From Natrinema caseinilyticum (GTDB taxonomy: Archaea > Halobacteriota > Halobacteria > Halobacteriales > Natrialbaceae), in assembly GCF_024227435.1 (NCBI RefSeq), contig NZ_CP100445.1, positions 2,663,369 through 2,727,368 of the forward strand: a stretch of DNA of 64,000 nt, given 5' to 3'. Shown piece after piece: positions 1 through 64,000 of the stretch. A program made the translations under genes and the position numbers. How positions within the stretch are numbered: the stretch's first letter is position 1; the number at the start of each line of letters is the position of its first letter. Below the pieces are notes generated by a model, which had not been told where the DNA came from, did no database searches, and worked only from the letters and a program-made list of their open reading frames with translations.

Positions 1-75
1 CAACGACAGTCCCTGCAGAGCGCGTAGATCGCCGTACTCCTTTACGAGGTCGACGGTCTCGATGGCCGGTTGCAT
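1..75 (-). CDS. ABC transporter ATP-binding protein, N-terminus only
   Basis: Reading leftward from an ATG at base 75, 25 codons run off the window edge. They read MQPAIETVDLVKEYGD followed by LRALQGLSL, the usual opening of an ABC ATPase: first beta strand, the aromatic A-loop residue in VKEYGD, and the strand before the Walker A motif, which lies outside the window. The substrate and partner permease cannot be told. The gene is divergent from nothing here; the M50 protease gene lies upstream of it on the same strand, 112 bases away, so the two may or may not be co-transcribed. Confidence 0.7.
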   Translation of the reverse strand, partial: MQPAIETVDLVKEYGDLRALQGLSL

Positions 76-187
76 CGGCCCAGCCTCGGCCCCGGTCGCG
101 GTTAAGAATATTGGTATCGGAAGGTGAAACGGGCGTTTCGCCCGGGAGCATCGCTTCGGATGCGACGTCCTCGATGCGGCCTCGCGG

Positions 188-1420
188 TCAGTTCGCGGTC
201 TTCGGGCGGCTCGAGGGGGTCACCGAACCGCTTTGCTGGACGATGTCGAGGGCGGTCATGACGTCGCTCCGCGAGATCAGTCCCACGAGATCCCCGTCTT
301 CGTCCCGCGTCGGTTGCTCGTCGTCGCCCGATCGGCCGGCGAACCGGTCTCCCTGGTCGACGACGAGCAACCGACCGATCCCGTGTTCTTGCATCCGTTC
401 GATCGCGGTCATCGCGTCCGAATCGGACGTGATCGTCTGCAGATCGGACGTCATCACGTCGGCGACGGTGTAGGCGTCGCGTTCCACCGGCTGGACCTCG
501 CGGGCGTCGGAGAGCGTCACGAGGCCGACGAGTCGCTCGCCCTCGAACGCACCGCCGTCGACGACCGGATAGCCGGTGTGCCGTTCGCTGAACATCCGTC
601 GTATTAGCTCCGCCACCGACGTCTCCGGTTCGACGGTGTGCAGTTCGTCCGCGGGAGTCATGATGTCGCCGACGGTGACGTCCTGAAAGGCGGCTTTCAT
701 CGTCACCTGTTGGGCCTCGCTCGAGGCGGCGATGAAGACGAAGAAGGCGACGCCGATGAGGATGATATTCCCCGAAAAGAGGCCCATCAGGCCCATGAAG
801 ACGGCGAACAGCTTCCCGACGCTGGCGGCCTGCTGGGTCGCCTTCGCGTAGGGTTTGCTGCGAGCGAGCAGCGCTCGGAGTACCCGCCCACCGTCCATCG
901 GAAACGCCGGAAGCATGTTGAAGACGGCGAGTGCGACGTTCAGAATGGCGAGATAGCCGAGGACGAACCGCACGCCGTCGAGAGAGACGGGGGTGACGGA
1001 GAACAGCGCGTACGAGCCGATGCCGACCAGCACGCTGACGATCGGCCCCGCGATCGCGATATTGAGTTCCTGGCGCCAATCCTCGGGCATTTCGGTGAAC
1101 GCGGCGATTCCGCCGAACAGCCAGAGCGTGATCGAGTCGATCGGAAATCCGTACCGCCGGGCGGTCAACGAGTGACCGAGTTCGTGGAGGACGACGCCGA
1201 CGAACAGACCGACCGCTGCAGCCAGCCCCAGTAACCACGGGGTCGACCCACCGGTGACGGCGGCCACCTCGATTCCCGCATCGAGCACGTCGTTCAGGAT
1301 CTCCGAAACCTCCCCGATCTCCGCTCCGATGAGATACGCGAACAGCGGGAGGACGAGCAAGAACGTGAGATCGAGCTTGATCGGAATGCCGAACAGCGAG
1401 CCGATCCGAAAACTCCTCAT
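188..1420 (-). CDS. Site-2 protease family (M50) membrane metalloprotease with CBS domains
   Basis: A 410-residue intramembrane zinc protease. The first half is membranous, with helices around residues 13-35, 62-80, 122-142 and 152-170. The zinc site HELGH is at residues 79-83 and the third ligand lies in the PMDGGR motif (Asp176). Residues from about 245 to 405 form a CBS pair, which in this family senses adenine nucleotides and probably gates activity. The family cleaves transmembrane anchors of regulatory proteins; the substrate is unknown. I chose the ATG at 1420 because translation upstream of it is arginine-rich shadow sequence, while MRSFRIGSLFGIPI is the typical family start. The CBS segment contains an extra acidic loop (GRSGDDEQPTRDEDGD) near residue 385. 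Confidence 0.9.
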   Translation of the reverse strand: MRSFRIGSLFGIPIKLDLTFLLVLPLFAYLIGAEIGEVSEILNDVLDAGIEVAAVTGGSTPWLLGLAAAVGLFVGVVLHELGHSLTARRYGFPIDSITLWLFGGIAAFTEMPEDWRQELNIAIAGPIVSVLVGIGSYALFSVTPVSLDGVRFVLGYLAILNVALAVFNMLPAFPMDGGRVLRALLARSKPYAKATQQAASVGKLFAVFMGLMGLFSGNIILIGVAFFVFIAASSEAQQVTMKAAFQDVTVGDIMTPADELHTVEPETSVAELIRRMFSERHTGYPVVDGGAFEGERLVGLVTLSDAREVQPVERDAYTVADVMTSDLQTITSDSDAMTAIERMQEHGIGRLLVVDQGDRFAGRSGDDEQPTRDEDGDLVGLISRSDVMTALDIVQQSGSVTPSSRPKTAN

Positions 1421-1908
1421 ACCGTCTACTTTCGGCGGCGGAACCTTAAGCACGCCGCCGGTTCCCGGTATTTTGCGCCCCTTCGCCTCGTCGAACGTGG
1501 TCTCTTCGCATGCTCCGTCGCGAGGACCGCGACCGCTTTCTGAGCGTGCTCGCATCGCTCTCGAGTCAGGGGCTGATCGAACGGACCGACACGGCGACAT
1601 CGAGTACGTCCTCGCGAATCGAAGCCGACGGCGCCGCCGCATCTCTCACAGCGATCACGCGCTCGCTTCGGTACGCGCTCGATCCGGCCGTCACTCCTGG
1701 CACGCGCTCGCTCCGGCACCCGACCGATCGCCTGCGTCGTTCGTTCGGCCCGCCACATCGCACCCACGACCGAACGCGATGGCCAGTCGGTCTTGATGGA
1801 GACCCAGTTCGCTCGAGAGAACACGCCGGCGTTCTCAAACCGGCGGACGCGGCGCTTCGAAGCCTTTATCCGCGCGGTGGGCCTGCGTTTTCGTAAGTAA
1901 TCACAACC
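1421..1908. other. Intergenic region between M50 protease and L10e
   Basis: The 488 bases between the divergent genes hold no ORF with protein-like composition; the translations are arginine/serine-rich shadows. A TATA-like box (cctttatcc) at about 1863-1871 lies right for L10e and predicts a leader of roughly 15 bases. I see no repeat or RNA gene. Confidence 0.5.
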
Positions 1909-2439
1909 ATGTCCGACAAACCCGCCTCCATGTATCGGGAAATCAGTAAACCGGCGTACACTCGCCGCGAGTACATTACTGGCATCCCGGGATCGAAGAT
2001 CGCACAGCACAAGATGGGCGACGTCAAGGCAGACCCCGACGACTACCCCGTCCAGATCAGCCTCGTCACCGAAGAAGAAGTCCAGATCCGCCACGGCTCG
2101 CTCGAGGCCTCGCGCCTGTCCGCGAACCGTCACATGCTGAAAAACGCGGGGGAGGGCAACTACAAGATGATCCTGCGAAAGTTCCCCCACCACGTTATTC
2201 GGGAGAACAAACAGGCGACGGGCGCGGGGGCGGACCGTGTGTCCGACGGGATGCGTCAGGCCTTCGGGAAGATCGTCGGCACCGCCGCCCGCATCGACGC
2301 GGGCGAGCGGATCTTCACCATCTGGTGTGACGTCGACGACGCCGACTTCGCCAAGGACGCGCTCCGGCGCGCGTACAACAAGATTTCGCCGCCGTGTCGC
2401 GTCGTCGTCGAGAAGGGCGAAGAAGAACTCATCGCGTAA
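1909..2439 (+). CDS. rpl10e: 50S ribosomal protein L10e (uL16)
   Basis: A 176-residue ribosomal protein of the archaeal/eukaryotic L10e type, homologous to bacterial L16, which sits near the peptidyl-transferase centre and helps position tRNA. The sequence starts [20 protein letters not shown] and contains the conserved [19 protein letters not shown] and [14 protein letters not shown] blocks and the C-terminal [14 protein letters not shown] segment. Length is normal for haloarchaea. The gene stands alone with its own promoter region rather than in a ribosomal operon, which is usual for L10e. Confidence 0.96.
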
Positions 2440-2610
2440 ACGGTCGTTCGCTCGCGGGTCGGTAGCGGGTACTGTCCTTCCCTCGAGTCGTGCGCGCCCT
2501 CGAGCCGTGCGTCTCGAGCAACTGCGAGAGACGCACTTCCGGCAACCGCGTCCGATTCCGAAATCGCCGTCTCGAGCACCTTTTTGCCCCTCTGTTCCCG
2601 ACTACCGCGT

Positions 2611-3483
2611 ATGATCGATCTCGCGGTCGCGAACGATCAGGAGACGTTCGAGCGGATGCGAGAGCCGCTGGCCGAACGCGGAATCCGAGTTCATCACGTG
2701 CCCGTGCGCGAGCGAACGGTCGCCCTCCGAGATCCGCCCTGGGAGCCCGACGCGTACGACGTCGGCTTCGTGTACCCGGGCCGACTGATGGAGGGTGGAG
2801 TCGCCGATGCACTGCTCGCGGTCCCGTGGCTCAACGACCACGAGGCAGTGTTGACCTCGCGGAACAAAGCCGGTGTGCTGGCACGACTCGACCGCGCGTC
2901 GCTTCCGGTTCCCGACTCCGTGTACGTCTCGAACGACGTGTCCGAAGCCGAACTGACGGCGGTTTTCGATCGGTTCGATCCCCCGGTCGTGGTCAAACCG
3001 AACTCGACGACCCGCGGCGTCGGCGTCGCGAAGGCGCACGATCTGGACTCGTTTCTGGGGATCTGTGACTACCTCTCGCTGGTCCACGATTACCGGGCGA
3101 CGGGCGACCGGTCGTTTCTGGTCCAGGAATACCTCCCGAACGCGACCGACTACCGCGTGATGGTACTCGACGGAGCGTACGTCGGGGCGGTCGAGCGGCG
3201 ACTCCCCGACGAGGCGGTCCGTGAGGGGCAGTGGAAACACAACGTTCACCGCGGCGCCGTGGCGACCGGGGTCGATCTCCCCGATCCGTGGCGCGACCTC
3301 GCCGAGTCGGTGGCCGACGAACTCGAGGTTCCGTTCCTCGGCGTGGATCTGCTCGCAACCGACGACAAACTGGTGGTCAACGAGACGAACGCTCGACCGA
3401 CGATCGACGAAGAAACGAAGTACGAACCGAAATTTTACGACCGACTCGCGGCTACGATACGGGGCGTTGCCGATCGACGGTGA
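2611..3483 (+). CDS. RimK-family ATP-grasp ligase
   Basis: A 290-residue ATP-grasp enzyme of the RimK type, which joins an amino acid (often glutamate) to a carboxylate substrate using ATP. A central block runs VVVKPNSTTRGVGVAKA (the ATP-grasp lysine and glycine-rich loop, about residues 129-145), then FLVQEYLP (adenine-binding hinge) and, near the end, LGVDLLATDDKLVVNETNARP with the metal-binding acidic and Asn residues. The ATG at 2611 is preferred to the upstream TTG at 2584 because MIDLAVAND begins the first beta strand. The real substrate cannot be read from sequence; candidates are ribosomal protein, cofactor or small-peptide modification. The convergent Hsp20 gene ends 30 bases downstream. 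Confidence 0.85.
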   Translation: MIDLAVANDQETFERMREPLAERGIRVHHVPVRERTVALRDPPWEPDAYDVGFVYPGRLMEGGVADALLAVPWLNDHEAVLTSRNKAGVLARLDRASLPVPDSVYVSNDVSEAELTAVFDRFDPPVVVKPNSTTRGVGVAKAHDLDSFLGICDYLSLVHDYRATGDRSFLVQEYLPNATDYRVMVLDGAYVGAVERRLPDEAVREGQWKHNVHRGAVATGVDLPDPWRDLAESVADELEVPFLGVDLLATDDKLVVNETNARPTIDEETKYEPKFYDRLAATIRGVADRR

Positions 3484-3513
3484 AACCGAGCGTATTCGAC
3501 CGCGACTGATCGA

Positions 3514-3915
3514 TCACTCGAGACTGATGTCCGAGGACTGCTCGGCGGGGTCGAAGACGACTTCGAGGACGCCGTTGTTGTAGGTCGCGGCGGCGGTGTG
3601 TTCGTTGACGCGGGTCGGCAGCGAGACGCGCTCGTCGTACTGGCGGTGTTCGCTCTCCGCGGAGATTGTCAGCGTCTTACCGTCGCATTCGAGTTCGATG
3701 TTGTCCTTCTCGACGCCCGGGAGGTCGGCGACGACGCGGACCTCGTCGCTGGTTTCGTGGATGTCGACGTGCGTGTCCATTCCGAACCCGCTGTCGACGG
3801 TGCTCGAGGAGTCGAAATCGACGTTCGTATCCGGTCCGTTCATCATCTCGTTCATCATCCGCTCGATTTCGCGAAACAGGTCGTCGAAAGGTTCGTCGCG
3901 GTCGTCTCGTCGCAT
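3514..3915 (-). CDS. Hsp20 / small heat-shock protein
   Basis: A 133-residue alpha-crystallin-type chaperone that holds unfolding proteins without ATP. The N-terminal arm (MRRDDRDEPFDDLFREIERMM) is acidic and Met-rich; the alpha-crystallin core runs from about residue 45 (THVDIHETSDEVRVVADLPGV) to the GVLEVVFDP motif near residue 120. The ATG at 3915 is chosen over 3942: a T-rich element (gtttttgcc) about 28 bases upstream of 3915 would make the transcript start at or near that ATG and exclude the longer form. The classic C-terminal I-x-I motif is replaced by SDISLE. Confidence 0.92.
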   Translation of the reverse strand: MRRDDRDEPFDDLFREIERMMNEMMNGPDTNVDFDSSSTVDSGFGMDTHVDIHETSDEVRVVADLPGVEKDNIELECDGKTLTISAESEHRQYDERVSLPTRVNEHTAAATYNNGVLEVVFDPAEQSSDISLE

Positions 3916-4009
3916 GAGGCCACCTAGGGTGTCCGCTGGCAAAAACTTTCTGTCGTCGCTATAGGAACGACCGATCGGCTGCGAGCCGGTCTGACGGTCT
4001 GTCGCGATC

Positions 4010-5023
4010 CTAGAGGCCGATTCCGAGCGTCTCGTCGGTCGTCTCGATACTCTCTTCGGCGTCGGCGCCGCCGGTCACCGCGCGGATCGCGTCGATGTTC
4101 TCCGGCACGACGTCCGACTCCTGGTGGATTCCCTGGAACAGGTAGAGGTCGGTGTCGACGGTGGAGATGGATTCCTCCCAGATGCAGTTCTCCCAGAGGT
4201 CGCCGCGCGGTCGGCCCACGTCCAGCGCGTACTCTTTGAGTTTGCCGCTGCCGTCGATGGTCATGCGCTCGGGGATGAGGAACAGGCGCGACTCCGCCGC
4301 GAACAGTTCGCGGACGTCCGCTGCGTCGACGTCGGCCTCGAGCGTGACGTTCAGGCTGTGCATGTGCATCTGCGTCGCGGGCACCTTCATCCCGAGGGTG
4401 TCGATGTCGAGGTCGGGAAAGATGGTCTCGACGTCGGGACCGTGGTGAGACGGAACCGTCACCGGGTCCGGGAGGATGTCGTTGATCGGGCCGCGATCGG
4501 TTTGACCGGGGTCGCCGCCGCGACGGACGAGCGTCGCGCGGACCTTCTCGACGCCGTAGGCTTCCTGCAGCGGTGCGATAACCCGCGAGAGGCCGGTCGT
4601 GTTACAGGAGACGACGCGGACGTGATCGGCGTCGACTGCGTTTTCGAAGTTCGAGCGCGCGTTGAAACTCACGTCGGCGATTTCGGCGTCCTCGCCGCCC
4701 TGGTAGAGCGCGGGCGTATCGTACTCCTCGTAGAGGTCCTTGTTTTGGGCGCCGATTCCCGACGGCGTCGCGTCGACGACGACGTCCGCTGCGTCCACGA
4801 GATCCTCGACGGGGCCGGCGATCTCGAGGCCGGCCTCGTCGAACTGATCGGCCCGCTCTTCGACGGCCGCATAGAGCGGAAACCCCTTCTCGATCGCTGT
4901 TTCGGCCTCGAAGTTCGGCCGCGTCTTCGCGACGCCCAGCACTTCCATATCGGGTTGCCGTCGGACGGCGTCCGCGACGCGTTTACCGATCGTGCCGTAG
5001 CCGTTAATGGCGACCTGTTGCAT
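4010..5023 (-). CDS. gap: Type II glyceraldehyde-3-phosphate dehydrogenase
   Basis: A 337-residue archaeal (class II) GAPDH that interconverts glyceraldehyde-3-phosphate and 1,3-bisphosphoglycerate with NAD(P), a central step of the lower EMP pathway; in haloarchaea the type II enzyme is mainly associated with gluconeogenesis. The Rossmann motif [11 protein letters not shown] is at residues 6-16 and the catalytic cysteine is Cys140 in VVSCNTTGL. The motif PATQMHMHS is also typical. The start at 5023 is preferred to 5041: a TATA-like box (gattatc) about 30 bases before the ATG at 5023 would put transcription start between the two. It is monocistronic, on the opposite strand to the aminopeptidase gene. 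Confidence 0.95.
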
Positions 5024-5254
5024 GTACTCGCAGTGATCCACCGAGCGGGATAATCGTTTCGAGGTCTCTCAGGCGATTTTTACTCGTATCGGAGTTTTCG
5101 ATCGCTCTCGAGGCCGATCTCGACACTCGTTGACACCACCCGTTCGATCCGGTTCGCTCTCCACGGCCGATACGAGCGCGGCCCGAATTTGAGCGCGGGG
5201 CGTCGAGCCGACTCGAAGACAAGACATATCGGCTCGCTCACCGCACGGCCACGT

Positions 5255-6208
5255 ATGCCAGGACTGCGAGCTGCGGCGGAGACGGCCGTCCATCAGTGTC
5301 TGAGCCTCGAGCCAGGAGAGTCGTGTGCGATCGTCACCGACGACGAGCGTGAACCGATCGGAACGGCGCTGTACGAGGTGGCGAGCGAGAGTACCGACGA
5401 TGCGGTTATCGTTCGGTATCCACCGGGCGAGACTCACGGCGGCGAACCGCCAGCACCCGTTGCGGCGGCGATGGCCGGCGCCGACGTAGTGCTCGCGCCG
5501 ACGACGAAGAGCCTGAGTCACACCCGCGCCCGGACCGAGGCCAACGAGGCCGGGGCGCGGGTCGCGACGCTTCCGGGGATCACCGAAGACGTCTTCACGA
5601 CGGGACTCGACGCCGATTACGACTCGATCGCGGCGACGTGCGATGCGGTCCGCGAGCAGGTCGCCGGAGCCGATGAAATCCGCGTCACGACCGATTCCGG
5701 AACGGACATCACGTTCGGTGTCGGCGACCGGGAGTGGCTCTCGGATACCGGTATCGTCCACGAGCCGGGTTCGATGTCCAACTTGCCGGCCGGCGAGGTG
5801 TTTATCAGCCCGGCGACCGCCGACGGGACGTTCGTCGTCGACGGAACGATGATGCCCCACGGTCTGCTCGAGGACGGCCGGACCCTCTCTTTCGAGGTCG
5901 AAGACGGCTTCGTCACCCGAATCTCCGACGACGAAATTCGCCAGGAAGTCGCGGACGCAGCCGAGGCGGTCGGCGACGCGGCGTACAACCTGGCCGAACT
6001 CGGTATCGGGACGAACGTCGCAGTCACCGACCTCGTCGGGTCGGTTCTGCTGGACGAGAAAGCCGGGGGGACCGTCCACATCGCGATCGGCGACGACGCG
6101 GGAATCGGCGGTGAGACGGACGCGCCGATCCACCTCGACGGGATTATCCGTGAGCCGACGGTCTTCGCCGACGACACCCCGATCGACCTTCCCGTGTCGG
6201 ACGACTGA
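5255..6208 (+). CDS. M29-type aminopeptidase
   Basis: A 317-residue protein of the leucyl aminopeptidase / M29-like family annotated in haloarchaea as aminopeptidase. Visible family features are the GTDITFGVGDREW block, the metal-site region HEPGSMSNLPAGEVFISP (about residues 169-186) and the C-terminal block LAELGIGTN plus KAGGTVHIAIGDD, which ends in HLDGIIREPTV. In this family two metal ions are held by Glu, His and Asp residues in those blocks. An acatacc-like TATA element (acatatc) about 28 bases before the ATG at 5255 suggests a leaderless mRNA and fixes that start rather than 5189. The substrate has not been shown; some relatives are dioxygenases, so the aminopeptidase name is provisional. 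Confidence 0.8.
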   Translation: MPGLRAAAETAVHQCLSLEPGESCAIVTDDEREPIGTALYEVASESTDDAVIVRYPPGETHGGEPPAPVAAAMAGADVVLAPTTKSLSHTRARTEANEAGARVATLPGITEDVFTTGLDADYDSIAATCDAVREQVAGADEIRVTTDSGTDITFGVGDREWLSDTGIVHEPGSMSNLPAGEVFISPATADGTFVVDGTMMPHGLLEDGRTLSFEVEDGFVTRISDDEIRQEVADAAEAVGDAAYNLAELGIGTNVAVTDLVGSVLLDEKAGGTVHIAIGDDAGIGGETDAPIHLDGIIREPTVFADDTPIDLPVSDD

Positions 6209-6626
6209 ATCGTCATGGCGTCGGCCGATTTCGTGTCGCCGATTCGGGTGCCGCGACAGCGCTCGGATCGAATTGGGACCGCCGGAGCCGCCACGCTCCC
6301 GAACACCACGACGTGTCGGGAAAATCGAACTCTCCGACGTCCGTTACGCGGTCGAGGGAACTGCTTCGGAGTGCACGTGGGGCGCGCGATGCCGGCAGGA
6401 ACGTATAGTAGCCGTCGAAAGTCCATGTACGCCCCGATCGCGTGTTCGCGGCCAGCGAGCCTTCGCTGGCCGCCTCGCTGCGAGCGGTGAGTGAATCGTT
6501 TCGACGGCTACTATACTTCTCAGGGCGGATCGAAGACCGTCGGGACAGGTCCCGTCTGTCGACGCGATTCGGCGGAACGAGGTCGGGTTCAATCTCCTTT
6601 TAGGTACGTAGTACGTATCGTGGCCT
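6209..6626. other. Intergenic region with MITE-like element
   Basis: The 418-base gap contains a 114-bp palindromic element (described separately) and, near 6596-6605, the TATA-like tccttttagg that lies about 28 bases before the next gene. Two shadow ORFs cross the element but have no protein-like composition. Confidence 0.5.
6403..6516. repeat. Palindromic MITE-like element with perfect 18-bp terminal inverted repeats
   Basis: The left end gtatagtagccgtcgaaa (6403-6420) is the exact reverse complement of the right end (6499-6516). Inside, a second perfect stem of 11 bases (gcggccagcga, loop gcct) folds at about 6449-6474, followed by a smaller gcctcgctgcgagc stem-like stretch. There is no ORF of its own. 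Terminal repeats plus small size fit a miniature transposable or dispersed palindromic element; I see no clear target-site duplication and only one copy in this window, so a structured RNA or terminator is an alternative. Confidence 0.65.
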
Positions 6627-7280
6627 ATGAACGAGACACCGGATCGGGTTCCAGCGCCCTGTCCCTCCTGCTCGCCGGACCTCGAGACGGTCCACGAGGT
6701 ACTGACGGCGGGCGGCGGGAACTTGACCGTTCGATGCAGCGAGTGCGGTCACGTCCACAAGATTCAGCCCGACACCGAACGCGAGGTGACCCTCGACGTC
6801 GTCGTCTCCCAGGGTGGCGAGTCCTTCACGGCGAACGTCACGACCCCGGAAGACGAATCGATCGAGGTCGGCGACGAGTTCATCCTCGAGACCGAGGCGG
6901 TCCTCTCGACCGTTCGCGTCACGAGCGTCGAACTCGACGGCCAGCGCCGTGTCGACTCGGCCCCCGTAGACGAAATCGAGACCGTCTGGACCCGCGAGGT
7001 CGATAACGTGGCCGTCAACGTCACCGTCCATCCACAGGACGGCTCGCGAGACGACAGCCGAAGCATCACCGTCCACGTTCCCGGCGACTACGAGTTCGAG
7101 GTCGGCGCGGTCGAGTCGTTCGGCGACGAGGAGTTCGAAATCGACGCCTTCGTCGTCCGGGACGACGCCGCGGGGTACGAACGTGACCGCTTCGAACTCG
7201 AGGGCGACGTCGCCTTCGCGAAGGACATAAAGCGGGTGTACGCCTACGACGAGCAGAGCACCGCCTGGTCCGCCTGGTGA
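6627..7280 (+). CDS. HVO_0476-type zinc finger protein
   Basis: A 217-residue haloarchaeal protein with an N-terminal zinc ribbon: Cys12 and Cys15 (CPSC) pair with Cys37 and Cys40 (CSEC). The remainder is an acidic beta-rich domain with repeated TANVTTPEDESIEVGDEF-like and NVAVNVTVHPQD segments, perhaps an OB or SH3-like barrel. It resembles the family named after Haloferax HVO_0476; the resemblance is from memory. A TATA-like box about 28 bases upstream suggests leaderless translation. The function is unknown; nucleic-acid binding is a guess from the zinc ribbon. The methyltransferase gene follows on the same strand after 237 bases. Confidence 0.78.
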   Translation: MNETPDRVPAPCPSCSPDLETVHEVLTAGGGNLTVRCSECGHVHKIQPDTEREVTLDVVVSQGGESFTANVTTPEDESIEVGDEFILETEAVLSTVRVTSVELDGQRRVDSAPVDEIETVWTREVDNVAVNVTVHPQDGSRDDSRSITVHVPGDYEFEVGAVESFGDEEFEIDAFVVRDDAAGYERDRFELEGDVAFAKDIKRVYAYDEQSTAWSAW

Positions 7281-7517
7281 CGGGCCGCGCGTGACCCCCA
7301 CCGGACCGCGGTGGTAGCCACCCGTTCCGTGTCCGTCACCTTTTCAGTATCTGATAGACCTTCGATAGCCGTCGCGACTGGCCACCGCCGCTTGTCGTCG
7401 CCGTTCGCTGCTCGCTCGAGCGGGCCGAACGCGCCGGTTTCTTACGGATCGCGTGGGTCGGTCGCCGGCCAACTCCGCAAGCGCGCCATTGATAACTGCC
7501 GGTGCGATAGCTGGCGT

Positions 7518-8288
7518 ATGGACCCCGCGGTACTGCGAGAGGACATGGTCGACGGCCTCGAGGCCGCCCCCAAAAACGTCCTCGTCGACGAAAACGTGGC
7601 CGTCGCGATGCGGGACGTCCCCCGCCACGCGTTCGTCGATGACGAGCGAACGGCCTACGCGGACCGCGAACACGAGGCACTCGGTACTCGCGTCCTCGCA
7701 CCACGGACGGCCGCTCGGTTGCTCCAGGCGCTCGCCCTCGACGACGACGAGACCGTCCTGATCGTCGGCGTCGGCGTCGGCTACACGGCCGCCGTCGCCG
7801 CCGAACTCGTCGGTGAGACTAACGTTCACGCCGTCGATATCTCCAGGCCGCTGGTCGTCCGAGCGCGTGGCAATCTCGCCGAAGCCGGCTACGATGGCGT
7901 TCTCGTCGACTGTCGCGACGGCGCGAACGGATTTCCCGAGTACGCGCCGTTCGACCGGATCCTCCTCGAGGCGGCAACCGTCGACCCGCCTCGTGCGCTA
8001 CTCGCGCAATTAGCCGACGGTGGCCGGTTGGTCTTTCCCCGCGGGACCCGGAACCAACGGCTCGAGGCCATCTCGGCCGACGGTGAGCGTGACCAGTTCG
8101 ACGCCGTTTCGTTCGATCCGCTGCTGGTCGACGGCGAGCAGTCGGGGGCCGTCGAACGGAATCGAATGGAACGGGAAGACCGCGAACGAGCGCAGCGACG
8201 GGCGGAATCTCACCGCGGCTGGGAACAACACTGGATCGAATGGGACGAGACGAGCGACACGCAGTCACAGCGAAGTCGCTCGCGATAG
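7518..8288 (+). CDS. pcm: Protein-L-isoaspartate O-methyltransferase-like protein
   Basis: A 256-residue SAM-dependent methyltransferase of the Pcm type, which methylates isoaspartyl residues formed by protein ageing and so starts their repair. The N-terminal block VPRHAFVDDERTAYADREH is the family substrate-side motif, and VLIVGVGVGYTAAVAAEL (about residues 77-94) is SAM motif I, followed by VDCRDGANGFPEYAPFDRILLEAA. The C-terminus is extended by a charged helix rich in Arg and Glu (MEREDRERAQRRAESHRGW). The start is the ATG at 7518, about 27 bases after a ttgataac box; the upstream reading is shadow sequence. Motif I reads GVGVGY, typical for haloarchaeal paralogues. Confidence 0.87.
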   Translation: MDPAVLREDMVDGLEAAPKNVLVDENVAVAMRDVPRHAFVDDERTAYADREHEALGTRVLAPRTAARLLQALALDDDETVLIVGVGVGYTAAVAAELVGETNVHAVDISRPLVVRARGNLAEAGYDGVLVDCRDGANGFPEYAPFDRILLEAATVDPPRALLAQLADGGRLVFPRGTRNQRLEAISADGERDQFDAVSFDPLLVDGEQSGAVERNRMEREDRERAQRRAESHRGWEQHWIEWDETSDTQSQRSRSR

Positions 8289-8540
8289 CGGTCGTGTAGT
8301 GGTTCGGTTCCGGATTGAAGCGTCGAGAGACGCGTGGTCGCGACGGTTACTCGCCCACCGACCGACTCCGCGGGCGGTCACCGTCGCGGTCATCCAGCCG
8401 CGATAGCTCGCTGACAGTAGTCCCCGTCTCTGGAAGAGGGTAACCGAATCTGGGACTTTCGAACGACTCCGCGGCATCCGCTTTGCATTTCTGTGAAGTA
8501 CGGAAAGGGGGATGGGGGGATGAGGGGATGGGGGGATGGG

Positions 8541-8570
8541 GTGGCGACAGTCTATCTCAGATCGCCATCT
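8541..8570. repeat. Direct repeat copy 1, with G-rich tract
   Basis: The 30 bases starting gtggcgacag and ending atcgccatct are identical to 8896-8925, 355 bases away. They are preceded by a G-rich tract (8507-8543) with five G runs of 4-6 and followed by an A/T-rich tail whose ctcta-ttaatta end resembles the tail of copy 2. Confidence 0.8.
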
Positions 8571-8895
8571 ATCTGTACGGGCCGCGGATGGTTAACTATG
8601 GTTTACAATCATTTAGTGATTTGTTGAAAACCACTCTATTTAATTAGCAACCGGATCGGACCAATCGCCCCGGAGTCGCTGATTGCACCCCCGATTGCCT
8701 CTCGTCGACGAAGATTCCGTCGCTGACTGAGACTGCGACTCGAGAGCAATCGTCTACGACGACGGCTTCGTTCGTCGAGGACTACTTTCGGCGCTTGGCA
8801 GAGAATCGTCTCGACGGATCGATCGTCGGGCGAGCTGACGAACGGGTTTCTCTGTTGCCAGTGGATTCCAGGAAAGGGGGGTGGGGGGATTGGGG

Positions 8896-8925
8896 GTGGC
8901 GACAGTCTATCTCAGATCGCCATCT
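8896..8925. repeat. Direct repeat copy 2, in the 3' flank of the Bat-type regulator
   Basis: Identical 30-bp core to 8541-8570. It is preceded by G runs at 8876-8896 and followed by an A/T-rich tail that runs into the regulator's stop codon at 8995-8997. On the minus strand it would be part of that gene's 3' UTR. Confidence 0.8.
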
Positions 8926-8994
8926 ACTCGTACGAACGGATAGTGATTAAGTATAGCTTCTAACTGTATGTGTGGTTACCTGGAACGACTCTAA

Positions 8995-11163
8995 TTAATT
9001 AAATTCTCTGTCGAAGGCCAGTGTCACGAGTTTTCGCTCGGCCGCCCGGAGGTGATAGTGATACGTCGGCGCCGACACGTCGAGCGCGTCCGCGAGATCC
9101 TCCCCCGTGGTCTCCCGCGGCCATTCGAAGAACCCGCTGTAGTGGGCCGCCTGCAGTGCTTCGAACTGCTTGTCGGTGAGCTTCTCGGCGAGATAGGTAT
9201 CGAGCTGCCGTGCAGACCGCGTGCGCGTCGTCTCCCGTTTGGCGACCAGGTCCGTTTCTGGATACTCTTCCCTGATCGCTTCGACCAACGATCGCGTTTC
9301 GACCCGCTGTGGGACCTCGAGAACGATCCTCGACGTGCCGCTCTCGGCCGTCGCCATCCGCATCTGCACGTCGTACGTCCGCAGGACGTCGAGAAACGGC
9401 GTCGATACCACCGTCAGCTCGAACAGCGTTTCTTCGTCCCCTTCCGAAACCACCGAGAGCGTCTCGATCGTCGCCCACGACGCCTCGAGCGACGCGAGGT
9501 CTGCCGTCGCCGGTGCGCTGACGAACAGCACGATTCCCTCCTCGCCGCGGTCCACGACGCCCTCGAGCGTTATCTGCTCGGTTCCGGGAAGCTGCTTCGA
9601 GAGTCGATTGAGCAGTAGCCGCGAATCCCCGACGGCGAGTTCGAGTTCGAGCCGGCTGTCCGTGACCATCGCTCGCGTCCGCTCGACCGATCGGATCGCG
9701 TGGCCGATCGTCTCCCCGAGTTCCGCAAGCACCTCGCGCTCCCCCTCGCCCATCGAATCGGCCCCCGAGACGTGGACTACCAGCACGCCGTACCGGCGCT
9801 CGTCGGCGATCAACGGCACACCGAGCACCGTCTGATAGCCGTAGGTCAACGCTTCTTTGCGCCGCGTTTGCCACTTCTCGTCCTCGAGAACGTCCCGAAC
9901 CAGCCCGACCGTTCCCGTGTCGAGGACGTCGCCGACTAGCGAAACCTCCGGCGCACTGGATCCATCCCCGCGGATCCTGTCGATGTAGGCCGCGTCGACT
10001 CCGGCCCACGCGGTCGGCGCCGGCGGATCGTCGTCGCTCGCGGCGATCCAGGCGAAGCGATAGCGGTCCGTCCCGGCCAGGCGTTCGCACACCGTCTCCT
10101 CGATCGCGTCGCGAGTCGACGCCTGCGCGACGCCGTGATTGATCTCTCGAACGATCTCGTTCGTGTGGTTGAGGCGGGTCAACTCCTCGTTCTGTCGTGT
10201 GAGCGTCCGGTCGTGATCGCGAAGCAACTGCTCGCGTTCGGCCCGATCCAGCGCGGCTTCGGTGTTGGCCGCCAGAATGTGTAACAGTTCCGTCATCGTC
10301 TCGTCGAACCCGTCTACGTCTCCGGTTCCGGCGACCAGTACGCCGTGGGTCCCGAGCGGGACGATTAGTTCACTCCGACTCGCCGTCGTCGCCGCTTCGA
10401 CGCCATCGGCGGCTTCGCCGTCCGCTCGAGGGGCCCCTCCTCCCTCGCTGTCCTCGCGCGTCACGTCCTCGTAGTAGGCGCTTTCTCCTTCCGAAAAGAC
10501 CTCCCAGACGAGGCCCTCTCCCCGATCGAACGTCATCTCCGGATCGGCCCGATCCGGGGACTGGCGCGTCGATGCGGCATGCTCGAGCACGCCGGCCGTC
10601 GGCTCGAACGCGTAGGCCGCCGCGACCGCCACGTCGAGAATCTCGCCGGCCGTTTCGACCGCCGACCGATAGATTTCGTCTTTGGTCTCCCCTCTCATCA
10701 GGTCCCGCGTGGTCTCGTGTAGCGTAGTCAGCGTCCGCTCGTAGCGCCGCTCGCTCTCTCGAAGCTCCGTCTCCGTCCGATACTGGGAGACGGCGTTCGT
10801 GATCTGGTTCGCCAGCAGCGCGTACTGCTCCTTCCCCGACCCCTTCTGGAGATACTGCGTCACGCCGGCCGCGATCGCCTCACTGGCGATCTCTTCCGAG
10901 CCGCGTCCCGTAAACAGGATAAACGGGAAATCGGGATCGTCCGCTCGGATCGTCTCGAGTAACTCCAGGCCCGACATCTCCGGCATCTCGTAATCGCTGA
11001 CGATACAATCGACTTCCCGACGCTCGAGTTCCTCGAGCGCTTGCGCGCCGTCCGTCGCCGACACGGTGACGATCGATTCGCGCTCGCGCTCTAACATCTC
11101 ACCGGCGAGGTCGGCGAAATCGGGTTCGTTGTCGACGACGAGTACTGTTATCGGTTGTGACAT
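8995..11163 (-). CDS. Receiver-GAF-Bat-type HTH transcription regulator
   Basis: A 722-residue haloarchaeal regulator. The CheY-like receiver (residues 1-125) has the complete active site: Asp11, phosphoacceptor Asp57 in VSDYEMPEMSG, Thr85 and Lys107. A coiled linker leads to a GAF domain (about 150-300), a second coiled helix (300-345) and a second GAF (about 350-490). A Bat-type sensor segment follows (about 510-650), then the HTH_10 DNA-binding domain at the end (LTDKQFEALQAAHYSGFFEWPRE spans its first helices, about 655-715). It should be phosphorylated by a separate histidine kinase and act on genes in trans; no kinase gene is adjacent. The target is unknown. The gene is alone, with a long 5' region of 245 bases shared with the nuclease gene upstream. 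Confidence 0.92.
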   Translation of the reverse strand: MSQPITVLVVDNEPDFADLAGEMLERERESIVTVSATDGAQALEELERREVDCIVSDYEMPEMSGLELLETIRADDPDFPFILFTGRGSEEIASEAIAAGVTQYLQKGSGKEQYALLANQITNAVSQYRTETELRESERRYERTLTTLHETTRDLMRGETKDEIYRSAVETAGEILDVAVAAAYAFEPTAGVLEHAASTRQSPDRADPEMTFDRGEGLVWEVFSEGESAYYEDVTREDSEGGGAPRADGEAADGVEAATTASRSELIVPLGTHGVLVAGTGDVDGFDETMTELLHILAANTEAALDRAEREQLLRDHDRTLTRQNEELTRLNHTNEIVREINHGVAQASTRDAIEETVCERLAGTDRYRFAWIAASDDDPPAPTAWAGVDAAYIDRIRGDGSSAPEVSLVGDVLDTGTVGLVRDVLEDEKWQTRRKEALTYGYQTVLGVPLIADERRYGVLVVHVSGADSMGEGEREVLAELGETIGHAIRSVERTRAMVTDSRLELELAVGDSRLLLNRLSKQLPGTEQITLEGVVDRGEEGIVLFVSAPATADLASLEASWATIETLSVVSEGDEETLFELTVVSTPFLDVLRTYDVQMRMATAESGTSRIVLEVPQRVETRSLVEAIREEYPETDLVAKRETTRTRSARQLDTYLAEKLTDKQFEALQAAHYSGFFEWPRETTGEDLADALDVSAPTYHYHLRAAERKLVTLAFDREFN

Positions 11164-11408
11164 TGTCCGCTGAACCGGCGAGCGACTGTTCTGGCGACAT
11201 CCGCCTCCCCGATCGCCGGGTTATCTATCGAGGTAACGCGGTGATACTAATATATTAGGATTCAATATCTTCGGTTACTAATTCTTTAATCAAACGCGAT
11301 CGATCCGACGGGATGCTCGAGGACTGGACCGCTGCCTTCGGCAGCGTCTTGCCAGTCGCCACTGGGACTCGGAACGATATCCGCCGATATACTGTAACTC
11401 GAATCCGA

Positions 11409-11819
11409 TTACGGTAAGCGGACCTCGAACCGATACGTGTCGGCTCGATTGACACTCGGATGATCGATTTCGGGTTCGGTCAATCGCAGGTACGTACTTT
11501 TCTTTCCGGTATCTTCTATCGGCACCCAGTACAGTTCGTCGGTTTCCTTACATCGGACGGCGAACGCGTCGATCGAGCCGTCGTAGCTCTCCATCGTCGT
11601 CTCGCCGTCGGCAGTCGTTTTACTGGTCGTTTTGAATCGAACGACGTCGCCTTCGATCCATCCCGTTTTGCACTGTACGCGAAGCAACTCCGTTCCCGTA
11701 TCTACCACGAGATCGTACTTATCGTTATCACCGAACGGAACGGAGACGGAGTACCCGTCTGCGATAAGCGCCGCGAGAATACGTGCTTCAGTCTCGTCGC
11801 CGGTCTGTTTAGTATTCAC
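11409..11819 (-). CDS. PD-(D/E)XK nuclease-family protein
   Basis: A 136-residue small nuclease-fold protein of the group I-intron endonuclease / resolvase-like type. The active-site pattern is present: Glu9 or Glu11 in the first helix, Asp36 in KYDLVV, and Gln49-x-Lys51 in VQCKTG, where Gln replaces the more common Glu, as in several members of this family. The C-terminal half has the typical WVPIEDTGKKSTYLRL ending of a folded beta sheet. Its place beside two tRNA-Asp genes and a stray tRNA fragment suggests a mobile-element origin, but no integrase is present. The start at 11819 is the only Met before the conserved helix. Biological role unknown; it could be a stand-alone repair or restriction-like nuclease. 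Confidence 0.78.
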   Translation of the reverse strand: MNTKQTGDETEARILAALIADGYSVSVPFGDNDKYDLVVDTGTELLRVQCKTGWIEGDVVRFKTTSKTTADGETTMESYDGSIDAFAVRCKETDELYWVPIEDTGKKSTYLRLTEPEIDHPSVNRADTYRFEVRLP

Positions 11820-11895
11820 TCTTCTTCTAATTGAAATCTATCTGGCCGGAACATAATTTCGTACGGTTTCTCTCCAAATCGTGGATCCGCTCACG

Positions 11896-12050
11896 GGTGG
11901 CGAGCACCCGGATGCGGAGCTCGCTGAGGTCGATCGCGAACGGATACGACTCACGGTGTTGTTCGCCGTAAAATACGCCCGAGGCGGGATTTGAACCCGC
12001 GTCACGACCGTGACAGGGTCGTATGATGGGCCACTACACCACCCGGGCTT
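11896..12050. repeat. Duplicated tRNA-Asp locus, copy 1
   Basis: About 155 bases containing tRNA-Asp plus its 3' flank match 12259-12412 closely, with the tRNA and the 45 bases next to it nearly identical (single change in ggatacgac/ggatgcgac). The 5' flanks differ. This is a local duplication about 362 bases apart. Confidence 0.8.
11976..12048 (-). tRNA. tRNA-Asp (GTC), copy 1
   Basis: A 73-base tRNA on the minus strand. The acceptor stem GCCCGGG pairs with the 3' end CCTCGGGC, the anticodon stem CGACC/GGTCG encloses loop CTGTCAC with anticodon GTC, and the T arm reads GCGGGTTCAAATCCCGC. No CCA is encoded. A TATA-like gtattaaggg (complement) lies at 12075-12084, about 30 bases before the 5' end. 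Confidence 0.95.
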
Positions 12051-12074
12051 GCAACTCTCCGTTTCCGGGTCGGA

Positions 12075-12084
12075 GTATTAAGGG
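12075..12084 (-). promoter_or_regulatory. TATA-like element of tRNA-Asp copy 1
   Basis: On the minus strand this reads cccttaatac, about 30 bases upstream of the tRNA 5' end. The same element precedes tRNA-Asp copy 2 at the same distance although the surrounding sequence differs, which supports a real promoter. Confidence 0.6.
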
Positions 12085-12229
12085 TTTTGTTCCCTCCTCG
12101 TTTCGGTGGCCACCAACAGAGTCGGTACTTCGCGATAACCGTTCGTCTCGGCCGGTGACCGGTTACCGTTTTGCTGACGTCGGGGCTCGTTCGTCACTGT
12201 TCACTCACAATTTAGCGTCAGCAGAAAGG

Positions 12230-12249
12230 GCTCGAGGCGGGATTTGAAC
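12230..12249 (-). pseudogene. Truncated tRNA-Asp 3' fragment
   Basis: The minus strand reads gttcaaatcccgcctcgagc, matching the T loop and 3' acceptor end of the tRNA-Asp genes at 19 of 20 bases, with no 5' part. It lies between the two full genes. Such fragments are the usual footprint of integration into, or unequal exchange at, a tRNA 3' end. Confidence 0.7.
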
Positions 12250-12258
12250 TACCTGACC

Positions 12259-12412
12259 GGTGGCGGGCATCGGATGCGGTGCTCGCTGAGATCGATCGCG
12301 AACGGATGCGACTCACGGTGTTGTTCGCCGTAAAATACGCCCGAGGCGGGATTTGAACCCGCGTCACGACCGTGACAGGGTCGTATGATGGGCCACTACA
12401 CCACCCGGGCTT
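12259..12412. repeat. Duplicated tRNA-Asp locus, copy 2
   Basis: Partner of 11896-12050. The 3' flank outside the tRNA has diverged moderately at its far end (gcgagcacccgg versus gcgggcatcgg) but is nearly identical close to the tRNA. Confidence 0.8.
12338..12410 (-). tRNA. tRNA-Asp (GTC), copy 2
   Basis: Identical over all 73 bases to the copy at 11976-12048, including anticodon GTC. Its own TATA-like element sits at 12438-12447, so both copies are probably transcribed separately. Confidence 0.95.
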
Positions 12413-12437
12413 CCGACTCATCGTTACCCGGTGGTGG

Positions 12438-12447
12438 TATTAAGGCT
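12438..12447 (-). promoter_or_regulatory. TATA-like element of tRNA-Asp copy 2
   Basis: On the minus strand this reads gccttaatac, about 30 bases before the tRNA 5' end, matching the element of copy 1. Confidence 0.6.
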
Positions 12448-12644
12448 TTTCAATCGGGTCCCGTGTGGTACGTCCAATCGCGCCACGGCCCCGCCTCGAG
12501 AGCGCCACGTCCCGGGCTCATCGTGTTACTCTCTCGCACGACCCACAAGGAATATAACCGAGAACCGGATACTCACGAGTGTGATCGTCCGCCCCGGTCA
12601 GGTCCGCCCCGGCCGGATAGCTCCGCTTGTGCGTCGACTTAGTA

Positions 12645-12656
12645 ACCGTTAAATGC
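12645..12656 (+). promoter_or_regulatory. Candidate promoter of the RNA polymerase operon
   Basis: An A/T-rich box, accgttaaatgc, lies about 85 bases before rpoH in a G/C-rich context. It predicts a transcription start near 12680 and a leader of roughly 55 bases, which is unusual in this mostly leaderless window. The rest of the 325-base gap 12411-12735 holds only the tRNA promoter and nothing else I recognise. Confidence 0.45.
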
Positions 12657-12735
12657 CTCCCGCCGCTATCTGCCTGTAGTATCTCGTGACAGCCGCTTCT
12701 CTCCCGATAGCCAACACGCACACCCACACCAATCC

Positions 12736-12963
12736 ATGGTAGACGTAAGCCAACACGACCTGGTTCCCGAGCACACCGTTCTCGAGGAGGACGTCCTCGA
12801 GGACGTGCTCGAGGAATACGATATCGACCGTACAGACTTACCGAAGATCAAACGAAACGACCCAGCCTTGCCGGACGACGCAGAGATCGGCGACGTCATC
12901 AAAATCGTCCGGGACTCGCGAACGACCGAACAGGCGATCGTGTATCGACTCGTGGTGGAATAA
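12736..12963 (+). CDS. rpoH: DNA-directed RNA polymerase subunit H
   Basis: A 75-residue archaeal RNAP subunit, equivalent to the C-terminal domain of eukaryotic Rpb5, that forms part of the polymerase jaw. Family motifs are [14 protein letters not shown] at the start, [12 protein letters not shown] in the middle and the terminal [10 protein letters not shown] block followed by YRLVVE. It is the first gene of the polymerase cluster, and its stop codon directly abuts the rpoB'' start. Confidence 0.96.
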
Positions 12964-14544
12964 ATGGCAATGGAACTCAACCGCGACGAACGTCGTGAGA
13001 TTTCGCGCGAATACTTCTCGAAGGAACGGATCGCAGAACACCACTACCGCTCGTTCAACGCGTTCCTCACTCGGGGGATGCAGGAGGTCGTCGACGAAAA
13101 GGCGACGATCGACACGGACATCGGCGACAAGGAAGGCGAAGAGCCCGTCCACGTCGAACTGGGCGACGTCCGCGTCGTCACCCCGCGGGTTCGAGAGGCA
13201 GACGGCTCGGAAGAACTGCTCTATCCGCAGGAAGCCCGCCTTCGAAACATCACCTATTCGGCGCCGGTGTTCATGGAGATGTCGATCGTCAAGGGCGAAG
13301 AGGGCGACCAGCGGGTCGTCGATTCTACCGAGACGAAGATCGGTCGAATGCCCATCATGGTCGGCTCAGAGAAGTGCAACATCGCCGGCTTCTCCGACGA
13401 GGAGCTGATCGAAATCGGTGAGGACCCCGCCGATCCCGGCGGCTATTTCATCGTCAACGGCTCCGAGCGGGTGTTGATGACCAGCGAAGACCTCGCACCG
13501 AACAAGATCCTCGCCGAGTACGACACCAAGTACGGCGACGAGATCCAGGTCGCGAAGACCTTCTCGCAACGACGGGGCTACCGCGCGCTGGTGCTGTGTG
13601 AGCGAACTCGAGACGGCCTGCTCGAGGTCTCGTTCCCTTCGGTATCGGGCTCGATCAACTTCGTGACGCTGGTTCGAGCACTCGGCCTCGAGAGCGACGA
13701 AGAGATCGTCCACAAGGTCTCGAACGACCCCGAAGTCGTCAAATACATGCTCGAGAACCTGGAGGAAGCGGAGGTTCAGACCGAAGAGCAAGCCATCGAG
13801 GCGCTTGGCAAGCGCGTCGCCTCCGGCCAGGGGAAGAACTACCAGCTCAAGCGGGCCAACTACGTCATCGACCGGTACCTTCTCCCGCACCTCCACGAGG
13901 ACGGCGTCGAGGAGGAGGACGTCCGGATCAACAAGGCCCACTACCTCTGTCGGATGGCGGAGGCCTGCTTCGAACTCGCGCTCGGCCGCCGCGAATCCGA
14001 CGACAAGGACCACTACGCGAACAAGCGCCTGAAGGTCAGCGGCGATCTGATGAAAGACCTGTTCCGGACCGCGCTGAACAAGCTCGCACGGGACGTCAAG
14101 TACCAGCTCGAGCGAGCGAACATGCGCAATCGGCAGCTCTCGGTGAACACGGTCGTCCGCTCGGACGTCCTCACCGAGCGGCTCGAGCATCCGATCGCGA
14201 CGGGTAACTGGGTCGGGGGTCGCTCCGGGGTCTCCCAGCTGGTCGACCGGACCGACTTCATGGGGGTACTCAGCCACTTGCGCCGCCTTCGCAGTCCGCT
14301 GTCACGCTCGCAGCCGCACTTCGAAGCGCGGGACTTACACGCGACCCAGTGGGGACGTATCGGCCCCTCCGAGACCCCGGAGGGACCGAACTGTGGCCTG
14401 GTGAAGAACTTCGCGCAGTCGATGGAGCTCTCCCAGAACGTCGAGGACGAACAGGAACTCAAACGCGAACTGGCATCGATGGGTGTCGAGGGCATTCCCG
14501 GCCTCGAGGGAATCGAACGGACGACAGCGTCAGGGGACGACTAA
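12964..14544 (+). CDS. rpoB2: DNA-directed RNA polymerase subunit B''
   Basis: A 526-residue protein covering the N-terminal half of the second-largest RNAP subunit, which in haloarchaea is split in two. Recognisable blocks are YFSKERIAEHHYRSFNAF near the start, the GYFIVNGSERVLM block, and the C-terminal GRIGPSETPEGPNCGLVKN, one of the best conserved segments of the beta subunit, near residue 470. Together with B' it forms one wall of the catalytic cleft. The C-terminus is a short acidic tail. The gap to rpoB' is 6 bases. Confidence 0.97.
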   Translation: MAMELNRDERREISREYFSKERIAEHHYRSFNAFLTRGMQEVVDEKATIDTDIGDKEGEEPVHVELGDVRVVTPRVREADGSEELLYPQEARLRNITYSAPVFMEMSIVKGEEGDQRVVDSTETKIGRMPIMVGSEKCNIAGFSDEELIEIGEDPADPGGYFIVNGSERVLMTSEDLAPNKILAEYDTKYGDEIQVAKTFSQRRGYRALVLCERTRDGLLEVSFPSVSGSINFVTLVRALGLESDEEIVHKVSNDPEVVKYMLENLEEAEVQTEEQAIEALGKRVASGQGKNYQLKRANYVIDRYLLPHLHEDGVEEEDVRINKAHYLCRMAEACFELALGRRESDDKDHYANKRLKVSGDLMKDLFRTALNKLARDVKYQLERANMRNRQLSVNTVVRSDVLTERLEHPIATGNWVGGRSGVSQLVDRTDFMGVLSHLRRLRSPLSRSQPHFEARDLHATQWGRIGPSETPEGPNCGLVKNFAQSMELSQNVEDEQELKRELASMGVEGIPGLEGIERTTASGDD

Positions 14545-14550
14545 TCAATC

Positions 14551-16380
14551 ATGAGCAGCCAACAACGAGAGGCGAAAGTCTACGTCAACGGGTCGCTGGT
14601 GGGGACCCATCCCGATCCGCACGAACTCGCAGAACAGATCCGCGAAGCGCGTCGCATCGGCGACGTCAGCGAGATGGTCAACGTTTCGGTGAAAGACCGC
14701 ACCCGCGAAGTGATCGTCAACGCGGACGCGGGTCGGGCCCGGCGACCGCTACTGGTCGTCGAAGACGGCGAACCTCGTATCTCCGAACAGGAGATCGATG
14801 CGCTTCACGACGGTGACCTCGAGTTCGAGGACCTCGTCGATCACGGCTACATCGAGTTCATCGACGCGGAAGAGGAAGAAGACATTCTGGTCGCCGTCGA
14901 CGAGGACGACCTGACGGAAAAGCACACGCACCTCGAGATCGATCCGTCGCTGATCTTCTCGATCGGTGCGGGGATGATTCCGTATCCCGAACACAACGCC
15001 TCGCCCCGCATTACGATGGGGGCGGGGATGATCAAGCAGTCGCTCGGACTGCCGAGTGCGAACTACCGGATTCGGCCGGACACGCGCCAGCACCTGCTTC
15101 ACTACCCGCAGCTCTCGATGGTGAAAACCCAGACGACCGAGCAGATCGGCTACGACGAGCGGCCGGCGGCACAGAACTTCGTCGTCGCCGTGATGAGCTA
15201 CGAGGGGTTCAACATCGAGGACGCGCTGGTCATGAACAAAGCCAGCGTCGAGCGCGCGCTCGCGAGATCGCACTTCTTCCGGACGTACGAGGGTGAAGAA
15301 CGTCGGTACCCGGGCGGTCAGGAGGACCGATTCGAGATCCCGAGCCAGGACGTTCGCGGCGCTCGCGGGGAGGAAGCGTACAATCACCTCGACGAGGACG
15401 GCCTCGTCAATCCCGAGACGAACGTCGACGAGAACTCCGTCCTGCTCGGCAAGACGAGTCCGCCGCGATTCCTCGAGGAACCGGACGACATGGGCGGTCT
15501 CTCGCCCCAGAAGCGCCGCGAAACGTCGGTCACCATGCGCTCGGGCGAGTCGGGGATCGTCGACACGGTCACCCTCATGGAGGGGGAAGACGGCTCGAAG
15601 CTCTCGAAGGTCTCCGTGCGCGACGAACGCATCCCCGAACTCGGGGACAAGTTCGCCAGTCGCCACGGCCAGAAGGGGGTCGTCGGCCACCTCGCACCGC
15701 AAGAGGACATGCCCTTCACCGAGGAGGGCGTCGTTCCCGACCTCGTCGTGAACCCCCACGCGCTGCCGTCGCGGATGACCGTCGGACACATCCTCGAGAT
15801 GATCGGCGGCAAACTCGGCGCGATGGAGGGGCGACGCGTCGACGGGACGCCGTTCCTGGGTGAAGACAAGGACGAACTCCGCGGTGGACTCGAGGACGCC
15901 GGGTTCAATTCGGCGGGCAAGGAGACCATGTACTCCGGGGTCACCGGAGAGAAGATCGAGGCCGACATCTTCGTCGGCGTCATTTTCTACCAGAAACTCT
16001 ACCACATGGTTTCGAACAAACTGCACGCCCGCTCGCGCGGACCCGTGCAGGTGCTCACCCGGCAGCCGACCGAGGGGCGCGCCCGCGAGGGTGGCCTCCG
16101 TATCGGCGAGATGGAACGCGACGTGTTCATCGGCCACGGGGCGGCCATGACGCTGAAAGAACGGCTCTTGGACGAGTCCGACCGCGAGTTCATTCACGTC
16201 TGTGCGAACTGCGGGATGAGCGCGGTCGAAAACGTCGAACAACGGCGCGTCTACTGTCCGAACTGCGACGAGGAGACCGATATCCACGAGATCGAGATGA
16301 GCTACGCCTTCAAGCTCCTGCTAGACGAGATGAAGGCGCTGGGTATCGCGCCGCGACTCGAACTGGAGGACGCCGTCTAA
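14551..16380 (+). CDS. rpoB1: DNA-directed RNA polymerase subunit B'
   Basis: A 609-residue protein forming the C-terminal half of the split B subunit. It contains the hybrid-binding and catalytic-side blocks: [30 protein letters not shown], and [14 protein letters not shown], followed by [20 protein letters not shown]. Near the end a zinc ribbon is visible (CANCGM at about 549, CPNCDEE at about 567). It is translated right behind rpoB'', and rpoA' starts 3 bases after its stop, so the cluster is a tight operon. Confidence 0.97.
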
Positions 16381-16383
16381 ATC

Positions 16384-19311
16384 ATGCAAAACAGTACACC
16401 AAAAGACATCGGAGCGATCTCCTTCGGGCTCATGGAGCCCGAGGAGTATCGGGAGATGAGCGCGACGAAGATCATCACCGCCGACACCTACGACGACGAC
16501 GGCTTCCCCATCGACATGGGGCTCATGGACCCGCGCCTGGGCGTCATCGACCCCGGCCTCGAGTGCAAGACCTGCGGGAAACATTCGGGTTCGTGTAACG
16601 GTCACTTCGGCCACATCGAACTCGCGGCGCCGGTCATCCACGTCGGCTTTACGAAACTCATCCGACGGCTCCTGCGAGGCACCTGTCGGGAGTGTTCGAA
16701 GCTCCTGCTGACGGAGGACGAACGGGACGAATTCCGCGGTCAACTCGAGGAGTCCCGGAAACTGAGTCGGGACTTGAACGACGTGACCAAGGCCGCGATT
16801 CGACAGGCGCGCAAGAAGGATCGGTGTCCGTTCTGCGGCGAAATTCAGTACGACATCGACCACGAGAAGCCGACGACCTACTACGAGGTCCAACAGGTCC
16901 TCACGAGCGAGTACTCCCAGCGCATCGCGGGCGCGATGCAGGGCGACGAGGAGGCGGGCATCGATCGCACGACGCCCGACGAACTCGCCGAGAAGACCGA
17001 CATCGAGCTGACCCGGATCAACGAGATTCTCTCCGGTTCGTTCCGGCCCCGGGAGAGTCAGCGCAAGGCCATCGAGAAGGCCCTGGACATCGATCTCACC
17101 GAGGAGGATACGAACAAACTGATGCCCTCGGACATCAGGGACTGGTTCGAGAACATCCCGGACGAGGACATCGAGGTGCTGGGGATCAACCCCGAGCGCT
17201 CTCGGCCCGAGTGGATGATCCTCACCGTCCTGCCGGTGCCGCCGGTCACCGCTCGACCGTCGATCACGCTGGACAACGGCCAGCGATCTGAGGACGACCT
17301 CACGCACAAGCTGGTCGACATCATCCGGATCAACCAGCGGTTCATGGAGAATCGCGAGGCGGGCGCACCCCAGCTGATCATCGAGGACCTCTGGGAACTG
17401 CTCCAGTACCACGTGACGACGTTCATGGACAACGAGATTTCGGGGACGCCGCCGGCGCGACACCGCTCCGGCCGGCCGCTCAAGACCCTCTCCCAGCGGC
17501 TCAAGGGGAAGGAAGGTCGCTTCCGCGGGTCGCTGTCGGGCAAGCGCGTCAACTTCTCCGCCCGGACGGTCATCTCGCCGGACCCGACCCTCTCGCTGAA
17601 CGAAGTCGGCGTTCCGGACCGCGTCGCAAAGGAGATGACGCAGACGATGAATGTGACGGAACGAAACCTGGCGGACGCCCGCCGGTTCGTCTCGAACGGC
17701 CCCGAGGGACACCCCGGTGCGAACTACGTCCGCCGGCCCGACGGCAGACGGCTGAAGGTGACCGAAAAGAACTGCGAGCAACTCGCCGAAAAGGTCGAAG
17801 CCGGCTGGGAAGTCAACCGTCACCTCATCGACGGCGACATCGTCATCTTCAACCGCCAGCCGTCGCTGCACCGGATGTCGATCATGGCCCACGAGGTCGT
17901 GGTCATGCCGTACAAGACGTTCCGCCTGAACACCGTCGTCTGTCCGCCGTACAACGCGGACTTCGACGGCGACGAGATGAACATGCACGCGCTGCAAAAC
18001 GAGGAGGCTCGCGCCGAAGCGCGCGTCCTCATGCGCGTCCAGGAACAAATTCTGAGCCCGCGCTTCGGCGAGAACATCATCGGCGCCATTCAGGACCACA
18101 TCTCCGGGATGTACCTGCTGACCAACGACAACCCACGGTTCAACGAGACACAGGCGCTGGATCTCCTCCGGGCGACCCGGATCGACGAACTGCCCGACCC
18201 CAGCGGGATCGACGACGAGGGCGAGCCGTTCTGGACCGGGTACGACGTGTTCTCCGAACTCCTGCCCGACGACCTCAATCTCGAGTTCACCGGCACCGTC
18301 GGCGATCAGGTGGTCATCGAGGACGGGCAGTTGATCGAGGGAACCATCGCCGAGGACGAAGTCGGCGAGTTCGGCGGCGAGATCGTCGACACGATCACGA
18401 AGATCTACGGCAACACGCGTGCGCGGATCTTCATCAACGAGGTGTCGACGCTGGCGATGCGGGCGATCATGCACTTCGGGTTCTCGATCGGCATCGACGA
18501 CGAGACGATCCCCGAGGAGGCACAGGCCCGAATCGACGAGACGATCGACGACGCCAACGACCGGGTCGAGGAACTGATCGAAGCCTACGAACGCGGCGAA
18601 CTCGAGAGTCTCCCGGGTCGGACGATCGACGAGACGCTCGAGATGAAGATCATGCAGACGCTCTCGCGTGCGCGTGACAACGCGGGGAACATCGCCGACG
18701 AACACTTCTCGGACGAGAACCCCGCCGTCGTCATGGCCAACTCGGGCGCCCGCGGATCGATGCTCAACCTGACCCAGATGGCCGGTGCCGTCGGCCAACA
18801 GGCGGTTCGGGGCGAGCGAATCAATCGCGGATACGAAGATCGAACCCTCTCGCACTACGAGCCGGACGACCTCTCGGCCGAGGCACACGGCTTCGTCGAG
18901 AACTCCTATACGAGCGGCCTGACGCCGCGGGAATTCTTCTTCCACGCGATGGGCGGCCGCGAGGGGCTGGTCGACACTGCCGTTCGAACGTCGAAGTCCG
19001 GCTACCTGCAGCGCCGGCTGATCAACGCCCTCTCCGAACTCGAGACCCAGTACGACGGCACCGTCCGCGACACCTCGGACACGATCGTCCAGTTCGAATT
19101 CGGTGAGGACGGCACCTCGCCGGTCAAGGTCTCCTCCGGCGACGAGAACAACATCGACGTCGCACAGATCGCGGATCGGGTTCTCGACACCGAGTTCGAG
19201 TCCGAGGCGGAAAAACAGGAGTTCCTCGGCTCGAGACCGCGGCCGACGAACCTCTCGGAACACGCCGACGATCGCCTCGCCGAGGGAACGGAGGTGACCT
19301 CCGATGACTGA
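16384..19311 (+). CDS. rpoA1: DNA-directed RNA polymerase subunit A'
   Basis: A 975-residue protein, the N-terminal two thirds of the largest RNAP subunit. N-terminal zinc-binding cysteines appear at about residues 62-75 ([17 protein letters not shown]) and again at CREC and CPFCGE. The catalytic motif [12 protein letters not shown], which carries the three Mg-binding aspartates, lies near residue 525. The bridge-helix region ([22 protein letters not shown]) is close to residue 850. No intein is present. The gene overlaps rpoA'' by 8 bases. Confidence 0.97.
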
Positions 19312-20497
19312 GGTCGACTACGCCGTCGACGACGACACGATCGCGGTCGTCGAGGACACGGACCTCCCGCGACGGCTCAAAAACGAGGTCTACGAGACGC
19401 TCGAGGCCCGTGACGGTGCAACGGTCGAGGACGCGGACGAACTCGCGAAGGCGGTCGAAACTCGCTACCTGGACACGCGGGTCGACCCGCTCGACCCGGT
19501 CGGGACGGTCTCGGCGCAGTCGATCGGGGAACCCGGCACCCAGCTGACGATGAACACGTTCCACTACGCGGGGGTCGCCGAAATCGACGTGACCCAGGGG
19601 CTGCCGCGGCTGATCGAACTGGTCGACGCCCGGAAGACTCCCGACACGCCGATGATGACCGTGTATCTCGAGGGCGAGTACGCCACCGAACGCGAGCGGG
19701 CCCACGAAGTCGTCTGGAAGATCGAGGCGACCAAGATCCTCGCGCTGGGTGACGTCTCGACGAACGTCGCGGACATGCGCGTCCAGATTTCGCTCAACGA
19801 GGACACCTTGGAAGAGCGGATGATCACGCCCGATGAGGTCGCGGAGATCATCGAAGACTCGCTCGGCGTCAGTACGGTCCAGCAGGGCACTCGGATCGAG
19901 TTCGGACCCGAGGAGCCCTCCTATCGGGACCTCCTGCAACTCGTCGAGGAACTGCGTGACATCACGTTCAAAGGTATCGAAGACATCTCCAGGGTCGTTA
20001 TCCGACGCGAGGAACTCGACGAGGGCGAAGAATTCGTCCTCTACACCGAGGGATCGGCGTTCGGCGACGTCCTCGAAATCGAGGGCGTCGACGCCTCGCG
20101 GACGACGTGCAACAACATTCACGAGATTCGACGGAACCTCGGCATCGAGGCGGCTCGCGAGGCGATCATCGAGGAAACGAACAATACGCTGGCCGAACAG
20201 GGGCTCGACGACGTAAACGTCCGTCACCTGATGCTCGTCGCGGACATCATGACGAACCGCGGCGAGATCGAGTCGATCGGCCGCCACGGTATTTCGGGCT
20301 CGAAGGAGTCGGTCCTCGCTCGTGCTGCGTTCGAGGTGACGGTCAACCACCTGCTCAACGCAGCGATCCACGGCGAGATCGACGAACTCGACGGCGTCAC
20401 GGAGAACGTTATCGTCGGCAAGCCGATCAAACTCGGCACTGGCGACGTCGACCTCCGGATGGGATCGACCACGTCCGGTGGCAGTCAGGCCGACTGA
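19304..20497 (+). CDS. rpoA2: DNA-directed RNA polymerase subunit A''
   Basis: A 397-residue protein, the C-terminal third of the largest subunit, including the trigger-loop region [15 protein letters not shown] near residue 75 and the end block of the cleft and jaw ([25 protein letters not shown]). It starts inside the last codons of rpoA', indicating translational coupling. The ATG at 19304 is the only start consistent with the overlap. NusA follows after 3 bases. Confidence 0.97.
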
Positions 20498-20500
20498 TCG

Positions 20501-20926
20501 ATGGGGGTGACCCTCGACGACGCCGCACGGCGATTCCTCGCCGCGTTCGAGGAGGTCACGGGCGTCGACGGTCGAGATTGTCTCGTCACCGAGGGCGGCG
20601 ATCGGCTGGTGATCGTCGTCGAAACCGGCGGGATGAGTGACGCGATCGGCCCCGGTGGCCGGACGGTCAAGCGGTTCGAGGAACGTGTCGACGCGCAGGT
20701 CCGGCTCGTCGAAGACGCGGACGACCCCGAGGAATTCGTCGCGAATACGTTCGCACCCGCGGCCGTCTACAACGTCACCATCAGCGAGAACACCGACGTC
20801 GTCGCCTACGTCGAGGTCGCCGAAGGCGACCGCGGCATCGCCATCGGGACGAACGGCCGGACGATCACCGCCGCACGGCGCCTCGCCGCCCGCCATTTCG
20901 ACATCGACGACATCCAGCTCACCTGA
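20501..20926 (+). CDS. nusA: NusA-like transcription factor (KH domains)
   Basis: A 141-residue archaeal NusA, shorter than bacterial NusA because it has only the two KH domains and lacks the polymerase-binding and S1 parts. The first KH loop is at GMSDAIGPGGRTVKRFE (about residues 45-61), the second at DRGIAIGTNGRTITAARRLA (about 110-129). It is an RNA-binding factor linked to RNAP or ribosome function; it is encoded at the conserved spot between rpoA'' and rps12. Confidence 0.93.
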   Translation: MGVTLDDAARRFLAAFEEVTGVDGRDCLVTEGGDRLVIVVETGGMSDAIGPGGRTVKRFEERVDAQVRLVEDADDPEEFVANTFAPAAVYNVTISENTDVVAYVEVAEGDRGIAIGTNGRTITAARRLAARHFDIDDIQLT

Positions 20927-21243
20927 CCGCCGTTTTCGCTCGTTCGCGGCTGTTTTCCAGCGCCGTTTCTCGTTCATCGGCGGTTCTCGGTCCCGGTCGA
21001 CGCCGTTTCGTGCCATCTGTGTCCGATCGCGTCCGTCGTCGAGGCACCGACCACCGCCCGTCTCCGCCGATCGCGTTCGGGGTCCTCCGCTGAGCACAGC
21101 GGCGCTCCCCGTTGCTCCGTCCGTAACTCGAGCCGGCGAAACGGCCTCAGATTCGGCGAGCGGGGTACGTCGAGCTATCTCGAGCCGTCATACCGATTCG
21201 AAACGGGTTGCTTAAGTGCCTCCGTCGGATAGCGACGGGTACT
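20927..21243. other. Intergenic region nusA-rps12
   Basis: The 317 bases hold no convincing gene. T-rich runs just after nusA (ccgttttcgc, ctgttttcc) could end transcription. A TATA-like gcttaagtg at about 21209-21218 lies 26-35 bases before rps12. Confidence 0.45.
21209..21218 (+). promoter_or_regulatory. Candidate promoter of rps12-rps7
   Basis: The box gcttaagtg lies about 30 bases before the rps12 ATG at 21244, implying an almost leaderless mRNA and supporting that start over the longer reading from 21208, whose codons overlap the box. Confidence 0.5.
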
Positions 21244-21672
21244 ATGGCAAACGGCAAATACGCCGCGCGCAAGCTCAAGAAGGACCGCCAGAACCAGCGG
21301 TGGTCCGACTCGGACTACGCGCGACGCGCCCGCGGACTTCGTGAGAAGTCCGACCCGCTCGAGGGTGCACCACAGGCCCGCGGTATCGTACTCGAAAAGG
21401 TCGGCATCGAAGCGAAACAACCCAACTCGGCGATCCGAAAGTGCGTCCGGGTTCAGCTGATCAAGAACGGAAAGCAGGTCACCGCCTTCTGTCCCGGTGA
21501 CGGTGCGATCTCGTTCATCGACGAACACGACGAAGTCACCATCGCCGGGATCGGTGGGGCGAAGGGTCGTGCGATGGGCGACCTCTCCGGCGTCAACTAC
21601 AAAGTGGACAAGGTAAACGGCGTCGCCATGAAGGAACTCGTCCGCGGGAACGCGGAGAAACCGGTGCGATAA
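21244..21672 (+). CDS. rps12: 30S ribosomal protein S12
   Basis: A 142-residue uS12, a decoding-site protein. It starts [16 protein letters not shown] and contains the conserved [20 protein letters not shown] block (about residues 61-80) and [18 protein letters not shown] near the C-terminus. Start chosen from the promoter position and the family N-terminus. The stop is 2 bases before the rps7 ATG region. Confidence 0.97.
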
Positions 21673-21674
21673 CC

Positions 21675-22283
21675 ATGGCTGCAGAAGACCAACCGGACCC
21701 GGATGCGCCAGCGGGCGGTGCGGACGTATCGGCGAAGCTCTTCGGCACGTGGGATATCGACGAAATCGAGTACGCCGACCCATCGACGGAGCGTTACATC
21801 ACCGTAACTCCGGTCGCACACACCGCGGGTCGCCACGCCAGCAAACAGTTCAAGAAGTCCCAGGTCTCGATCGTCGAGCGTTTCATCAACCGGTTGATGC
21901 AGACCGAAGAGAACACGGGCAAAAAACAGCAGTCGCTCAACTACGTCCGTGATGCGTTCGAGCTCATCCACGACCGCACAGAGGAAAACCCCATCCAGAT
22001 TCTCGTCACGGCCGTGGAGAACGCGGCACCGCGAGAAGAGACCGTCCGGCTCAAGTACGGTGGCATCTCGGTTCCGAAGGCCGTCGACGTCGCCCCGCAG
22101 CGGCGCGTCGATCAGGCGCTGAAATTCCTCGCCGAAGGCGTTCACAACGACTCGTTCAAGACGGCGACGACCGTCGAGGAGGCGATCGCCAGCCAACTCG
22201 TCGGCGCGGCCAACTACGACGTCCAAACCTACGCCGTCAGTCAGAAAGAAGAAAAAGAGCGCGTCGCGGCTGCCGCACGCTAA
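21675..22283 (+). CDS. rps7: 30S ribosomal protein S7
   Basis: A 202-residue uS7, which organises the head of the small subunit. An acidic N-terminal extension (about 17 residues, typical of haloarchaea) precedes LFGTWDIDEIEYADPS. The NVRDAFELI-type block reads YVRDAFELIHDRTEENP, followed by VPKAVDVAPQRRVDQALKFL. Translation is coupled to rps12. In many archaea EF-2 comes next, but here four accessory or minor genes intervene. Confidence 0.97.
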   Translation: MAAEDQPDPDAPAGGADVSAKLFGTWDIDEIEYADPSTERYITVTPVAHTAGRHASKQFKKSQVSIVERFINRLMQTEENTGKKQQSLNYVRDAFELIHDRTEENPIQILVTAVENAAPREETVRLKYGGISVPKAVDVAPQRRVDQALKFLAEGVHNDSFKTATTVEEAIASQLVGAANYDVQTYAVSQKEEKERVAAAAR

Positions 22284-22656
22284 CGCGATCCGTCTGCCGT
22301 CTCGATTTTCTGGGGCGTTTCTCTCGCCACACATCTAGTCTACACTGAATTGTTCGGCGAATCTCATATCGGGCACGTACGCGAGAGAGCCCGTCGAGAG
22401 ACCGGCGCCGTCCGTCGCGCCACTGGACCCGAGTTGGCCGAGTTTTAATCACTGACGGAGAGGATGATATTATAATCGCTTTGTATGTGATATTAAAATA
22501 AATTCATTATCATATAGCGATAGGTATCGGATAAACTATGGTGGATTTCACTCAATACGTGAAAAGCAATCCACGGATAGCCGGCTTTTTATGTATCTGG
22601 GCGCGGGTGGAACTCGGTATCGCAGCGAACGGAGGGTTGTTCACCGGACCGTGACG
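22284..22656. other. A/T-rich intergenic region after rps7
   Basis: The 373 bases become strongly A/T-rich at about 22450-22560, unlike their surroundings. They contain a hairpin-forming inverted repeat (22541-22574) and lie between the convergent rps7 and CHAT-type genes. No ORF. Confidence 0.5.
22541..22574. terminator. Inverted repeat between convergent genes
   Basis: The arms gtggatttcac and gtgaaaagcaatccac pair as gtggatt with aatccac (7 bases), with an inner ttcac/gtgaa stem. It lies in an A/T-rich stretch between two convergent genes, so a bidirectional terminator is plausible; archaeal terminators do not need hairpins, so this is only a suggestion. Confidence 0.35.
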
Positions 22657-24735
22657 CTACGACTCCGACGGTCGGATATCCTCGCTCCACTGGAGCGATC
22701 CGTCGAGTAGAACGGGGAATTGACCCTGGTCGAAAAACTCCTCGAGTTGCGATGCCGACACCGAAAGTCGTCCGGTCGCTCGGGGCAGGACGTAGTACGA
22801 CGTGACCGGGTCGAGATACGGCGAAAAGAGACAGCCTCGTTTGATCTCCGCCGACGTATACATGCGTACGTCTGCAGCGATACTGTTCCCGTTTCGGGTA
22901 ACGATACACGCGTTCGGTATTCCGGTTTCGGATTGCGCTATCGTCGTTCGCCCGTCACCAACCATGACGTATTGCTGGCCCACGACGCTGTCTTGGCGAG
23001 CGATATCCAGTGCAGCGTAGAGCGGGAAACCGAGGTTGAGCAATCGAGCGATCGTACTGCCGATTCCGACTGCGCCACTGTTTGCGACGTTTCCGAGCGT
23101 CACGATTCCACCGATGCTTCCAGCGGCGACGAGGGCCAGTCCCTGATCGTGCGACTGACACGCGTTTAGCAAGAACGCCTTCGCACCGACGGAATCGACC
23201 GTCGCGGCGTCCAGTTTCCCGTCCGAACACTGAAATCCGGCGTCGTCGATGTGGCCGATATAGTGCAGAAAGTCGCTCTCGATCGCCAGCACGTCCGCGA
23301 GTTCGGCCCGTGTGAGGTCGTAGTGGTCCGTGATTTCGAAGGGCAACTCCTCGCGAGTTCCGTACGTCCCGTTGACGCTCTCGAGTTCCGTGCGCATATC
23401 CGAATCGTTACAGATACATTCGATTTCGATCGGGCCGTCCTTCGGCGTCCGGCCCACGTTGTTTTCGTACGCCCCGAGCGGGGTGGTGCTGACGATCTCC
23501 GAGTCGTCGATACCGGTCCAGACTTGCTGCAGGGTGGACAACTGGAGCCGATCCGTCGATGGGGTGGCGGTCTCGGTACCGCGACCAGTTCGTGTCCGAA
23601 CGCGGGTGACAGGATCGCTCCGAGTGAACGATTCGATCGCCCGTTCGACGCGTGATTCCTGCGATGACGGATCCGTTTCGCTCGCTTCGGTCCTGACGAT
23701 CGCGAGGTCGTTGGCGATAAACGGGAGGAATCTGATCGTCTCGGCGGTCGGCTCGAGTCTCGTCTCGAACCCCCAGTCTGGAAGATGCGGTTCCACCGCG
23801 GAGTACGGCGTCTCTAGATATGTTTCGAGTCGCTCGGCGAGACACTGGTCGTACGCGGTCGCGATGTCGAACGGGAGGGCCGGTTCGACCACCTGCCGCT
23901 CGTACAGTTCGAGCGGGGTCTTGCCCTCGGTCCGAACGACGCAATCGAGAAAGAACACCTGACGCAACGCGCGCCTCACCGACGATCCGAACCCGTCCGC
24001 GGTATCGAGCGCGTAGGTGTACCCGCGGTCGGTGACGATCTCGGGTCTCGATCCGGGACCGACGCTGGCACCGAGATAGTACGCGAGTGGCGCGACGACG
24101 AACACGTGACGGAGCGTGTCCGGGACGGCTATCCGAACGCCGTGGTCGGCCCGGTCGAACTCGTCGGGGACGTGTAATTCGCTTCCGAGTTCGAGGCGTG
24201 GCGGATGGCCTCGGAGTGTCGAGTAGGACCGCTCGGGCGTTGTCGTCTTCAGTTCCTGTCCAAAGATGGACACCGCCGCCATCACATCGGCGGGGTCTGC
24301 CGTCGTCGTGATCGTCCCGGCCGGCCGTTCGTGAAACGATCGTGCCCCGAGGATCACATCCGTCTCCCCGTCGAACGCGACGTACGTGCGGTCGGCATCC
24401 GAAAAGATACGCAATGCACTTTCGATACGGGCGTATATCTTCATGGGGCCCGATAGATCTAGCGTGTACTCGGCAGGCCGAAACGCTACCCGTTCGGTCG
24501 GGGGTACCTCGGCGATCATCATCCCGTCGGCGTCGCGGACGATGATGCTCTCGGTCGCCGGTAATTCGATCGACCGTGCGGTAAACCGTACGACCGATCC
24601 GGTCGGGAATCCGATCTGATCGGTGTCAGCCGACTCGAGCGAGATCGACTCGCCAACCGTCAACTGATACCGGTGCCGTTCGATCGGATCGATAATCTCG
24701 ACTCCCGTTCTGCTGGGCTCGAATTTCGGCTTCAT
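22657..24735 (-). CDS. Caspase-like (CHAT-type) protease-domain protein
   Basis: A 692-residue protein with a C-terminal clan-CD peptidase signature. His495 lies in HYIGH and Cys526 in LNACQS, spaced 31 residues apart, with the hydrophobic strand AKAFLL before the Cys and a GGIVTLGNV strand after it: the His-Cys dyad of CHAT/caspase-like domains. The first 400 residues are an uncharacterised beta-rich region with no recognisable motif; there is no signal peptide or membrane helix, so it should be cytosolic. The start at 24735 (MKPKF) leaves 89 bases to the upstream gene; a longer form from 24849 would overlap it by 25 bases. It probably forms an operon with that gene. Substrate and trigger are unknown. 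Confidence 0.75.
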   Translation of the reverse strand: MKPKFEPSRTGVEIIDPIERHRYQLTVGESISLESADTDQIGFPTGSVVRFTARSIELPATESIIVRDADGMMIAEVPPTERVAFRPAEYTLDLSGPMKIYARIESALRIFSDADRTYVAFDGETDVILGARSFHERPAGTITTTADPADVMAAVSIFGQELKTTTPERSYSTLRGHPPRLELGSELHVPDEFDRADHGVRIAVPDTLRHVFVVAPLAYYLGASVGPGSRPEIVTDRGYTYALDTADGFGSSVRRALRQVFFLDCVVRTEGKTPLELYERQVVEPALPFDIATAYDQCLAERLETYLETPYSAVEPHLPDWGFETRLEPTAETIRFLPFIANDLAIVRTEASETDPSSQESRVERAIESFTRSDPVTRVRTRTGRGTETATPSTDRLQLSTLQQVWTGIDDSEIVSTTPLGAYENNVGRTPKDGPIEIECICNDSDMRTELESVNGTYGTREELPFEITDHYDLTRAELADVLAIESDFLHYIGHIDDAGFQCSDGKLDAATVDSVGAKAFLLNACQSHDQGLALVAAGSIGGIVTLGNVANSGAVGIGSTIARLLNLGFPLYAALDIARQDSVVGQQYVMVGDGRTTIAQSETGIPNACIVTRNGNSIAADVRMYTSAEIKRGCLFSPYLDPVTSYYVLPRATGRLSVSASQLEEFFDQGQFPVLLDGSLQWSEDIRPSES

Positions 24736-24824
24736 TGAAACTGACGATCGGGTGGTGTGGCGTTCGTTGGACCGTTCCGTCGTGAGTCGCCGAATCTGAA
24801 CGCGACGGACGGACCGCGGGGCCG

Positions 24825-25523
24825 CTATTTCGTCGTCACCGAGAGCCACCCGGACGAGTGTGCTCCATCATCTAGCATCCATCGTTCCTGGTACTCCCCG
24901 TGCTGTTCTCGAAGTTCGACGATCACGTCGAACAGCGGCGAAAGCACCGGGACGATTCTGGCAGTCGGTTCCACTGGAAGGTGATAGTGAGCCATCCCGC
25001 AGACGTCTCGCGTTCGTCCGTTGGTCAGGTGGAGAAACTTGAAGATCCGTTGTCTCCCGTACTCTTCGAGCAGCGGAAGCACCGAGTCGACGCCGACTCT
25101 GAGTTCCGCGGGCTCGAGTCCGTTCGCGTCGTGTTCGAAGGAGTCGATCGCATTCGAGAGAGCCAGGCCGAGGTCCGCCAGCGCGTCGACTTCGGTCGGC
25201 GACGACGAGATGGACGAACCGGGTGTCGAACGACTCGCGGCGGTGGTGCGTGCCTGGGCGTCGTAGCTGATCATCGAGAGCGTCTCCGAGTCGGCATCGC
25301 CGGCGAGTTTCGAGAGCTGGTTCGTCTCGCTGGTCGTCGAGATGAGAACGCGACGGCGGGCCTTTTCCGCTCCCTGCCCCAGGAGCCGCCTGCAGGTGTC
25401 TCGTCGATGGTCGGGTCGGACGGAGCCGACGACGAGGATGCTCGCCCCGTGGCGCTTTAACCGCGATAGCTCGTCGGAGAAGCCGTCTTCGCTCGTCTCC
25501 GCACGGCCCTGTCCCGCGATCAT
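24825..25523 (-). CDS. Uncharacterised haloarchaeal protein, partner of the CHAT-type protein
   Basis: A 232-residue protein. It opens with a Rossmann/RecA-like pattern (ASILVVGSVRPDHRRDTCRRLLGQG, then ARRRVLISTT) but lacks a Walker A lysine, so it looks like a degenerate P-loop fold. I recall this shape from the DUF7504 family of haloarchaea, not confirmed. The C-terminal part (LRVGVDSVLPLLEEYG, then VCGMAHYHLPVE) is the family-like end. The start at 25523 is preferred to 25559 because a TATA-like tttattg at about 25557-25563 would lie over the longer start. It sits directly upstream of the CHAT-type gene on the same strand, which suggests a functional pair. Confidence 0.65.
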   Translation of the reverse strand: MIAGQGRAETSEDGFSDELSRLKRHGASILVVGSVRPDHRRDTCRRLLGQGAEKARRRVLISTTSETNQLSKLAGDADSETLSMISYDAQARTTAASRSTPGSSISSSPTEVDALADLGLALSNAIDSFEHDANGLEPAELRVGVDSVLPLLEEYGRQRIFKFLHLTNGRTRDVCGMAHYHLPVEPTARIVPVLSPLFDVIVELREQHGEYQERWMLDDGAHSSGWLSVTTK

Positions 25524-25548
25524 TACTGGTATGTTACAGACAGTAATG
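25521..25548. promoter_or_regulatory. 8-bp inverted repeat across the start of the CHAT-type operon
   Basis: The arms cattactg (25521-25528) and cagtaatg (25541-25548) are exact reverse complements with a 12-base spacer. They lie between the TATA-like box (about 25557-25565) and the start codon and include the start codon itself, a position suited to an operator. Confidence 0.45.
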
Positions 25549-25670
25549 CCCTCAAACAATAAATGTTAGGGTCGAAGCGGCGCGTTTTCCGTTCCGGACG
25601 CGGCTGTCGTCGGACCGGGGTTCGGACGGATTTGTCCGGTGAATCGAAACACCGAGACCGCTCGTCGCCG

Positions 25671-26426
25671 TCAATCAGCGGCCGGTCCGTCGCCGCTGAC
25701 GTACGAACGGGTCGCGTCGACGAGCACTTGACGATAGGTGCTCGCGTCCGGTTCGAAAGCAAGTTCGCGGAACCGACGCTTGAACCCCCCGAACGCGATC
25801 TCTGGGGCGTCCATCGCGGCCGCGTGAGCGAGGTCGTAGAGTCGGTGGTCCTCGTCGACGAGATCGTGTCGCTCCGCGAGTGCGAGCGCGAACGCCGCGT
25901 TCACCGCCGTTATATCGGGATCGGCGCTCGGGGAGAGGCGCTCGAGCCCCGGGCGAGGTGGCGTTTCGGGGCGGTCGGCGAGGGCGATCGCGAGACTCGA
26001 CTCGAGAAACGACAGGAGTTTCTCGCCGGGGCCGACCGAGAGGGTGATGTCGTCGGCGTAGATGTCTTTCATGTGATTCGCGATCTGATAGCAGTGAGAG
26101 AGTTTGCGTCGCTCGACGCTGCGGCCGGCCAGTGCGAGATAGAGGACTTCTTCGGTCGACTGGGTGTGGGACGGGTGGCGTTGTTCGTGACGGGCCATGT
26201 GGGCGAACTCGTGGAGGGCGAGTTCGCGGGCCATCGCGGACGACGCGGCCTGTCTCGAGATATTGAGGACGTGATGGTCGTCGTAGTGGGCCGCCCAGGT
26301 CCGTTCGTCGGGGTCGTCCCGCAGGTGGACGTGGACCGGCAGGGAGAGATCGTGCTCGGTTTCGAAGAGGTCCCGGGCGCTGAGAAATGGTGCGGTCGGG
26401 CCCGGTCCCTGGACGCGTATATCCAT
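25671..26426 (-). CDS. HEFAH-motif putative metalloprotease (DUF5781-like)
   Basis: A 251-residue haloarchaeal protein with a zincin-like motif HEFAH at residues 72-76 (His72, Glu73, His76), preceded by a helix (SSAMARELAL). A third zinc ligand may be in the Glu-rich stretch EEVLYLALAG or later; I cannot fix it. No signal peptide is seen with the start at 26426. I recall a family called DUF5781 with this look beside EF-2 in other haloarchaea, unconfirmed. The start at 26426 removes a 33-residue arginine-rich and hydrophobic extension that is probably shadow; if real, it would be a membrane anchor. Confidence 0.65.
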   Translation of the reverse strand: MDIRVQGPGPTAPFLSARDLFETEHDLSLPVHVHLRDDPDERTWAAHYDDHHVLNISRQAASSAMARELALHEFAHMARHEQRHPSHTQSTEEVLYLALAGRSVERRKLSHCYQIANHMKDIYADDITLSVGPGEKLLSFLESSLAIALADRPETPPRPGLERLSPSADPDITAVNAAFALALAERHDLVDEDHRLYDLAHAAAMDAPEIAFGGFKRRFRELAFEPDASTYRQVLVDATRSYVSGDGPAAD

Positions 26427-26547
26427 GCTCAACCGTACCAAGGTTCCCAGCGCTATTACAGTGACGGCTGCGGTAAGCGGTCGCAGTCCGAGGTCGCGCG
26501 GCCACCGGCGTGAGGGTCCGGACACGGGCCGGTTCGCGGCCCGGAAT

Positions 26548-28436
26548 TCAGGCCGTTCCCACGCCGCCGAGGGCGTTGTTCTGATAGGTGACGGCCGTCG
26601 TCGTCACGTTGCTCGCGCTGGTGTAGAGGCCGTATCCGGCACCGTTGCGAATCGTGGCGTTCTCGACGAGCAGGCGTGAGCCGATGTACGCCGTCACGTT
26701 CGCCGGTTCGACCCGGTGGTTGAAGCGCTCCGTTCCGGCGTGCTCGACGACCACGTAGACGAGTCGATTCTCGACGCGGTCGCTCTCGCGGTAGGAGAGC
26801 CCTCGCCAGAAGCCGGCCGTCTTCTGTTCGCCGGTGAACGTGATCGGCGCGTCGGCCGTCCCCGTCGCGTCGAGGCTGCCGGTCGACCAGACTTCCAGTC
26901 CCGCGTTGCTCTCGAAACTCACCGTCGCACCGGCCTCGATAGCGAGGTCGCCCTGGACCTCGAGTTCGCCGTCGACGACGTATCGCGCGTCGACGGCCTG
27001 CCACGTGACGGTCGATCCCGCTTCGATACCGCTGCTCGTGGGAACGACGTCGATCCGGTCGTCGTCGTTGCCGGTGTACGTACTCGTGTCCGGGAAGAAG
27101 TGCGAACTCGGACTCCGGACCCAGGCGGCCCCGTCCGTGTTCTTCGTGACGGTGTTGGTGTGGAACGAACCGATCGTCTCGTTCGAACTGAAACAGACCC
27201 CGTAGCCGCCGCCTTCGCGGACGGTCGAACTGTCGACGCTGAGTCGCGAGCCCGAACGGACCGTGACGTTGGCGGCGACGGTGCTGTGGTGGAACGACTC
27301 CGAGCCGCCGTATTCGACGACCGCGTGGCCGAGCCGGTTCTCGGTGCGGTCGGTATCCTGAAACTGGAGTCCGCGCCAGTAGCCGCGAGTCTCTGTTCGC
27401 CGGTGAACGTGATGGGGGCCACCGACTCGTCTTCGGTCATCCCGACGGCGGTGGGACTCCCGCCGTTTCGCGTGTCGAGGCCCGCGTTTCGCTGGAAACT
27501 GACGGTCGCGTTGGGAGCAACGGTGAGGCGGCCGTAGTTGTCCGTCACGCCGGTCAACACGTAGCGGGCGTCGGTGACGCCCCGCTCCACGTCCGCCGAG
27601 TCGGGGATGCCGCCGGACGTCGGCGTCACGCGAACCCGGTCGTCGTCGTTGCCGGTGTACTGGCTTTCGGCCGCGAAGTGGTGGGCGCTCTGATCGCGAC
27701 AGGCCGCGGTCGTCTCGTTTGCGGTGACGAGACACCGATCGAACGCGTCCAGGACCGCATCGTACCGGAGAGAGATACCCGCGCCCGCGTTCTCGCGGAT
27801 CGTACACCGCTCGACGGTGGCTCGAGCGTCGAGCAACTCGACGCCCGCCTTCCGAACGCTGTGGTGGCTCCGGTTCGCACCCGCGTACTCGACGATGACG
27901 TGGCGCAGTTTGTTGTCGAGACTGTTCGACCCGTAGAAGACCAGTCCGCCCCAGTACCCCCGCGTCTTCTGCTCGCCGGTCATCCGGATCGGGGCCTCGC
28001 AGGTCCCCTGGGCGGTCAGACTCGAGCCCTCGAGGACCTGCAGGGACGCGCCGCTCGCGAACGTGACCGTCGTTCCCGGCCGGATCGTCAGGGTCGCGCC
28101 GTCGCTGACCCAGATCTCGGTGGTCACGTGGTAGTTCGAACATTCGTCGCCCCACACCGTATCGCTCGAGAGGCTGGCCGAGACCTCGGTACCGTCGCAG
28201 TTCGGATCGGGAGCGGCCGGCTGGCACGCCCCGTAGGACGGCTGATCGCCGCCGGGATCGGCCGAATCGTCCGCATCCGGGTCGGCCCCGGGGTCGCTCG
28301 ACTCACCCGGTTCCGGTTCTCCCTCGGGCGACGAGAGAGCGAGTTCCGAACAGCCGGCGATGGCGCCGGTGATCGATGCAGTGCCGAGCGCTCGCAAGAG
28401 CGCTCGACGATTGGTGGGATCGTCCGTTCCTGTCAT
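26548..28436 (-). pseudogene. Beta-helix repeat lipoprotein, interrupted by a single-base frameshift
   Basis: Two overlapping reading frames together make one protein of about 629 residues. The first starts at 28436 with a Tat-type signal (NRRALLRALG) and a lipobox ending AGC (Cys29), followed by an acidic Pro/Asp/Gly linker, so the product should be anchored outside the membrane. Three units of about 170 residues follow, each with the pattern FTGEQKT-GYWRGL, a VVEY/HAG strand and TGNDDDR, as in right-handed beta-helix proteins. In unit 2 the run cttctg of units 1 and 3 is shortened to ctctg at about 27390-27395 (one base missing), which shifts the frame; the sense continues in the second frame to 26548. 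It is either a genuine pseudogene or an assembly error. No function is assigned. Confidence 0.85.
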
Positions 28437-28864
28437 GATGTACGTGTATCCGACGCGAATCTCGGTGCGAACGGCGGGTGGCCGAAAATCGACAGCGGCC
28501 CGCCGCGTTCGCCCACTTTCGCGTCCTGGTCTCTTCTCCCACTACGTGGTGATATACTCTCCTCGTGAACTGAGTTCAGGTCGTGAACGTCCGGATACCT
28601 GTTCGAATCGTGAACTGTCGAAACCGCGGTCGCGCGGCGACGTTCGGTGTCGCCGGCCCGGACGGCCGGGTGATACAATTCGGCGGTGATCGATCGGGAC
28701 GGGGGCGAGGCGATCGCGGCATCGCCGATCCGATCGCGACGATCAACTGCGTGGTATTCACTCACGCAAACCTGACTTTCCGGCGCTCGGACGGGGGAAG
28801 ACGACGAAATTCGGCGGCGACGAAACACTACCCTTTTGACCCCGCTGGCGGTATTGGGGTGTAT
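28437..28864. other. Divergent intergenic region before EF-2
   Basis: The 428 bases between the lipoprotein gene and EF-2 carry no convincing gene. A weak box ccctttt at about 28831-28837 lies about 28 bases before the EF-2 ATG, giving a leaderless or nearly leaderless mRNA. Confidence 0.45.
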
Positions 28865-31051
28865 ATGGGCCGACGCAAGAAAATCGTCCAAGAGTGTGAA
28901 CGGCTGATGGACGAACCGGAGAACATCCGGAACATCGCCATCGCCGCTCACGTCGACCACGGAAAAACGACACTTTCTGACAATCTTCTCGCCGGTGCGG
29001 GCATGATCTCCGACGAGACCGCCGGGGAACAGCTCGCGATGGACACCGAAGAAGACGAGCAGGAACGCGGGATCACCATCGACGCGGCGAACGTCTCGAT
29101 GACTCACGAGTACGAGGAGACCAATCACCTCATCAACCTCATCGACACGCCCGGTCACGTCGACTTCGGTGGCGACGTCACGCGAGCGATGCGCGCCGTC
29201 GACGGTGCGCTCGTGGTCGTCGACGCCGTCGAAGGGGCGATGCCCCAGACCGAGACGGTGCTTCGGCAGGCGCTTCGCGAGGGCGTCAAGCCGACCCTGT
29301 TCATCAACAAGGTCGACCGCCTCATTTCGGAACTGCAGGAAGGTCCCCAGGAGATGCAGGAGCGACTGCTCTCGGTCATCCGCGACGTCAACGAACTCAT
29401 CCGCGGCATGACCGAGGACATGGACGACATCGACGACTGGACGGTCTCCGTCGAAGACGGCACCGTCGGCTTCGGGTCCGCCCTCTACAAGTGGGGCGTC
29501 TCGATGCCGTCGATGCAGCGCACCGGCATGGACTTCGGCGACATCATGGAGATGGAGCGCAACGACCAGCGCCAGGAACTCCACGAGCGCACGCCGCTGT
29601 CGGACGTCGTCCTCGACATGGTCTGTGAGCACTTCCCGAACCCGGTCGACGCCCAGCCCCGCCGTATCCCGCGGATCTGGCGCGGCGACGACGAGTCCGA
29701 CCTCGCCGAGTCCATGCGTCTCGTCAATGAGGACGGCGAGGTCGTCTTCATGGTCACCGACATCTCGATGGACCCCCACGCCGGCGAAATCGCCTCCGGT
29801 CGCGTCTTCTCGGGCACCCTGGAGAAGGGCCAGGAACTCTACGTCTCCGGGACCGCGGGCAAGAACCGCGTTCAGTCCGTCGGCATCTACATGGGCGGCG
29901 AGCGCGAGGAAGTCGACGAAGTTCCCGCCGGGAACATCGCGGCCGTCACCGGCCTCAGAGACGCCATCGCCGGCTCGACCGTCTCGAGCGTCGAGATGAC
30001 GCCGTTCGAGTCGATCGAACACATCTCGGAACCGGTCATCACCAAGAGCGTGGAGGCCCAGAGCATGGACGACCTGCCGAAGCTCATCGAGACCCTTCGA
30101 CAGGTATCCAAGGAGGACCCCACCATCCAGATCACGATCAACGAGGACACCGGCGAACACCTGATCTCCGGGCAGGGCGAACTCCACCTCGAGGTCATCA
30201 CCCAGCGGATCGAGAAGAACCAGGGCATTCCGGTCAACACCGGCGAACCGATCGTCGTCTTCCGTGAGGCGCCCCAGGAGCCCAGCGATCAGGTCGAGGG
30301 CATCTCCCCGAACCGCCACAACCGCTTCTACATCTCCGTCGAGCCGATGACGGACGAGCTCGTCGACACGGTTAAGAAGGGCGAGGCGTCGATGGACATG
30401 CCCGAGCAGGAACGCCGAGAAGCCCTGCAGGACGCCGGCATGGACAAAGACGACTCCCAGAACGTCGAGCACATCCACGGCTCGAACATCCTGCTGGATC
30501 AGACGAAGGGTATCCAGCACTTGAACGAGACGATGGAGTTGTTCATCGAGGGACTCGAGGAGGCCATCGACAACGGCCCGCTGGCTAACGAGCCAGTGCA
30601 GGGGGCGCTCATCCGCCTGCACGACGCCAAGCTCCACGAGGACACCATCCACCGCGGTCCGGCACAGGTCATCCCGGCGACCCGCGAAGCCGTCCACAAG
30701 GCGCTGATCGACGCGAAGATCAAGATGCTCGAGCCGATGCAGGACGTCCGCATCGACGTGCCCAACGACCACATGGGCGCCGCCTCCGGCGAGATTCAGG
30801 GCCGACGCGGCCGCGTCGACGACATGTACCAGGAAGGCGACCTCATGGTCGTCGAGGGCATCGCGCCCGTCGGCGAGATGATCGGCTTCGCCTCCGACAT
30901 CCGCTCTGCGACCGAGGGGCGGGCCTCCTGGAACACCGAAAACGCCGGCTTCGAGGTCATGTCCGACTCGCTCCAGCGCGAGAAGATCATGGAGATCCGC
31001 GAGCGCAAGGGCATGAAACTCGAGTTGCCGCCGAGCGTCGATTACATATAG
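28865..31051 (+). CDS. fusA: Translation elongation factor EF-2
   Basis: A 728-residue archaeal EF-2, the GTPase that translocates the ribosome. The P-loop AHVDHGKTT is at about residues 28-36, the switch region [10 protein letters not shown] and the G3 motif DTPGHVDF follow, and the G4 motif is NKVDR. The C-terminal domain contains the diphthamide-loop block [11 protein letters not shown], where the His is the site of diphthamide modification (near residue 600). The start at 28865 is the family start ([17 protein letters not shown]). EF-1alpha and S10, which commonly accompany it in the archaeal str cluster, are absent downstream. Confidence 0.97.
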
Positions 31052-31192
31052 AAACGGTTCCGATTTATCGCGTCTCTTTTCCGTACCGGACGACGCCTTC
31101 CATCAGGTATCGGTGCGTCTGCCCCGGTTTAGCGACCCCTGTACCGTGCGAAGCGGGGAACGCTTTTGACTCTGTAAATCCAATTTTACGAC

Positions 31193-31426
31193 ATGGCCAA
31201 GATGATCCGCGTTCCCGACGAGTATCACGCGTGGGTGAAAGCCCACAATCGGGACGGAGAGACCATGTTCGAGACGTTACGTCGATTGACTCGAGAGCCA
31301 GACCCGGAAGCCCTTGTAGGGATTCTGTCGTCCGAGGAGGTCGAAGCGGCACGTCAGGCGGCGGAATGCTTCGGTGGACGTGACGAAGAGCGGCTGAAAC
31401 GAGCGCGAGAGGCGTTCGAGGAGTGA
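31193..31426 (+). CDS. VapB-type antitoxin
   Basis: A 77-residue acidic protein (MAKMIRVPDEYHAWVKAHN) with a predicted beta-alpha-alpha DNA-binding start and a charged C-terminal helix (EERLKRAREAFEE), as in VapB antitoxins. The ATG at 31193 lies about 27 bases after a gcttttgac box. The last codon and stop overlap the GTG start of the next gene, so the two are translated together, the classic arrangement of toxin-antitoxin pairs. Confidence 0.82.
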   Translation: MAKMIRVPDEYHAWVKAHNRDGETMFETLRRLTREPDPEALVGILSSEEVEAARQAAECFGGRDEERLKRAREAFEE

Positions 31427-31818
31427 TTCTCGATACATCGTATCTATTCGACCTGATGGACGGAAACCCTGCAGCGATTCAAAAGGGGCACGATCTAACC
31501 GGCCGTGGCGAGGTCCAGTGGCTTCCATCACCGGTCGTCGCCGAAGTGTACTACGGTGTCGCGTATACGAAGAGCGATGACGAACGGCGGCGCGTGCGGA
31601 ACGCGTTGCTTGGATATCCGAGAGTAGACATCGACGAAGAGATTGCTCGCACGGCCAGTATCCTCCTCGCGGAAGCCGATAGGAACGCAGACGGTAACAG
31701 CGGCGTCGAGACGAACGATGCGTACATCGGTGCGGTCGCCGAGGTCATCGACGACGCCGTATTGACCGCGAATCCTGTAGACTTCGAGCAGCTCGGAGTC
31801 GCCGTCGAACTGTACTGA
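31423..31818 (+). CDS. VapC-type PIN-domain toxin
   Basis: A 131-residue PIN-domain ribonuclease. The first acidic residue is Asp4 in MILDTSYLFDL; later conserved residues lie in SPVVAEVYYG (Glu) and the C-terminal NDAYIGAVAEV and TANPVDFEQL regions. VapC toxins cleave tRNA or rRNA and are held inactive by VapB; the target is unknown here. It starts with GTG at 31423, within the antitoxin stop (a 4-base GTGA overlap). Full length and apparently intact, unlike the second PIN gene at 34576. Confidence 0.85.
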   Translation: MILDTSYLFDLMDGNPAAIQKGHDLTGRGEVQWLPSPVVAEVYYGVAYTKSDDERRRVRNALLGYPRVDIDEEIARTASILLAEADRNADGNSGVETNDAYIGAVAEVIDDAVLTANPVDFEQLGVAVELY

Positions 31819-31834
31819 CGGTAGCAGCTTCTGC

Positions 31835-33214
31835 TTACTCCCGCTCGCCGGCCCCCAACGCGCTCTCGCCGACTTTCTCGTGTCCCTCGATGACCTCCTT
31901 GTCGCCCATATACGGCCGGAGCGCCTCGGGAATCGTCACCGTCCCGTTCTCGTTCTGGTAGTACTCGAGGATGGCCACCATGACCCGCGGAATCGCGAGC
32001 CCGGAGGCGTTCAAGGTGTGCAGATACTCGGCCGATTCGTGGCGCTCGGGGCGGTAGCGCAGGCCGGCCCGGCGAGCCTGGAAGTCCTCGAAGTTCGAGG
32101 CCGAGGAGACCTCGAGCCAGCGGCCGCCCTCGTCGGGGCCGTCGTCCATGTCGTCGCCGGGGGCCCAGACCTCGATGTCGTAGGTCTTGGCGCTGGCGAA
32201 GGTCAGATCCCCGGTACAGAGTTCGAGGATGCGGTAGGGGAGTTCGAGCCGTTTGAGAACTTCCTCGGCCTCCTCGAGGAGGGTCTCGAGCCGGTCGTCG
32301 CTTTCCTCGGGGTCGACGAAGTTGACGAGTTCGACCTTGTTGAACTGGTGGACGCGGACGATGCCGCGGGTTTCGGTGCCGTGTTCGCCGGCCTCGCGCC
32401 GGAAGTTCGGCGTGTACGCCTGGTGTTTGAGCGGGAGGTCGTCCGCCAGGAGGATCTCGTTTGCGTACATGTTGGTGACGGGAACCTCCGCCGTGGGGCA
32501 GAGCCAGAGATCCTCGTCGTCGTATTCCTCCTCGTTGCTGCCGCCGAGTCTGTAGGCGTCGTCGGCGAACTTCGGCAGTTGGCCGGTGCCGCGCATGGAC
32601 GCGCTCTTGACCGGAACCGGCGGAAACAGGTCGACGTATCCCTGCTCGCGGTGGACGTCCATCATGAACTGGATCAGGGCGTGTTCGAGGCGGGCGCCGT
32701 CGCCCTTGAGGAAGTAAAAGCCCGAGCCGGTCGTCTTGGCGGCGCGTTCCTCGTCGATGACGTCCAGTTCCTCGCCGAGGTCGTAGTGGGGCGTCACCTC
32801 GTCGGGGAGATCGCGCAGGTCGTCGAAGCCCCAGCGCCTGGCTTCGACGTTGTGGCGCTCGTCGAGCCCCAACGGGACGCTCTCGTGGGGGATCTGCGGG
32901 ATCTCGAGCATCCGCTCTCGGAGCTCGTCCTGGAGCTCGGCGCCTTCCGATTCGACGTCCTCGATTTCGGATTTGAGTTCCCGCGAGCGCTCGAGGGCTT
33001 CCTCTCGCTCTTCGTCTTTCCCTTCGGCCACGAGCGCCCCGATCTTCTTGGTTATCTGGTTGCGTTCGTGGCGGAGGTCGTCACCGCGCGCTTTCAGTTC
33101 GCGCCAGCGTTCGTCGATTTCGAGTACCTCGTCGACGTCGACGTCGGCTCCGCGGTTCTCGAGGGCGTCGCGTACCTCGTCGGGATGTTCGCGCAGATAC
33201 GTCCGATCGAGCAT
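31835..33214 (-). CDS. serS: Seryl-tRNA synthetase
   Basis: A 459-residue class II synthetase of the bacterial type that charges tRNA-Ser. The N-terminal coiled-coil tRNA-binding arm spans about residues 30-110 (ERWRELKARGDDLRHERNQ). The catalytic domain shows YTPNFRREAGEHG (motif 2 region), the active-site block WLEVSSASNFEDFQARR, and the end motif NASGLAIPRVMVAILEYYQ (motif 3). An acidic insert (SNEEEYDDEDLW) is typical for haloarchaea. It is convergent with the toxin gene 16 bases away. Confidence 0.97.
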   Translation of the reverse strand: MLDRTYLREHPDEVRDALENRGADVDVDEVLEIDERWRELKARGDDLRHERNQITKKIGALVAEGKDEEREEALERSRELKSEIEDVESEGAELQDELRERMLEIPQIPHESVPLGLDERHNVEARRWGFDDLRDLPDEVTPHYDLGEELDVIDEERAAKTTGSGFYFLKGDGARLEHALIQFMMDVHREQGYVDLFPPVPVKSASMRGTGQLPKFADDAYRLGGSNEEEYDDEDLWLCPTAEVPVTNMYANEILLADDLPLKHQAYTPNFRREAGEHGTETRGIVRVHQFNKVELVNFVDPEESDDRLETLLEEAEEVLKRLELPYRILELCTGDLTFASAKTYDIEVWAPGDDMDDGPDEGGRWLEVSSASNFEDFQARRAGLRYRPERHESAEYLHTLNASGLAIPRVMVAILEYYQNENGTVTIPEALRPYMGDKEVIEGHEKVGESALGAGERE

Positions 33215-33339
33215 TGGTCTTGCTCGTGCGTTCTCTGTGCCCGGCCAAAACCGTGTCGGAAGGTCGCGTCGTCCGTTCGATGGCCGACGACGGCCGACGG
33301 CGGGAAACGCTTTTTCCGCGGGGCTTCGTCTCTCGGGGT

Positions 33340-34554
33340 ATGGACCCGCTCGAGGGCGAGACGCCGTCGGCCCCGATCGAGTACGAGCCGGTCAGCGTCA
33401 AGGACGTACTCGTGGAGATGAAAGACACCGCGGAGCTGCTGATCGACCTCTCGTACTCGGCGGTCCTCCACCGGAGCGAGGAGCTCGCGACGGAAGTGCT
33501 CCGACTGGAAGAGCGGATGGATGTCCTCGAACTCCGCGCGCGGATGAGCCTCCTGATGGCCGCCAGAAAGCCGGCCGACGCGGAACAGCTCGCGCCCGTG
33601 CTGGGAATCGTCGGCGCTGCGGACGGGATCAGCGACGCCGCCGGCGACATCGCGAAGATCGTCCTCGACGAGACGGGACTGCCCGACGCGATGCGAGCGG
33701 CGTTGCCCGAGGCGGCGGAGACGCTGGTTCGAGGCGTCGTCGCCCCGGACTCGCCCTATGCGGGTCGAACCCTCCGGGACATCGACCTCGAGTCCGAGAC
33801 GGGCGTCCGCGCGATCGCGCTTCGCCGGGGCAGCGACTGGTTGCTCAATCCGGGACCGAACACGCAGATCGAGCCCGACGACGTGGCGCTTTTGCGAGGC
33901 CCCGACTCGTCGATCGGGGAGGTCTACGAGACGTTGACCGGCGAGGGCTACGAAGCACCGATCGTCGAGACGCCGGATATCGACGACCTGGAGCGGGCCG
34001 TCGACACGATCGTCCACATGAAGGACTTCTCCGAACTGGCGGTCGATCTGGCCTACAGCAGCGTGCTGTTCGACAGCGAGGAACTCGCGGAGGAGGTCCG
34101 CAACATCGAGGTCGAAGTCGACGCGATGCAGTCCCGGTTCGAGGCCTGGACGCTCCGGGCAGCCGCCGACGCGGCGGATCCGATCGTCTTGCGCGGATTG
34201 ATACAGTTGGGAACCAGTACGGAGGGGATCAGCGACGCGGCGATCGAGATAAGCGAGGGCGTCCTTCGAGACATCGACGTCCACCCGGTCGTCCAGCAGG
34301 CCGTCCAGGAGAGCGACGAGATCATCACCCGCGTCGCGGTCGAACCGGGGAGCGACCTCGACGGCACCGCGGTGACGGCAGGCGTCCCCGACGCGGACTC
34401 GACGATGTCGGTGATCGCCATCCGCCGGCCCGATGACGGCTGGCTGCTGGTCGCGGACGCCGACGCCGAGTTGCGCGGCGGCGACGTGCTCATCTCGAAG
34501 GGAACGCGGACGGCCGCGGCCGCGTTTCGCGAGTTGGCGTCGGCGACGTCGTGA
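33340..34554 (+). CDS. Tandem PhoU / RCK-C domain protein (ion-transport regulator)
   Basis: A 404-residue soluble protein made of two repeats. Each has a helical PhoU-like half (MKDTAELLIDLSYSAVLHRSEELA at about residue 28; MKDFSELAVDLAYSSVLFDSEELA at about 228) followed by an RCK/TrkA-C domain ending in PDDVALLRG and GGDVLISKG. The two halves are clearly homologous, so it arose by internal duplication. RCK-C domains bind ligands and gate K+ or other ion channels; the protein has no membrane part, so it should act on a separate channel. The start at 33340 gives a natural Met; the reading from 33214 overlaps the serS start. Confidence 0.75.
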   Translation: MDPLEGETPSAPIEYEPVSVKDVLVEMKDTAELLIDLSYSAVLHRSEELATEVLRLEERMDVLELRARMSLLMAARKPADAEQLAPVLGIVGAADGISDAAGDIAKIVLDETGLPDAMRAALPEAAETLVRGVVAPDSPYAGRTLRDIDLESETGVRAIALRRGSDWLLNPGPNTQIEPDDVALLRGPDSSIGEVYETLTGEGYEAPIVETPDIDDLERAVDTIVHMKDFSELAVDLAYSSVLFDSEELAEEVRNIEVEVDAMQSRFEAWTLRAAADAADPIVLRGLIQLGTSTEGISDAAIEISEGVLRDIDVHPVVQQAVQESDEIITRVAVEPGSDLDGTAVTAGVPDADSTMSVIAIRRPDDGWLLVADADAELRGGDVLISKGTRTAAAAFRELASATS

Positions 34555-34575
34555 CCGTCCGTCGCCCTGAGACGG

Positions 34576-34884
34576 TCAGGCAAACGGATTGCTCGGAGTG
34601 GCCAGTCGAACGAGTCCACCGATGGCGTCGAAGTCGACTCGAGGCGCGTGGCTGATCTCGAAGTGTGTCCCTTCGACGAGCCGGTCGAGCATCGCGTTCG
34701 CTGCGTCGGAGCCGAGCTTTTCTCGAGTCAGATTCAGCGTTTCGGCGAGGACGTAATTCGTCACGGTCGCGTCCGGGAGCTCGCCGTGGTCGACGCCGCG
34801 GACGATATCTCGTGCCGTCTCGTGGTACTCATCACGGACACTGGCAGTGGCGAAGAGAACGTTCGTATCCAGGAGGATCGGCAT
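34576..34884 (-). CDS. PIN-domain toxin with probable internal deletion
   Basis: A 102-residue PIN-family protein, shorter than the usual 130-150. It starts normally (MPILLDTNVLFATA, Asp6; TNYVLAETLNLTREKLG, Glu48), but after THFEISH it jumps to RVDFDAIGGLVRLATPSNPFA, which is the normal C-terminal tail of this PIN subfamily. The usual segment carrying the third and fourth acidic residues (a D in the central helix and DDDFD region) is missing, so the nuclease is probably inactive. No frame change occurs. It lies downstream of the AbrB-type antitoxin at 34967-35179 and is separated from it by a palindrome that fills the gap. Confidence 0.75.
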   Translation of the reverse strand: MPILLDTNVLFATASVRDEYHETARDIVRGVDHGELPDATVTNYVLAETLNLTREKLGSDAANAMLDRLVEGTHFEISHAPRVDFDAIGGLVRLATPSNPFA

Positions 34885-34886
34885 TC

Positions 34887-34967
34887 ATACGGACTACTGT
34901 AAGTTATTACCGGCGCAACCGCGACCGTCCTGCGGTTGCACCGGCAAATCGTTACAGCAGACCGTAT
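34887..34967. repeat. Imperfect palindrome (36-base arms) between antitoxin and PIN toxin
   Basis: Left arm 34887-34922 (begins atacggactactgtaa) and right arm 34932-34967 are reverse complements at 28 of 36 positions, with a 9-base loop. The palindrome exactly fills the space between the antitoxin stop codon and the toxin start, so it could be a small insertion or a post-transcriptional hairpin. Confidence 0.75.
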
Positions 34968-35179
34968 CACTCGTCACCGAACTCGGCTTCGACCTCGACT
35001 GCGTTCGTGTGTCCCGCGTCGACCGGCTCGAAGTCATCGAACACGCCTTCGCGCTGGTGTACGATCTCGACGGCCAACGTCTCGTCCTCGGTGACGTTCC
35101 AGCGGAGCTTATCACCGGCGTCGATACCGAGGTGGCGACGAATCTCCGCAGGGATCGTACCCATTCCGTGGTCGCTCAC
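34967..35179 (-). CDS. AbrB/SpoVT-type antitoxin
   Basis: A 70-residue AbrB-fold DNA-binding antitoxin (DHGMGTIPAEIRRHLGIDAGDKLRW) that should neutralise and auto-repress its PIN partner. Its GTG start at 35179 is used because no ATG is in frame; codons upstream continue in frame as an AEDTPEEPK-like segment resembling the N-terminus of relatives, so the true start could be a non-standard codon further upstream. The partner toxin follows on the same strand after an 82-base palindrome-filled gap. Confidence 0.72.
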   Translation of the reverse strand: MSDHGMGTIPAEIRRHLGIDAGDKLRWNVTEDETLAVEIVHQREGVFDDFEPVDAGHTNAVEVEAEFGDE

Positions 35180-35268
35180 TTTGGGCTCTTCGGGGGTATC
35201 TTCGGCGGCCGTACATGTCGATACAGGCGTTGTCGCCGTACGTGTTTCTCTACAAGTGGCTACGAAAT

Positions 35269-35904
35269 TCAGTTCAACACGACGAGCGCGACCCCCGAGA
35301 GGACGATCACCCCGAGAATATCACAGAGGTTCGTCACCACCGGGATCGTCGTGTCGTCCGGGTCGAGCCCCCGGGTGTACGAAATGTACGTCGCGACGAG
35401 GCTCAACAGGATCGCGATCACGGCCAGCAGCATGCCGCTGACGATCGAGATGACGAGCAGATCGACGAGGGCCATCGGTTGGGCGATAATCCGGCCGACG
35501 AGCCAGGCCGCGACGCCGAGTACCGAAAAGACGGTCGCCGCCAGTCCCAGGATCGCCGTCACGTTCGTCCACAGCACTTCGTCCCGCGGATCGAACTCGA
35601 GCAGGCCCAGGTGGAGCCGTGTCGAGAGCCGCGAGGAGAGGATCGCACCGAGGTTGCCACCCATCCCGATCATCACGGGGACGAGGACCAGCAACGTCGG
35701 ATTGCCGAGGTATGTCTGTTGGAGTTCCTCGAGGATGTACCCCGATCCCATCTCGAGCATCGAGAGGGCGATCAGGATCGGGAGCATCGTGCCCACGATG
35801 CTACGGATTGACCAGGCGTCGAGTGAGTCGTCCGAACCTGCGGCGTCGAGCGAGTCGATCTCGTCGTCGGCGTCGAGCGGGCCCTCTGAACCCGCCTCGG
35901 CCAT
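35269..35904 (-). CDS. MgtE-type Mg2+ transporter membrane protein, second of pair
   Basis: A 211-residue protein with five predicted membrane helices (about residues 38-55, 70-88, 110-135, 140-165 and 188-210) and an acidic N-terminal tail (MAEAGSEGPLDADDE). It resembles the integral membrane domain of MgtE/SLC41A, with the loop pattern GMGGNLGAILSSRLSTRLHLG at about residue 80 and DPDDTTIPVVTNLCD near the end. The conventional MgtE cytosolic N and CBS domains are missing, so the two small genes may assemble a divided transporter. Its ATG shares one base with the stop codon of the upstream partner. Confidence 0.72.
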   Translation of the reverse strand: MAEAGSEGPLDADDEIDSLDAAGSDDSLDAWSIRSIVGTMLPILIALSMLEMGSGYILEELQQTYLGNPTLLVLVPVMIGMGGNLGAILSSRLSTRLHLGLLEFDPRDEVLWTNVTAILGLAATVFSVLGVAAWLVGRIIAQPMALVDLLVISIVSGMLLAVIAILLSLVATYISYTRGLDPDDTTIPVVTNLCDILGVIVLSGVALVVLN

Positions 35905-36479
35905 CAGAATATCACCCCGGCCACGGTCAGCGCGATGAAGAGGAAGAAGACGCCGAAGAAGTCGCCGAGCGTGGTGACGATCGGACCGATGAGGTTGTCG
36001 GGATCGAGGCCGTACTCGTAGCTCGCGAAGACGAGCGTCAGCATGCCGAAGATCAACGTCGTGGATGTCAGGACGCCCGAGAGCAGCATGATCGAGACGA
36101 GTTCGACGAGCCTGGCGGATTCCCGTCCCAGCACTTGTAGGATCCCCCACGAGAGAACGGCGATGAACACCGAGACGCTGATCCCGTTGATGTAGGAGGC
36201 CGCGATCGCGTTGACCAGTCGCCGATCCCGCGAGAACTCGGGATCGATCATCCCCTGGTGGAGTCCGCTCGAGATGCGCGCCCCGAGCGCGCCGTAGACG
36301 TTCCCGCGGGTCGCGAGGAACGCGGGCAGCAGCAACAGCATGCCGGGAAACCGTTCGAACCCGCTCGTCATCCCCTCGGAACCGAGGACCGACCCCGCGA
36401 AGATCCCGCCGGCGAGGCTGACCACGAGGATCGGCAGCGACTCGCGGTAGATGCGCCACGCGGATTGGCGAGCCTCCAT
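35904..36479 (-). CDS. MgtE-type Mg2+ transporter membrane protein, first of pair
   Basis: A 191-residue protein with five predicted membrane helices. It is homologous to its partner at 35269: FLATRGNVYGALGARISSGLHQG matches the partner's GGNLGAILSSRLSTRLHLG, and LDPDNLIGPIVTTLGDFFG matches its C-terminal loop. The pair is therefore probably a gene-duplicated heterodimer. The family transports Mg2+ or other divalent cations. The stop overlaps the second gene's start by one base, so they are co-translated. Confidence 0.75.
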   Translation of the reverse strand: MEARQSAWRIYRESLPILVVSLAGGIFAGSVLGSEGMTSGFERFPGMLLLLPAFLATRGNVYGALGARISSGLHQGMIDPEFSRDRRLVNAIAASYINGISVSVFIAVLSWGILQVLGRESARLVELVSIMLLSGVLTSTTLIFGMLTLVFASYEYGLDPDNLIGPIVTTLGDFFGVFFLFIALTVAGVIF

Positions 36480-36620
36480 AGCGGCGTATTACGAAGTCCG
36501 AACATAAACCTACCGCGGGTCGAACGCGTTCCGATCGCTCGAAGCCGTGGGGATTGCTACCGCTCCTGAACGAATGCGAACGTGTCCCATCCCCTCGGGA
36601 GATGCGGTCCGAGCGGGCTC

Positions 36621-37064
36621 TCAGAGGGGTGTGACCGCGACGAGGCCCAGGGCGAGACCGATGGCCGCGAGCGAACACGCGAGGTTGGCGGTGGCGTTGC
36701 CGACGGCGAGGGCGCGATCCCCGCGCTCGTAGAGGCGAACCGTTTCGACCGAAAAAGACGAGAAGGTCGTAAACGAGCCGCAGATCCCGGTGCCGACGAG
36801 TTGCAGCAGCGATTCTCCCGCGCCCGCGAAAACGGCCAGCCCGAAGACGAAACTGCCGACGACGTTGACCACCAACGTCGAAAGCGGAAACCGGGCGCTC
36901 GAGACCCGACTCGAGACGCGTCTGCCGACCCAGTGACGAAAGACGGCACCGATCGCGCCGCCGGTCCCGACGACGTGGGCCGGTTCGGGGTCGAGCGTGA
37001 GGACACCGTTAGCGATCGGCCAGTGAAGGAGACCACCGGTGACGATCGGGTCACTCGCGCTCAC
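36621..37064 (-). CDS. crcB: CrcB-family fluoride channel subunit, second of pair
   Basis: A 147-residue membrane protein of the Fluc/CrcB family that exports fluoride. Family signatures are GGAIGAVFRHWV (about residues 35-46), LVVNVVGSFVFG (about 64-75) with the conserved Asn, and GICGSFTTFSSFSVE (about 93-107), the Phe-box region. A 21-residue segment before the first helix is longer than usual. It overlaps the upstream crcB by 4 bases. Confidence 0.92.
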   Translation of the reverse strand: MSASDPIVTGGLLHWPIANGVLTLDPEPAHVVGTGGAIGAVFRHWVGRRVSSRVSSARFPLSTLVVNVVGSFVFGLAVFAGAGESLLQLVGTGICGSFTTFSSFSVETVRLYERGDRALAVGNATANLACSLAAIGLALGLVAVTPL

Positions 37065-37468
37065 GCCGTCTCACCTCGAGCGGGGCGGGGCTCTTCGACT
37101 CGGCGCGCGATCGTCCGCCCGACGAGGACGCCCGCGATCCCGAGGCCGTAGTTCGCCGCGACGATTCCGGCGATAGCGAGCGGTCCCGTCGCGAGCGCGG
37201 TTTGCAGCGCGAACGTACTGTAGGTCGTCAGCGAAGAGAGAAAGCCGGTCGCGAAAACGGTCCGCGTCCGCCCCCCGATGTGGCCCGCGTACTCGGCTTC
37301 GTAGACCAGAAAGCCGAGAACGGCGCTCCCGAGGGCATTGACGACGACGATCGAGGGGACCTCCGGGAGCGCTCCCATCGCGAACAACCGGAGGTTCGAG
37401 CCGGCGAAGCCGCCGACCGCGACGAGTGCGAGCGTCTCGAGTCGAACGAGGGGATGATCGGCTGGCAT
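37061..37468 (-). CDS. crcB: CrcB-family fluoride channel subunit, first of pair
   Basis: A 135-residue CrcB homologue with GGFAGSNLRLFAMG, VVVNALGSAVLGFLV and FLSSLTTYSTFALQ signature segments. Two different CrcB genes in one operon usually encode oppositely oriented subunits of a heterodimeric fluoride channel; that orientation is inferred here, not visible. The start at 37468 is chosen (MPADHPLVRLE); the longer reading from 37657 has no family-like sequence. Confidence 0.9.
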   Translation of the reverse strand: MPADHPLVRLETLALVAVGGFAGSNLRLFAMGALPEVPSIVVVNALGSAVLGFLVYEAEYAGHIGGRTRTVFATGFLSSLTTYSTFALQTALATGPLAIAGIVAANYGLGIAGVLVGRTIARRVEEPRPARGETA

Positions 37469-37804
37469 AGCTGGCTGGTGACGTGGGGCCGTCAGCCGAC
37501 CGTCGCTCGGTCCGCTGGGGCGTGGCGTATCGGAACTGCGTCGATGCCACAACTCTTGCGGATCGCCCGGCGGTTGGATCGGGCGGCCCCCATCGCCCGG
37601 ATATCCCTCGACTCTCGACGGACCGGCATGAGCGTTGCGAAACCCTGTCCACTGCACCCGCCGTTCGCCGGCCGATTTCTTCGGTCGTTCGCTGGTCGAT
37701 TTCCGCCGTCGCTCGCCGGCCCGGATGCCCGAGTCGATCCTCGCTCGCCCGCAGTCGACCGCGGAAGGAAAAGACCCAAGGTTAGACTGCCTCTAAACCG
37801 AGCC
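37469..37804. other. Divergent intergenic region crcB-CDF
   Basis: The 336 bases have no convincing gene. I looked for a fluoride riboswitch in front of crcB and cannot recognise one. The stretch carries repeated gccgg-rich motifs only. Confidence 0.4.
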
Positions 37805-38722
37805 ATGGCGACGGACGGCGCGGGCATCACGAGTAGTCGGAGCGGGTTCGCGCGAGCGTCGTGGGCGAACGTCCTGGGCAACGTCCTCAAGATCGTCGCC
37901 GAGGGTGCCGCCGGCCTCGCCTTCGGCAGCGTCGCGCTGCTCGCTGACGCGGCCCACTCGCTCGCGGATCTCGTCGCCAGCGTCGTCGTTCTCGTCTGGG
38001 GCCAAAGCGCGTTCGACGAACCCGATGCCACCCATCCGCACGGTCACGACCGCATCGAACCGCTGACCGCGCTGTTCGTCGGCGCCGTTATCGCCCTGCT
38101 CGGACTCAACCTGCTCTACCGATCCGTCGAAGGGCTCGTCACCGGCACCGAGATCGAATTTAGCGTGCTCCTGCTCGCGGCACTCGGCTTCGCGATCGTC
38201 GACATGTACCTCGTCTACCGCTACACCGTCGGCGTCAACGAACACCTCCAGTCCCCCGCGCTCGCGGCGCTCGCCCGGGACTGCCTGAACGACATTTACA
38301 CCTCGATCGCGGCGATCGCCGGTGTCCTCGGCGTCCTGTCGGGCCATCCGGTGCTCGATCCCGTCGCCGGCGGCCTCGTCAGTCTGCTGGTCGTCTATCA
38401 GGGCGTCGAGATCGGCAAGGAGAACGTCGATTACCTGATCGGCGCCGCGCCGGACCCCGAGAAGCGCGGACAGATCACGGGCGCGCTCCGCCGGCACTCG
38501 GCCGTCGAGGGGGTCCACGACCTGGCAGTGTTCTACGACGGAACCGCCCTCGAGGTCGAGGTTCACGTCGAAGTCGACGGCGACATGCCGTTTCGCGAGG
38601 CTCACGACATCGAGTCGGAACTGGTCGATCGCCTGCGGGGGATCGAAGACGTCGGAGACGCACACGTTCACCTCGATCCCTCCGGCATCGGCGAGTGGAA
38701 AGAGTCGACCGACGCGTCCTGA
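37805..38722 (+). CDS. Cation diffusion facilitator transporter
   Basis: A 305-residue CDF-family exporter of Zn2+, Fe2+ or a similar divalent metal, in the inner membrane. Six membrane helices are predicted (about residues 20-200). Metal-site motifs are ADAAHSLAD (about residues 47-55) and HPHGHDRIE; the second site is in RDCLNDIYTS. The C-terminal cytosolic domain (about 215-300) contains the metal-binding HDIESEL and DAHVHLDP segments. The gene ends 1 base before the convergent kinase's stop codon. Confidence 0.92.
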   Translation: MATDGAGITSSRSGFARASWANVLGNVLKIVAEGAAGLAFGSVALLADAAHSLADLVASVVVLVWGQSAFDEPDATHPHGHDRIEPLTALFVGAVIALLGLNLLYRSVEGLVTGTEIEFSVLLLAALGFAIVDMYLVYRYTVGVNEHLQSPALAALARDCLNDIYTSIAAIAGVLGVLSGHPVLDPVAGGLVSLLVVYQGVEIGKENVDYLIGAAPDPEKRGQITGALRRHSAVEGVHDLAVFYDGTALEVEVHVEVDGDMPFREAHDIESELVDRLRGIEDVGDAHVHLDPSGIGEWKESTDAS

Positions 38723-39880
38723 TCAGTCGTCGCTATCGGGCGTTTCCTCGGGTCCGTCCGGGGGACGCGGTAGCGTCACGACGAAGGTACTGCCGTTCGG
38801 CCCCGTCTCTGCGAGGTCGACCGTGGCCCCGTACCTGTTGGCGAGAATGCGCGAAAAATAGAGCCCGAGACCGTGGGTATTCGTTTTCCGTTCGAACAGC
38901 GTCTCTCGGGTCCCCTCCGAGATCCCCGGCCCGTTGTCGGTGATCGAGACGGTCACGGTCTCGCGGGTCGTCTCGGCGGTCACGCGAACGCGGGGGGTCT
39001 CGCTATCGTTGTGTTCGATCGCGTTCTCGAGGAGGTTCGAGAAGATCCATCGCACGCCCTGATTGCCGCTGATGGTCCCGTCGTCCGGAAGGTCCGCATC
39101 GAAGACGGCGCCGTCGAACCGGTCACGGTAGTCGGACAGTTGGTCCTCGAATATCGCGGTGAGATCGACGACGGAGCCGGTTTCCGGCCCTTGATTGGCG
39201 TCCAACATCGCCCGCACGTCCGCGATGACGTCGATCAGTTCGTCGCTCTCGCGTTCGATCGTTTCGAGGTGCTCGCACAATCGGTCGTCCTCGTATTCCG
39301 TCCGCAACAACGACGCGTGGCCGCCGATGATCTGCGACGAATTGAGCACCTCGTGTCGAAGGAGGTCGTTCAGGTAGGTCAGCAGTTCGCGTTCGTCCTC
39401 GAGTTGTTCGTTGCGAACGGCGGCTGCCGTCGCGTTTACCTCCCGCTGGATCGCGCGCGCTTCGACGTACCCGACGGCGAACCCGCCGACGGCGCCCAGG
39501 TTCACCGAGAAATGGGCCCAGTAGACGTTCCCGACGAGCGTGTACCACGGAAAGAAGACCATCGTCAGTAGATTGAGCGCCAGGAAGCCGATCGCTCCCC
39601 AGACACTCCACCGGAAGATTCGCGGGTACCGATCCGTCTCGATGTCGCTTTGCTCGACCCGGTAACACCCCCAGATCAGCCCCAGTGCCGGGATACCGAC
39701 CGAGACGAAGCTGACGAACACGAGCGTTACGCCGACCGTGCCCAGAAACGCGAGCCACCACCCGAAGAGAACGCAAAGCGACAGACCGCTCAATCCGCCG
39801 ACCAGATGGAGACGGTGTTCCTGCTGGAGCCATCTCACCGGTGGCCACGGGGTGACACGATCCGACGTATCGTGACTCAT
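38723..39880 (-). CDS. Membrane histidine kinase
   Basis: A 385-residue sensor kinase. Four or five membrane helices fill about residues 25-150. The dimerisation/phosphoacceptor box is LLRHEVLNSSQIIGGH (His near residue 180), and the ATPase domain has NLLENAIEHN (N box), SITDNGPGIS (G1) and HGLGLYFSRILA (G2). A TTG reading from 39937 exists, but the TATA-like ttacat at about 39948-39956 places transcription near 39927, favouring the ATG at 39880. No response regulator is adjacent. Confidence 0.85.
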   Translation of the reverse strand: MSHDTSDRVTPWPPVRWLQQEHRLHLVGGLSGLSLCVLFGWWLAFLGTVGVTLVFVSFVSVGIPALGLIWGCYRVEQSDIETDRYPRIFRWSVWGAIGFLALNLLTMVFFPWYTLVGNVYWAHFSVNLGAVGGFAVGYVEARAIQREVNATAAAVRNEQLEDERELLTYLNDLLRHEVLNSSQIIGGHASLLRTEYEDDRLCEHLETIERESDELIDVIADVRAMLDANQGPETGSVVDLTAIFEDQLSDYRDRFDGAVFDADLPDDGTISGNQGVRWIFSNLLENAIEHNDSETPRVRVTAETTRETVTVSITDNGPGISEGTRETLFERKTNTHGLGLYFSRILANRYGATVDLAETGPNGSTFVVTLPRPPDGPEETPDSDD

Positions 39881-40038
39881 CTCGATGCCGGTGACCGTGG
39901 CTGTTCCGGGACGGTTCGACGCATCTACCGTGTTCAAGAGGGTGGGATGTAAAGTCTGTAACGGCCCACCGGACCATCGCGACGCATCGGTTCGTCGCGA
40001 CCGTGAGCTTTTATCCCGTCCCCTGACAGGGTATCGAT

Positions 40039-40959
40039 ATGGAAATCGGAGACGTCCGCGAAGTCACGACCGGCGCGTGTTCGGATCTTTACTACCTCGA
40101 TACGGGAATGTACGGGACGAGCGAGTACGGCGCCGTCTACATCATCGACGACGATCGTCCCGCCGTCGTCGATACCGGTATCGGCACGAACTACGACCTG
40201 CTCGCGGACGCGCTCGCTGACGTCGGCATCGAGCGGGACGACCTCGAGGTGATCGCCGTCACCCACATTCACCTCGACCACGCGGGCGGCGCTGGCTTTC
40301 TCGCTCGGGACTGTCCGAACGCGGACGTCTACGTCCCCGCAATCGGGGCCGACCACCTGGTCGATCCGTCGCGGCTGGTCGCGGGGACGAAACGTGCCGT
40401 CGGCGACCAGTGGGACTACTACGTGGAACCGGAGCCGGTCCCCGCGGATCGGATCGTCTCGATCGAGGACGGTGACGTCATCGACCTCGGTACCCACGAA
40501 CTGCGCGTCCACGCCGCTCCCGGCCACGCGCCCCACCAGGTCGTCTTCGAGGACCCCGCGAACGAGGCGGTCTTCGTCGCCGACGCCGCCGGTATCTGGG
40601 TCCCCGAAACGAGGGAGATACGAGAGACGTCACCGCCGTCCCAGTTCGACCTCGAGCAGTGTCTCGAGGACGTCGAAACCCTCAAAGAACTCGATCCGGA
40701 CGTCTTTCTCTATCCGCACTTCGGGCCGCGATTCGTCGGCGACGACGCCGACCGGGCGCTCGAGGAGTACGCGACCGTCCTGTCGGAGTGGGTCGTCGCG
40801 GTCGAAGCGAAACGTGACGAACTCGCGGACGACGAGGCGGTGATCGAACACTTCGTCGAATCGGCAGCGATGGACGACGTCTGGGGCGAAGAAAAGTCGA
40901 GCGCGGAGGCCGCGATGAACACCCGCGGCGTACTGGGCTATCTCGAGCACCGGGAGTGA
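40039..40959 (+). CDS. Metallo-beta-lactamase-fold hydrolase
   Basis: A 306-residue MBL-fold hydrolase. The zinc motif THIHLDHAGG lies at residues 75-84 (His76, His78, Asp80, His81); later ligands are in HAAPGHAPHQ and VADAAG, and the fold ends at FLYPHFGP. About 80 further residues form a helical C-terminus. The family includes hydrolases of many substrates (glyoxalase, nuclease, lactonase types), so no reaction is claimed. A cttttatcc TATA-like box about 28 bases before the ATG suggests leaderless expression. Confidence 0.85.
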   Translation: MEIGDVREVTTGACSDLYYLDTGMYGTSEYGAVYIIDDDRPAVVDTGIGTNYDLLADALADVGIERDDLEVIAVTHIHLDHAGGAGFLARDCPNADVYVPAIGADHLVDPSRLVAGTKRAVGDQWDYYVEPEPVPADRIVSIEDGDVIDLGTHELRVHAAPGHAPHQVVFEDPANEAVFVADAAGIWVPETREIRETSPPSQFDLEQCLEDVETLKELDPDVFLYPHFGPRFVGDDADRALEEYATVLSEWVVAVEAKRDELADDEAVIEHFVESAAMDDVWGEEKSSAEAAMNTRGVLGYLEHRE

Positions 40960-41153
40960 ACGGCGTATCGACCGGGGGGAGCGCCGACGCCCGCTCGTCG
41001 ATGCACTGCATTCCGTTCCGCTCGATTCACCCCATCGTGCGTTTTCGGGTGTCTCGGACGTTTTTTGACGCCGAAACCGACATTAATAAACCCGCAGTAG
41101 GATGAATTCCGTTTCATCACATTTTATCGCATGCGAGATTCTCCCATACGTCT

Positions 41154-43100
41154 ATGGACTGGAGGGATGCTGAACGGGAGTACGAAGACGAAGTCATCGG
41201 GGAGACGACGCTCGCGCGGCTGTACGAAGACGCGGCCGAGCGTCATTCGAACCGGCCGGCACAGAAGTACAAGGGCGGCATCTACGATCGATCGTTGACC
41301 GACTCGGTCGTGAACGCTGCGGATCCCGGTGCGTACCGGACGATCTCGTACGCGGAGATGCGCGATATCGTCCGAAAACTGTCCGCCGGGTTCGTGGACC
41401 TGGGGGTCGAGTCGGGAGACCGGATCGGACTCTTCTCGAATACGCGGATGGAGTGGGCACAGTGTGACTTCGCCCTGCTCGGGGCCGGCGCCGTCATCAC
41501 GACCGTCTACCAGAGTTCCTCGCCCGATCAGGTTCGGTACCTGCTCGACGATCCGGGTGCCGACGGCGTCGTCGTCGAAAACGAAGCGCTCCTCGAGCGG
41601 GTCCTCGGCGTCGAGGACGAACTCGATCTCGAGTTCATCGTCTCGATGGACGAACTCGAGGGCTACGACGACCGGGACGACATCGTCACCCTGGGGGAGG
41701 TACACGCCCGCGGCGAGGAGCGGTTCGATCTCGACGCCTACGATGACCGCATCGACGAGACGGAACTGGACGATCTGGCGAGTCTGATCTACACGAGCGG
41801 GACGACGGGTCAGCCGAAAGGCGTTCAGCTAACGCACGGCAACTTCCGGTCGAACATCAACGGCACCCGGAAGCGCTTCGGGCCCCGACCCGACAAGGCC
41901 GAGGACATCCCGGTTATCGACGAGAACGTCCTGGCGATGTCGTACCTGCCGCTCGCACACGTTTTCGAGCGGACGGCCGGCCACTTCACCCTGTTCGCCA
42001 GCGGCGCCTGCGTCGCGTACGCGGAGAGTCCGGATACGCTGCAGGACGACTTCAGCACGGTTCAGCCGACGGCGGCGACGAGCGTCCCCCGCGTCTACGA
42101 GAAAATTTACGACGCGATCCGCGAGGAGGCCAGCGGGTCGGCGGTGTCGGAACGCATCTTCGGGTGGGCGACCGACGTCGGTGTGGAGTACTACGAAGCC
42201 GACTCCCCCGGATCGGTTCTGAAGGCGAAGCAGGCGCTCGCGGACAAACTCGTCTTCTCGTCGGTCCGGGAGGCGCTAGGTGGCGAAATCGAAATGCTCA
42301 TCAGCGGCGGCGGGAGCCTCTCGCCGGAACTGGCGCGATTGTACCACGCGATGGGGCTTCCGATCTACGAGGGGTACGGGCTGACCGAGACCGCACCCGT
42401 CGTCTCGACGAACCCGCCCGAGGCCGTGGAGATCGGAACGATCGGACCGCCGCTTTACAACGTCGACGTGAAGGTCGACGAGACCGTCGCCGATCAGGAG
42501 GCCTTCGCTGACGACGAAGGCGACGTCGGCGAACTCCTCGTGAGCGGTCCGAACGTCACGCAGGGCTACTGGAACAAACCCGGGGCAACCCAGAGCGCGT
42601 TCACGGAAGATGGCTGGTTCCGGACCGGCGATATCATCCACATTCGCCCGGACGGCTACCTCGAGTTCCGCGACCGCGTCAAACAGATCATCGTCCTCTC
42701 GACGGGGAAGAACGTTGCGCCCGGGCCGATCGAGGACGCCTTCGCCGCGAGCGAAGTCGTCGAGCAGGCCATGGTCGTCGGCGACGGCGAGAAGTTCATC
42801 GGCGCCTTGCTCGTCCCGAACACGGATTACGTTCGCTCGTGGGCCGACGAGGCGGATATCGACCTTCCCGACGATCCGCAGGAAATGTGTGACGACGACC
42901 GGGTTCGCGAACACGTACAGCAGGAGGTCGACCGGGTCAACGAGGAATTCGAGAAACACGAAACGATCAAACGGTTCGAACTCGTCCCTCGGGAGTTCAC
43001 CGAAGAGAACGACATGCTCACTCCGACGATGAAGAAGAAGCGACGGGTTATCATGGACCGGTTCGAAGACCGCGTCGACCGAATTTACGGAGCCGAGTGA
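41154..43100 (+). CDS. fadD: Long-chain fatty-acid-CoA ligase (AMP-dependent)
   Basis: A 648-residue acyl-adenylate-forming enzyme that activates fatty acids with ATP and CoA. The ATP-binding loop is YTSGTTGQPKG (Y213-G223). YEGYGLTETAPV carries the second core motif, and FRTGDIIHIRPDGYLEFRDRVKQIIVLSTGKNVAPG the hinge; the catalytic Lys is expected near the C-terminus (LTPTMKKKRR). It resembles bacterial long-chain synthetases. The neighbourhood has a thiolase and aldehyde dehydrogenase several kilobases away, but no operon. The upstream 194 bases contain two A/T-rich boxes, at about 41080-41088 and 41116-41124. Confidence 0.92.
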   Translation: MDWRDAEREYEDEVIGETTLARLYEDAAERHSNRPAQKYKGGIYDRSLTDSVVNAADPGAYRTISYAEMRDIVRKLSAGFVDLGVESGDRIGLFSNTRMEWAQCDFALLGAGAVITTVYQSSSPDQVRYLLDDPGADGVVVENEALLERVLGVEDELDLEFIVSMDELEGYDDRDDIVTLGEVHARGEERFDLDAYDDRIDETELDDLASLIYTSGTTGQPKGVQLTHGNFRSNINGTRKRFGPRPDKAEDIPVIDENVLAMSYLPLAHVFERTAGHFTLFASGACVAYAESPDTLQDDFSTVQPTAATSVPRVYEKIYDAIREEASGSAVSERIFGWATDVGVEYYEADSPGSVLKAKQALADKLVFSSVREALGGEIEMLISGGGSLSPELARLYHAMGLPIYEGYGLTETAPVVSTNPPEAVEIGTIGPPLYNVDVKVDETVADQEAFADDEGDVGELLVSGPNVTQGYWNKPGATQSAFTEDGWFRTGDIIHIRPDGYLEFRDRVKQIIVLSTGKNVAPGPIEDAFAASEVVEQAMVVGDGEKFIGALLVPNTDYVRSWADEADIDLPDDPQEMCDDDRVREHVQQEVDRVNEEFEKHETIKRFELVPREFTEENDMLTPTMKKKRRVIMDRFEDRVDRIYGAE

Positions 43101-43335
43101 TCGAGAACGGGCTTCGTCAGCCCCGCTGGTCAGGTGCTCGCTTTTGGCCGTTTTTGTCAGTTGCTGCGCGTGCACTGTTCGGGTGCTAATCGTTCGCACC
43201 CGTTATGGCCCATTTTGCCTAGAATCATCGCACGAATCCCACAGTAGTTAACCGCCTGGAACGATTACGGCAGACACGAATGGACGTGCCAGCAGTGTCG
43301 TCGTGTCGATCGTTTGCGGACCGTAAGTTGCAACT

Positions 43336-45219
43336 ATGACGGGTGCAGAGGCGAGCGGAAACCTGCTCATACTGGTTGCTGCCATCGTTGGACTCGGCGT
43401 CGTCTCGCAGCTCCTTTCGGCGCGGTTTCGCGTTCCGAGCGTTCTCTTTCTGATCGTTTCCGGGATCTTGATCGGGCCGGAAGGGCTGGGCGTGTTGTCG
43501 GTCGACTCCTTCGGCGAGCAAAGCGGCCTTCCGACGATCGTCGGACTGAGCGTCGCGATCATCGTTTTCGAAGGCGCGTATCACCTCCGGATCGAAAAGC
43601 TCAGAGAAGCGCCGAGAGCCGTGATCCGACTGACGACCATCGGAGCGGCGATCGCGTTAGTGGGAACCGCCGCGACCGTTCGGTTCTTCCTCGGGGCCAG
43701 TTGGGAGATGGCCCTGATGATCGGTGCCCTCCTCGTCGCCACGGGACCGACGGTTATCACGCCGATCCTGAAGGTCGTTCCCGTCCGCGACCGAGTCGCG
43801 GCGACACTCGAGACGGAGGGAATCGTCAACGACGTCACGGCCGCGATCCTCGCGGTCGTCCTGTTCGAGGCGATGGCCGTACGGGCGACTCCGAACGACT
43901 ACTTGCAACTGTTCGCCGAACGGCTCGGGACGGGCCTGCTCGTCGGCGTCGTCGTCGCCGTGGTCGTCTGGGGGATACTCCAGTACGTCGACATCTCGCC
44001 GGACGATGCACCCCGAAACGCCCGGCTGCTCACGCTGGCGGGTGCGATCGTCGCCTTCGGTACGGCCGATTACATCTTCCCCGAGGCGGGCGTCGCGGCC
44101 GCGGCGACGGCCGGGCTGATACTGGGCAACGCCGGTCTCCCCTACGAGGACGAGATCGAGGCGTTCAAAGGCGACGTGACGTTGCTCGTCCTCTCGTTCG
44201 TCTTCATCACGCTCGCCGCGTTGCTCGATTTCGACCAGCTGTTCGCGCTCGGCCTCGGCGGCGTGGCCGTGGTCGTGATCGTCATGTTGGTCCTGCGACC
44301 GCTGCTCGTCTTTCTCTCGACGCGCGGTGGCCGGTTTACGCTCAGAGAGACGCTGTTTATGAGCTTCGTCGGCCCGCGCGGGATCATTCCCGCGTCGGTC
44401 GCAACGCTGTTTGCGATCCGGCTCCAGGCGCCCGACCCGCCGACGAACCCGGCCGGGGCCGATCTCCTCGTGGGAACGGTCTTCCTCGTCATCCTCGTGA
44501 CCGTCGTCCTCGAGGGCGGGTTCGCCAGGCAGATTGCGGAGAAACTCGACGTCATACCTATGCGTGTACTCATCATCGGCGGCGGCCGCGTCGGCCGCTC
44601 GCTATCGGAACGACTGGAAGCGCGCGGAGAAAACGTGGTCCTGATCGAGGAAGACCGTGCGGTCCTCGAGCAACTTCGCAACGACGGGTTCACCGCCCGC
44701 GAGGGCGACGGGACCGACGTGGAGGTGCTCCGCACGGCGGGTGCGGAGAACGCTCGGATCGTCGTCGCGGCGACCGGCGACGACGACGTGAACCTCCTCG
44801 TGGCGCAGCTCGCACAGTCGAACTTCGACGTTCAGACGGTGATCGCCCGGGCGAACAACCCCTCGAACGCCGCCGCGTTCGAGGACCTCGGCGTCGAAAC
44901 CATTTCGGCGGCGGAGTCGACCGCGTGGGCGATCGATAACGTGATCGAACGGCCCGCCCTCTCGAACTGGATGTCCGAACTCGGTCGGTCCGGCGACGTC
45001 CAGGAGATCGAAGTCACCGACGAGGATCTCGTCGGCAAGCAGATATCCGACGTCGATGGGGAACTCCCGAACGGCGTTCTCATCGCGCTCGTGAGCCGGG
45101 ACGGCATCAGCGAGGTTCCGTCCCCGGACGTCGAACTGCAGCGAGGGGACCACATCACGCTTATCGGTCGAACCGAGTCGGTCCGAAAGGCGATCCAACG
45201 CTGCGGAACGCCCGTATAG
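43336..45219 (+). CDS. CPA-type Na+/H+ antiporter fused to RCK (TrkA-N/C) domain
   Basis: A 627-residue fusion. The membrane part (about residues 1-400) has 12-13 predicted helices with the key acidic motif EGIVNDVTAA (Asp near residue 176) and a GPT-type segment ATGPTVITPIL. From about residue 410 an NAD-binding RCK_N domain begins (MRVLIIGGGRVGRSL), then RCK_C (about 545-625, ending QRGDHITLIGR). RCK domains regulate cation transporters through nucleotides. It probably exchanges Na+ or K+ for protons; direction is inferred. It is monocistronic. Confidence 0.9.
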   Translation: MTGAEASGNLLILVAAIVGLGVVSQLLSARFRVPSVLFLIVSGILIGPEGLGVLSVDSFGEQSGLPTIVGLSVAIIVFEGAYHLRIEKLREAPRAVIRLTTIGAAIALVGTAATVRFFLGASWEMALMIGALLVATGPTVITPILKVVPVRDRVAATLETEGIVNDVTAAILAVVLFEAMAVRATPNDYLQLFAERLGTGLLVGVVVAVVVWGILQYVDISPDDAPRNARLLTLAGAIVAFGTADYIFPEAGVAAAATAGLILGNAGLPYEDEIEAFKGDVTLLVLSFVFITLAALLDFDQLFALGLGGVAVVVIVMLVLRPLLVFLSTRGGRFTLRETLFMSFVGPRGIIPASVATLFAIRLQAPDPPTNPAGADLLVGTVFLVILVTVVLEGGFARQIAEKLDVIPMRVLIIGGGRVGRSLSERLEARGENVVLIEEDRAVLEQLRNDGFTAREGDGTDVEVLRTAGAENARIVVAATGDDDVNLLVAQLAQSNFDVQTVIARANNPSNAAAFEDLGVETISAAESTAWAIDNVIERPALSNWMSELGRSGDVQEIEVTDEDLVGKQISDVDGELPNGVLIALVSRDGISEVPSPDVELQRGDHITLIGRTESVRKAIQRCGTPV

Positions 45220-45401
45220 GGCGCCCGTCGTCTTCCCCGCGGCTCGACGGTCCCGTCTCTCGCAGCCGTCGATCTCCACCGGGATCGGGACCCGTCGGCG
45301 GTGTCACGACGACCGATGACGTCGCCGACCGTTCGATACGTCCCGACTCGAGACCCGAAAAACCGATACCGTTTTGCGCGTGTGTCCATCACTGTGGTAC
45401 C

Positions 45402-47087
45402 ATGAAACACGTACGGGGACCGCTGTGCTCTATCGACGTCGGCGACCGAACGGTCGAGACCGAAGCGATAGACGACATTCTCGAGTCGTTCATCGGTGGG
45501 CGAGCGCTCGGGACGAAACTCGCCCACGATCGAATCCCGTTCGACGCGGATCCGCTGGGTCCGGAAAACCGGCTGTACTTCGCCACGGGCCCGATGCAAC
45601 ACTCGACGATGAGCTTTACGGGTCGGATGTCGGCGACCGGCGTCTCGCCGCTGACCGACGGGCTACTCTCGTCGAACGCGGGCGGGTTCCTCTCGCGGAA
45701 CTTCACCGGGACGGGCTACAGCGCCGTCGAGATCACCGGCGCGAGCGACGAACTCGTCGTCGTCCACGTCACCGACGAGGGCGTCGAATTCGAGGCCGTC
45801 CCCGACCTCGCCGAGGCGACCGTCTCGGAGACCTGTGCGTACATCGAGGAGGAACACGGGCTCGGCTCGGAACACACCACGGTTATCGGCCCCGGCGGCG
45901 AAAACCAGGTCCGGTTCGCTTCGATCATGACCTCTCGAGAACGAGCCTTCGGCCGCGGCGGGCTCGGAGCGATCATGGGCTCGAAGAACGTCAAGGCGAT
46001 CACGTTCGACGGCGACTCGACGCGCGAGGTCGAGATTCCGCCGATCCAGATGGAGATCCACGGCGAGGCCGCCAAAGCGGACCATCCGATGAAAGCCCAG
46101 GGGACGACTTCGGTCACGGAGTACGCGAACATGGTGGAGGCCCTGCCGACGCGGTACTTCACCGACACCTCCTTCGAGGGCGTCGAGGGAATCAGCGGCG
46201 ACCGCGTCGAGGAAAAGAAGTACAAGAAAGGGACTTGCTCGGCGTGTGCGTTCGCCTGCAAACTCCCGACTCGAGACGAGGAGTCGGGCATAGAGACCGA
46301 AGGCCCGGAGTACGAGACGGTCATGGCGTTCGGCTCGAACGCCGGTATCGACGACATCGTCGACGTGATGCAGTCGAACAAGCTCTGCGACGAGTACGGA
46401 CTGGACACGATTTCGGCCGGCGACGTCGTCTCGGCGTACCTCAAGAGCGAAGACGAGTTCGGCAACGCCGACCTGATCCACGACCTCGTCGAGAAAATCG
46501 CCTACCGGGACGGCGTCGGCGACGCGCTCGCCGAGGGCGTCGACCGCGTCCACGACGAACTCGGCGTCGAAAACTGGTCGGTCAAGGGCATGGAGTTTTC
46601 CGCCCACGACGGTCGCACCCTGAACGGGCAGGGGCTGGCCTTCGCCACCTCGAACCGCGGTGCGGACCACATGTACGCCGAGTTCTACCCCTACGAGTAC
46701 CCGCTGGTCGACGCCGACGACGCGTTCGACAAGGAGGGTCTCGAGGATAAACCGCCGAAACTCGTCGAACTCGAGAACATCAACGCGATCAAGGACAGCG
46801 GCGTCATCTGTAAGTTCTCCCGGGACTTCGTGACGGAAGATCGCATCACGACGCTGCTCGACGCCGACTACGACGAACTGCTCGCGGTCGGGGCCGAGGT
46901 CGTCTCGCTCGAGCGCCACTTCAACAACCAGCGCGGCTTCGACCGCGACGACGACCGGCTCCCCTACGAGATTCCGGACTTCGAACGGGGACTGGAAGAG
47001 TACTACGACGAGCGCGGCTGGAACGACGACGGAACGGTCCCCGACGCGGCGTTCGACGGCGGTCACGGCGCGCCGGCCGACGACTGA
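45402..47087 (+). CDS. Aldehyde ferredoxin oxidoreductase family protein
   Basis: A 561-residue tungstopterin enzyme of the AOR family, which oxidises aldehydes to acids with ferredoxin. The cluster cysteines are Cys279, Cys282, Cys286 (CSACAFAC) and Cys470 (GVICKF). N-terminal domain signatures are FATGPMQHS, followed by GGFLSRNFTGTGYSAVEI, and IGPGGENQVRFASI. Haloarchaea have several AOR paralogues with unknown substrates, so the substrate is open. Tungstate or molybdate transport genes are not adjacent. Confidence 0.9.
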   Translation: MKHVRGPLCSIDVGDRTVETEAIDDILESFIGGRALGTKLAHDRIPFDADPLGPENRLYFATGPMQHSTMSFTGRMSATGVSPLTDGLLSSNAGGFLSRNFTGTGYSAVEITGASDELVVVHVTDEGVEFEAVPDLAEATVSETCAYIEEEHGLGSEHTTVIGPGGENQVRFASIMTSRERAFGRGGLGAIMGSKNVKAITFDGDSTREVEIPPIQMEIHGEAAKADHPMKAQGTTSVTEYANMVEALPTRYFTDTSFEGVEGISGDRVEEKKYKKGTCSACAFACKLPTRDEESGIETEGPEYETVMAFGSNAGIDDIVDVMQSNKLCDEYGLDTISAGDVVSAYLKSEDEFGNADLIHDLVEKIAYRDGVGDALAEGVDRVHDELGVENWSVKGMEFSAHDGRTLNGQGLAFATSNRGADHMYAEFYPYEYPLVDADDAFDKEGLEDKPPKLVELENINAIKDSGVICKFSRDFVTEDRITTLLDADYDELLAVGAEVVSLERHFNNQRGFDRDDDRLPYEIPDFERGLEEYYDERGWNDDGTVPDAAFDGGHGAPADD

Positions 47088-47118
47088 TCGCGATCGTTCC
47101 TTCGATTGTCGCCGCCAG

Positions 47119-47877
47119 CTACCGAATCGGTATCCGGGTCACCGACCGAGCGGGCGACCGAATCGGAACGGTCGTCGCCGGCGCTCCGTCTGCGCCCGCT
47201 GTCTGGAGTTCCTCGAGCGTTCGTTCGATGCCGTTGTGGTGGCCGGCGCCGATGACCGCGACGACGTCGTGTCCGTCGCGTCGGAGGACGTCGAGGCGCT
47301 CCGCCATGGCGCGGTCGCGACGGTCGACCAGCACGGCTGCGACCTCGGGGAGCAGCCACCGCAGGTGGTCGATCGCCGGTTGGACGTCGTCGCCGCTTCG
47401 GACGTCTTTGAGCGGCAGCGAGAGCAATTCGGCCTGCGTCGCGTACTCCGCGGGACCCATCGCTCCCATCCGGAACGCGATTTTCGGGAGCGTCTCCGGC
47501 CCGATCCGACTCGAGAGTTCGCCGACAGTTTCAGCGATCGGGTCGTCGATGAGTGCGACGTCGGTATCCCGTTCCGCGGCAGTCTCGACGGCCGCTTCCA
47601 TGTCGGTCTGTCCCGGATCGAGCCCGTACAGCCGAACGACCGTCCGCTGGATCGCTTTCAGGGTGGTGTACGCGGCCGCGGTGGCGGGCGGCAACTCCCG
47701 GGCCAGTTCGGTCGGCTCCGGGCGGTCGCGGCGCTCGAGGCGCTCGAAGCGCGATTCGTCGAGCTCGACGGCGACGAGGTCGGGCTCGGACTCGCGGATG
47801 GTCGCGCGGACCCGCCGGCGGTGCGTCTCCGAGAAGTGAACGCTGGGGACGAGGGTGATGGTGCCGTCGTCGGACAT
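47119..47877 (-). CDS. TraB/GumN-like family protein
   Basis: A 252-residue protein of the TraB family (start ITLVPSVHFSETHRRRV, a GxxH-like beginning). Later motifs are VAVELDESRFERL and VVAVIGAGHHNGIERTL near the C-terminus. The fold is metalloprotease-like; homologues negatively control pheromone or membrane processes, but function in archaea is unknown. No membrane helix. A GTG start at 47901 would add eight residues (MADESAPE); I prefer the ATG at 47877. Confidence 0.82.
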   Translation of the reverse strand: MSDDGTITLVPSVHFSETHRRRVRATIRESEPDLVAVELDESRFERLERRDRPEPTELARELPPATAAAYTTLKAIQRTVVRLYGLDPGQTDMEAAVETAAERDTDVALIDDPIAETVGELSSRIGPETLPKIAFRMGAMGPAEYATQAELLSLPLKDVRSGDDVQPAIDHLRWLLPEVAAVLVDRRDRAMAERLDVLRRDGHDVVAVIGAGHHNGIERTLEELQTAGADGAPATTVPIRSPARSVTRIPIR

Positions 47878-47917
47878 CTCGGGTGCCGATTCGTCGGCCA
47901 CGGGCTTGAAGCTACGA

Positions 47918-47951
<34 letters not shown>

Positions 47952-48022
47952 CACGGTCCGAAGCGGCGACCGATCGGCGGTCGATCCGCTTTCGGCCCCC
48001 TCTCACGTTCGGATCGCGACCC

Positions 48023-48358
48023 CTACGAGCCGTCGTCGGTTCCGTCTTCGTTCCCGACCCCGTCGGCCGGCGAGAGTCGGTCGTCCCCGCGAGACGGCAG
48101 CGGACTGTCGTCGGCCCGCGAGGGGTGAATGTTGAAGTTGTTTCCCCGGTACGGATCGGTCTCCGGATCGTACGAGAGCTCGCTGCGCTCGAACAGGTAG
48201 GTGAAGAAGCCGAGTATCGGGACGCAGAAGGTGATCGCCGCCCACTTCGCCGGCGGGTCGAGGCCGACCCGCCCGGCGTCGTAGTAGGCGATGGCGGTCA
48301 GGCCGAGGTGCCAGGCGAGTGGGATCCCGACGATCGCCGCCTGCAAGACCGTGCTCAT
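48023..48358 (-). CDS. Small membrane protein of unknown function
   Basis: A 111-residue protein with two predicted membrane helices (about residues 8-25 and 38-55) followed by a long polar, acidic tail (PETDPYRGNNFNIHPSRADDS). The N-terminus resembles DUF4234-like small membrane proteins but no family was recognised with certainty. The ATG at 48358 is followed immediately by the first helix. Its role is unknown. Confidence 0.65.
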   Translation of the reverse strand: MSTVLQAAIVGIPLAWHLGLTAIAYYDAGRVGLDPPAKWAAITFCVPILGFFTYLFERSELSYDPETDPYRGNNFNIHPSRADDSPLPSRGDDRLSPADGVGNEDGTDDGS

Positions 48359-48454
48359 GTGCGACTAGACGGGCTCGAACCTTCTAAAGTAGTTTGCCTC
48401 CCCACGGCGTATCCATTCGCAGGCTGACTCTCAGATCCCATCACCGCGACCGAC

Positions 48455-48631
48455 TCACGCGGGCGGTCGCGGTCGGCGGACGAGTTCGCCGCTGCAGTTC
48501 GGACAGACGGCCTCCATCTCGTCGGTGCATTCGGGACAGAACGTGCACTCGAACGTACAGATGTAACTCTCGTCGGATTTCTCGAGCGAGCGGTGACACC
48601 GCTCGCACTCGGGTCTCATCTCGAGTGGCAT
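48455..48631 (-). CDS. Small Cys-rich zinc-ribbon protein (DUF1272-like)
   Basis: A 58-residue protein starting MPLEMRPECERCHRSLEK. It contains eight cysteines: CERC, CTFECTFCPEC and CPNC, which fit two zinc-binding ribbons. The pattern resembles DUF1272, a small protein widely found in bacteria, often with unknown function. The gene lies on the minus strand between the small membrane gene and the thiolase gene. Confidence 0.85.
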   Translation of the reverse strand: MPLEMRPECERCHRSLEKSDESYICTFECTFCPECTDEMEAVCPNCSGELVRRPRPPA

Positions 48632-48903
48632 GCGAGTGCTACGCCGTAAGGCCGACGAATACGTGTACGTTACGGCTGTTCGGTCGGGGACCGGACGAGT
48701 CGAACCCGTCTCGAGCGTGCGTCCCCTCGGTGCGACCGTCGGCCGTCGCTTTCGCTCACGGCTCGCGTTGCTCCCCGTTGCAATTTCGGTTCGCGTCGAA
48801 TCGCACCCCTCGCTTACGATACCACCGTTCGCGACACCGTTCGAGGGAATCGAGAACCGCGCTCCCTCGCAAAATCTGGACGAAACGGTCCAGTGTAACG
48901 GGC

Positions 48904-50040
48904 TCAGTTAACGTCGAACTCGATCGCCGCACCCTGACCGAACCCGACACAGAGCGTCGCCAGGCCGAGGCCGCCGCCGCGTTTCTGCAGTTCGTGAATC
49001 AGGGTGACCGGCAGGCGCGCGCCGGAGGCGCCCAGCGGGTGCCCGATCGCGATCGCCCCGCCGTTGACGTTGAAGATCTCGGGATCGATGCCGAGTTCGT
49101 CGCGCGAGTACAGCGACTGACTGGCGAACGCCTCGTTGAGTTCCACGAGGTCGTACTCGTCGATGTCGCGGCCGTTGCGCTCGAGCAGGCCGCGGGTCGC
49201 CGGGACCGGGCCGATGCCCATGACGGTGGGGTCGACGCCGGCGACGTTGTTCCGACCGATCTCGGCCATGATCTCGAGGTCGTGTTCCTCGGCGAAGGCC
49301 TCGCTCGTCACGAGCAGGGCGGACGCGCCGTCGGAGATCTGTGAGGCGTTGCCGGGCGTGACGGTGCCGTCTTCTTTGAAGACGGTCGGCAGGTCGGCGA
49401 GTGACTCGGCGGTGGTGCCGGGGCGGAGCCCCTCGTCCGTCTCGACGACCTCCTCACCTGTGTCGATCGGGACGATCTCGTCGTCGAACCGTCCCTCCTC
49501 GGTGGCTTCGACCGCGCGCTGCTGGCTCCGGGCGGCGTACTCGTCCTGTTCCTCGCGGCTGACGCCGTACTCCTCGGCGACCTTTTCCGCGGTCATCCCC
49601 ATCTGGAGATCACCGAGGTCGTACAGTTCGGCCAGTCGCGGGTGGATGTGCCCGTATCCTTCGCCCATCGGGACGCGGCTCATGCTCTCGACCCCGCCGG
49701 CGATGATCGCGTCGCGGTTGCCGGCCGCGATGGCGTCCGACGCGGAGATGACCGACTGCATCGAGGAGGCACACCAGCGGTTGATCGTCGTCGCCGGGAC
49801 GCCTTCGCCGAGTTCCGAGAGGACGGCGATGACGCGCGCGAGGTTGTTGTCCTGCTCGCCGCGCTGCTGGGCACAGCCCCACATCAGATCGTCGATCTCC
49901 TCGCCCGAAAGCTCCGTCTCGGCCAGTATCTCGTCGATCAGCGCCACCGAGAGGTCCTCGCTTCTGACGTCCGCGAACACGCCGTCTTCTTTCCCCTGTG
50001 GTGTCCGTACTGCCTTCACCACGACTGGTGTCTGTGACAT
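48904..50040 (-). CDS. fadA: Acetyl-CoA C-acyltransferase (thiolase)
   Basis: A 378-residue thiolase, which cleaves or forms 3-ketoacyl-CoA in beta-oxidation or related pathways. The active-site Cys90 is in NRWCASSM; the C-terminal motifs NEAFASQ, GGAIAIGHPLGASG (His) and CVGFGQG (the second Cys) are complete, so it should be active. The ATG at 50040 follows a TATA-like acttaagttc about 25-30 bases upstream. No beta-oxidation partner is adjacent, though the fatty-acid-CoA ligase is 7 kb away. Confidence 0.94.
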   Translation of the reverse strand: MSQTPVVVKAVRTPQGKEDGVFADVRSEDLSVALIDEILAETELSGEEIDDLMWGCAQQRGEQDNNLARVIAVLSELGEGVPATTINRWCASSMQSVISASDAIAAGNRDAIIAGGVESMSRVPMGEGYGHIHPRLAELYDLGDLQMGMTAEKVAEEYGVSREEQDEYAARSQQRAVEATEEGRFDDEIVPIDTGEEVVETDEGLRPGTTAESLADLPTVFKEDGTVTPGNASQISDGASALLVTSEAFAEEHDLEIMAEIGRNNVAGVDPTVMGIGPVPATRGLLERNGRDIDEYDLVELNEAFASQSLYSRDELGIDPEIFNVNGGAIAIGHPLGASGARLPVTLIHELQKRGGGLGLATLCVGFGQGAAIEFDVN

Positions 50041-50333
50041 GTACTACCGAATGTCCCTCACGAACTTAAGTCCGGTCGAACTCTCGAGGGCGGGCAAATC
50101 GTTTACTGGATTCCGGGTAGAAATCACACCGGACGCTCCGGTGGGGACCGCGAGCGGGCGGCGGGGACGCCCGATTCGAACTCGTTTCCTCCGACGACGC
50201 TTTCGGTGTGATTCACGCCGACACTGGCGGCGTGGTTCACGACGACGCTTTCCGTGTCGGTCGCTACGTTCTGGGTGAAAGTGCCGTTTTACCTAGCGGC
50301 GCCTCCTTAGTACGGCGTGTCGTTCACGAAACC

Positions 50334-52289
50334 ATGACCGATCGAACCACGTTGATCGCGGTCGCCCTCACGGCGTTGCTCGTGGGGTCGGCCGTTGGTG
50401 CCGGCGTCGCCGGACTGTTCGGCGACGATGGCACCGCCGAGGCCGACCTCGAGTCGAAGAACGACCCCCTCACCGGCGCGACCGATCCGGAACTGGCGAC
50501 CTTCGCGTCCGACGACGCGTTCGTCGAGTATTTCCGCGACGCTTCGAGCGGCATCCGTTCGGGCGGTCCGACGACGCTCGCCCCGGCGGGCGAGGATGGC
50601 GTCGCACTCGAGGGAGGGACGGGCGGGGAACCGGACGTCACCACCGACACGGCTGACGCCGGAGGGGAGACGGCGTCAGAACGCGGTGATCGGACCGAAC
50701 AGCGTCACTCCGAGACGAACGTCCAGGAGGCGGGTCTCGACGAACCGGACGTCCTGAAGACCGACGGCGAGTCCGCCTACTACGCCACCTACCGATACAC
50801 GAAACGGTGGGCCGAGACGTCGATCGTCGACGTGAGCGATCCCGATGCGCCCCGGACCGTGGGATCGATTCCGATCTCCGGCGACCTCCTCCTCGCGAAC
50901 GACACCCTCGTGGTTCTCGGCGACCAGCAGGCGGCTGGCTACGACGTGAGCGACCCCGAGGATCCCGAGCGCCTGTGGCGCAACGACCTCGAGGCGACGG
51001 TCGAGACCGCCCGCCTGTCCGACGGCGATCTCTACCTTGTTCTGGTGGATCGGCCCGGCAGCGATCCGTGTCCGATCGTCCCCTACGGCGACACGGCGAT
51101 CGAGTGTACCGACGTGGTCCGTCCGGCCACGCCCGCCGACGCCGATGCCGTCTACACCGCCGCCCGCGTCGATCCCGAGACCGGGTCACTCGAGAGCGAA
51201 GAGAGCGTCGTCGGCTCCCGTTCGCTGTCCGCGACGTACGTGTCCGAGAACGGGATCTACCTCTCGTACACCCGTTCGACCGACAGATACGAACTCCAGC
51301 GATCGTTCCTCGGCAGCGAGAACGGGTCCGATCTGCTCGATGCGACGGCTCGCGACCGCCTCGCCGCCCTCGAGACCCTCGATATCTCCCGGCGCGCCAA
51401 GGCCGTCGAACTCCAGGAAACCCTCAGCGACTGGTACGGCCGGATGGACGACGACGAGCGCGAAGCGGCCCGTCAGGCCTTTCGGGACGGATTGCGCGAC
51501 TACGTCGCGACCCACCACCGGGATCTGCGCACGACCGGTATCGTCCGGATCGACATCGAGGGCGAACTGTCGGCCGCGGCCAGCGGCGAAGTCCCCGGAA
51601 CGCCGCTCAACCAGTTCTCGATGGACGAACACGACGGCCACCTCCGTATCGCGACGACGATCCCGCGAACGCACGGTCTCGACTCAGAGAACGACGTCTA
51701 CGTCCTCGATTCGGACCTCGAGACCGTCGGCTCCGTGACCGGGTTGGGCGTCGACGAGCGCATCTACTCCGTCCGTTTCGAGGGCGACGAGGGGTACGTC
51801 GTCACCTACCGGGAGATCGATCCGTTCTACACGCTCGATCTCTCCGACCCGACGAACCCGACCGTCGACGGTGAACTCAAACTACCGGGCTTTTCGACGT
51901 ACCTGCACCCGCTCGAGGACGACCTCGTCCTCGGCGTCGGACAGGAAGACCGCGCACCGAAGGCGACGCTCTTCGACGTCAGCGATCCCGACAACCCCGT
52001 CGAACTCGACTCCGAGATCCTCACCGGGGAGTACTACAGCGCCGTGAGCCGAACGCACACGGCGTTCCTGCAAGACGAGGCCCACGGCGTGTTCTTCATG
52101 CCCGGCGGCGAGCAAAGCTACGTGTTCGACTACACCGGCGGCGAACTCGAGGAGGTCGCTCGCGTCGATCTGGGCGGGGCCGGAACGCGCGCGATGTACG
52201 TCGGCGACTATCTCTACGTCTTCGGCGAGAACCGGGCGGTCGTCGTAGACGAGACGAACTGGGAGGTCGTCGACCGACTCGAGCTGTAG
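50334..52289 (+). CDS. Secreted beta-propeller domain protein
   Basis: A 651-residue protein with an N-terminal hydrophobic segment (TTLIAVALTALLVGSAVGAGVAGLF, residues 4-28), probably a Sec signal or membrane anchor, followed by an acidic linker. The rest has repeating DVSDPDAPRTVGSI / DVSDPEDPERLW / DLSDPTNPTVDGEL / DVSDPDNPVELD units typical of the Beta_propel family. It probably sits outside the membrane. I see no catalytic motif. Its start at 50334 is chosen because the signal segment follows directly. Confidence 0.82.
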   Translation: MTDRTTLIAVALTALLVGSAVGAGVAGLFGDDGTAEADLESKNDPLTGATDPELATFASDDAFVEYFRDASSGIRSGGPTTLAPAGEDGVALEGGTGGEPDVTTDTADAGGETASERGDRTEQRHSETNVQEAGLDEPDVLKTDGESAYYATYRYTKRWAETSIVDVSDPDAPRTVGSIPISGDLLLANDTLVVLGDQQAAGYDVSDPEDPERLWRNDLEATVETARLSDGDLYLVLVDRPGSDPCPIVPYGDTAIECTDVVRPATPADADAVYTAARVDPETGSLESEESVVGSRSLSATYVSENGIYLSYTRSTDRYELQRSFLGSENGSDLLDATARDRLAALETLDISRRAKAVELQETLSDWYGRMDDDEREAARQAFRDGLRDYVATHHRDLRTTGIVRIDIEGELSAAASGEVPGTPLNQFSMDEHDGHLRIATTIPRTHGLDSENDVYVLDSDLETVGSVTGLGVDERIYSVRFEGDEGYVVTYREIDPFYTLDLSDPTNPTVDGELKLPGFSTYLHPLEDDLVLGVGQEDRAPKATLFDVSDPDNPVELDSEILTGEYYSAVSRTHTAFLQDEAHGVFFMPGGEQSYVFDYTGGELEEVARVDLGGAGTRAMYVGDYLYVFGENRAVVVDETNWEVVDRLEL

Positions 52290-52450
52290 CGTCGAACTGT
52301 CGACGCGACTCGAATTCCACCGTTTCGACTCGGGCGATAGCGCTCCGGGTCGATGTCGGCCCGCTTTCGAACTCTCCTTTCGGTTAGCCCCGTCGCGGCC
52401 GGCCGCGGGGGAGGGGAACGCTTTTGCCCGCCGTTTTGCAATGCCACCGC

Positions 52451-53245
52451 ATGGACGGCAACGAGACGGTCGATCGTTCCGAATCGGACCGCCCGGATCG
52501 GACCGATCGGCCGACCGGAACGGACGACGGCTCGAGGGACGATAGCCCGACCGGTGACGAGGTGGACGCCACGACCGACGCGGAGACTCTGGACGGGGAA
52601 CGATCCGCCACGAACGGCGGGGCGCCCGCAGCGGATGGAGACGGGCCCGCGACGGAGACGGATGACGCCGAGCGGCCGTCTTCGGACGATGCCGACGCGT
52701 CCATGCCGGCGGTTCCGAATCCGGAGCCACAGGAATCCGACATCCCCGAAGACGTACAAAAATACGCTCGCTTCAAGAAAATGGACGGCGCGCAGTACGA
52801 TCGGGTCAACGAGTTCCTGCGGGATCGGACCTACATCACCGCTCGAGAGTGGGCCATCGCGCGGCTCTGTTCCGACTTCCGGACCGAGACCGGCGTCGAG
52901 ATGACGAAAATCGGCGAGAACCTGCCCGAACTCATCCCCTTCATGACCGATACGTACACTCCCCAGGCCGTCAATCAGGCCCGGTCCTCTTTCGAGGAGA
53001 AGGTCCGCACCGCCGGGGCGACCTTCCTCTACGGCGCGATGTGCGACTTCTTCACCGCGGAGGAACTCGACGACGTGATGTACGAAGCGACCGAGGTCGC
53101 AAAGTTCCTCCTCGAAGTCGAGGGCGTCGACCTCTCCGTCGAGGACGAACTCGAGGCCGAAGAGCGCATCTCGAGCGTGATGCGCGAAGTTCGCGAGGCC
53201 AGCGAGGAGCTTCGTGCCGAGGACGTCACCGAGAGCGAGGACTGA
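52451..53245 (+). CDS. Haloarchaeal conserved protein (DUF5806-like)
   Basis: A 264-residue protein. The first 90 residues are a disordered acidic tail rich in Asp, Thr and Ser; the folded part begins at about residue 95 (EDVQKYARFKKMDGAQYDRVNEFL) and is helical, ending in an acidic coil (VMREVREASEELRAED). I recall a family called DUF5806 with this core; unconfirmed. The ATG at 52451 is chosen over a TTG nine codons earlier. No membrane or catalytic motif is seen; role unknown. Confidence 0.72.
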   Translation: MDGNETVDRSESDRPDRTDRPTGTDDGSRDDSPTGDEVDATTDAETLDGERSATNGGAPAADGDGPATETDDAERPSSDDADASMPAVPNPEPQESDIPEDVQKYARFKKMDGAQYDRVNEFLRDRTYITAREWAIARLCSDFRTETGVEMTKIGENLPELIPFMTDTYTPQAVNQARSSFEEKVRTAGATFLYGAMCDFFTAEELDDVMYEATEVAKFLLEVEGVDLSVEDELEAEERISSVMREVREASEELRAEDVTESED

Positions 53246-53322
53246 CCAGAGAGCGCGCACCGTTCGGGTCGCGATCGTGACCGAGAACTATGATATGGCT
53301 GTAGCGAATCGGTCCGGATACG

Positions 53323-53754
53323 ATGAACGACTCTCACGACGCGCGATCGGACTCCAGAGACGAGGGCGGGCTGTCGCCACAGCTGATCGCGCTCGGTGCC
53401 GGGATCGTCGACGTTCCGGTCTTCGCGTACGTCTCCCTCGTGCTGTTCGGCGATCCGGTGTTCGGCGCGTTCGTCGGCCTGCTGCTCGGCCTCGGAACCT
53501 ACCTGTTTCTCCCCGCGGTGATCGCCGACGAGGAGGAACGAGACGCGGACGACCTCGAGCCGACCGACGTCGGGACTCGCCTCCGCGGCTTCCACCGGAC
53601 GGCCGCCGGACTCGCGCTCCCGCCGGCGGCTCTCGCGCTGTTCGGATGGCGGTTCGTCTCCGAGACCCTCTCTCTCGGCTTCCTCCTCGCTCTCGTCATC
53701 GCCGTCGTGATCTACCTGTCGCTCGCCGTGTTGCTTCCGAGGCGCCTCGCCTGA
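53323..53754 (+). CDS. Small membrane protein of unknown function
   Basis: A 143-residue protein with four predicted membrane helices (about residues 23-42, 46-65, 93-110 and 117-138) and an acidic N-terminus and central loop (DEEERDADDLEPTD). It is not recognised as a known family. It lies 77 bases after the DUF5806-like gene, same strand, so the two may be co-transcribed. Confidence 0.65.
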   Translation: MNDSHDARSDSRDEGGLSPQLIALGAGIVDVPVFAYVSLVLFGDPVFGAFVGLLLGLGTYLFLPAVIADEEERDADDLEPTDVGTRLRGFHRTAAGLALPPAALALFGWRFVSETLSLGFLLALVIAVVIYLSLAVLLPRRLA

Positions 53755-53889
53755 GGGGAGCGGCTCCCGTTGCGATTCCGTCCCCGGAACGCCGTTCGCT
53801 CCGATTTCCCCGCGTCCGAGTTCTCACTTTCCGCCCCGTTGCACCTGCGAGTCCGTTTCTTTTGCTCGCTCGAGCGATAGCACTCGCGT

Positions 53890-55368
53890 ATGACCGACTT
53901 ACACTTACCCCTCGCACCCGAGGACGGCTGGAATTCGCTGTTCCTCGCCGGTGACTGGATCGATCGCGGCGACCGAGACGCCATTCCCGTCGAGAATCCC
54001 TACACGCGCGAGGAGATCGCGACCGTCCCGGCGGGCACCGAAAACGACGTCGACAGCGCGTACGAGGCCGCCGCCACGGCCCAGACCGAGTGGGCCGAAC
54101 AGCCGCCGCAAGCGCGAGCCGGCGTGATCAACGCGGCCCTCGAGTTCGTCGACGACCACCGCGAAGATATCGCCGAACTGCTGGCCCTCGAGGCCGGGAG
54201 CACGCAGGTCAAGTCCGAAGCCGAACTGGGGACCGCCCGCGGAATGATGCAGCAGGCGGCCAGCTACCCGTTCCGGATGGACGGCCAGCACGCGGATTCG
54301 ATCACGCCCGGCAAAGAGAATATCGCGGAGCGAGTTCCCGTCGGCGTGGTCGGTGTCATCTCGCCGTGGAACTTTCCGCTCCACCTCTCGATGCGGGCTG
54401 TCGCGCCGGCGATCGCAGCCGGCAACGGCGTCGTCCTCAAACCCGCCTCGAACACGCCGATCACGGGCGGCCTGCTGCTCGCGCGCATCTTCGAGGCGGC
54501 CGGCGCTCCGGAGGGGATCGTCAACGTCGTCCCGGGTCGCGGCTCCGACATCGGCGACGCGGTTGCGGGCCACGACGTTCCGAGCGTCATCGCCTTCACG
54601 GGATCGACCGCGGTCGGCGAACGCGTTGGAGAGCAGGCGGCCGGCAACGCCGCGATGCCCGCCCTCGAACTCGGCGGGAACAACGTCCACGTCGTCACCG
54701 AGAACGCCGACCTCGAGCGGGCCGTCGAGGGGGGCGTCTTCGGCTCGTTCCTCCACCAGGGACAGATCTGCATCTCGACTAATCGTCACCTGGTTCACGA
54801 ATCGCTCTACGACGACTACGTCGACGCGCTCGCCGATCGGGCCGCCTCGCTGCCGACCGGCGATCCGACCGCCGACGACACCATCGTCGGCCCCATCATC
54901 GACGAGAGCCAGCGCGACCAGATCATCGAGTACGTCGAGGAGACGGTCGACGAGGGTGCAACGCTCGAAACCGGCGGCGACCACGACGGCCTCGTGGTCG
55001 ACCCGACGGTCCTCTCGAACGTCGACAACGACATGGCCGCGGCGTGCAACGAGCACTTCGGTCCCGTGGCTCCCGTAATCTCCTTCTCGAGCGACGAGGA
55101 GGCGATCGACCTCGCCAACGACACGATCCACGGCCTCTCGGGGTCCGTCCACAGCGAGGATCTGGCGCAGGCTCGCCGGATCGCGGACGAAATCGAGACG
55201 GGAATGATCCACATCAACGATCAGCCGGTCAACGACGACCCCCACGTCCCGTTCGGCGGGATGAAAGAGTCCGGCATCGGCCGCTACAACGGCGACCGGA
55301 TCCTCGAGGAAGTGACGACGACGAAGTGGATCTCGATCCAGCACGAGCCTCGGGAGTACCCGTTCTAA
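53890..55368 (+). CDS. NAD(P)-dependent aldehyde dehydrogenase
   Basis: A 492-residue ALDH-family enzyme that oxidises aldehydes to acids. Catalytic residues are Asn161 (PWNF), Glu260 in ALELGGNN and Cys294 in FLHQGQICIS. The substrate cannot be told; the neighbours suggest aldehyde or fatty-acid metabolism but are not in an operon. The start at 53890 is the ATG following a gatagc-rich leader and is consistent with MTDLHLPLAPED. The DNA to the right carries the small gene at 55516. Confidence 0.93.
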   Translation: MTDLHLPLAPEDGWNSLFLAGDWIDRGDRDAIPVENPYTREEIATVPAGTENDVDSAYEAAATAQTEWAEQPPQARAGVINAALEFVDDHREDIAELLALEAGSTQVKSEAELGTARGMMQQAASYPFRMDGQHADSITPGKENIAERVPVGVVGVISPWNFPLHLSMRAVAPAIAAGNGVVLKPASNTPITGGLLLARIFEAAGAPEGIVNVVPGRGSDIGDAVAGHDVPSVIAFTGSTAVGERVGEQAAGNAAMPALELGGNNVHVVTENADLERAVEGGVFGSFLHQGQICISTNRHLVHESLYDDYVDALADRAASLPTGDPTADDTIVGPIIDESQRDQIIEYVEETVDEGATLETGGDHDGLVVDPTVLSNVDNDMAAACNEHFGPVAPVISFSSDEEAIDLANDTIHGLSGSVHSEDLAQARRIADEIETGMIHINDQPVNDDPHVPFGGMKESGIGRYNGDRILEEVTTTKWISIQHEPREYPF

Positions 55369-55515
55369 GGGATCTGCCGCAGCCACCGGACTGAAGCGGT
55401 ACTCGTCCCCTGGCCGCTCGTACCGGACCCGCCCCGCCAGCGACCGCCAGCGGGTAGTCGGCGACTCCGTGGAGTACCTTTCGGACCCGTCCCGAATCGT
55501 GTTCGTTATCCGCTG

Positions 55516-55707
55516 GTGGCCCTGAAGACGACTGTGAACTCCCCCGAACCCGTCTCCGACGATGGTCGAGCGTTGCAGAGCCGTGGATACCGCATTACCG
55601 TCGACGATGGCCGCGAGTCGTTTTTCGCGATCTCTCTCGAGGACCCGAACAGCGAGACGGCGTGGATCATGTCGGATACCGTTCGAACGCTCGAGGACAT
55701 GCAATAG
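55516..55707 (+). CDS. Small conserved haloarchaeal protein
   Basis: A 63-residue protein from a GTG start at 55516. The core YRITVDDGRESFFAISLEDPNSETAWIMSDT followed by VRTLEDMQ looks like a small beta-structured haloarchaeal family. A second GTG at 55531 (VNSPEPVS) is an equally plausible start. No function can be assigned. Confidence 0.6.
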   Translation: MALKTTVNSPEPVSDDGRALQSRGYRITVDDGRESFFAISLEDPNSETAWIMSDTVRTLEDMQ

Positions 55708-56026
55708 GTCGTCCGCTCGAGTCGATCACGCTCTCTCGGGCTGATTCGATTCCTCCCGTCCCACGGACGAATACGCGAGACGAACTCCGAGAGCGGCGGC
55801 TCGAACCGCGGTCGAACGTCGAACGCTCTCGTTCGCTTCGCTCGACGGACTGTAATTTCCTGGATCGATCCCTGCGTGTCGCACTCGTCACTCGTGGATA
55901 CTCGTGACGAGTGCGAGGGTTGGGATTTGAACCACCTCAAGACGATCACTCACGTCGTTCGCGCTGCGTCTTCCGTAATTCAAATCTCGCATCACTTACT
56001 CGTCACTCGCGGATACTCGTGACGAG
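55708..56026. other. Intergenic region with tRNA-Leu 3' repeat
   Basis: The 319 bases between the small protein and tRNA-Leu contain the first copy of the tRNA-Leu 3' repeat (55883-55933). They also contain the hairpin actcgtcac/gtgacgagt. I see no gene. Confidence 0.55.
55883..55933 (-). repeat. Partial tRNA-Leu 3' end plus flank, copy A
   Basis: The 51 bases match 55998-56048 with one mismatch and, on the minus strand, contain the last 22 bases of tRNA-Leu, followed by its downstream flank. The tRNA 5' part is absent, so this is a truncated copy. Confidence 0.85.
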
Positions 56027-56048
56027 TGCGAGGGTTGGGATTTGAACC
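55998..56048 (-). repeat. Partial tRNA-Leu 3' end plus flank, copy B (in real tRNA)
   Basis: This copy overlaps the 3' end of the intact tRNA-Leu and its flank. With copy A it forms direct repeats 115 bases apart, a pattern like attachment-site duplications left by an integrated element. Confidence 0.85.
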
Positions 56049-56110
56049 CAAGGACCCCTACGGGAGCGGGTCTTAAGCCCACCGCCGTTGGCCTGCTTGG
56101 CTACCCTCGC
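56027..56110 (-). tRNA. tRNA-Leu (TAA)
   Basis: An 84-base tRNA on the minus strand with a long variable arm, as expected for Leu. The acceptor GCGAGGG pairs with CCCTCGC, the anticodon stem GTGGG/CCCGC encloses CTTAAGA with anticodon TAA, and the T arm reads TTGGGTTCAAATCCCAA. The discriminator is A. No CCA is encoded and no intron is seen. Confidence 0.95.
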
Positions 56111-56219
56111 ACAGAAGGCAATCGGTCGTTGTCCCGGGGTCGGGATGTGCGTTTCGGTGTGGCGCCGGTTCGCTTCCGGCCGCGGTCGACCGGACTCGAG
56201 GCAGCGTCCCTCCCTCGTA

Positions 56220-56558
56220 CTACCAGTCGACGCTCAGCGTCCCGTCTCCGTGGGGATCCGGCGCGATCTCCTCGTCGGTTCGGCGATCGACGACGTGGAT
56301 GCAGCCGTCGTCCTTTTTCGCCGGACAGACCTCCGCGGCGCGGACGTTGTGCTCGAGGTCGTCCTCGTCGAAGAAGTACTCGTTTGGCTGAGCCATGCCG
56401 GACGCGATAGACATCTCCCAGTTGTCGCTGACTTCGGCGCACTTGCCCGCGCCGAAGCACTTGTTCGCCTCGAAGATGATCTTGTAGGGCTTGTCCTCGA
56501 TCGGCGGGGCGTCGGCCGAGCCGACGTCGCTGGCGCGCTGAATGCCGTCGTCGCTCAT
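56220..56558 (-). CDS. Ferredoxin
   Basis: A 112-residue small iron-sulfur protein with cysteines at 34, 40 (CFGAGKC), 78 (VCPA) and 86 (DGC), the Cx5C...Cx7C pattern of a single-cluster (3Fe-4S or 4Fe-4S) ferredoxin rather than the plant-type [2Fe-2S] haloarchaeal one. An N-terminal tail of about 22 residues is acidic. It is an electron carrier, possibly for a nearby oxidoreductase such as the AOR-family enzyme or the acetyl-CoA type oxidoreductases, but no partner is adjacent. Confidence 0.82.
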   Translation of the reverse strand: MSDDGIQRASDVGSADAPPIEDKPYKIIFEANKCFGAGKCAEVSDNWEMSIASGMAQPNEYFFDEDDLEHNVRAAEVCPAKKDDGCIHVVDRRTDEEIAPDPHGDGTLSVDW

Positions 56559-57066
56559 TGGGTTCTAGTTCGACCGGTCGGTCTTTCGCCTTACGGTTGG
56601 CGCGAACGGTGTGGGGTGCGTACTCGAGTCGAGGGTGGCCCGCTGCGCCGATCGCTCATTCGAAATACGATCTTTGAGCAGCCTGCCAGCAGACAGAGAT
56701 CGGTGAATTGGGCCCGGTGCTGCCGTTGTTGCGCAGCGCCGCCCACAAACAGTATGTGGTACTTCGGGCTCGCGTACGTGGAGTATAGATCTCACGGTGA
56801 CGCCGAGACGATATCATTTTTCGGTCACGGCAACTGCGTGGTTCTGGGCCGCCTTCGCTGCGAGGGTTCTGGTTCAGGGAACCCCGACGATCACGTCTTA
56901 CGAACCCTACTTTCATGGAATGTCTCGGAGAATGTGCAGTAACAGGTTCAATACTCACTCCGGGACTAACACGCACTGGTGATTGCTCTTGAAAAATTCT
57001 ACTAGTTATATATCTGGCCTGGGATATTAAGTACAATACTGTGGTGAATGCTGTTAGAACGGGCCC
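56559..57066. other. Intergenic region of lower G+C before orphan gene
   Basis: The 508 bases between the ferredoxin and the orphan gene drift to lower G+C from about 56780, with A/T-rich runs such as tagttatatatctgg and ttaagtaca near 57002-57030. I see no gene, inverted repeat or transposon end with confidence. Confidence 0.45.
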
Positions 57067-57969
57067 ATGAATGATCCGAAAAGCCGGCAGATTACCAGTG
57101 CAGATGACTTAACGACCCGATTCGAGTGGCTGTTAGACCCGCCACATTTTATCGATGATCACTACATCGAACTCTTTTACAATTCCGTAATACGACCGGA
57201 GGTAAAACGTGAAGAATCGTGGGAAATGGAATTCACGGAAGAAACAGCGAGAGAGGTGAGTCGTGGTCTCGGAGGCAGGATCAACATCGGACAGCTCGTA
57301 GGGGGTCTTAGTTCACTGCTCGGCGAATTCACAGTTGAGGCGAGTTGTAAAAATATGTTTATATCAAAAGAGAAACAAAAGCACATAATCGAACTTACGC
57401 CTGTTGAGACGCCACAACAGCAACTCGTGCAACTTCTAGCAGATTATTTGTCACAGTATCCTAGTAGACTATTTTTTATAAACGATGTCGGAGTGGACAA
57501 AGACTGGCGGAGAACGGAGAATATCACACAAACGCCCAGGGAGATGGTCTTCTGGGACCTCCCCTCTGAGGACGATGCCGACTTATATGACATTCCAAAG
57601 ACGAAGCTTCTTCCCATGGCGATAGAGTTCTCTTCCGGACGAATCGAAGTCCTCCACAACAAGTTACGTATTCCGAAACGGGATAAACCATCGTGGAGGC
57701 AATACATACGCTATTTTGATTGTGACGACTGCATCAATGCGGTAGAAACGGCAACGGATCGAGAGAGCGGTGATATTCGGTGGATTGATTTCCGAGTTCC
57801 GCTCTCCGATGAAAAGACGGCCCGGTTACATTTCGAACCACGTGGCAAGTATCATGCTGGAAAATTCGCTCACAATCTGATTCGAATGAGTTTGAAACAT
57901 GGTCTTCGAATCATCGGAACTGTAAAAACGGAACCTGATATCCATGTATTGGCTGCGTATCGGAAATAA
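57067..57969 (+). CDS. Orphan low-G+C protein of unknown function
   Basis: A 300-residue protein with no motif I recognise. Codon and base use are clearly more A/T-rich than the neighbours (many aaa, ata, tta, att codons), suggesting transfer. The N-terminal third contains a GGRINIGQLVGGLSSLLGEF glycine-rich segment, and the C-terminal part a DCDDCINAVETATDRESGD region. There is no signal peptide or membrane helix, so it is probably cytosolic. A promoter-like A/T-rich region lies upstream. It has no co-directional neighbour within 300 bases. A weak resemblance to DUF6414-type proteins is noted but not claimed. Confidence 0.7.
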   Translation: MNDPKSRQITSADDLTTRFEWLLDPPHFIDDHYIELFYNSVIRPEVKREESWEMEFTEETAREVSRGLGGRINIGQLVGGLSSLLGEFTVEASCKNMFISKEKQKHIIELTPVETPQQQLVQLLADYLSQYPSRLFFINDVGVDKDWRRTENITQTPREMVFWDLPSEDDADLYDIPKTKLLPMAIEFSSGRIEVLHNKLRIPKRDKPSWRQYIRYFDCDDCINAVETATDRESGDIRWIDFRVPLSDEKTARLHFEPRGKYHAGKFAHNLIRMSLKHGLRIIGTVKTEPDIHVLAAYRK

Positions 57970-58013
57970 TTGTGGCCAAAAATACCATCGTTCGATTCGA
58001 ACTCTGTGACCCG

Positions 58014-58964
58014 TTACGCCGACAGTTCGGCTTTCGGCTCCGGCAGGTCGTACGTGACGCCGGTCAACTCGCTCGAGACGGCCCACAGTCGACGGGCCGT
58101 CTCCTCGTCGTATGACCGGTCCGAGGAGGCCTGGCGTTCGGGTGCCCCGCGCATGTTCTGGAACCCGCCGGGGCCGTAGTACGCGCCGCCCTCGGTGTCC
58201 GGATCGGTGGCGGCGTACAGCGTCGGGAGCGCGCCTTTTTTCGCTGACTGTGCCAGAACGGTGTTCAAAACCCGCATTCCGGCCTTTCGCAGTCGGCTGC
58301 CGCTCTGTTCCGGGCCGCGGTACTGCAGTTGCGTGTCGGCGTAGCCCGGGTGGACCGCGATGCTCTTTACGTTCGCGTCCGCCGTGAGCAGCCGTCGTTC
58401 GAGTTCGTACGCGAACAGCACGTTCGCGAGCTTCGATTGCGCGTACGCGTCCCACTTGTCGTAGGACTGTTCGTGCTGGAGGTCCTCGAAGTCGATCTCC
58501 CCGCGTTCGTGGACGCCGCTCGAGACGGTGACGATCCGCGAATCGGGTTTCTCGTCGCGGCGTACGTTCTCGAGTAACAGCCCGGTGAGCGCGAAGTGGC
58601 CGAGGTGGTTGACGCCGAACTGGGTCTCGAAGCCGTCCTCGGTTTCCGAGCGCGGGATCGCCATGACCCCCGCGTTGTTGATCAGTACGTCGATCGCCTC
58701 GTCCTCGAGTCGGTCGGCGAACGCCCGGATCGACTCGAAGGAGCCCAGATCACACTCCTCGACGCGGAGGTCTGCGTCGGTGACGTCCTCGCGGATGTCC
58801 CGCGCCGCGTCCTCGCCGCGGTCGCGGCTTCGGCAGGCCATGATCACCGTCGCGCCGTTGCGCGCGAGTTCGCGGGTCGCCTCGAAGCCGATTCCGCTGT
58901 TCGCGCCCGTGATGACGATCGTTCGCCCGTGCTGATCCGAAATGTCGTCGGCTGTCCAACCCAT
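58014..58964 (-). CDS. Short-chain dehydrogenase/reductase
   Basis: A 316-residue SDR of the retinol-dehydrogenase-like extended type. NAD(P) is bound by TGANSGIG (about residues 19-26), with NNAGVMA as the second motif and the catalytic YAQSK (Tyr and Lys about residues 171 and 175). The C-terminus is longer than in classical SDRs. Substrate unknown. The start at 58964 (MGWTADDISDQH) is chosen because the longer reading has no SDR-like sequence. Confidence 0.9.
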   Translation of the reverse strand: MGWTADDISDQHGRTIVITGANSGIGFEATRELARNGATVIMACRSRDRGEDAARDIREDVTDADLRVEECDLGSFESIRAFADRLEDEAIDVLINNAGVMAIPRSETEDGFETQFGVNHLGHFALTGLLLENVRRDEKPDSRIVTVSSGVHERGEIDFEDLQHEQSYDKWDAYAQSKLANVLFAYELERRLLTADANVKSIAVHPGYADTQLQYRGPEQSGSRLRKAGMRVLNTVLAQSAKKGALPTLYAATDPDTEGGAYYGPGGFQNMRGAPERQASSDRSYDEETARRLWAVSSELTGVTYDLPEPKAELSA

Positions 58965-59078
58965 ACCGGCCGTACGTGGTCCGTGCCCTAAATGGCCGCC
59001 CTGCAGCACCACTCGAGCGGGTTCCGGGGACTACTGTCACCGCACGGTAGCGGTGGTCGCGACGCCCGCGGCCACGCG

Positions 59079-62000
59079 TCACCGCTCGCGGTCGTCCGAG
59101 GCAGGGAGGGTAAACGCGAACGTCGATCCTTCGCCGGGTTCGGCGTCGACCCAGATCTCGCCGCCGTGACGTTCGACGATGCGCTCACAGAGCGCCAGGC
59201 CGATTCCCATCCCGTCGTACTCCTCGCGGCTGTGGAGCCGATCGAAGATGGAGAACACTCGTTCCTGATTGTCGGGGGCGATGCCGATCCCTTCGTCGCG
59301 GACCGAAATCACCCACTCCCCGTCGCGTCGGTCGGCACCGACGTGAACCCGCGGCGACTCGTCGCCGCTGTACGTGATCGCGTTGCTGAGCAGATTCTGA
59401 AACACCTGGCGGAGTTGACTCTCGTCTCCGTCGACTCGGGGGAGTTCCTCGGTCGTGATTTCGGCGTCGCTCTCCGCGATCTGGAGCTGTAGGTCCTCGA
59501 GGACGCCCTCGAGGACCGCGTTCAGGTCCGTCGGTTCGAACGGGTCGCCACGCGTTTCGATCCGCGAGTACATCAGCAGGGCATCGATCATCTCGCGCAT
59601 CCGCTCGGCGCCGTCGACGGCGAACTCGAGGAATTCCCGGCCGTCCTCGTCGAAGGCGTCTTCGTAGCGCTGGTCGAGCAACGTGAGATAGCTCGTGACC
59701 ATCCGGAGGGGTTCTTGCAGGTCGTGTGAGGCTGCGTAGGCGAACTGCTCTAGACGCTCGTTCGATTCCTCGAGCTTTCGCCGGTACTCCCGACGCTCGG
59801 TGACGTCCTGAACGACGACCATGCCGGCGAAGATGTCGTCGTCGGCGTTTCTGACCGGCAGGGTATGAGCGTACAGGTGCCGATCGTACATCTCGAGTTC
59901 GAACGAGTGGTGTTCCCCCTCGAGCGCCGCTCGGAAGTACGGTTCGTATTTCTCGATCAGACGATCCGGATAGATGTCGGAGACGCTGTTTCCGATGCGG
60001 TCCGCCGTATCGATGCCGATTTCGTCGAGGAGTTGGCCGCCGACGGCCGTATACGTCAGTTCCTCGTCGAACAGTCCGACCGATCCCTCGGGGAAATTCT
60101 CGACGAGCGTTCGGTACCGGCGCTCGGACTCCTCGAGTTCCCGTTCGCGTTCCTTGCGCTCGGTGATGTTCTGCAGCATGATCATCCCCCCGAAGATCTC
60201 GCCCGCGTCGTCGGTCACGGGGAGCGTGTGGGCGAGCCAGTCCCGCTCGTGGAACGACACCTCGAACGTGTTCGTCTCGCCCGCGAGGGCGGCCTCGAAA
60301 TTGGGCTCGAGTCGTTCGGCGAGCGCAGTCGGATACCTGTCCCAGATGGTCTGGCCGACGACCGCAGTCGCGTCGGTGCCGAGTTCGCCGAAGACTTCGC
60401 CGCCCGCGATCTGATACCGCAGGTCCTCGTCGAACAGGCACACCGCACCGTTGGGGAAGTGTTCGACGAGCGTCCGGTACCGGCGCTCGCTTTCGGCGAG
60501 TTTCTGCTGGTACTCGCGGCGTTCGGTGATGTCCGTGAACGTGATGACGCCTCGAGTCACGGACCCGTCTTCGTCGACCACCGGCCGTCCCTGGACTCTG
60601 ATGATTCGCCGCTCCCCATCGGCGGCCTCGATTTCGAAGACGTCCGGTTCCCGAACGTCTTCGCCGGCGAGGACTCGGCTCATCGTCATCTCCTCGGGCG
60701 CGACCGGCTCGCCCGAGTCCGCCCACCGTATCGCGTACTTCTCGTATTCCGCGACGGAGCCGGCGTCGAATACGTCCCCGCCCCAGATCTCTCGAGCGGT
60801 GTCGTTGGCCTCGACGAGCTGCCCGTCGGCGTCGGCGACCACGACGCCGACCGGGAGGACCTCGAACAGCGTCTCGAGTTGATTCTGGTTGCGTTGGCGC
60901 TCGAATTCGGCGCGTTTGCGGTCGGTGATGTCGGTGAGCGCGCCGGGGAAGGTCACCGGCTCGCCGTCGCCGTCGCATTCGACGCGACCGCGAGCGACCA
61001 CCCATCGGATCTCGCCATCGGCGTTTCGGACGCGATACTCCGACTCGTACTCCCCGCAGGTCTCGACCGCCTCCTCGATCTCGGAAACGACCCGCTCGCG
61101 GTCGGCCTCGTGGATGGCCTCGATAAACCGATCGAGCGACACGCCCTGGTGGGCCGCGTCCGGGTCGACACCGAACGTCCGTGCGAACGACGGGCCGACG
61201 ACCATCTCGTCGGTCCTGACGTCGCACTCCCAGGTTCCGACGGCGCCGGCTTCGGTCGCCGCCTCGAGTTGCGACTTGGCGTCGCGCAGGTATCGTTCCC
61301 GCTCTTTTTGTTCGGTGATGTCCTGGGCCATCGTCATCCCGGCGAAGACGTCGCCGCGCTCGTCGGTGATCGGGACCGCGTGGAGCACCCATTCGCGGCC
61401 GGCGTACTCGAGTTCGACGGATCGTTCCGCGCCCGCGAGGGCGGCCTGGAACGCCGGCTGAAGCGCGTCGGCCGTTTCGTCCGGCCAGACCTCGTGGAAC
61501 GTTCTCCCCTCGAGATCGTCGGGTTCGACGGGGATCCGATCGAAGCCCTGGCCGGCGGCCAGCGTGTACTCGAGGTCGTGATCGAACAGGGTTACGAGCC
61601 CGTTCGGGAAGTACTCCGCGAGCGTTCGGTACCGTTGCTCCGATTGCTCGAGTTCCCGTTGGTACTCGCGGCGCTCGGTGATATTCTGGGACAGTCCGAG
61701 CGCGGCGAACACGTCGCCGTCGTCGTCTCGGATCGGGACCATTTGCACGTCGTAGACCTGATCCGCGGTCTGGATTTCGAACGAGTTCGACTCGCCCGCG
61801 AGGGCTGCCTCGTAGCCCTGGGCGAGCTCCTCGGCCAGTTCCGGCGCCCACGCCTCCCGGACCGGTTCACCCTCGAGTTCCGCGGTCGTCGCTTCGGGCT
61901 CGTCAACCGGGGTGCCGCCGATGGTCTCGTACCGGAGCTCGTCGTTGACCAGTGCGACCGCTCCGTTCGGGAAGTGCTCGACGAGGGTTCGGTATCGCCG

Positions 62001-62885
62001 TTCCGATTCCTCGAGTTTCCGCTCTCGCTCGATCCGCTCCGTGACGTCGCGGAAGTAGACCGAAAGCCCCGTCTCGGACGGATAGATACGGATCTCGAAC
62101 CACGCGTCGAGCGGTTCGGGATAGTACCCCTCGAACGTGACGGCTTCCTGGTCGTACATCGCCCGCTCGTACTTCGATTCGAACTTCCGGCTGATCGCTT
62201 CGGGAAACGCTTCCCAGATGTGTTTGTCGACCAGCTGGCGGCCGTCGGGATTGATCAGTTCGTGTGCACGGTCGTTGAGATGCGTGAACCGCCACTCTTC
62301 GTCGAGCGCGAAGAAGCCGTCCGAGATCCGGCCGTACACCTCGTCGCGGTCTCCTCGCGCCTGCCCGGTTCGCGTGGCCGACGCGAGAATCGCTGCGACG
62401 TTCCGGACGAACTCACGGTCGGCTTCGCCAAACGCCCGCTCCGCGCTCGAGTACGCTCCCAGAACGCCCCGCGGCTCGTCTCTCGAGCCGATTCGGACGG
62501 TGATGGCGCTGGTAACGTCGTGCTCGGCGAGTACTTCGGACTCCTCGAACCGTTCGGCAGCCTGCAGATTCTCGACGACGACGGGGTCGTCGGCCCGGAG
62601 TGCCGCTCCGGTCGGCGACTCCGTTCCGGCCGGTAGCGTCGCAGTCCCGTCGGTTCCCGACTCCCACCCCGTTCCCGTTCGCAAGATGCACTCGTCGTCG
62701 TCCGGCCGCAACTCGAACACACCACAGTACTCGACGTCCAGCGATTCTGCGACAGCGGCCGCCGCGTCGCGTTGCAGTCGCTCGTGATCGTCCGTCTCCA
62801 GGGCCCGTCTGCTGAGTTCGATGACCACCTCCTGGTGACGGAGTCGAACGACGTGTGATGGATCAGTGGATGAAGACGATCCCAT
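59079..62885 (-). CDS. Multi-PAS histidine kinase
   Basis: A 1268-residue sensor kinase: an N-terminal GAF domain (about residues 10-165), seven PAS-type domains (to about 1030), a HisKA dimerisation domain with His near residue 1050 (YAASHDLQEPLRM) and a C-terminal ATPase domain (NLLSNAITYSGDE, VRDEGIGIAPDN, GMGIGLALCERIVERHGG). Four of the PAS domains start with almost the same phrase (SERRYRTLVEHFPNGAV), showing recent internal duplication. No membrane helix is seen, so it probably senses a cytosolic signal. The start at 62885 is preferred to the ATG at 62900 because the TATA-like gttttac at about 62913-62919 favours a transcription start near 62890. Confidence 0.93.
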   Translation of the reverse strand: MGSSSSTDPSHVVRLRHQEVVIELSRRALETDDHERLQRDAAAAVAESLDVEYCGVFELRPDDDECILRTGTGWESGTDGTATLPAGTESPTGAALRADDPVVVENLQAAERFEESEVLAEHDVTSAITVRIGSRDEPRGVLGAYSSAERAFGEADREFVRNVAAILASATRTGQARGDRDEVYGRISDGFFALDEEWRFTHLNDRAHELINPDGRQLVDKHIWEAFPEAISRKFESKYERAMYDQEAVTFEGYYPEPLDAWFEIRIYPSETGLSVYFRDVTERIERERKLEESERRYRTLVEHFPNGAVALVNDELRYETIGGTPVDEPEATTAELEGEPVREAWAPELAEELAQGYEAALAGESNSFEIQTADQVYDVQMVPIRDDDGDVFAALGLSQNITERREYQRELEQSEQRYRTLAEYFPNGLVTLFDHDLEYTLAAGQGFDRIPVEPDDLEGRTFHEVWPDETADALQPAFQAALAGAERSVELEYAGREWVLHAVPITDERGDVFAGMTMAQDITEQKERERYLRDAKSQLEAATEAGAVGTWECDVRTDEMVVGPSFARTFGVDPDAAHQGVSLDRFIEAIHEADRERVVSEIEEAVETCGEYESEYRVRNADGEIRWVVARGRVECDGDGEPVTFPGALTDITDRKRAEFERQRNQNQLETLFEVLPVGVVVADADGQLVEANDTAREIWGGDVFDAGSVAEYEKYAIRWADSGEPVAPEEMTMSRVLAGEDVREPDVFEIEAADGERRIIRVQGRPVVDEDGSVTRGVITFTDITERREYQQKLAESERRYRTLVEHFPNGAVCLFDEDLRYQIAGGEVFGELGTDATAVVGQTIWDRYPTALAERLEPNFEAALAGETNTFEVSFHERDWLAHTLPVTDDAGEIFGGMIMLQNITERKERERELEESERRYRTLVENFPEGSVGLFDEELTYTAVGGQLLDEIGIDTADRIGNSVSDIYPDRLIEKYEPYFRAALEGEHHSFELEMYDRHLYAHTLPVRNADDDIFAGMVVVQDVTERREYRRKLEESNERLEQFAYAASHDLQEPLRMVTSYLTLLDQRYEDAFDEDGREFLEFAVDGAERMREMIDALLMYSRIETRGDPFEPTDLNAVLEGVLEDLQLQIAESDAEITTEELPRVDGDESQLRQVFQNLLSNAITYSGDESPRVHVGADRRDGEWVISVRDEGIGIAPDNQERVFSIFDRLHSREEYDGMGIGLALCERIVERHGGEIWVDAEPGEGSTFAFTLPASDDRER

Positions 62886-62996
62886 TCTACCCGAGTACAT
62901 CGTCCCCGGAGGTAAAACACATCGGTCGGGTGGCCGTTAACATCGGCTCGCAGTCCGTCCGACCGTCCGCTGGACCATCGAATCGCCGACCGCTGC

Positions 62997-63515
62997 TTAC
63001 TCGTAGTCGATCGAAACCGACTCGAGGACGACGTCCTCCCGCGGTCGGTCGTTGGCGTCGGTGTCGACGCTGCCGATTTCGCGAACGACGTCCATCCCGT
63101 CGACGACCTTCCCGAAGACCGAGTGGCGGTCGTCGAGGTGGGGCTGGGCGTCGAGCGTGATGAAGAACTGCGAGCCGTTGGTGTTCGGTCCGGAGTTTGC
63201 CATGCTCAACACGCCTTCGTCGTCGTGGCGCAGTTCCTCGTGGAACTCGTCGTCGAACTGATAACCGGGGCCGCCGCGTCCGGTTTCGGTCGGGTCGCCG
63301 CCCTGGATCATGAACCCCTCGATGACGCGATGGAAGGCCACGTCGTCGTACAGCGGTTCGCCATCGACTTCCTCCCCCGACTCGGGGTCGGTCCAGGTCT
63401 TCCCGCCGGTCGCGAGTCCGACGAAGTTGTCGACGGTTCGCGGCGCGCGTTCGTCGTACAGTTCGACCTCGATCTCTCCCTCGGTCGTGTGCAGGGTTGC
63501 AGTAACGTCTCCCAT
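62997..63515 (-). CDS. ppiA: Peptidyl-prolyl cis-trans isomerase (cyclophilin type)
   Basis: A 172-residue cyclophilin that speeds proline isomerisation in protein folding. The catalytic-site motif is [16 protein letters not shown] (about residues 60-75), and [11 protein letters not shown] follows (about 111-121). The start at 63515 ([13 protein letters not shown]) is the family start; the longer reading from 63683 is shadow. A 15-residue insert around [19 protein letters not shown] is typical of haloarchaea. Confidence 0.94.
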
Positions 63516-63665
63516 ACGTCGGCGACGACGGGACGACTGAAAACGATAGTGGTCTCGAGTCGCGGGACCGCGAGCCGACGTCGCCGGCTCCCGCGGGAGC
63601 CGTGATCGGTCCGACGGCCGACGGCCGGCCGCAGCTACATACTTCCCGACGTCGAACGAGGATCC

Positions 63666-64000
63666 ATGAACGAGGGCACACACGCGGGGGAGCAGGTGAC
63701 GCTCGCGCGGTTACCGTCGGGCGTGGAACTGACGACCACGGTTCACACCTATCGCGGCGACGAGTCGGGGCCGACGCTGTACGTACAGGCAGCCCAGCAC
63801 GGCCGCGAAATCAACGGTACGGAGGTACTCCGACGGTTCCACGAGCGCCTCCCGCTCGAGACGCTGTCGGGGTCCGTGATCGCCGTCCCCGTCGCGAACC
63901 CGCTGACGTTCGACCGGGTCTCCTACACGACGCCGGAGCCACTAGACAGCGTCAACCCGAACATGAACCGGATCTGGCCGGGAAACGGCGACGGCAGTCT
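63666..64000 (+). CDS. Succinylglutamate desuccinylase/aspartoacylase family protein, N-terminus
   Basis: The first 111 codons of an AstE/AspA-type zinc deacylase; the gene runs off the window. The zinc motif [10 protein letters not shown] (His about residue 44, Glu at about 47) is clear. The family removes acyl groups from amino acids. It is divergent from the cyclophilin gene, 150 bases away. Confidence 0.85.

Follow-up and report, generated by a model that had tools for sequence, protein, structure and literature searches.

The window, that is, the whole 64,000-nucleotide stretch of Natrinema caseinilyticum DNA (contig NZ_CP100445.1) analysed here, carries two adjacent genes on the minus strand, located exactly as the initial annotation had described them. 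The upstream gene (24825..25523, ATG at 25523) encodes a member of the DUF7504 family, a partner with KaiC/RecA fold and without Walker A motif, while the downstream gene (22657..24735) encodes a predicted CHAT-like cysteine protease. Although a GTG at 24849 opens the longest open reading frame of the latter, close relatives share the ATG at 24735, a start that gives a protein of 692 amino acids and the His495/Cys526 numbering used previously. The DUF7504 stop codon is separated by 89 nt from this ATG; in other paired loci, 81-214 nt lie between the stop codon of the partner and the start of CHAT homology. The HYIGH and LNACQS motifs reported for the protease are present to the letter, with the His495 codon at 23251..23253 and the Cys526 codon at 23158..23160 on the minus strand, and are not a chance occurrence, since the His and the Cys are each retained by 138/139 homologues.

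The pair had been described as sitting where rps7 meets EF-2. It is indeed placed between rps7, which ends at 22283, only 370 bp away, and EF-2, which starts near 28865, but the genes for DUF5781 and a beta-helix protein intervene as well. The latter, a lipoprotein-like gene (26548-28436, minus strand), looks frame-broken, as a 505-aa open reading frame becomes Arg/Ser-rich and the repeat carries on in a 559-aa frame. Elsewhere in the window, two short adjoining genes (31193-31818, plus strand) resemble by eye a VapB/VapC (PIN-domain) toxin-antitoxin pair, and a long open reading frame (8998-11220, minus strand), approximately 11 kb from the protease gene, contains several stretches matching the receiver-domain profile. 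In Natrialbaceae, the module is placed between rps7 and DUF5781/EF-2, while in Haloferacaceae it is found near aminotransferase, universal-stress and (by eye) IMP-dehydrogenase-like genes, so that the rps7/EF-2 site is a lineage-specific address. A functional role of the str-cluster position was accordingly discarded, as other families carry the pair elsewhere. The 8-bp inverted repeat noted over the DUF7504 start exists (25521..25548, arms 25521-25528 and 25541-25548, no strand), but four Natrinema relatives do not share it; it was dismissed as an operator or control element and, judged from sequence conservation, is probably due to chance. In the same four congeners a TATA-like [CA/CG]TTTATTG element is conserved, which in the window reads CATTTATTG and lies upstream of DUF7504 (25557..25565, minus strand).

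The protease escapes recognition by sequence. No family match to the protein was obtained with Pfam, NCBIfam or PADLOC, the CHAT profile PF12770 matches 24/66 relatives (best E-value 7e-5) but not the window protein itself, and a search of solved structures with the single sequence and with the alignment retrieved nothing relevant, so that only the fold search gave matches. An AlphaFold2 model built from a 66-sequence alignment (pLDDT 84, pTM 0.85) has as top Foldseek matches in the PDB the activated SAVED-CHAT filament (8tl0, E 7e-7) and separase (5fby, E 5e-6), followed by the anti-sigma factor DdvA, the gingipain RgpB and TPR-CHAT (7zoq, E 1e-4). Upon alignment with VIA, gingipain RgpB scores highest (Z 16.8 over 225 residues, 3.2 A), ahead of separase (Z 14.3) and SAVED-CHAT (Z 13.8). 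These matches span mainly residues 320-601 and bear on that part of the protein, not on the N-terminus; the catalytic CHAT-like domain assigned by them covers residues 401-601 (22933..23535, minus strand). The predicted structure bears out the caspase/CHAT core around residues 480-560, for which the initial annotation had proposed structure prediction as a check. By its model, the 692-residue protein has a CHAT/separase/gingipain fold with a His495/Cys526 dyad. Like the dyad, Asn524 and Ser528 are retained by 138/139 non-identical relatives each, the dyad and the NxCxS signature being almost invariant even among distant paralogues.

The upstream partner, in contrast, is readily classified by Pfam, with a score of 192.5 bits against DUF7504 (PF24336; gathering cut-off 27, E 1e-56), while NCBIfam and PADLOC gave no match. 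Its model (pLDDT 90) matches KaiC (Foldseek E 3e-8, VIA Z 16.9) and also archaeal KaiC-like ATPases such as PH0284. The degenerate P-loop ascribed to the partner is real, as the window copy reads LVVGSVRPDHRRDTC and the Walker A motif GxxxxGK[ST] occurs in 0/42 aligned DUF7504 copies. A DUF7504 paralogue elsewhere in the same genome retains a Walker-A-like GPPLTGKR (locus L144 7731-8363; G000:C1 about 12787). Inactivated KaiC domains (iKaiC, arCOG02452) and their fusions with HalOD1 have been described as signalling proteins of haloarchaea (PMC5847659), and the KaiC fold together with HalOD1 fusions of its own suggests that DUF7504 corresponds to arCOG02452.

The catalytic domain of the protease is preceded by a linker, residues 352-397 (23545..23682, minus strand), which is predicted to be disordered (pLDDT <50 in the AlphaFold2 model) and is free to vary outside a patch that ends with Arg372 (codon 23620-23622, minus strand), a residue kept in 113/139 rows with 11 gaps. 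This patch gives rise to a [DE]FxR motif in 77/139 linkers, as compared to a mean of 2.4 and a maximum of 8 upon shuffling, and to a motif density of 1.35 per 100 residues in the linker versus 0.02 elsewhere in the protein. Sites of the form [DE]xxR in flexible stretches are where separase cuts its substrates and also itself. For the linker it is therefore natural to think of self-cleavage or of inhibition by a pseudo-substrate, and by analogy the Arg of [DE]FxR is probably such a self-cleavage or pseudo-substrate site; alternatively, the motif could serve docking instead of cleavage. That [DE]FxR is a substrate motif common to response regulators was also considered and rejected, as most matches lie on a helix of HalX in Natrialbaceae, with a further one at a C-terminus in Natronocalculus.

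How firmly are the two genes associated? In the scan of GTDB species genomes, 441 CHAT loci were confirmed, of which the best 80 are all haloarchaeal. Among these best 80 loci, 50 have a DUF7504 open reading frame within 6 kb, and in 48 of them it directly precedes CHAT on the same strand; the same adjacency holds for 61/152 near-full CHAT proteins in 15 named genera. The expectation that the two genes co-occur in other haloarchaea thus stands as a conserved operon-like pair with DUF7504 directly upstream, but fails in its strict form, as an adjacent DUF7504 is absent from 82/139 non-identical CHAT proteins, which makes the partner dispensable for many paralogues, and as five genomes encode DUF7504 without any CHAT match. 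The two other CHAT proteins of the window genome are themselves solo. On a FastTree phylogeny, the paired/solo label requires 13 changes compared to 44 expected on shuffling, indicating that pairing follows lineage, but has been gained or lost repeatedly. CHAT and DUF7504 are consequently in frequent, but not obligate association, and as the loci are related by descent, the counts of pairs, and of the receiver genes considered below, overstate the number of independent events. On a Halorussus plasmid, an IS5-like transposase gene is located between DUF7504 and CHAT (locus L205 4085-4900).

A third component connects the pair with signal transduction. A receiver-domain open reading frame is located within 1.5 kb downstream of CHAT in 33/84 loci, compared to 1/81 in the following bin and 0/76 in the one after that, although these represent only about five independent cases once shared descent is counted. 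According to Pfam, the neighbours in Haloferax and Halobellus are receiver-HalX proteins, those in Natronorubrum/Haloterrigena combine HalX with a weakened receiver, Haloarcula has receiver-PAS proteins, and receiver-histidine kinases are found in Halorussus and in one genome of Natrialbaceae. As the window genome possesses only five HalX genes, HalX neighbours would rarely arise by chance. The receiver gene is convergent in Haloferacaceae and Natronorubrum, and on the same strand in Haloarcula, where DUF7504 is missing. A rearranged Natronocalculus locus (L139 4437-8070) retains all three genes, with DUF7504 divergent and the HalX regulator directly before CHAT on one strand; the C-terminus of this regulator reads EFTR, which resembles the motif of the CHAT linker. 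HalOD1-DUF7504 fusions lie directly upstream of CHAT in three lineages, namely Halostagnicola, Haladaptatus and a Natrialbaceae genome (L201 3552-4937, L149 8485-9780 and L140 4813-5922). The window locus itself has no receiver gene beside CHAT. The regulated protease module proposed by the initial annotation is still putative, but is now backed by its association with signalling genes of the receiver, HalX and HalOD1 types.

At least one CHAT homologue is found in 54/61 relatives sampled, at up to eight places per genome. In a sample of the phylum, the only other carriers are four genomes of a single further family, where a divergent CHAT relative is solo beside dnaG-like genes (loci L180-L183). 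In several Natrialbaceae a second CHAT gene follows the first in tandem, in some cases separated from it by a HalX gene (L065-L078). Two Natrinema paralogues (genomes G021 and G016; L158 6630-8710 and L159 6147-8236) are frame-broken inside the linker, at different points and with each half otherwise open, and may be pseudogenes. Copies on plasmids are mostly annotated as 'hypothetical protein', with one 'caspase family protein' and one 'CHAT domain-containing protein'. Neither a phage record nor a viral contig carries the gene, and a viral origin was rejected on this ground. Within the literature searched, no paper dealt with DUF7504 or with haloarchaeal CHAT proteins. Cumulatively, the protease family is genuine and conserved, has been overlooked, and comes with a signalling partner.

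With respect to function, the reading that we consider somewhat better than even is that of a signal-released clan-CD cysteine protease, for which DUF7504 is the regulatory partner linking it to two-component signalling, with the linker Arg probably as the site of self-cleavage or the pseudo-substrate. The protease, with its His495-Cys526 dyad, would be restrained until a signal arrives; DUF7504, a KaiC fold without the nucleotide-binding loop, would act as adaptor, inhibitor or activator and couple the protease to haloarchaeal two-component signalling; and the protease would possibly mature by self-cleavage at the linker Arg. That the CHAT protein is an active protease controlled by its DUF7504 partner is likely, and activation by a two-component signal with cleavage at the linker Arg is plausible; active proteolysis, Arg specificity, self-processing and physical interaction of the two proteins are what we infer from the models, the alignment and the gene neighbourhoods. 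The more specific scheme, in which receivers would use the inactivated KaiC-like protein as an adaptor for switching a separase-like protease that cleaves itself, and which would represent an undescribed haloarchaeal system, is put forward tentatively.

Other explanations deserve consideration. The CHAT protein could be an effector of defence or cell death which is set free by viral infection or damage of another kind and then attacks proteins of the host, DUF7504 being the sensor or inhibitor, as characterised prokaryotic CHAT proteases serve CRISPR-linked defence (the 8tl0 and 7zoq matches), and the copy number varies among relatives, with copies on plasmids and some broken. On the other hand, nearly all members of a genus carry the gene and its place is the same throughout Natrialbaceae, which is more reminiscent of a resident function; the neighbours are ordinary metabolic and signalling genes instead of a defence island, and PADLOC matches neither the pair nor DUF5781, which makes a role in defence appear rather unlikely. 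To a similarly low degree we expect the protease to be a housekeeping or stress protease acting alone, beside a loosely linked DUF7504 that has signalling work of its own. Solo genes indeed make up the majority of the non-identical set, the two other CHAT genes of the window genome are solo, and DUF7504 is found without CHAT; yet adjacency, order and strand are conserved across several families and different chromosomal sites, and the three-gene set has been retained even in the rearranged locus. A catalytically dead scaffold with caspase fold would be compatible with the fact that no member of the family has a known activity, but would not need the selection that keeps His495, Cys526, Asn524 and Ser528 in 138/139 proteins, and is regarded as highly improbable.

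The CHAT protein can be placed among known systems. With the CHAT proteases (PF12770) SAVED-CHAT (8tl0) and TPR-CHAT/Csx29 (7zoq, 7y84) it has in common a caspase-like fold, a His/Cys dyad and a large regulatory N-terminus, and the partner-switched logic of these proteins would extend to it. In contrast to them, it lacks a TPR or SAVED domain by Pfam and among the family matches, no CRISPR genes are among the neighbours read, and its partner is an inactive KaiC-like protein. With separase (5fby, 5fc2, 7nj1; VIA Z 13-14), the [DE]FxR in the disordered linker recalls the [DE]xxR sites, but the window protein is archaeal, comprises about 690 aa and has no cohesin or securin context. The resemblance to RgpB and Kgp (1cvr, 4rbm), clan CD Arg/Lys proteases with the highest VIA Z, aligned over residues 319-636, is one of fold only, as gingipains are secreted and have Ig-like tails. 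The partner, a Pfam DUF7504 member, shows the HalOD1 fusions described for iKaiC (arCOG02452) in a study that lists HalOD1-iKaiC proteins within the haloarchaeal signalling network, but contains no link to a CHAT protease, with 0 occurrences of CHAT or caspase (PMC5847659). New here are the receiver gene flanking CHAT, the HalOD1-fused partners and the conserved [DE]FxR in a disordered linker.

It has been stated that archaeal genomes contain no clear homologues of caspases, and an orphan caspase-like activity of Haloferax volcanii, for which no gene homologue was named, cuts after Asp, with LEVD as the best substrate (PMC3615174). Among the genomes scanned, other Haloferax species carry the CHAT family. 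It is tempting to see in this family the source of the orphan activity, but the specificity argues against it, as the separase and gingipain relatives of CHAT cut after basic residues.

A CHAT/separase-fold family in 54/61 relatives sampled provides concrete candidate genes for regulated proteolysis in archaea. HalX, HalOD1 and iKaiC are abundant haloarchaeal signalling domains whose outputs have been described as uncharacterised (PMC5847659), and the CHAT protein is a possible effector for them. If true, the route from receiver via KaiC-like adaptor to protease would constitute a proteolytic output for archaeal phosphorelays.
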